DNA of 21,806 nucleotides from a virus. The position numbers were made by a program, and so were the translations under genes. Positions within the stretch are counted from its first letter, which is position 1, and each line of letters opens with the position of its first letter. Below, piece after piece: positions 1 through 21,806 of the stretch. The notes beneath the pieces are model-generated. The model saw only the letters and a list, made by a program, of their open reading frames with translations, was not told the DNA's origin and made no database searches. The stretch spans positions 1 through 21,806 of the IMG/VR virus record IMGVR_UViG_3300046028_000081. One strand, given 5' to 3'.

Positions 1-1
1 G

Positions 2-130
2 GTCGCCAAGGTCATGCGTGAGTACAAAGCTGGCAAGCTCAAAAGCTCCAGTGGCGACAAGGTAACCAACCAAAAGCAGGCTGTGGCTATTGCCATGTCT
101 GAAGCTGGCATGAAACAGAAGAGCAAATAA
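2..130 (+). CDS. DUF6496-like small phage protein, 3' part only
   Basis: The 5' end lies outside the window. The visible 42 codons read V-A-K-V-M-R-E-Y-K-A-G-K-L, then a polar stretch, then QAVAIAMSEAG near the end. The pairing of a 'KVM.E(F/Y)K.G.L' block with 'KQA(I/V)AIA.SEAG' is the pattern I recognise from the small basic DUF6496-type proteins common in phage structural regions. Their function is not known. The protein is short, lysine-rich and has no membrane segment. Its stop TAA shares one base with the ATG of the next gene (TAATG), so the two are probably translationally coupled. The family call comes from memory of the motif and could be wrong. Confidence 0.6.
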   Translation, partial: VAKVMREYKAGKLKSSSGDKVTNQKQAVAIAMSEAGMKQKSK

Positions 131-723
131 TGGCAACCCTGTTAGTTAATCGTGAGTCACAAAACCAGAAGGCACAGTTTGTTGCGCTGACCCACAAGAA
201 CAACGATGGTGAGCAAGTAATTGCTGGCGCTGATGCGCCTGTGATCATGGTTGACGTTAACCACCAGCGCAACCATGATGGCAGAGCATTCTTTGCGTAC
301 AAGGTTGCACCAGATTCTGCTCCACTGGCAGCCAATGCAAGCATCAACATTGTGTTGGCTTCACCATCTGGCGTATTTCCACATTTGACTGTAGAAGCAA
401 TGTGTCTTGGTGACGCAGAGTTGTACATCTACGAAGGCGCATCTACCACTGGCGGCACAGCATTCACGCCAATCAACCGCAACCGCAACTACGCCGTCAG
501 CAATCCAAGCCAAGTAGCAATGGTGATCAACCCAACAGTTACATCAGTTGGTACAGAGATTGATGCACAGATTCTGCCTGGCGGTTCTGGCAAGAAGTCT
601 GGTGGTGGTACTGCTGGCTCACTGGAATATGTACTGAAGCCATTGACGAACTACTTGTTCCGTTTGACAAACGTGAATGGCACAAGTCATGCCGCATCTA
701 TGACATTGGAATGGTACGAATAA
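130..723 (+). CDS. Conserved phage structural protein, function unknown
   Basis: A 197-aa protein with no membrane segment or signal peptide. It is rich in small, polar and beta-forming residues (GDAELYIYEGAS near residues 97-108, a glycine-rich loop GGSGKKSGGGTAGS near 150-163, and a C-terminal MTLEWYE). This composition suits a beta-sandwich virion or decoration protein. The start ATG overlaps the preceding stop (TAATG), and the gene sits directly upstream of the portal in the head module. It may be a head-decoration or head-completion protein. I cannot assign it to a named family, so the structural role is inferred from composition and position. Confidence 0.55.
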   Translation: MATLLVNRESQNQKAQFVALTHKNNDGEQVIAGADAPVIMVDVNHQRNHDGRAFFAYKVAPDSAPLAANASINIVLASPSGVFPHLTVEAMCLGDAELYIYEGASTTGGTAFTPINRNRNYAVSNPSQVAMVINPTVTSVGTEIDAQILPGGSGKKSGGGTAGSLEYVLKPLTNYLFRLTNVNGTSHAASMTLEWYE

Positions 724-732
724 AGGGAAATC

Positions 733-2337
733 ATGGAATACGATAAAAAAGCACCAGGCGGTATGCGCCTCAGTCCTGAGCAAATCTTGAAGCGCCAGCA
801 AATAGCGCAGACAAAGAAGGACGAATTCCAACAACTCTATCAAGATGCATATGAGTTTGCCTTGCCCCAGCGCCAGCTATACGGTGTGTGGGAAGGCGGC
901 TCTGTTGGCTCCAAGAAGATGCAGCGTGTTTTTGACTCTACTGCTATCAACTCTACCCAGCGTTTTGCCAACCGTTTGCAGTCTGTCGTGTTTCCACCTC
1001 AGCGCAAGTGGGCCAAGCTAGAAGCTGGTAGCCAGATTCCGTTTGAAAAGAAAGCTCAGGCTCAGGCCATCTTTGATCAGTACTCAGATGAGATGTTCAC
1101 CGTCCTCAAGCAGTCAAACTTTGACATTGCCATTGGTGAATTCTTGCTGGACTTGGCTGTGGGTACGGCCTGCATGATGGTTCAGCCTGGTGACGATGTC
1201 AACCCAATCAACTTCATCCCTGTGCCACTGTTCTTGGTGAGCTACGAAGAGGGTGCAAATGGTCAGGTGGACAACGTCTACCGCCGTATGCGTATGAAGG
1301 GCGAGGCTATCCAGCGCCAGTGGCCTGATGCCGAGATCCCAGAAGAGATGGCTAGACGCATTGAGAACAAGCCAACAGATGAGATCGAGCTGTTGGAGGC
1401 CACCATCTATGACGCAAACCGTGGTGACTATTGCTACCATGTGATTGACCGTGTCAGCAAGAACGAGATTGTTTACCGCCGCCGCAAGATGTCGCCATGG
1501 GTAATCAGCCGCTACATGAAGGTGGCTGGTGAGATCTATGGTCGTGGGCCATTGATTACTGCCCTGCCCGACATCAAGACGCTGAACAAGACCAAAGAGT
1601 TGTTGCTCAAGAACGCATCCTTGGCTGTGGCTGGTGTATATACAGCGGCAGACGATGGTGTGTTAAACCCCAACACTGTCAAGATTGTCCCTGGTGCGAT
1701 CATCCCAGTGGCTCGAAATGGTGGGCCACAAGGCGCTGCCCTGCAACCATTGCCCCGATCAGGTGACTTTAACGTCAGCCAGTTGATCATCAATGACATG
1801 GTGCAGAACATCAAGCGCATCTTGCTGGATGAATCCTTGCCGCCAGACAACATGAGCGCCAGATCTGCCACTGAGATCGTGGAACGCATGAAAGAACTGG
1901 CTCAGAACTTGGGTTCAGCCTTTGGTCGTCTGATCAATGAAACCATGATCCCGCTGGTTGCCAAGATCCTAGAGGTCATGGACGAGCGTGGACTGATCGA
2001 CATGCCTTTGCGGGTCAATGGGCTGGAGGTCAAGGTCGTGCCTGTGGCTCCATTGGCTATGGCGCAGAACATGGAAGAGGTCAACGCCATCATGCAGTTC
2101 ATGCAGATCGCCCAAGGACTGGGTACAGATGGTCAGTTGGCTATCAAGAACGATGTGCTGGTGGACTACTTGGCTGACAAGCTGGGTGTGCCAGCGGCTG
2201 TCAGGAACACAGCGGCTGAACGTGCTGTGCTGATGGAAGACATGCAAGCCCAGCAGATGCAACAGGCTATGGCTATGCAACAACAGATGGCAATGCAAGC
2301 CCAAGGCGCACTGCCAGCACCCGAAGGAGCTATGTAA
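733..2337 (+). CDS. Portal protein (head-to-tail connector, T7 gp8-like)
   Basis: A 534-aa protein of the length expected for T7-type connectors. Residues about 67-89 carry FDSTAINSTQRFANRLQSVV followed by FPP, and a conserved block near 262-286 reads VAGEIYGRGPLITALPDIKT. Both are hallmarks of the head-to-tail connector family. The portal is a dodecameric ring at one capsid vertex through which DNA enters and leaves, and onto which the tail is built. The C-terminus (about 505-534) is rich in Met, Gln and Ala, as is common in the disordered portal tail. A ribosome-binding site AGGGAAA lies just before the ATG. The stop overlaps the next start (TAATG). The family call is confident. Confidence 0.95.
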   Translation: MEYDKKAPGGMRLSPEQILKRQQIAQTKKDEFQQLYQDAYEFALPQRQLYGVWEGGSVGSKKMQRVFDSTAINSTQRFANRLQSVVFPPQRKWAKLEAGSQIPFEKKAQAQAIFDQYSDEMFTVLKQSNFDIAIGEFLLDLAVGTACMMVQPGDDVNPINFIPVPLFLVSYEEGANGQVDNVYRRMRMKGEAIQRQWPDAEIPEEMARRIENKPTDEIELLEATIYDANRGDYCYHVIDRVSKNEIVYRRRKMSPWVISRYMKVAGEIYGRGPLITALPDIKTLNKTKELLLKNASLAVAGVYTAADDGVLNPNTVKIVPGAIIPVARNGGPQGAALQPLPRSGDFNVSQLIINDMVQNIKRILLDESLPPDNMSARSATEIVERMKELAQNLGSAFGRLINETMIPLVAKILEVMDERGLIDMPLRVNGLEVKVVPVAPLAMAQNMEEVNAIMQFMQIAQGLGTDGQLAIKNDVLVDYLADKLGVPAAVRNTAAERAVLMEDMQAQQMQQAMAMQQQMAMQAQGALPAPEGAM

Positions 2338-2663
2338 TGGACTACGGCAACCGACCAGATGGAGCGCCAAAGGGTAAAGGGTTCTTTGGCGAACTGAAGC
2401 GACCAGACGGAAATGTCTCAACAGAGATATCCGTTGGTGTTGGCATCAATGGCAAAGAGATGGAAATTCCTTTGATTGTTCCATCTTTGAACAAAAAAGA
2501 ACTGGACTACTTGCTCAAGACCGATGTGGAGTCAAAGAGCTTTTTCCAGAACATGCCACCGTCAATCATGGACAAGGCATATGAACATGCCACAACAAGG
2601 TTAAAGATTGGCAAGTCTCCGTTTGCTGACGAGTCTGAGGTTGCCGAACCTCCCGCCAAATGA
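2337..2663 (+). CDS. Small conserved phage protein with RPDG-GFFG-LKRPDG module
   Basis: A 108-aa soluble protein. The N-terminal half reads NRPDG..KGKGFFGELKRPDG then VSTEISVGVGINGKEMEIP and LIVPSLNKKELDYLL. The C-terminal half has IMDKAYEHATTRLKIGKSPF. I recognise this two-part pattern ('RPDG-xx-KG-x-GF-x-G-x-L-RPDG ... PTL/PSL ... A.HA..R...GKSPFA') as a short module found alone or inside larger internal proteins of short-tailed phages. No enzymatic motif is visible. It lies between the portal and a Bbp19-like gene, with TAATG and ATGA overlaps on either side, so it is co-translated with head genes. A virion-associated role is an inference. Confidence 0.6.
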   Translation: MDYGNRPDGAPKGKGFFGELKRPDGNVSTEISVGVGINGKEMEIPLIVPSLNKKELDYLLKTDVESKSFFQNMPPSIMDKAYEHATTRLKIGKSPFADESEVAEPPAK

Positions 2664-2923
2664 GCTGGGAAGAACTAGAGGCCATAGGCCAGCCTACCGA
2701 TGTCAGGGAAGTCGAACAAAAGAGGGAAGACCTTGCCAGACTTACCCTGCGTGTCTTTGGCACTGAAGACGGCTTAAAGCTGCTCCAGTGGCTCAAGGAT
2801 ATGTATGTGAATGTGCCTGTCGCCGTGCCAGGTACTGACTCTTCACACGCCTATTTTGCCGAAGGGCAGAGGACGGTGGTGAGGGAAATTGAAGCACGAA
2901 TTAACCTAGCGAGGAAAATTTGA
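2660..2923 (+). CDS. Bbp19-like phage protein
   Basis: An 87-aa protein. The segment LARLTLRVFGTEDGLKLLQW followed after about 20 residues by YFAEGQRTVVREIEARI matches the pattern of the small Bbp19-like family ('F.t..GR.vL..L ... f.eGqR.vvl.i'), named from a Bordetella phage BPP-1 gene and often found beside portal and scaffold genes of podoviruses. Its molecular role is not established. The ATG overlaps the preceding TGA (ATGA). Its own stop overlaps the TTG start of the scaffold gene, which keeps the head genes in one coupled string. Confidence 0.7.
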   Translation: MSWEELEAIGQPTDVREVEQKREDLARLTLRVFGTEDGLKLLQWLKDMYVNVPVAVPGTDSSHAYFAEGQRTVVREIEARINLARKI

Positions 2924-3714
2924 CCACTGAAGCAACAACTGACCAACCCGCATCCAGCGGCCTATTGGACAATGTGCAAGTGACTGATGAAAGCACTCCA
3001 TCAAACCCACAAGCCGTAGAGATTAACCACCGATCTGACACCACTGCGGCAACCAGTACAGCCCCTACAGGCGGTGATGAACCCCTAGAGCGGCCTGACT
3101 TCTGGCCTGAGAACTTCTGGAAGAAAGACTCCAACGAGCCTGATCTGGAAGGCATTGCCAAAAGCTGGTCAGACTTGCGTAAGCAAATCAGCCAAGGCAA
3201 GCACAAAGCGCCAGCAGATGGAAAGTACGATACCAAAGCCTTTGGCGACAATGCTGAAGACAACCCCATGGCTAGTACCCTGACCAACTGGGCAAAGGAA
3301 AACGGCCTATCCCAAGCGGCATTTGACGATCTGGTGGGCAACCTACAGACTCAGGCTCAAGAGATCATGGGCGGTGACATGGTAGACCCAGCACAGGAAC
3401 TTAAAGCTCTTGGCCCCAATGGGAAAGCCATGGTGGACGGCATGGTGAACTGGGCTAGAGGCTTGGTTAACAAGGGAGTCTGGTCACCAGATGACTTTGA
3501 AGAGTTCAAGATCATGGGTGGTACAGCTAGGGGTATCCGTGCCTTAATGAAGGTTCGGGAGTCTTACGAAGGTCGAATCCCAATTGATTCAGCCCCCCTG
3601 CCTGGTTCGGCTTCTAAGGATGAGTTGTACCAAATGGTGCAAGATCCTAAGTACAAGACTGATCCTGCCTACCGCCAGAAGGTCGAAAAGATGTTCCAAG
3701 CAACATTCCGATAA
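2920..3714 (+). CDS. Capsid scaffolding / assembly protein
   Basis: A 264-aa acidic protein directly upstream of the capsid gene, as in T7 (gp9 before gp10). The first ~60 residues are Thr/Ser/Ala/Pro-rich and look disordered. Then comes RPDFWPENFW followed by a helical, charged region (DLEGIAKSWSDLRKQISQGK), typical of scaffolds in this group. The end is basic and helical (YRQKVEKMFQATFR), fitting the capsid-binding helix-turn-helix of phage scaffolds. The start is TTG at 2920: the frame has no ATG until about residue 117, the GAGGAAAA at 2911-2918 gives a ribosome site, and TTG overlaps the previous stop (TTGA). The protein is expected to fill the procapsid and leave before or during DNA packaging. 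Confidence 0.85.
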   Translation: MTTEATTDQPASSGLLDNVQVTDESTPSNPQAVEINHRSDTTAATSTAPTGGDEPLERPDFWPENFWKKDSNEPDLEGIAKSWSDLRKQISQGKHKAPADGKYDTKAFGDNAEDNPMASTLTNWAKENGLSQAAFDDLVGNLQTQAQEIMGGDMVDPAQELKALGPNGKAMVDGMVNWARGLVNKGVWSPDDFEEFKIMGGTARGIRALMKVRESYEGRIPIDSAPLPGSASKDELYQMVQDPKYKTDPAYRQKVEKMFQATFR

Positions 3715-3741
3715 GATCTCCAAGGCAAGCAGTTGCCCTTT

Positions 3742-3768
3742 GCCCCTACTTGCGTGGGGGCTTTTTTT
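3742..3768 (+). terminator. Rho-independent terminator after the scaffold gene
   Basis: GCCCCTAC (3742-3749) pairs with GTGGGGGC (3754-3761) through eight base pairs, including one G-T pair, around a TTGC loop. Seven T residues follow at 3762-3768. It lies 28 bases after the scaffold stop and should end transcripts of the head gene string. Confidence 0.88.
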
Positions 3769-3778
3769 CGCCTATACT
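3750..3778 (+). promoter_or_regulatory. Weak candidate promoter inside/after the terminator
   Basis: TTGCGT (3750-3755) and TATACT (3773-3778) are separated by 17 bases. The -10 matches 5 of 6 consensus positions and the -35 only 3 of 6. A start near 3785 would begin a transcript just before the pseudoknot element. The motif GCCTATAC recurs after the second T-run at 3883-3890, so the match may be part of a repeated context rather than a promoter. Confidence 0.25.
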
Positions 3779-3784
3779 CCAAAC

Positions 3785-3879
3785 CGTTGTCGTAGTGGTC
3801 AACAGTATTTAAAGCCATTTACTCATGCCTCGCCCCTGTTTTGGGGAACCACTACGGGGCAGCAGTAAGTGGCTTTTTT
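3785..3879 (+). ncRNA. Pseudoknot-capable RNA element ending in a T-run
   Basis: Two long stems cross each other. CGTAGTGGT (3791-3799) pairs perfectly with ACCACTACG (3848-3856). AAAGCCATTTAC (3811-3822) pairs with GTAAGTGGCTTT (3865-3876) with one G-T pair. The second stem runs into six T residues (3874-3879), as in an intrinsic terminator. Inside, CCCC (3833-3836) can pair with GGGG (3843-3846), or GCCCC (3832-3836) with GGGGC (3856-3860), giving alternative folds. The element lies between two transcription units with no coding frame. It could be a small stable RNA, a switchable terminator or simply a second terminator. The pairings are seen in the sequence; the function is inferred. Confidence 0.45.
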
Positions 3880-3891
3880 ATTGCCTATACG

Positions 3892-4045
3892 TCATCCGTA
3901 CTCCAGACGATACCAGTGGGTCTGCATGGACTGCTTGGAAGAAAACACAGGGCTTGGATACACCCCCAAGATAACCCTACTAGCCTGTCAGCGAGGGACT
4001 AGGGTAGATATTGGTACATGGGTGGGACAAGCCAATATCGGATGA
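3892..4045 (+). ncRNA. Candidate multibranched structured RNA domain 1
   Basis: A non-coding stretch closed by TCATCCG (3892-3898) with CGGATGA (4039-4045). Inside are four local hairpins in series: CAGAC (3904-3908) with GTCTG (3920-3924); CTTGG (3953-3957) with CCAAG (3966-3970); ACCCTA (3974-3979) with TAGGGT (4000-4005); and ATATTGG (4008-4014) with CCAATAT (4032-4038). Several perfect nested stems inside one closing stem, in a region lacking any open frame, suggest a folded RNA. I do not recognise the class. The same DNA could instead be a packaging or recombination site. Confidence 0.35.
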
Positions 4046-4048
4046 ATC

Positions 4049-4136
4049 GCTGCCTCAAGGGTACTCTGGCTAGAGCATTAATCTATGCTCCCTGCGGGAG
4101 AGGGATGGAGTCAATGGCTACCACCCTTGGGGAAGC
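4049..4136 (+). ncRNA. Candidate structured RNA domain 2 with 13-bp closing stem
   Basis: GCTGCCTCAAGGGT (4049-4062) pairs with ACCCTTGGGGAAGC (4123-4136): 13 pairs, one of them G-T, with a single G/A mismatch, enclosing 60 bases. Inside are GAGCAT (4073-4078) with ATGCTC (4085-4090), and the overlapping alternative CTCCC (4088-4092) with GGGAG (4096-4100). These last two share bases and cannot both form, which hints at two conformations. It follows domain 1 directly and ends 16 bases before the -35 box of the capsid promoter. Function unknown. Confidence 0.4.
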
Positions 4137-4152
4137 TATGCCTAAATAAATG

Positions 4153-4183
4153 TTGACACACTGGAAAAAGTGATATATATAAT
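4153..4183 (+). promoter_or_regulatory. Strong sigma70-type promoter for the capsid operon
   Basis: TTGACA (4153-4158) and TATAAT (4178-4183) both match consensus perfectly, but the spacer is 19 bases. Overlapping alternatives are TATATA at 4176-4181 (17-base spacer) and TATATA at 4174-4179 preceded by TGA at 4171-4173 (extended -10). The spacer holds a dyad, CACT (4159-4162) and AGTG (4169-4172). An 8-bp inverted repeat, TATGCCTA (4137-4144) and TAGGCATA (4191-4198), brackets the whole promoter and could be an operator pair. It sits downstream of two terminator-like hairpins, as expected for an independent high-level capsid transcript. Confidence 0.75.
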
Positions 4184-4189
4184 GTAAGC

Positions 4190-4325
4190 ATAGGCATATC
4201 TGGCAACAGACCCTTAACCGCAGTGGATGCTGTAGATTGGCTGGCTTAACCAGCAAGCATTCGGCCCTGACTCTCAGGCTTACCGTGGCGAGAACCCTGA
4301 TCAATTAACTAAACGAGGTATCCAA
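4190..4325 (+). promoter_or_regulatory. Structured 5' leader of the capsid mRNA with ribosome site
   Basis: From the likely start near 4187-4190 the leader holds a small hairpin TCTG-GCAA-CAGA (4199-4210) with a GNRA-type tetraloop. Next comes a larger hairpin closed by ATGCT (4227-4231) with AGCAT (4256-4260) and containing GCTGG (4240-4244) with CCAGC (4250-4254). A third hairpin is CCTGA (4266-4270) with TCAGG (4274-4278). The last ~40 bases look unstructured and carry GAGG (4315-4318), seven bases before the capsid ATG. A stabilising leader on the most abundant late mRNA is plausible but unproven. Confidence 0.4.
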
Positions 4326-5168
4326 ATGAGCGTTTCTCTTTCCAACGCCTTTGTTACTCTGTTCGATGCGGAAGTCAAGCAAGCCTACCAAGGTAAGGCA
4401 ATGCTGGTTCCAGCGGTTCGCCAGCGTCGAGGAGTCGAAGGTTCTACTGTCAAGTTCCCTAAAGTGGGTCGTGGTGTTGCCACTGCTCGTGTTCCCCAAA
4501 CTGATGTCACACCTCTGAACGTAGCATTCAGCACCGTCACTTGTACGTTGGCTGATTTCAATGCTGCTGAGTACAGCGACATCTTCTCTCAAGCTAAAGT
4601 CAACTTTGACGAGCGCCAAGAATTGGTGCAAGTTGTTGCTGGCGCTATGGGTCGCCGTCAAGACCAGATGATTCTGGACGCATTGGGCGCTTCCAGCACC
4701 AGCTTGACTGTTGCTAACAGCATTGGTGGCTCAACCACCAACATGAACGTAGCCAAGCTGCGTGAAGCCAAGCGTCTGTTGGACAAAGGTAATGTGCCAC
4801 CTGATGGTCGCAATATCATCATCCACGCAAATGGCTTGTCCAACTTGCTGTCTGAAACCAGCGTTACCAGCTCCGACTTCAACAGTGTGAAAGCATTGGT
4901 GCAAGGCGACATCAACACATTCTTGGGATTCACATTCCATGTGTTGGGTGACCGCTCTGAAGGTGGCTTGGCAATTGACGGTTCTTTGGATCGTACTTGC
5001 TTTGCATTCCACAAGGATGCAGTTGGCTACGCCGAAGGTCTTGCCATGCGTACTGAGATCAACTACATCGCTGAGAAGACTTCTTGGTTGGTGAATGAGG
5101 TTTTCAGTGCTGGCGCTATCGCCATTGACGATGAAGGTATCGTCAAGATCACCTGCCGTGAAACTTAA
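4326..5168 (+). CDS. Major capsid protein
   Basis: A 280-aa protein directly after scaffold and before the tail tubular genes, the usual place of the major capsid protein in short-tailed phages. It has the layout of HK97-fold coat proteins: an N-terminal arm (FDAEVKQAYQGKAMLVPAV), a beta-rich segment (VEGSTVKFPKVGRGVATARV), a helical spine (FDERQELVQVVAGAMGRRQD then QMILDAL), a central domain with NIIIHANGLSNLL and FLGFTFHVLGD, and a C-terminal beta segment ending IAIDDEGIVKITC. It is shorter than T7 gp10. It has its own promoter, leader and downstream terminator, fitting strong separate expression. No frameshift site for a longer form is visible at its end. Confidence 0.9.
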   Translation: MSVSLSNAFVTLFDAEVKQAYQGKAMLVPAVRQRRGVEGSTVKFPKVGRGVATARVPQTDVTPLNVAFSTVTCTLADFNAAEYSDIFSQAKVNFDERQELVQVVAGAMGRRQDQMILDALGASSTSLTVANSIGGSTTNMNVAKLREAKRLLDKGNVPPDGRNIIIHANGLSNLLSETSVTSSDFNSVKALVQGDINTFLGFTFHVLGDRSEGGLAIDGSLDRTCFAFHKDAVGYAEGLAMRTEINYIAEKTSWLVNEVFSAGAIAIDDEGIVKITCRET

Positions 5169-5182
5169 TCTAGGAGAACAAC

Positions 5183-5464
5183 ATGGCATTTTCAGCTACA
5201 GGCTTTAACACAATCGGCGGTCAATCCAAGGCTGGCAACGCTCCTGCAATCTATACCTACTCTAGTGCTGACGCTCAAAGCGTTATCCGTGCTTCTGGGT
5301 ATTTCAATGCAGTGGCTTCCATCCTCAAGGTTGGCGACTTGATCTTCTGCTACTCGGCAACTGGTGGCACTCCTGTAATGTCTACCGCTTATGTGAATTC
5401 AAACACAGGTACTGTGGTTGACATCACTGACGGTGTGACCGTTACTGCAACTGATACTGATTAA
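5183..5464 (+). CDS. Small capsid-associated protein (putative head decoration/fibre)
   Basis: A 93-aa protein with a good ribosome site (AGGAGA, 5172-5177) and no membrane segment. It starts MAFSATGFNTIGGQSKAG, then YTYSSADAQSVIRASGYFNA, ILKVGDLIFCYS, and ends with VVDITDGVTVTATDTD. I recognise this pattern from small proteins that directly follow the capsid gene in short-tailed phages and are usually annotated as hypothetical, head-fibre or decoration proteins. It shares the capsid promoter and terminator, so it is made in the same burst as the coat protein. This supports a role on the capsid surface, which remains an inference. Confidence 0.65.
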   Translation: MAFSATGFNTIGGQSKAGNAPAIYTYSSADAQSVIRASGYFNAVASILKVGDLIFCYSATGGTPVMSTAYVNSNTGTVVDITDGVTVTATDTD

Positions 5465-5470
5465 TCAGTA
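5455..5470. repeat. 16-bp perfect palindrome across a stop codon
   Basis: TACTGATTAATCAGTA reads the same on both strands and contains the TAA stop of the small capsid-associated gene. As RNA it can form a 6-bp hairpin with a TTAA loop just before the main terminator. It may be a protein-binding site or a chance event. Confidence 0.5.
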
Positions 5471-5482
5471 GTCAACTGAGTA

Positions 5483-5520
5483 GGCCATCTTCTGGGGATT
5501 CTCGGAGGATGGCCTTTTTT
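5483..5520 (+). terminator. Strong rho-independent terminator closing the capsid operon
   Basis: GGCCATCTTCTG (5483-5494) pairs with CGGAGGATGGCC (5503-5514) over 12 base pairs, with two G-T pairs, around an 8-base loop. Six T residues follow at 5515-5520. It lies between the small capsid-associated gene and the tail tubular A gene. No clear promoter is visible just after it, so tail genes probably depend on read-through. Confidence 0.92.
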
Positions 5521-5536
5521 ACATTGAGAGGTTCAA

Positions 5537-6151
5537 ATGGCAGCAGGCGACACAGGAATTTCAATTTGCTCAGATGCATTGATCATGCTGGGAGCCAAGG
5601 CTATTACGTCTTTCAATGATGGTACTGACGAGTCCAGCACTTGTGACCGTCTGTATAGCGACATCCGAGATTCCACGCTGGCTACCTATCCATGGACATT
5701 CAGCACCAAAAAGATTCAACTAGCGCAGTTGCTGACAAACCCAACTTCCGTGTGGAAGTACCAGTACCAACTGCCTGGTGACAAGATCTCCAACCCTCGT
5801 GCTGTGTACAACTCAGCCACCCCTAGCAGTCCAGTGCAAAAGGACTGGGAGATCCAAGGCGATGTCTTGTTAACCAACTTGACCAGCGTCTACATTGACT
5901 ATCAGTACAGCGTTGGCGAGTTTGCCATGCCGCAGTACTTTGTCCAATTGCTCAAGTACATGATGTCTTGGCACTTGGCAATGCCCATTACCGAACAAAC
6001 AGACAAAGCCCAGTACTGGCAACGTGTTGCCGTTGGTGATATTTCAGAGAATGGTCGTGGCGGGTACTTCCGCACAGCCATGCAGATTGACGGACAGAAC
6101 AACCCAGTGCGGGTGATCGAAGATTATTCTCTTATTGCTGTGAGGAACTGA
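5537..6151 (+). CDS. Tail tubular protein A (T7 gp11-like)
   Basis: A 204-aa protein with the T7 gp11 family pattern: ISICSDALIMLGAKAITSFN near the N-terminus, CDRLYSDIRDSTLATYPWTF around residues 36-55, and RAVYNS and KDWEIQGDVLLTN in the middle. These proteins form the gatekeeper ring joining portal to tail nozzle. AGAGG at 5527-5531 serves as ribosome site. The stop overlaps the start of tail tubular B (TGATG), matching the A-B pairing in T7-like phages. Confidence 0.92.
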   Translation: MAAGDTGISICSDALIMLGAKAITSFNDGTDESSTCDRLYSDIRDSTLATYPWTFSTKKIQLAQLLTNPTSVWKYQYQLPGDKISNPRAVYNSATPSSPVQKDWEIQGDVLLTNLTSVYIDYQYSVGEFAMPQYFVQLLKYMMSWHLAMPITEQTDKAQYWQRVAVGDISENGRGGYFRTAMQIDGQNNPVRVIEDYSLIAVRN

Positions 6152-8136
6152 TGGCACGTTTTGTTGACGTAACCACAAACTTCTCCACAGGAGAGCTTGA
6201 TCCTTTACTCCGTGCAAGGGTTGACCTTGCTACCTATGCCAATGCGCTTGCAAAGGCCACAAACGTCCTTATCCAACCCCAAGGTGGCCTGCGCCGTAGA
6301 CCAGGCTTAAAACACATCCTAGAGCTTCCAAACAGCAGTACCCCATCTGCTGGCAATGGTGTGCGCTTGGTTCCGTTCCAGTTCTCTGTGGACGACAGCT
6401 ACATGCTGTGCTTTACCCACCAGCGCATGTACGTCATCAAGGCTGGCGCTGTGATTGCCAACATCAATGGCACTGGCAACAACTACCTGACCACCACCGT
6501 CACATCCAGCATGGTTGATGACATGTGCTGGACTCAGTCTGCTGACACACTGATCGTTGTCCACCCAGATTTACAGCCAGTCAAGATTGTCCGTGGCGGC
6601 ACAGATGCCACATGGACGGCTAGCACCATCACGTTTGACAGCATCCCTAAGTATGCTTTCACGATAACCACCACCAACCCAGCAGCGACACTGACACCCA
6701 GCGCCGTGTCTGGCAACATCACTCTGACGGCATCTGCTGGCGTTTTCACCGCAGGCAGTGTCAACCAGTACGTCAATGTGTCGCCACAGGGTCGGGCAAG
6801 GATTATTGCCTACACCAGCACAACCGTGGTCAGTGCGGTCACAGAATACCCATTCTTTAGCACTGCGGCTGTTGCTAGCGGTAGCTGGGAATACGAGTCT
6901 GGCTATGAAGATGTTTGGTCGGCTGGCAAGGGCTGGCCTCGGACTGTGACTTTCCATGAAGGTCGCCTGTACTTTGGTGGCTCCAAGTCTCGCCCATCTA
7001 CCGTATGGGGTAGCAAGATTGCGTTGTTCTTTGACTTTGTGCCAACAGAGTCTTTAGACGATGACGCAGTTGAAGCTACGTTGGACACCAATGATTTGAA
7101 CGTCATTACTGACATCATCAGTTCTCGTGACTTCCAAGTGTTTACCACTGGTGGTGAGTTCTATGTTCCTCAAGCTAACACAGATCCAGTTACCCCACTG
7201 ACATTCATCTTTAAGAACGTCAGCAGAAATGGCATCAAACCTGGCACTCGTGTGCAATCTGTGGACTCTGGCTCTGTGTATATACAGCGCCAAGGTAAGT
7301 CGCTCAATGAGTTTGTGTTCTCTGACACCCAGTTGACGTACATCACCCAGCGCATCTCGCTGTTCTCAGGTCACTTACTGAAGAACCCAGAGCGTATTGC
7401 TTTGCGCCGTGCGTCCAGCACTGAGGACGCTGACTTGCTGTTGATGACCAATACACAAGATGGCAGTATGGCGGCATTTAGCGTCATGCGTTCACAACAA
7501 GTAACCAGCCCATCTGAGTTCACAACCGATGGCAGATTCTTAGATGTTGGCGTAGATATCACCAACATATACACAGTTACCAAGCGCACATTCAACTCTG
7601 TTGACAGGTATTTTGTTGAGTTGTTCACAGATACCCTGTTCACAGATTGTGCGTTCATTGGTGGTGCAGCGGCAAGTGCTAGCAGTTTGCCTCACATTGG
7701 CAAGGCGCTGAACGTGATCACTGATGGCGTGGTGCAGTCCAATGAGACTGTCAGCGGTGGTGGCTCCGTGACGTTTGACCGTGCCAGCACCACATCGTAT
7801 GAGGTTGGATTGCCAATCACCGTGTACGTCAAGACAATGCCTGTTGAGGTCAAGTTGCAAACTGGCTCTCGTTTGTCGTTCAAGAAGCGCATTGTGGAGA
7901 TCAGCCCAATCGTGAAAGACACACAGCACTTGATTATCAACAACCAGCCAGTGGCTTTTAGGTTGTTTGACAATCCATTGCTTGATGACCCTGAGCCAAC
8001 CTTTACTGGAGTTAAGCGTGTGAATGGCGTACTTGGCTACAGTAGAGAACAATCCATTGAAGTACAGCAAAATCTGCCCTTGAAAATGACCTTGCTTGGC
8101 TTGGACTACAGGGTGGCAGTACATCCAGGGACATAA
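6151..8136 (+). CDS. Tail tubular protein B (T7 gp12-like nozzle)
   Basis: A 661-aa protein. The start reads FVDVTTNFSTGELDPLLRAR then VDLATYANALAKATNVLIQ and PQGGLRRRPG, the diagnostic N-terminus of T7 gp12-like nozzle proteins. A central stretch with VTFHEGRLYFGGSKSRPSTV (about residues 267-286) is also typical. Six copies form the tail nozzle below the gp11-type ring in T7. Most of the remainder is beta-rich, as expected. It starts on the last base of the gp11-like stop codon. The length suits the family (T7 gp12 is somewhat longer). Confidence 0.93.
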   Translation: MARFVDVTTNFSTGELDPLLRARVDLATYANALAKATNVLIQPQGGLRRRPGLKHILELPNSSTPSAGNGVRLVPFQFSVDDSYMLCFTHQRMYVIKAGAVIANINGTGNNYLTTTVTSSMVDDMCWTQSADTLIVVHPDLQPVKIVRGGTDATWTASTITFDSIPKYAFTITTTNPAATLTPSAVSGNITLTASAGVFTAGSVNQYVNVSPQGRARIIAYTSTTVVSAVTEYPFFSTAAVASGSWEYESGYEDVWSAGKGWPRTVTFHEGRLYFGGSKSRPSTVWGSKIALFFDFVPTESLDDDAVEATLDTNDLNVITDIISSRDFQVFTTGGEFYVPQANTDPVTPLTFIFKNVSRNGIKPGTRVQSVDSGSVYIQRQGKSLNEFVFSDTQLTYITQRISLFSGHLLKNPERIALRRASSTEDADLLLMTNTQDGSMAAFSVMRSQQVTSPSEFTTDGRFLDVGVDITNIYTVTKRTFNSVDRYFVELFTDTLFTDCAFIGGAAASASSLPHIGKALNVITDGVVQSNETVSGGGSVTFDRASTTSYEVGLPITVYVKTMPVEVKLQTGSRLSFKKRIVEISPIVKDTQHLIINNQPVAFRLFDNPLLDDPEPTFTGVKRVNGVLGYSREQSIEVQQNLPLKMTLLGLDYRVAVHPGT

Positions 8137-8139
8137 AAA

Positions 8140-8751
8140 ATGGCAACAAGTTACGAAGCAGCAGCAGGATTTATCAGCGCCTATGGGCAATCAGAAGCCC
8201 AGAAAGCTGCCGCCATCAATCAGCAGACTGGCTACATGGTGCAGGCTAGGGACAACCTTGCCATTGCTAGTGTCCGTGCCGACATGGACAACCAGTACGC
8301 AGAGATCCAAGCTGGACGCACACTAAAAAAAGCTGAGAACGAAGCGATGAACTACCAGATCGCTGGTAATTCACTGCTCAAGAATCTGCGGTCAGCCAAT
8401 GCTTCTATGAGAGCAAGAGCGGCGGCAAGCGGTGTTGTTGTTGGAGAAGGTTCCTTTGCGGCTGTTGCTCGTGAGAACGTGGCTGCAACCATGCGTGACG
8501 TTGGCATTGCCGACTTGAATGCATTAACAGCCAAGGTGCTTGGCTTTGAAGATGCAAGCGCCATGATTCAGTCAACTCAGTACCAGACATTCTTGAACAA
8601 CTTTACCGCACAGCGCCAGGCTGGTCAGTACGAGATGGCGGCTTCTGCTGCTCGTCAGCAAGGCAATCTGTTGTCTGGATATACATTGGCAAAAGGCGCA
8701 ATGGACTTTGCTAAGACCTATACGCCATCAACACCTAAGAAAGTAAAGTGA
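8140..8751 (+). CDS. Internal virion protein (T7 gp14-position)
   Basis: A 203-aa helical, Ala-rich protein. It starts MATSYEAAAGFISAYGQSEA and continues with a long charged helix (YAEIQAGRTLKKAENEAMNY) and an alanine/glycine-rich segment (MRARAAASGVVVGEGSFAAV), then further helices. Size, helix content and place right after the nozzle gene match internal virion protein gp14 of T7-like phages, which is ejected with the DNA and forms an outer-membrane channel. The sequence lacks a signal peptide, as expected for a protein delivered from the virion. The start follows the preceding stop by three bases and the stop overlaps the next ATG (TGATG). Confidence 0.8.
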   Translation: MATSYEAAAGFISAYGQSEAQKAAAINQQTGYMVQARDNLAIASVRADMDNQYAEIQAGRTLKKAENEAMNYQIAGNSLLKNLRSANASMRARAAASGVVVGEGSFAAVARENVAATMRDVGIADLNALTAKVLGFEDASAMIQSTQYQTFLNNFTAQRQAGQYEMAASAARQQGNLLSGYTLAKGAMDFAKTYTPSTPKKVK

Positions 8752-10547
8752 TGGCTACAAGAATTGAATCAGGACAAATTCAACTGCGTAGTGCTGGCGG
8801 TGTTCCTATACAACAGACACAGTTACAAGCTGTTGATCAGATTGGATTTAGAGCGCAAGCACAAACGGCTGGAACATTAGGCCAAATTCTTGATCGCATG
8901 AGTACAAACTTGTTTGAAGAGGCTGGAAAGAAAGCTCAAAAACAAGCAGTGACAGATTATTTTGAGAACTACCGTGTCACCGATCAACAGATTGAAGATG
9001 CCAAAAACGGCGTTCCTATTGACTTTGCAATTGGCAAAGGTTTCAGCATCTACGACATTGCTTTGCAAAAGGCTCGTAGCTATGAGCTATCAGGCCGCTT
9101 TGAAGTTGAAGCTAAGAACGAACACAACAAGATCTATGACAAGATCGTAAATAACGAGATTTCTGTCCAAGATGCTGCTACTAAGATGAGTAGCGTAACT
9201 GATGGTTTCAGTCGTGTACTTGGCAAAGAAGATGGCGAAGCTGCATTGAAATTTGTAAGTTCAATGGGGATGCATGCTTCTGTGATTATGGAGAAGGGTT
9301 TTGAGCTTGAGTCAAAGCGCAAAAAAGAACAAGACCTTGTTACCCTAAGACAAGCTTTGTCAAATGACTTGAAGTTGATTCAGCCATCTTTAGATAACCC
9401 AGTTGAGTTTGATCAAAATGGCAATGCAAGATCTGTCAATGTTAAGTTTAGTGCAATACGCTTGAAGCTTGGTCAGCTTGGTACTCTTCTTGGTGGACGA
9501 GAAGAAGGCGCTAAATTAGAAAAGCAATGGGATGATGCCGTTGTTGAAGGAAAGATCAGCTCCATATCTAATGAGCTAATGAAAGAAGAGTATCTTGCTG
9601 ATAGCAGAAATACATTTAACAACTTGTTACTTGGCAATTTGCGTCCAGATGAAAAAGGGATGCCAAACAAAAAAGATGTCATCTTGCAAGAATTGAAGAA
9701 TACAGATGCTGTTGCTTACCAGAAGGTTTTGAACAACTTTTCCACAATGATTGATCAGCGCACTAAAGGCATTGACAACGCATTGAAAGAAGACAAACGT
9801 GCTGGCGATGTTATTCTGAAAGCAATCTACGAAAGCACAGATGCAAACACTCAACAGCAACTGTTTAAAGCTTTAAAGGGTCTTGCTGTTTCTCCAGAAA
9901 CAATTGTTACAGCTCGTAACTTCATCACAAGCGATGATGCTACTGGGGTGCAGCGTGACGACTTAAATCAGTTTGCTGCTATTTCTCAGCGTATTGCGCT
10001 TGGTCTTGCAAGTAGTGATGAAGTGATCAACGCAAAAGGTTTGACAAGAGCAACTAAAAAAACGTTTCTTACGCAACTGACTAATCCATCTGACGACCTT
10101 GGGTTTGGTGTACAGCAAATTGGTTTGTCTGTAGGAATTCGTTCTGATAAGTTGCCTCCTGAAATGGAATCTCCAAAAGCTCGTCAAGCTGCTGAAGAAA
10201 CTCGCAACAGATTGGTTCTTGATCTTTACACATATGCACGAACACCAAATGAAAAAGGTTTCTTGCCATCACCACCAGAAGTTCGTCAAAGAGGCATTGA
10301 CCTTGCGGCTAGTGCCAAAAAAGTTATGGCTCCATACTTCGGAATAGTAGCTACAGATGAGGCAAAAGTAGCTACGGGACAATTGCGAGAACTTGTTGGT
10401 GTTGATTTAAATAATGATGCTGCTGTTGAAGCGGCTTTTACAAAAGCCGTAGCCAGAAAAGCAGATAGTGTGAGCATTCGTGCCGCAAGAGCGGCTGTTG
10501 ACGCATATAAAGAAAATATGCGAAAACAAAAAGAAAGTGAACAATGA
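8751..10547 (+). CDS. Internal virion / ejection protein (T7 gp15-position)
   Basis: A 598-aa, mostly helical, charged protein with no membrane segment. I chose ATG 8751 over the in-frame GTG one codon earlier because it overlaps the previous stop (TGATG), the pattern used throughout this window. The N-terminus reads IQLRSAGGVPIQQTQLQAVD, followed by helical blocks (MSTNLFEEAGKKAQKQAVTD). In T7-like genomes this place and size belong to gp15, a tube-forming ejection protein in the periplasm. Sequence alone does not prove the match. Base composition is clearly more AT-rich than in the tail tubular genes just upstream. Confidence 0.72.
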   Translation: MATRIESGQIQLRSAGGVPIQQTQLQAVDQIGFRAQAQTAGTLGQILDRMSTNLFEEAGKKAQKQAVTDYFENYRVTDQQIEDAKNGVPIDFAIGKGFSIYDIALQKARSYELSGRFEVEAKNEHNKIYDKIVNNEISVQDAATKMSSVTDGFSRVLGKEDGEAALKFVSSMGMHASVIMEKGFELESKRKKEQDLVTLRQALSNDLKLIQPSLDNPVEFDQNGNARSVNVKFSAIRLKLGQLGTLLGGREEGAKLEKQWDDAVVEGKISSISNELMKEEYLADSRNTFNNLLLGNLRPDEKGMPNKKDVILQELKNTDAVAYQKVLNNFSTMIDQRTKGIDNALKEDKRAGDVILKAIYESTDANTQQQLFKALKGLAVSPETIVTARNFITSDDATGVQRDDLNQFAAISQRIALGLASSDEVINAKGLTRATKKTFLTQLTNPSDDLGFGVQQIGLSVGIRSDKLPPEMESPKARQAAEETRNRLVLDLYTYARTPNEKGFLPSPPEVRQRGIDLAASAKKVMAPYFGIVATDEAKVATGQLRELVGVDLNNDAAVEAAFTKAVARKADSVSIRAARAAVDAYKENMRKQKESEQ

Positions 10548-11161
10548 TCACAAAACGCCCATCAATTGAAGACATTTACAACCATGATTACTTTATGGCA
10601 ACGCCTGGTGTGCGCCAAGGGTTGTTAGAACGTGCAACCATGGGCGATCCTGAGTTGACAACTGAGATGACTGATGACGGCGAAGTGGTGTACTACAACG
10701 CACCACATGGCGAATCAATCGCAATTGGTAGACCAATTTTGCTGGCTATGGGTGGAAGCGGAGCTGGTCAGGCTCGTACAGATGCGCCTATGTCTGAAGC
10801 TTTTATGGGGTTGGCTGATACATTGGCGGCTCCAGTTAAAGGTGCTACTCAAGGGTTTATTGGATTGCCTGGTGATCTGGAAAGTCTGTCTCGCTTGATT
10901 GTTAATGCCATGGGTGCAAATGTTCCAGAAGGAACTGTGCTTCCAAAAACTGAAGATGTAAAAACGTGGCTTGACAAAAACGTAGGTAAAGTTGGCGATG
11001 GCAAACATCCTATGGAAACCGTTGGTGAGTTTCTGGCTCCTGGTGGCTATGTCAAAGGCGCAAAGACTATAGCAAATGTTAAAAAGCCTATTGCCGCTAC
11101 AGCCGCTACAGCCGCTACAACAACAACAGGCGAAACAACACAAGATTTGGAGAATAAATAA
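10544..11161 (+). CDS. Putative virion-associated protein between ejection proteins
   Basis: A 205-aa protein starting with an ATGA overlap. The middle reads LADTLAAPVKGATQGFIGLP then GDLESLSRLIVNAMGANVP, followed by LPKTEDVKTWLDKN and ETVGEFLAPGGYVKGAK. The 'GLPGDLESL... LPTTEDV...WL... ETVGEFLAPGG' pattern is one I recall from segments of large internal virion proteins of short-tailed phages, so this may be a split-off domain of such a protein. The C-terminus is low-complexity Ala/Thr (IAATAATAATTTTGE), encoded by a 9-bp tandem repeat. No catalytic motif is seen. A role in DNA ejection is inferred from position. Confidence 0.6.
   Translation: MITKRPSIEDIYNHDYFMATPGVRQGLLERATMGDPELTTEMTDDGEVVYYNAPHGESIAIGRPILLAMGGSGAGQARTDAPMSEAFMGLADTLAAPVKGATQGFIGLPGDLESLSRLIVNAMGANVPEGTVLPKTEDVKTWLDKNVGKVGDGKHPMETVGEFLAPGGYVKGAKTIANVKKPIAATAATAATTTTGETTQDLENK
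11093..11119 (+). repeat. Tandem repeat, three copies of GCCGCTACA
   Basis: Three perfect 9-base copies run from 11093 to 11119 and encode Ala-Ala-Thr repeats near the C-terminus of the 205-aa protein, followed by an ACA run. The repeat could vary in copy number by slippage without breaking the frame. Confidence 0.9.
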
Positions 11162-14100
11162 TGGCTATTCAACCGCTTGAGCAACGTCTTGATAGTTTGC
11201 TCCCCAAGGGAGAGCCTAAAGATGAGCCAACTGAAGTTGACATGGCTAATCCTATGGAGCAACCACAGTCAGAAGGTGTGCAGGTTGCTGGCTTAGGCTC
11301 TGGTTTAGAAGCACTATTTCAGACGGGCAGAGTAATTGGGAAGGCAATTACTACTCCAGCTCAAAAAGTAGATACATCAATGGATGATGCCGCTGCGCTT
11401 GCTTCACAAAAAGCTGTGCAAGATGCCGCAATTGCCGCAGAAAAGAAAAGCACACCTGGCGCTGTACAAGCCGTTAAGAAGGCTTTGAAACCAAAGCGCA
11501 AAAAAGGTGAGCCTGTTGTTGAGCAACCGATTGCACCTGCTACTTCGAAAGAAATGCAAGAGGCCATTGCAAAAGCAGATGAGGTTGTTGAAGCTGTTAC
11601 GCCTACATATGAAGAAACAATTGGCATCATTAAGACTGCAACACCAGAGCAAGCTGACAAGTTCTTAAATGGAACTGATGTGCCAGCGATAGGCATTGAT
11701 TTCAATTTTTCCAAGATTCAAGATCCTACTGACATTGACAGGATGATTGATGCCACCAGCAAGATGGTGTCTGCTGAGACTGATATTGCAAAGCGTGGTG
11801 TTATGTCGGACGATGTCTTGCAAGACATGGCAACTAGGTTGAATATTGCCCCTGATTTGTTGCGTCTTAAAACAGGCGAAACAATGAATGCAGAGCAATT
11901 GCTTGCTGGTCGTCATTTGCTTGTGAAGTCTGCAAATTATTTAAGCGACCTGACAACAAAGATCAAAGCAATGCCTGTTGGCACTGAAGACGACAAGTTG
12001 TTGCTTGAGTTTAGAAATCATTTGGCAACTCATGCCGCTATTCAGATGAAGCTGAAAGCCGCTCAAACAGAGACAGCTCGTGCATTGCGCTCATTTAGAT
12101 TGCCTGTTGATGGTAGTGCTGGCTTGACTGATGTGAATCAGATTAACGCACTGCTAAATGAAATGGGTGGTCGTGCCAACATGAAGAATTTGGCAATCGC
12201 ATATGGCGACATGACGCTTGACCAAAAATCACGTTTTGTTGAATTGGCTGGAACTACTTCTCAACAGATCGGAAAGATCTGGAAGGAGTTGTACTATTCT
12301 TCCATCATGTCTTCGCCAGCAACGACTGAACGTGCATTGTTTGGTAACCTTATATTGACAGCCACTCGTTCAATTGATACTACATTTGCGTCAACTGTTG
12401 GTCGTGTTATAGATAAGGGCATTGTTACTCCACTTTTTGGAAGCAAAAGCTCAGATCAGATATATGGCTCAGAAGCAGTCATAGAAATGATTACGTTCTT
12501 CCACAGCATTCCAACTGGATTGAAAGCTGGATTTCAGTCTTTTGTCACAGATGCTCCTATTTATAAGGTTGGTCGTGATGTAGATAAAACACCAGACCCA
12601 GCTATTTCTGCAAAGTTATTTGCTGATCCAGAAAGCCCAATGGCTACTTCAGTTGACTTTTTGGGTAAGGCTATTCGTCTTCCAGCTAGATCTATGCAAG
12701 CAGTTGATGAGTTTTCAAAAGCAATGATTGCTTCAATGGAAACTAGAAGGCTTGCTGCTCGTGATGCACTTATGGCTATTCAGAATGGCGTAGATGCAGA
12801 AAAAGTTTTGGATGGAATGGCAATGCAGATTGCATCTCCAGATGCAAGGATCATTGATCGTGTTGACCAGGCTGTTTTAGAAGGCACTTTGCAATCTGAC
12901 CTTGGTAGCTTTGGTAATGCATTGAGTAAGCTAAGAAATGATATGGGGCCAGTGGGTACTGTGCTTGCGCCATTCATTAAAAGCGTTATCAATATGCAAA
13001 AACAAATGATTGCACGAACACCTGTCATGCAACTTGCACTAAAAGAAATTCGTGAAGACTATGCTGCTGGCGGCGCTCGTCGCCAAATGGCTATTGGCAA
13101 GGCAACCACTGGTGCGGCATTTATGGGCTATGCATATACATTGGCTTTGAATGGAACCATAACTGGCGCTGGCCCAACTGATCCTGAGCGTAGAAAGTTT
13201 TTGCGTGAAACTACTGGATGGCAACCGTTCTCAATAAAAACTGGTGTTGATGAAAACGGAAAAGCAATTTACAGAAGTTATGCTGGTCTTGAGCCTATTG
13301 GTGGATTCCTTGGTATGGCAGCAACAGTGGCAGAAGTAGGTTCTGTTTATGGCGCAGATGATGATGATGACTATCAAGATTTGCTAATGTATTCAGCATT
13401 GATGCCATTTAAATATATTGGCGAGTTGCCTTTTATGAAGGGTATGAATGACTTTACTTCTATGGTTGAAGAAGTTAACAGGAACCCAACAGGCGATCAA
13501 GCAAATCAAGCGGCAATCAGATTCTTTGGTGGCATAGCTCCAAGCATGGTTGGTGGTGTAACGCCAATCCCAATGCCATTGGGTGCATTGCTGCGTCAGA
13601 TTGAAAACACTATTGACCCAACAAAACGTGAAGTTACTCCTGACCAAAGCTTGTCTTCAGAAGAGCGTTATTTTGATTTCATGTTTAGAAGCTGGTTGGC
13701 AAAGACTCCAATTGGATCTGAAAAGATCAAGCCATCACGCAATTTGTGGGGTGAGGAAGTTAAGACTGGCGAAAACAGTGCGTTGTATTGGGTCATGCCA
13801 TTCAACCGAAGTGTTGGCGAGTTAGATGAAGTTGAAAGAACGCTTTTAGATATTGCAAAAGCTCGTCAAGGTATGCCATTGAAAAAGCCAGAAAGAACAA
13901 TCGCCAACATTCGCTTAAATGACAACGAATACTCTGACTTGTTGTTGATGATGAACAATGTTGTTGTCGAAGGACAGAACTTCAAAGGCGCAATTGGCAA
14001 GGCTTTGAACGATCCAATTCACAGAAAAGAAATGGCAAATGGAGCATACGAAGGTATTACATCCAAGTTGTCAAATATTCAAAGTGAATTTAAAGAAGCC

Positions 14101-14229
14101 GCTGTAAATAATCCTGGCTTTGCTGCCGAGTATCCAGACCTTTCAGCTCAAATCCAAAAGAACAAAGATTTGGCAATCCGCAAATACAAGCTACCAAAAC
14201 GTGAGCTTTCTTTGGATTTGGAAGATTGA
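11161..14229 (+). CDS. Large internal virion / DNA-ejection protein (T7 gp16-position)
   Basis: A 1022-aa protein, the largest in the window. The first ~150 residues are Ala/Lys/Glu-rich and probably flexible. The centre is helical with LYYSSIMSSPATTERALFGN and RLPARSMQAVDEFSKAM. Two hydrophobic stretches lie near 648-663 (ATTGAAFMGYAYTLAL) and 713-728, followed by an acidic GADDDDDYQD at 731-740. In T7-like phages the gene before the tail fibre encodes gp16, which spans the inner membrane during DNA entry. Unlike T7 gp16, I see no N-terminal lytic transglycosylase motif. It starts on the last base of the previous stop (TAATG) and is AT-richer than the tail tubular genes. Confidence 0.75.
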   Translation: MAIQPLEQRLDSLLPKGEPKDEPTEVDMANPMEQPQSEGVQVAGLGSGLEALFQTGRVIGKAITTPAQKVDTSMDDAAALASQKAVQDAAIAAEKKSTPGAVQAVKKALKPKRKKGEPVVEQPIAPATSKEMQEAIAKADEVVEAVTPTYEETIGIIKTATPEQADKFLNGTDVPAIGIDFNFSKIQDPTDIDRMIDATSKMVSAETDIAKRGVMSDDVLQDMATRLNIAPDLLRLKTGETMNAEQLLAGRHLLVKSANYLSDLTTKIKAMPVGTEDDKLLLEFRNHLATHAAIQMKLKAAQTETARALRSFRLPVDGSAGLTDVNQINALLNEMGGRANMKNLAIAYGDMTLDQKSRFVELAGTTSQQIGKIWKELYYSSIMSSPATTERALFGNLILTATRSIDTTFASTVGRVIDKGIVTPLFGSKSSDQIYGSEAVIEMITFFHSIPTGLKAGFQSFVTDAPIYKVGRDVDKTPDPAISAKLFADPESPMATSVDFLGKAIRLPARSMQAVDEFSKAMIASMETRRLAARDALMAIQNGVDAEKVLDGMAMQIASPDARIIDRVDQAVLEGTLQSDLGSFGNALSKLRNDMGPVGTVLAPFIKSVINMQKQMIARTPVMQLALKEIREDYAAGGARRQMAIGKATTGAAFMGYAYTLALNGTITGAGPTDPERRKFLRETTGWQPFSIKTGVDENGKAIYRSYAGLEPIGGFLGMAATVAEVGSVYGADDDDDYQDLLMYSALMPFKYIGELPFMKGMNDFTSMVEEVNRNPTGDQANQAAIRFFGGIAPSMVGGVTPIPMPLGALLRQIENTIDPTKREVTPDQSLSSEERYFDFMFRSWLAKTPIGSEKIKPSRNLWGEEVKTGENSALYWVMPFNRSVGELDEVERTLLDIAKARQGMPLKKPERTIANIRLNDNEYSDLLLMMNNVVVEGQNFKGAIGKALNDPIHRKEMANGAYEGITSKLSNIQSEFKEAAVNNPGFAAEYPDLSAQIQKNKDLAIRKYKLPKRELSLDLED

Positions 14230-14264
14230 CGAATAGTACATAAAATAACGCAAAGGAATAAATC

Positions 14265-16634
14265 ATGGCGATCCCAATTTCCAACGTAACACGCCGAGTG
14301 GTATATACAGCCAGTGGTACTGGGCCGTACGCCTTTACCTTTGAGATTCTGGCAAACACCGACATTGCCGTCTATCGTGACGACACATTGTTGACGTTGA
14401 CCACAAACTACACAGTCACTATCAACAGCAATGGCACAGGTTCTATCACTCTGACAGCCGCACCCACTGGTGCTACTCAGATTGCCATTGTTGGTAACCG
14501 CACCATTCAGCGTACTACTGACTTTGTGACTGGTGGTGACTTCTTTGCCAACACTGTCAACGATGAGATGGATCAGCAGACCATCTTTGCCCAGCAGAAT
14601 GCTGAAGGTTTGAACAGGGCATTGCAAGCACCACAAACAGACCCAACCACCATCAACATGATATTGCCACGCAAGGCAGATCGTGCAAACAAGACATTGG
14701 CTTTTGATGCTGACGGCAATCCAGCAATTGGTATCAGTGCGGCAGATGTAGCCAATGCTGTAACCTATGCAACCAACGCTGCCAACAGCGCAACTGCTGC
14801 GGCATCCAGCGCAAGCTCGGCATCCAGCTCTGCATCTGCAGCAAGTTCGTCTGCCAGCACAGCAAGCACTCAGGCCAGCAACGCATCGACCTCTGCGACA
14901 AACGCATCCAACAGTGCCAGCGGTGCATCTACATCAGCCACCAATGCTGCGGCATCTGCAAGCACTGCGACAACCCAAGCCAGCAATGCCAGCACATCGG
15001 CTACCAATGCATCCAACTCTGCGTCTGCTGCCAGCACATCTGCCAGCAATGCGGCTACCAGCGAGACAAACGCTGCGGCATCAGCAAGCACAGCCAGCAC
15101 ACAGGCGACCAATGCGTCAAACAGCGCAACTGCCGCCAGTGGCAGTGCAACATCTGCGGCAAGTTCTGCGGCGGCTGCGGCCTCTGCGCTTGACAGCTTT
15201 GATGACCGCTACCTTGGCACAAAGACAAGCGACCCCACGTTAGACAATGATGGCAATGCGCTGGTTGCTGGCGCTTTGTACTTCAGCACAACCCAGAACG
15301 TGATGAAGGTCTATGACGGCGCAAGCTGGATCACAGCCACATCTGCTGGTGCTACATCGTTGCTGCGCTTCCGCTATGTAGCCACAAGCGGTCAGACTAC
15401 ATTCAGTGGAGCAGATGCTGCCGCCGCCACACTGACCTACACGGTCAACAACATTGCTGTGCATCGCAATGGCGTGACGCTGGACACATCTGAGTACACC
15501 GCCAGCAACGGCACAAGCATTGTGCTGACTGTTGCTGCTGGTACTGGCGACATTATTGACATCATTGCATTCAAGAGCTTCACAGTTGCTGATGCGCTGA
15601 GTGCTGTGAGCGGTGGCACTGTGAATGGCGCTGTCACCATCACTGGTGCGCTGACTGCCAACGGAAATGTCATCCTTGGTGACGCATCCACTGACACACT
15701 GAATGTCGGTAATGGAGGCTTGGTCAAGGATGCAAGCGGCAATGTGGGGATTGGTACTGCTTCGCCAGCTTTTAAGTTGGATGTGTCGGGTGGTAACGCT
15801 CGCATGACTAGCGGAGCAAGCACAGCAGACTTATTGATGGTTGATACAGGAACAACAAGCGGAAATGTTCGTTTGCGCTCTGAATCAAACGCAATGAAGT
15901 TCATCACAGGTGGAGGCGTTTCTGCAACCATCAACTCCTCTGGTAATGTGGGGATTGGTACTACTTCGCCTTCATCACGATTACACGTTAATGGAAACGG
16001 TCCTCAATTGCGACTTTCAGGCAGTGGCTATGTTACTGACCCAACAGAGTTTGTATTGGGGCAATACGATTCGCTTACAGGGTATGTTCAAGTACCCGGT
16101 TCTGGGAAGTTTGACGTATGGAATAACTCAACTGGTGTTATAGCAAGATTTAATAATAATGGTAGCGTTAGCATATCTGGAGCATTATCAAAAGGCTCTG
16201 GCTCTTTCAGGATTTCGCATCCACTTCCAGAATTAGCGGAAACACATGATTTAGTGCATTCATTTATTGAAGGGCCACAAGCAGACAATATTTATCGTGG
16301 CAAGGTCACTTTAGATGGTGGTACGGCATCCGTGAACATCGACACGGTTAGTGGTATGACTGAAGGAACGTTTGTTTTATTAAACCGTGAAGTGCAATGT
16401 TTTACAAGTAATGAAACAGGTTGGGTTCATGTGCGTGGTAGTGTGACAGGTAATGTACTTACGATTGAAGCGCAAGACAATACTTGCACCGACACAATTT
16501 CTTGGATGGTGATTGGTGAACGCAAAGATAAGCATATGTACGACACCGATTGGACTGATGAAAACGGAAAAGTAATTGTCGAGCCAATAAAGATAATTGA
16601 ACTTTCTCCAGCAGAAAAAGCGGAGCAACAATGA
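14265..16634 (+). CDS. Tail fibre protein with T7 gp17-like N-terminus
   Basis: A 789-aa protein. Residues 1-150 have the T7 tail-fibre attachment pattern: RVVYTASGTGPYAFTFEILA, then YTVTINSNGTGSITLTAAPT and MILPRKADRANKTLAFDADG. Residues about 165-308 are an almost pure Ala/Ser/Thr/Asn repeat that likely forms the fibre shaft. Next comes YLGTKTSDPTLDNDGNALVA with ALYFSTTQNVMKVYDGASW, then two copies of NVGIGT-x-SP about 70 residues apart. The C-terminal ~145 residues (SFRISHPLPEL, DLVHSFIEGPQADNIYRGKV, CTDTISWMVIGER) match a tip domain seen on fibres of other phages. It attaches to the tail and contacts the host surface. AAAGGA precedes the ATG. Confidence 0.9.
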   Translation: MAIPISNVTRRVVYTASGTGPYAFTFEILANTDIAVYRDDTLLTLTTNYTVTINSNGTGSITLTAAPTGATQIAIVGNRTIQRTTDFVTGGDFFANTVNDEMDQQTIFAQQNAEGLNRALQAPQTDPTTINMILPRKADRANKTLAFDADGNPAIGISAADVANAVTYATNAANSATAAASSASSASSSASAASSSASTASTQASNASTSATNASNSASGASTSATNAAASASTATTQASNASTSATNASNSASAASTSASNAATSETNAAASASTASTQATNASNSATAASGSATSAASSAAAAASALDSFDDRYLGTKTSDPTLDNDGNALVAGALYFSTTQNVMKVYDGASWITATSAGATSLLRFRYVATSGQTTFSGADAAAATLTYTVNNIAVHRNGVTLDTSEYTASNGTSIVLTVAAGTGDIIDIIAFKSFTVADALSAVSGGTVNGAVTITGALTANGNVILGDASTDTLNVGNGGLVKDASGNVGIGTASPAFKLDVSGGNARMTSGASTADLLMVDTGTTSGNVRLRSESNAMKFITGGGVSATINSSGNVGIGTTSPSSRLHVNGNGPQLRLSGSGYVTDPTEFVLGQYDSLTGYVQVPGSGKFDVWNNSTGVIARFNNNGSVSISGALSKGSGSFRISHPLPELAETHDLVHSFIEGPQADNIYRGKVTLDGGTASVNIDTVSGMTEGTFVLLNREVQCFTSNETGWVHVRGSVTGNVLTIEAQDNTCTDTISWMVIGERKDKHMYDTDWTDENGKVIVEPIKIIELSPAEKAEQQ
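14761..15190 (+). repeat. Low-complexity Ala/Ser/Thr/Asn repeat in the fibre shaft
   Basis: About 430 bases encode degenerate repeats of the kind AS-N-AS-T-SA-T-NAS, built from GCA, AGC, TCT and AAC-type codons. Reading frames on both strands stay open here only because of this bias. The unit is not exact, so this is a diverged repeat that may change length by recombination. Confidence 0.85.
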
Positions 16635-16687
16635 ACACCATCACCCAATTACAGGCAGACGTAGCCGCTTTGAAAGGAAACGCATAA
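16631..16687 (+). CDS. 18-codon mini-ORF linking fibre and second receptor-binding gene
   Basis: The frame MNTITQLQADVAALKGNA starts in an ATGA overlap with the fibre stop and ends in a TAATG overlap with the next start, so ribosomes could pass from fibre to mini-ORF to the next gene without leaving. The peptide has Leu-Val-Leu spacing (L-x-x-x-V-x-x-L) suited to a short amphipathic helix. The ribosome site of the next gene (AAGGAA) lies inside it. It may be a translation-coupling leader, a tiny fibre-associated peptide or the remnant of a longer gene. It is too short to judge by coding statistics. Confidence 0.45.
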   Translation: MNTITQLQADVAALKGNA

Positions 16688-17769
16688 TGGGAAAAGCAGC
16701 ATCACTTGCAAACATAGGCAGCATTGCTGATAGCTCGCTGGGCTTTCGCAACCGCATCATCAACGGCGCAATGGTTATTGACCAGAGGAATGCGGGGGCG
16801 AGTGTTACGCCTACAACTTCAGCAGTTGGCTATGCCGTTGATAGGACTCCATGCTCAGTTTCGCAAAACAGCAAACTGACCGTTCAACAAAACGCAGGTT
16901 CAGTCACACCGCCAACAGGATTTGTTAATTATCTTGGGGTCACATCATCATCTGCGTACTCTATCTTGACATCTGATTTTTTTAACTTGGCTCAAAATAT
17001 TGAAGGTTTTAACGTAGCGGATTTAGCATGGGGTACAGCATCCGCTGCAACTGTTACGTTGTCGTTTTGGGTTCGCTCTAGTTTGACGGGAACTTTTGGT
17101 GGTTCTTTGAGAAACTCTGCTGGGAATCGTTCTTATCCTTTTAGTTACACAATTTCAACTGCAAATACTTGGGAGCAGAAATCAATAACTATTGCTGGTG
17201 ATACATCTGGTACTTGGCTAACTACCAATGGCACTGGCATCACTGTTTCAATTGGTTTGGGTGTTGGCTCCACATATTCTGGAACTGCTGGTGCATGGGC
17301 TGGAGCTAACTATGCTTCAGCCACAGGCGCAACCAGCGTAGTCGGCACAAACGGAGCCACTTTCTACATCACAGGTGTCCAGCTTGAGAAAGGCTCAACA
17401 GCAACGAGCTTTGACTACAGGCCGTATGGCACTGAGCTTCAGCTTTGCCAGCGGTATTATCAGGGTTTGAGTAGTTCAACCGTATTTAGTGTGCTTGGTG
17501 TATCTTATTCTTCTTCAAATATTTATTCTATTTTTCTACAAGTTCCATTGAGAGTAAATCCATCTTTTTCTGGAGATCTTACTATTCAACAGTATTATTT
17601 TAATTCTGCTGGCGGGACACTATTAAATCAAGCCGTTGCCAATGCATCATTGACCTTTGAAGGTAGAGTAAACCAGTTTCGTATGATTACACCGGGAGCT
17701 GGAGCAAATGGGCTTGCAACATGGTTTGATGCAAACAGCGGTTCATTAAAAATTAGTGCGGAGCTATAA
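16687..17769 (+). CDS. Second receptor-binding / tail fibre tip protein
   Basis: A 360-aa protein. I chose ATG 16687 (with AAGGAA seven bases upstream and a TAATG overlap) over a longer in-frame ATG at 16597, which would lie inside the fibre gene and add low-quality sequence. The start FRNRIINGAMVIDQRNAG and the later FYITGVQLEKGSTATSFDYR, then PYGTELQLCQRYYQ, are hallmarks of phage tail proteins with a carbohydrate-binding-like jelly roll (residues roughly 60-240) followed by a tip. It probably forms a host-recognition protein that works with the tail fibre. It is AT-richer than the fibre's N-terminal half, which suggests exchange of the receptor-binding end. Confidence 0.8.
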   Translation: MGKAASLANIGSIADSSLGFRNRIINGAMVIDQRNAGASVTPTTSAVGYAVDRTPCSVSQNSKLTVQQNAGSVTPPTGFVNYLGVTSSSAYSILTSDFFNLAQNIEGFNVADLAWGTASAATVTLSFWVRSSLTGTFGGSLRNSAGNRSYPFSYTISTANTWEQKSITIAGDTSGTWLTTNGTGITVSIGLGVGSTYSGTAGAWAGANYASATGATSVVGTNGATFYITGVQLEKGSTATSFDYRPYGTELQLCQRYYQGLSSSTVFSVLGVSYSSSNIYSIFLQVPLRVNPSFSGDLTIQQYYFNSAGGTLLNQAVANASLTFEGRVNQFRMITPGAGANGLATWFDANSGSLKISAEL

Positions 17770-17961
17770 ATGACAACATACAAATTGACGCTAGATCCAA
17801 TTACAAAACAAGACGGAAACATGGTGTTTTGCTCTGATGGTATTTGGATTCCACAAGACCCCGACAACACCGACTACCAAGCCTTTTTAAAGTACCAAGC
17901 TGAAGGCGGCAAGGTCTATGGCGCAGATGAGGAAGTCCCTAATGGGCAAGCCACTGAATAA
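17770..17961 (+). CDS. Small tail-associated protein with altered C-terminus
   Basis: A 63-aa protein starting directly after the previous stop, with GGAG at 17760-17763. It reads YKLTLDPITKQDGNMVFCSD, then GIWIPQDPDNTDYQAFLKYQ and AEGGKVYGADEE. Small proteins of this type ('...IP.DP.N.DYQ.(F/Y)L.WLAEGN.PEPADE') are common after phage tail-fibre genes, and their usual C-terminus is AEGNTPEPADE. Here that ending is changed, while the expected ending is found at the C-terminus of the next gene, an HNH endonuclease (see the repeat entry). The last 20 bases overlap the endonuclease start. Function unknown; a fibre-assembly role is possible. Confidence 0.7.
   Translation: MTTYKLTLDPITKQDGNMVFCSDGIWIPQDPDNTDYQAFLKYQAEGGKVYGADEEVPNGQATE
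17899..17932 (+). repeat. Direct repeat flanking the HNH gene (partner 18551-18584)
   Basis: GCTGAAGGC starts at 17899 and 18551. GCAGATGAGG starts at 17923 and 18575. The spacing between the two blocks is 24 bases in both copies, so 34 bases align without gaps, with 19 identical at the ends and about 3 of 15 in the middle. The copies encode AEGGKVYGADEE in the small tail protein and AEGNTPEPADEV at the end of the HNH protein. The offset (652 bp) nearly equals the HNH gene length (654 bp). Confidence 0.75.
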
Positions 17962-18595
17962 CCTACAAGGCTTTCGCTTTGGTAGCCTGACTGTTTTGCA
18001 GTTGGGGGAGAAGCAACGCCAGCACAACGGTGCTTGGTGGCTATGCTTGTGCGACTGCGGCACTCAAAAGAACATTCCTGCTACTGACATGGTTCAAGGA
18101 AAGATTAGTTCGTGTGGATGTGAACACGCCAAACGCATTGGCAAGGCAAGTGAAACGCATGGCATGAGCAAAGGAAGAACGTACCGTATTTGGATGGCTA
18201 TGCGGAATCGTTGCAACCGCATCAACCAAGACTATTCATGCCGTGGCATTACATACGATGAGCGTTGGGATTCTTTTGAAAACTTCTTGTCTGACATGGG
18301 TGAAGTGCCAGAGGGCATGAGCCTTGACCGCATTGATGTGAATGGCAACTACTGCAAAGCAAATTGTCGGTGGGCTACCCGTGAGCAACAGGCAAACAAT
18401 ACAAGAGCAAATGTATTTATTGAGTGGGATGGCAAGCGTCAAACCAGAACACAATGGGAAAGAGAGTTTGGAATGAAACCTACAACATTAAGGTCACGGC
18501 TTTGTGCTGGTTGGCCTATGGAGAAAGCAATGCAACCACTTGCTTGGCTGGCTGAAGGCAACACACCAGAGCCAGCAGATGAGGTGACAGGGTGA
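17942..18595 (+). CDS. HNH-type homing endonuclease with zinc ribbon, fused to a captured C-terminus
   Basis: A 217-aa protein from ATG 17942 (AGGA at 17930-17933; an earlier in-frame ATG at 17918 lacks a good site). Residues 1-62: MGKPLNNLQGFRFGSLTVLQ and a cysteine cluster (LCLCDCG, then SCGC) likely to bind zinc. Residues 80-150: RIWMAMRNRC, YDERWDSFENFLSDMG, then SLDRIDVNGNY and NCRWATREQQANN, the core of a phage HNH-type nuclease in which the usual D-H pair reads D-R. Residues 160-197 form a DNA-binding helix region (TRTQWEREFGM, LRSRLCAGW). The last ~20 residues (LAWLAEGNTPEPADEVTG) do not belong to the nuclease and match the expected ending of the preceding small tail protein. It overlaps the next gene by GTGA. 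Confidence 0.82.
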   Translation: MGKPLNNLQGFRFGSLTVLQLGEKQRQHNGAWWLCLCDCGTQKNIPATDMVQGKISSCGCEHAKRIGKASETHGMSKGRTYRIWMAMRNRCNRINQDYSCRGITYDERWDSFENFLSDMGEVPEGMSLDRIDVNGNYCKANCRWATREQQANNTRANVFIEWDGKRQTRTQWEREFGMKPTTLRSRLCAGWPMEKAMQPLAWLAEGNTPEPADEVTG

Positions 18596-18747
18596 CCCCG
18601 CTTGAGGCCAGACTCGACACGCACGAAGCCGTGTGTGAGCTGCGTTACGACAGCATCAACGCTCGACTCAAGCGCATTGAGCAGATCCTGATCGGCTCAT
18701 GTGCAGCCATCATTGGCATGTTGTTGACTCTGGTGCTGAAGCTGTGA
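18592..18747 (+). CDS. Small single-span membrane protein, possible holin or lysis accessory
   Basis: A 51-aa frame starting at GTG, with a GTGA overlap with the endonuclease stop. It reads TPLEARLDTHEAVCELRYDS, then INARLKRIEQ, and a C-terminal membrane segment ILIGSCAAIIGMLLTLVL (about 32-49). A short amphipathic, coiled-coil-prone N-terminus followed by one C-terminal span is the layout of small XhlA-like phage membrane proteins found in lysis cassettes. The start of the next gene lies one base after its stop. It is real on the evidence of frame, overlaps and sequence type. The exact lysis role is inferred. Confidence 0.68.
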   Translation: MTPLEARLDTHEAVCELRYDSINARLKRIEQILIGSCAAIIGMLLTLVLKL

Positions 18748-18748
18748 T

Positions 18749-19447
18749 GTGGATCCAATCAGCATCTGCCTACTTGCGGCTGGCTTGGTCAAACAGATCC
18801 AAGCTGGGTGCGAGCTTTACAAGCAGGCTAAAGAATCTTTCGTTGAGATCAAGCAGACCGCTGATGAAGTCATTGCAATTGGCAAAGAGGTTCATGGATT
18901 CTGGGGCCAGCTCCTTGCGTTCTTTGGTAGCAAGCCTAAAGCTCAAGCTGCAAAGCCTGCTGTCAAGTCTAAGAAGTCTGCCTATGTCGCTGTTGACGAG
19001 ACTCAAGTCAAAGTTGACATCGTCAAAAACCTGACCGAGTTCTTCAGACTGCAAGAGCAGTTGGCTGCACACATCAGGGAGGAAGAAGAGAAGAGCCTGA
19101 CAGTCTATGACCCAGATCAGAACTTGATGGAAGCTGCGCTCAAGAGAGTGATGGCACAGCAAGAAATGGACAGGCTGGTGGTGACGATCAGAGAGACCAT
19201 GGTGTACCAGTCACCGCCAGAGATGGGCGCTCTGTACAGCGAGGTCTTCAAGATGAAGGATGTCATCTCAGAGGAACAGGAAAAAGCAAGGCTGAAACAG
19301 GAGGCACAAAAGCGGGAAGCAGCATGGCAACTCAGGCAAGAGGAAAGAAACCTGCAAGCAAAGCTGGCGGCAGTAGTAGCGACTACTTCATTCCTCCTTT
19401 ACCTGTGGCTGTGGTTCAACCTCGTCAGTCGTTGGGGGAAGAGTTGA
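18749..19447 (+). CDS. C-terminally anchored phage membrane protein, function unknown
   Basis: A 232-aa protein starting at GTG 18749, reading MDPISICLLAAGLVKQIQAG. An ATG at 18747 is in another frame and leads to a shadow. The N-terminal ~75 residues are helical with a hydrophobic patch, followed by a basic linker (PKAQAAKPAVKSKKSAY, about 68-84). Then come long charged helices likely to form a coiled coil (EEQEKARLKQEAQKREAAWQ), and a C-terminal membrane segment (AAVVATTSFLLYLWLWF, about 207-223). I recall similar proteins in the late region of T7-like phages but know no function. There is no clear ribosome site, so translation is probably coupled to the 51-aa gene. Confidence 0.7.
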   Translation: MDPISICLLAAGLVKQIQAGCELYKQAKESFVEIKQTADEVIAIGKEVHGFWGQLLAFFGSKPKAQAAKPAVKSKKSAYVAVDETQVKVDIVKNLTEFFRLQEQLAAHIREEEEKSLTVYDPDQNLMEAALKRVMAQQEMDRLVVTIRETMVYQSPPEMGALYSEVFKMKDVISEEQEKARLKQEAQKREAAWQLRQEERNLQAKLAAVVATTSFLLYLWLWFNLVSRWGKS

Positions 19448-19614
19448 TGGGCTGGATCGCTGCATGTGTGTTGGTGGCTCTGCTTCTCCCGCTGGGTGCA
19501 ATGCTTTACCTCGACATCTTGGAGGCCAAGCATGAGGTCAAACAAGAGGTAGAGAAGGTTCAAAAAATGAGGCGTGAAATTGAACAGGAGAAACGTAAAA
19601 ATGACAAGACATGA
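19447..19614 (+). CDS. Small membrane protein with coiled-coil tail
   Basis: A 55-aa frame from ATG 19447, overlapping the previous stop (TGATG) and preceded by GGGGGAAGAG. It has an N-terminal membrane span (WIAACVLVALLLPLGAMLYL, residues 3-22) and then a charged coiled-coil (EAKHEVKQEVEKVQKMRREI). The same frame is open back to an ATG at 19324, which would give 96 aa and a 124-nt overlap with the upstream gene. I prefer 19447 because of the ribosome site and the overlap pattern used in this window. It probably acts in the inner membrane near lysis, but no family is recognised. Confidence 0.62.
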   Translation: MGWIAACVLVALLLPLGAMLYLDILEAKHEVKQEVEKVQKMRREIEQEKRKNDKT

Positions 19615-19804
19615 CATATCAGTTCTGGCGACTTGGGTGTTTGCTTGCATGGTCTGCATCATGCTGACTGCTTGTGAAGATCGCTTTCGTTACCCTTGCC
19701 AAGACCCTGCCAACTGGGAGCTAACTGAATGCAAGCCTCCTGTTTGCACCGCCACAGGCACATGCCCTGACCAACTTACCAAACCAGAGAAGGAGTCCAA
19801 GTGA
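19601..19804 (+). CDS. Small cysteine-rich phage lipoprotein
   Basis: A 67-aa protein from ATG 19601, with AGGAG at 19586-19590. An in-frame ATG at 19574 would place nine polar residues before the signal and is less likely. The signal peptide (VLATWVFACMVCIML, residues 8-22) ends in the lipobox L-T-A-C with Cys25 as the lipidation site. The mature part, ~43 residues, has further cysteines (YPCQDP, ECKPPVC, GTCPD), which could form disulfides in the periplasm. Comparable lipoproteins sit in late regions of T7-like phages. A role in lysis or in excluding other phages is possible but not shown. It overlaps the upstream gene by 14 nt. Confidence 0.75.
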   Translation: MTRHDISVLATWVFACMVCIMLTACEDRFRYPCQDPANWELTECKPPVCTATGTCPDQLTKPEKESK

Positions 19805-20139
19805 TGGCAACCGTCGGATACAAACCAAACAATCGCCTGTCCCCAGAAGAGATCGAGGCACGAGTGTGGGCATGGGTGATCTTTGTGATCTCCATCATCT
19901 TGCTGGGTTCATGCTTCAGCTTTATCTACTCAGTGACGTTTGTGACTCAGCCTATGGTTGGCATGGCTCCGATAGATAAAGTCTATACAAAGATGATCAA
20001 CGATATCATGTTGCTGTGTACTGGTGTGTTGGGTGGCGTAGCTGGACGCAAGGCGGTGTCTGCTGCTGTGGCTACTGCTACTGCCAAAGCGGAGGCTACT
20101 GACAATGATCCCGAACCTAAACTGGAAGCCAAAGAATGA
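19804..20139 (+). CDS. Two-span membrane protein, candidate holin
   Basis: A 111-aa protein from ATG 19804, with AGGAG at 19791-19795 and a TGATG overlap with the lipoprotein stop. The N-terminus is polar. A strong span covers about 21-47 (VWAWVIFVISIILLGSCFSF), and a weaker one covers about 66-84 (INDIMLLCTGVLGGVAGR). The tail is Ala/Lys/Glu-rich and charged. Two membrane spans with a charged C-terminal end and a place directly before Rz/Rz1 suit a class II-type holin, which would open the inner membrane for the endolysin. The 51-aa and 55-aa neighbours are rival candidates. Confidence 0.6.
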   Translation: MATVGYKPNNRLSPEEIEARVWAWVIFVISIILLGSCFSFIYSVTFVTQPMVGMAPIDKVYTKMINDIMLLCTGVLGGVAGRKAVSAAVATATAKAEATDNDPEPKLEAKE

Positions 20140-20618
20140 GTCTGTTCAACCCATGGGTACTGCTAGGTATCGTCCTAGCTGTTCTTGGTGCAGGTACAGG
20201 CGGTTATCTGAAGGGCGGTGCAGATGAGTTTGACCGCCAGCAACTGGAGATTGCTAGGTTAAACGAAGAGGCACGAGTCAAAGAACAGGCGCTTGTCACT
20301 GCTGTGCAGGCGCAAGCAAATCAATTGGTGAAAGCTGAAAAACATGCAAAAACTATTTCTCAAAAGCGCAATGCTGACATTGACTCTGGTACTTTGCGGT
20401 TGCGGATCCCTGTCAAAGCCACCTGCCCAACCATACAAGCCACCACAGATGCCGCCCCTGCCACCAGAGATAGCGTTCAAGCAGACACCGAACTTGACCG
20501 AGAGACTGCTAAAGCTCTTGTCGCCATCACAGATGACGGAGACAAAGCCATCAGGCAATTGAATTCTTGCATAGATGCTTATAATTCTGTATATCAAACA
20601 CTTATGCAAAAGCCGTGA
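20136..20618 (+). CDS. Rz-like inner-membrane spanin
   Basis: A 160-aa protein with an ATGA overlap with the holin-like gene. It has an N-terminal membrane anchor (LLGIVLAVLGAGTGGYL, 9-25) and a periplasmic coiled coil rich in Gln, Glu and Ala (QQLEIARLNEEARVKEQALV). Later come LRLRIPVKATCP and a C-terminal helix with RQLNSCIDAYN. This is the layout of Rz, which joins an outer-membrane Rz1 lipoprotein across the periplasm and fuses the membranes in the last step of lysis of Gram-negative hosts. The embedded Rz1 frame strongly supports the call. The last 17 bases overlap the end of the opposite-strand HNH gene. Confidence 0.85.
   Translation: MSLFNPWVLLGIVLAVLGAGTGGYLKGGADEFDRQQLEIARLNEEARVKEQALVTAVQAQANQLVKAEKHAKTISQKRNADIDSGTLRLRIPVKATCPTIQATTDAAPATRDSVQADTELDRETAKALVAITDDGDKAIRQLNSCIDAYNSVYQTLMQKP
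20344..20562 (+). CDS. Rz1-like outer-membrane spanin lipoprotein, embedded in Rz
   Basis: A 72-aa frame lying wholly inside the Rz gene in the +1 frame. MQKLFLKSAMLTLTLVLCGC is a signal peptide with a lipobox ending at Cys20 (L-C-G-C). The mature protein begins with a proline-rich segment (SKPPAQPYKPPQMPPLPPEI), the hallmark of Rz1, followed by a short helix (NLTERLLKLL). An ATG nine codons later (20371) could also serve but would shorten the basic signal region. Embedded Rz1 genes are known from lambda-type and T7-type phages. Confidence 0.87.
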   Translation: MQKLFLKSAMLTLTLVLCGCGSLSKPPAQPYKPPQMPPLPPEIAFKQTPNLTERLLKLLSPSQMTETKPSGN

Positions 20619-21105
20619 GTATGGCTGTTGGATGTAATTGTTTTTTTGCATTTAAATAAGCATCATATGCTTCTTCTTTTGTTGCAAAAAACCCAAGTTC
20701 TATATTTTTTTTGTTTGCCATAATTCTTGCTCTCCACCTTCCGTGTGATAGAGAAACTCCAATTAGACCACTTGTTTTGTTGTCAGATTGCGCTTTTCTT
20801 TGGTTGTGAGAATTTTCTTGTCTAGAAACATCTCTTAGATTATCAATTCTATTGTCATCACGAATGCCGTTTTTGTGATCTATAAATTGTTTAGGCCATT
20901 CTTTATATGTATAGAACCAAGCCAATCTACCTGCTTTATACAATTTTTTTTTAATTTGTATTTCGATATACCCATCTTTTCTTTTTGTTCCAGCAATAGA
21001 ATTTGCTTTTACAGCCCAGCTTGGTTTACTTTTCCAAGTAAAGATTCCAGTTTCAGGGTTATATGCTAAAACTTCATGTAGGTAGGTAGAATCTAGTTCG
21101 TTCAT
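20602..21105 (-). CDS. HNH-AP2 homing endonuclease
   Basis: A 167-aa protein, the only well supported - strand gene here. I chose the ATG ending at 21105, which has AAAGGA upstream (about 21113-21118); a longer frame reaches 21174 but its extension is hairpin DNA. The N-terminus (YLHEVLAYNPETGIFTWKSK) and RLAWFYTYKEWP, FIDHKNGIRDDNRIDNLRDV, SRQENSHN form the HNH nuclease core with the I-D-H motif intact. Residues 111-155 (SGLIGVSLSHGRWRARIMAN, LGFFATKEEAYDAYLNAKK) are an AP2 DNA-binding domain. Such genes spread by cutting cognate sites in relatives. It is markedly AT-rich: one 60-base stretch (20881-20940) has 18 G/C. It splits the spanin genes from the endolysin. Confidence 0.9.
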   Translation of the reverse strand: MNELDSTYLHEVLAYNPETGIFTWKSKPSWAVKANSIAGTKRKDGYIEIQIKKKLYKAGRLAWFYTYKEWPKQFIDHKNGIRDDNRIDNLRDVSRQENSHNQRKAQSDNKTSGLIGVSLSHGRWRARIMANKKNIELGFFATKEEAYDAYLNAKKQLHPTAILTAFA

Positions 21106-21125
21106 GCTGTTGTCCTTTCTTGACA

Positions 21126-21201
21126 ATGGTTTGGAAAGTGGAGGCAGGGACTGCAATCCCTGTTCTCCGCGCAATTATAGCAACACTGTTTACCAAACCA
21201 T
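21126..21201. repeat. Nested inverted repeats between the endonuclease and endolysin
   Basis: ATGGTTTGG (21126-21134) and CCAAACCAT (21193-21201) are a perfect 9-bp inverted pair. Between them lies an 11-bp hairpin: GGAGG-CAGGGA (21140-21150) with TCCCTG-TTCTCC (21157-21168), with one bulged base and one G-T pair. The right outer arm ends one base before the endolysin ribosome site (AAAGGA, 21204-21209 region). The structure could control endolysin translation, shape the 5' end of the endonuclease mRNA, or mark the border of the inserted cassette. Confidence 0.55.
21174..21182 (-). promoter_or_regulatory. Extended -10 promoter for the HNH-AP2 gene
   Basis: On the - strand the sequence reads TGCTATAAT, a perfect TGn-TATAAT extended -10 element. 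No good -35 is found 17 bases upstream (CATGGT). A start near 21167 would make the mRNA begin with the hairpin at 21140-21168, about 60 bases before the gene's ATG. An own promoter is expected for a mobile gene facing against its neighbours. Confidence 0.6.
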
Positions 21202-21213
21202 GAAAGGAATCAA

Positions 21214-21806
21214 ATGAACGCTGAACAATTAGCCCAAGCCTTGAAGATGACCCCTGCCAAGGCAGAAGAGTGGATTGATGCTATCAATGAAACCTTTGAC
21301 CGCTTTGACATCAACACCCCTGAAAGACAGGCTTGCTTCTTAGGCCAGTGCGCCCATGAGTCTGCTGGCTTTACAGCACTCAAAGAAAATCTGAACTACA
21401 GCGCAGAAGGCTTGACTAAGGTTTGGCCCAAGCGGTTCCCATCGTTGGACGTTGCCCAGCCATACCACCGCAACCCAGAGAAGATCGCCAACAAGGTCTA
21501 TGCTGATCGCATGGGCAATGGTGACGAGGAATCTGGTGAGGGCTTCAAGTACCGTGGTCGTGGCTTGATCCAGTTGACTGGCAAAGACAACTACACAGCA
21601 TGTGGTGAAGCATTGGGTGTTGACCTGGTGGAAGATCCAGATCAGGTATCCAGTCCTATGTACGCTGCCCTGTCAGCAGGTTGGTTCTGGAACAAGAACA
21701 AGTTGAATCAGTTTGCTGATGCCAACGACATGACCACCTTGACCAAACGAATCAATGGTGGAACCCATGGCATGGATGACCGCATTGCACGGACACAACA
21801 TGCCTT
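21214..21806 (+). CDS. Endolysin of the GH19 (chitinase-like) family, 3' end missing
   Basis: The frame runs from ATG 21214 to the window end (197 codons, no stop). CFLGQCAHESAGFTALKENL (residues 41-60) holds the catalytic glutamate of GH19 enzymes (Glu49 in HES), with a second candidate acid at Glu58. YRGRGLIQLTGKDNY (113-127) and RINGGTHGMDDR (179-190) are further conserved GH19 blocks. Phage members cleave the peptidoglycan glycan strand. It has no signal peptide, so it needs a holin to reach the cell wall. A ribosome site (AAAGGA) lies just upstream. The HNH-AP2 gene separates it from the spanins. Only a short C-terminus is likely to be missing. Confidence 0.92.
   Translation, partial: MNAEQLAQALKMTPAKAEEWIDAINETFDRFDINTPERQACFLGQCAHESAGFTALKENLNYSAEGLTKVWPKRFPSLDVAQPYHRNPEKIANKVYADRMGNGDEESGEGFKYRGRGLIQLTGKDNYTACGEALGVDLVEDPDQVSSPMYAALSAGWFWNKNKLNQFADANDMTTLTKRINGGTHGMDDRIARTQHA

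What the first reader, a model, noticed from the sequence alone, without database searches (positions are those of the whole stretch)
3785..4136. Large structured non-coding region between scaffold and capsid genes
About 350 bases with no gene hold several long, mostly perfect stems: 13 pairs between 4049-4062 and 4123-4136, 7 between 3892-3898 and 4039-4045 enclosing four hairpins, 7 between 4008-4014 and 4032-4038, and the crossed stems at 3791-3876. In a genome where genes otherwise overlap by a few bases, keeping 611 bp free of genes implies selection. It may be an undescribed phage structured RNA, or a DNA site for packaging or recombination. I do not recognise it as a known class and cannot compare it here with large ornate RNAs such as ROOL, GOLLD or HEARO.
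Basis: partly seen in the sequence, partly recalled or inferred. Interest (0 to 1): 0.78.

Follow-up and report, generated by a model that had tools for sequence, protein, structure and literature searches.

The report
Two-part structured RNA shared among phages
Between two capsid-assembly genes this virus of bacteria carries a real two-part folded RNA, found in more than a hundred other uncultured phages, whose first part is swapped between close relatives as if it set their identity; its job is unknown.

Summary
The gene-free stretch contains a two-module RNA locus. Module A (3784-3879) is a ~95-nt RNA with its own sigma-70 promoter, a covarying pseudoknot and an intrinsic-terminator stem. 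Module B (3896-4146) is a larger RNA with two further covarying pseudoknots. 101 of 103 usable A copies are followed by a module from one of two sequence clusters, holding several types (B1 here, B2, B3, B4, and Rfam's Betaproteobacteria-1). Covariation is strong: A, 201 double-change cells versus 59 shuffled; B1, 31 of 37 pairs compensated. The window itself has no Rfam match. At this site related phages are empty, carry A-B1, or carry A2-B2 with an HNH gene. In several pairs A is 64-70% identical while B is 96-100%, so A behaves as an exchangeable allele. Best reading: an accessory phage ncRNA locus in which A is a type-specific recognition RNA and B a conserved effector or read-through RNA; this mechanism is inferred.

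The parts
3742..3768 (+). Intrinsic terminator after the scaffold gene; its hairpin also holds the -35 of the module A promoter
   Evidence: Terminator scan; terminator present in empty relatives too
3750..3778 (+). Sigma-70 promoter of module A: TTGCGT, 17 nt, TATACT; -10 ends 7 nt before GUUG
   Evidence: Position-fixed promoter upstream of 85 A copies, 78% score >=9 versus 1% of control positions; the scan did not list this one (TTGCGT is a weak -35)
3784..3879 (+). Module A: P1 3786-3789/3800-3803; pseudoknot 3791-3799/3848-3856; P2 3813-3823/3864-3874 and 3826-3828/3859-3861; U-run 3874-3879
   Evidence: Alignment A1 and pair counts; swap test; model R1 85.7 bits (window not independent of the model)
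3896..4146 (+). Module B, type B1. Core helices 3897-3899/3907-3909, 3919-3922/3929-3932, 3950-3957/3966-3977, 3980-3983/3999-4002, 4007-4013/4033-4039; pseudoknots 3902-3906/3935-3939 and 3989-3994/4047-4052; 3' closing stem 4053-4061/4124-4132
   Evidence: Alignment A2 and pair counts; closing stem
4153..4183 (+). Sigma-70-like promoter of the capsid gene (TTGACA ... TATAAT); downstream neighbour, not part of A-B
   Evidence: Sequence; kept in empty relatives in varied form
4190..4325 (+). Structured 5' leader of the capsid mRNA; separate from A-B and present in relatives without it
   Evidence: 36 sequences, 8 of 17 predicted pairs with double changes

Best explanation
The region is an accessory, exchangeable, phage-borne non-coding RNA locus of two modules. 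SHOWN by comparison: A is a ~95-nt RNA placed at its own sigma-70 promoter, with a 5' hairpin whose loop pairs with a strand inside the following stem, ending in an intrinsic-terminator stem and U-run; B is a larger RNA with two further pseudoknots, next to A in nearly all copies; in several lineages A is exchanged far faster than B and the flanks while keeping its internal complementarity. INFERRED: transcription from the A promoter mostly ends at the terminator, giving free A RNA, and partly reads through to give A-B RNA; B is the conserved working part; A's loop and partner strand are a type-specific recognition signal, acting between A molecules (intramolecular pseudoknot versus A:A pairing in trans), much as short phage RNAs set immunity type or tune their own longer transcript (IsrK of Gifsy-1, CI RNA of P4).
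For: A structure and covariation. Promoter at fixed distance. B1 covariation. Nearly constant A-B linkage. Exchange of A with B and flanks kept: L046/L124 A 0.70, B 1.00; L335/L382 upstream 0.98, A 0.68, B 0.98. Whole-cassette exchange between the window and L083. Phage-restricted spread. Precedent for a short terminated form and a read-through form that interact: IsrK; and CI RNA of P4 (PMC4825925).
Against: No expression data. No complementary target of the loop elsewhere in the same contigs (own 74 versus 74.7 swapped). Excess pairing of the loop with the A-B linker is weak and does not follow allele swaps. The window phage looks like a T7-type lytic phage, where immunity RNAs are less expected. 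The pseudoknot may simply be an intramolecular fold; some pairs with near-identical B also share A.
Confidence: 0.35

Rival explanations
1. A large ornate RNA working in trans by assembling into homo-oligomers, as GOLLD and ROOL do; self-complementary A loops would let only same-type RNAs assemble.
For: Phage-borne, unknown function, pseudoknot-rich; extra inserts with tRNA-like arms in some copies (L006, L293), recalling tRNAs in the GOLLD linker; GOLLD and ROOL form RNA-only cages (PMC12286853).
Against: Much smaller than GOLLD or ROOL; no Rfam match; a terminator separates A from B; the inserts are not called as tRNAs.
Confidence: 0.17
2. A selfish mobile intergenic element: the RNA cassette spreads by homing with an adjacent HNH endonuclease, HEARO-like in layout; most copies, including the window's, have lost the nuclease.
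For: Empty and full sites in close relatives; HNH ORF 6-8 nt after B2 in about ten contigs; unrelated insertion contexts.
Against: Most A-B copies have no HNH beside them; conserved promoter, pseudoknots and A alleles are not needed for a homing site; no defined target sequence found.
Confidence: 0.15
3. A cis-acting leader: A and B control elongation or termination into downstream genes (PUT/EAR-like antitermination or attenuation).
For: Promoter-A-terminator-B order; A at the transcript start; most neighbours co-directional, 68 of 91 downstream.
Against: 23 of 91 nearest downstream ORFs point the other way (simple ORF calling); no constant downstream gene; in the window the capsid has its own promoter and leader; most relatives do without it. 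PUT and EAR are recalled from memory and were not compared.
Confidence: 0.15
4. A is a decoy or antitoxin mimic against a host defence, such as type III toxin-antitoxin systems, its alleles matching host toxin types.
For: Small hypervariable pseudoknot with its own promoter and terminator; a phage that escaped ToxIN by RNA-based mimicry is known (abstract of PMC3475682).
Against: Not a repeat array; no Rfam match to known antitoxins; does not explain the steady partnership with B.
Confidence: 0.08

Closest known systems
Betaproteobacteria-1 RNA (Rfam RF02932)
   Same: It is itself one B type: it lies directly 3' of a module A in L278, and of an A-like element in L416.
   Different: The window's B1 and types B2-B4 do not match it; several bacterial copies lack an obvious A; A is not part of the Rfam family.
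GOLLD and ROOL RNAs
   Same: Phage-borne, pseudoknot-rich, function unknown; tRNA-like inserts in some copies.
   Different: No model match; about 350 nt in two modules with an internal terminator, not 600-800 nt.
IsrK (Gifsy-1) and CI RNA of satellite phage P4
   Same: Short phage RNA from its own promoter with a terminator and read-through form (IsrK); complementarity-based immunity (P4 CI).
   Different: No sequence or Rfam match; no ORF or gene target found for A; pseudoknotted; the short form is not yet observed.
HEARO (OMEGA-type RNA with HNH ORF)
   Same: Structured RNA followed at once by an HNH ORF, in the B2 type only.
   Different: No HEARO match; the HNH protein is ~110 aa with only an HNH domain found; the window's B1 has none beside it.

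Membership tests
Betaproteobacteria-1 RNA (RF02932) | Match to the Rfam covariance model above the gathering score | tested here: not met
   Window: no match. L278 module B matches at 104 bits, so only that B type is a member.
GOLLD / ROOL | Match to the Rfam models | tested here: not met
GOLLD / ROOL | Assembly into RNA-only oligomers | not testable with these tools
   Needs biochemistry or cryo-EM
HEARO | Match to the HEARO model | tested here: not met
   B2-bearing loci L276, L404, L408 also unmatched
HEARO | HNH ORF directly after the RNA | tested here: inconclusive
   Met for B2 in about ten contigs; not met beside the window's B1
P4 CI / IsrK-type immunity RNA | Short structured RNA with terminator and read-through form | tested here: inconclusive
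   Promoter and terminator predicted and conserved; transcripts not observed
P4 CI / IsrK-type immunity RNA | Complementary target sites in the same transcript or genome | tested here: inconclusive
   Strong complementarity inside A; none elsewhere in the contig; weak excess in the linker
Type III antitoxin RNA | Tandem pseudoknot repeats next to a toxin gene | tested here: not met
   One A copy per fetched locus; the genes after A-B named by Pfam/PHROGs include no type III toxin (only the top 25 PHROGs were shown)

The most novel reading that the evidence does not exclude
A previously undescribed class of phage RNA system in which a small self-complementary pseudoknot RNA, exchanged as alleles between phages, acts as an RNA-only self/non-self tag that controls a partner ornate RNA: RNA immunity or incompatibility types across many unrelated phages of uncultured bacteria.
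Probability: 0.2. Interest if true: 0.93.

Novelty: new variant of a known kind. Interest (0 to 1): 0.8.

Why it matters
It adds a widespread, strongly supported RNA family, absent from Rfam except for one of its downstream partner types, to the few elaborate phage ncRNAs whose function is unknown. Allele-like exchange of a self-complementary pseudoknot between otherwise near-identical phages is an unusual signature that points to specificity and makes a function directly testable. It also places the orphan Betaproteobacteria-1 RNA, in at least some phages, inside a larger two-module locus.

Tried and rejected
DNA packaging or recombination site: RNA-type G-U pairs, carried by only 20 of 84 distinct relatives, unrelated positions elsewhere. 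Decayed gene: no conserved frame; conservation follows base pairs. Known Rfam RNA: none in the window; even at E<=10 only terminator-like or chance hits. tRNA or tmRNA: none; tRNA-like inserts in relatives are not called by ARAGORN. The enclosing stem 3892-3898/4039-4045: not conserved. Loop targets elsewhere in the contig: none above chance. Loop pairing with the A-B linker: a weak excess, not trusted, because it does not follow A allele swaps (L036, L046, L124) and relatedness is not controlled. A bacterial home: in about 400 genomes of the order of the one GTDB hit, A gave that MAG (a 7.9-kb contig, possibly phage) and one weak hit, B1 two weak, chance-like hits. BLAST in isolate phages: only environmental assemblies from Manatee Spring gave meaningful matches. 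A constant downstream partner gene: none.

Full report
OBSERVATION. The window is a T7-like podovirus fragment (head-tail connector, T7-type scaffold, capsid). Between scaffold (end 3714) and capsid (start 4326) lie 611 bp without a conserved gene. Rfam 15 has no match in the window.

EMPTY AND FULL SITES. The fetched loci that carry both scaffold and capsid give 84 distinct intergenic sequences. Their length is bimodal: about 190-260 nt (64 distinct) or 586-935 nt (20 distinct). The short form has only a terminator, the capsid promoter and the leader; the long form has an insert between terminator and capsid promoter. Closely related phages differ: the window and L083 share 65 exact bases on the left and 121 on the right, 96.9% of the scaffold gene, 99.3% of the leader and 98.7% of the capsid start available, yet one holds A-B1 and the other A2-B2 plus an HNH gene.

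MODULE A. A relative in MW202484, at an unrelated genome position, led to a pattern for module A. BLAST in 50,697 phage records found A only in that environmental record. Alignment of 77 copies supports a 5' hairpin, a long terminator-like stem and a pseudoknot between the hairpin loop and a strand inside that stem: 96.3% of cells paired versus 86.4% shuffled, 201 double-change cells versus 58.7, five of six tabulated pseudoknot pairs compensated. Within one RNA the loop and its partner pair over 7.7 bp on average; with partners swapped between RNAs, 4.24 +/- 0.13. There are 29 paired loop sequences among 80 RNAs. A sigma-70 promoter sits at a fixed distance: 78% of 85 loci score >=9 versus 1% of control positions, the -10 ending 6-7 nt before GUUG in 80 of 85. 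The transcript start is therefore predicted at the 5' hairpin. The search pattern fixed some bases of the long stem and the U-run, so conservation of those bases is partly by selection; the loop and its partner were not in the pattern. Model R1 also finds the A2 versions that precede B2, which the pattern did not select, at 23-30 bits.

MODULE B. The stretch after A was clustered by single linkage. Of 103 copies with enough sequence, 88 fall in one cluster that joins several types by shared segments, 13 in a second (B3); L300 and L343 stand alone. In the window the type is B1, found by nhmmer in 119 fetched loci (some loci overlap the same contig, and some were fetched by a B1 pattern). On 32 sequences a 37-pair structure with two pseudoknots has 31 pairs with double changes, 93.7% of cells paired versus 70.6% shuffled, and a covariation score of 0.635 versus 0.218 shuffled and at most 0.152 when slid. 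I chose this structure by inspecting the same alignment, which favours it somewhat. Model R2 also picks up B4 members weakly, suggesting a shared fold. One B type is Rfam Betaproteobacteria-1 (L278). A few B1 copies have a different A-like upstream element (L211, L159) or none that I recognised (L164, L273). Quick tests on B3 and B2 gave 16 of 33 and 8 of 37 pairs with double changes, without the controls used for A and B1.

A IS EXCHANGED LIKE AN ALLELE. In several pairs of close relatives A differs far more than its neighbours: L046 versus L124 A 0.70, B 1.00, leader 1.00, scaffold 0.95 (some capsid values in that table are artefacts of truncated loci and are not used). L335 versus L382: upstream 0.98, A 0.68, B 0.98. 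Conversely L036 and L124 share an identical A with scaffold DNA at 0.88. This is not universal: other pairs with near-identical B also have near-identical A. Of 19 pairs with B at least 93% identical, 7 share the loop. Relatedness was not modelled formally.

CONTEXT. A-B sits at the scaffold-capsid junction of these podoviruses and near early or replication genes of others. No downstream gene is constant. About three quarters of nearest neighbours are co-directional (71 of 96 upstream, 68 of 91 downstream). An HNH ORF starts 6-8 nt after B2 in about ten contigs.

MECHANISM. Shown by comparison: RNA structure, promoter, terminator-like stem, linkage of A to B, and independent exchange of A. Inferred: A is released as a small RNA, some transcripts read through into B, and the variable self-complementary loop is a recognition signal. 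The nearest working analogues are IsrK, whose short form and read-through form interact, and the P4 CI RNA (PMC4825925). No target other than A itself was found, so an A:A interaction, an intramolecular fold diversified by pressure from some partner, or an unknown host target all remain open. GOLLD-like assembly (PMC12286853), homing, cis control and antitoxin mimicry are weighed as rivals.

The 7-bp stem 3892-3898/4039-4045 is not conserved (68% paired). The outer part of the 13-bp stem is replaced by a covarying pseudoknot 3989-3994/4047-4052. The stretch 4190-4325 is a different structured RNA, the capsid leader, present with or without A-B.

LIMITS. No expression data; the hosts are unknown (the nearest named phage by capsid is Methylophilales phage MEP301, 77%); scans of IMG/VR were capped, so counts are lower bounds; habitat labels were not available. 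The papers that first described Betaproteobacteria-1 RNA could not be read here.

Noticed in passing
window 4190-4325: The capsid mRNA leader is itself a conserved structured RNA, found in relatives with and without A-B; 8 of 17 predicted pairs show double changes in 36 sequences.
   Followed up: partly
L083 6220-6561, L394 7201-7533 and about eight further B2 contigs: A ~110-aa HNH endonuclease ORF starts 6-8 nt after the conserved 3' end of RNA type B2.
   Followed up: partly
L006 ~2430-2590, L293 ~930-1050, L184: Inserts between A and B or inside B carry a T-arm-like hairpin (GGTTCGA) closed by a long stem, tRNA-like by eye but not called as tRNA by ARAGORN, and in L293 not by Rfam.
   Followed up: partly
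L279, L298, L301 after module A: Type B3 contains TGTGGATAA motifs that read as DnaA-box-like DNA or as an RNA hairpin.
   Followed up: no
L349, L294 and other loci with the 'FDRFW' protein (26 loci share this ORF family): The open frame of a replication-initiation-like protein begins in or next to the 3' end of module B.
   Followed up: no
window 17918-18595: The window encodes a phage HNH endonuclease (phrog_374, E 2e-61), not adjacent to A-B.
   Followed up: no
L415, L422, L423 (G256): One bacterial genome carries three Betaproteobacteria-1 matches, two above the cut-off, without an obvious module A.
   Followed up: no
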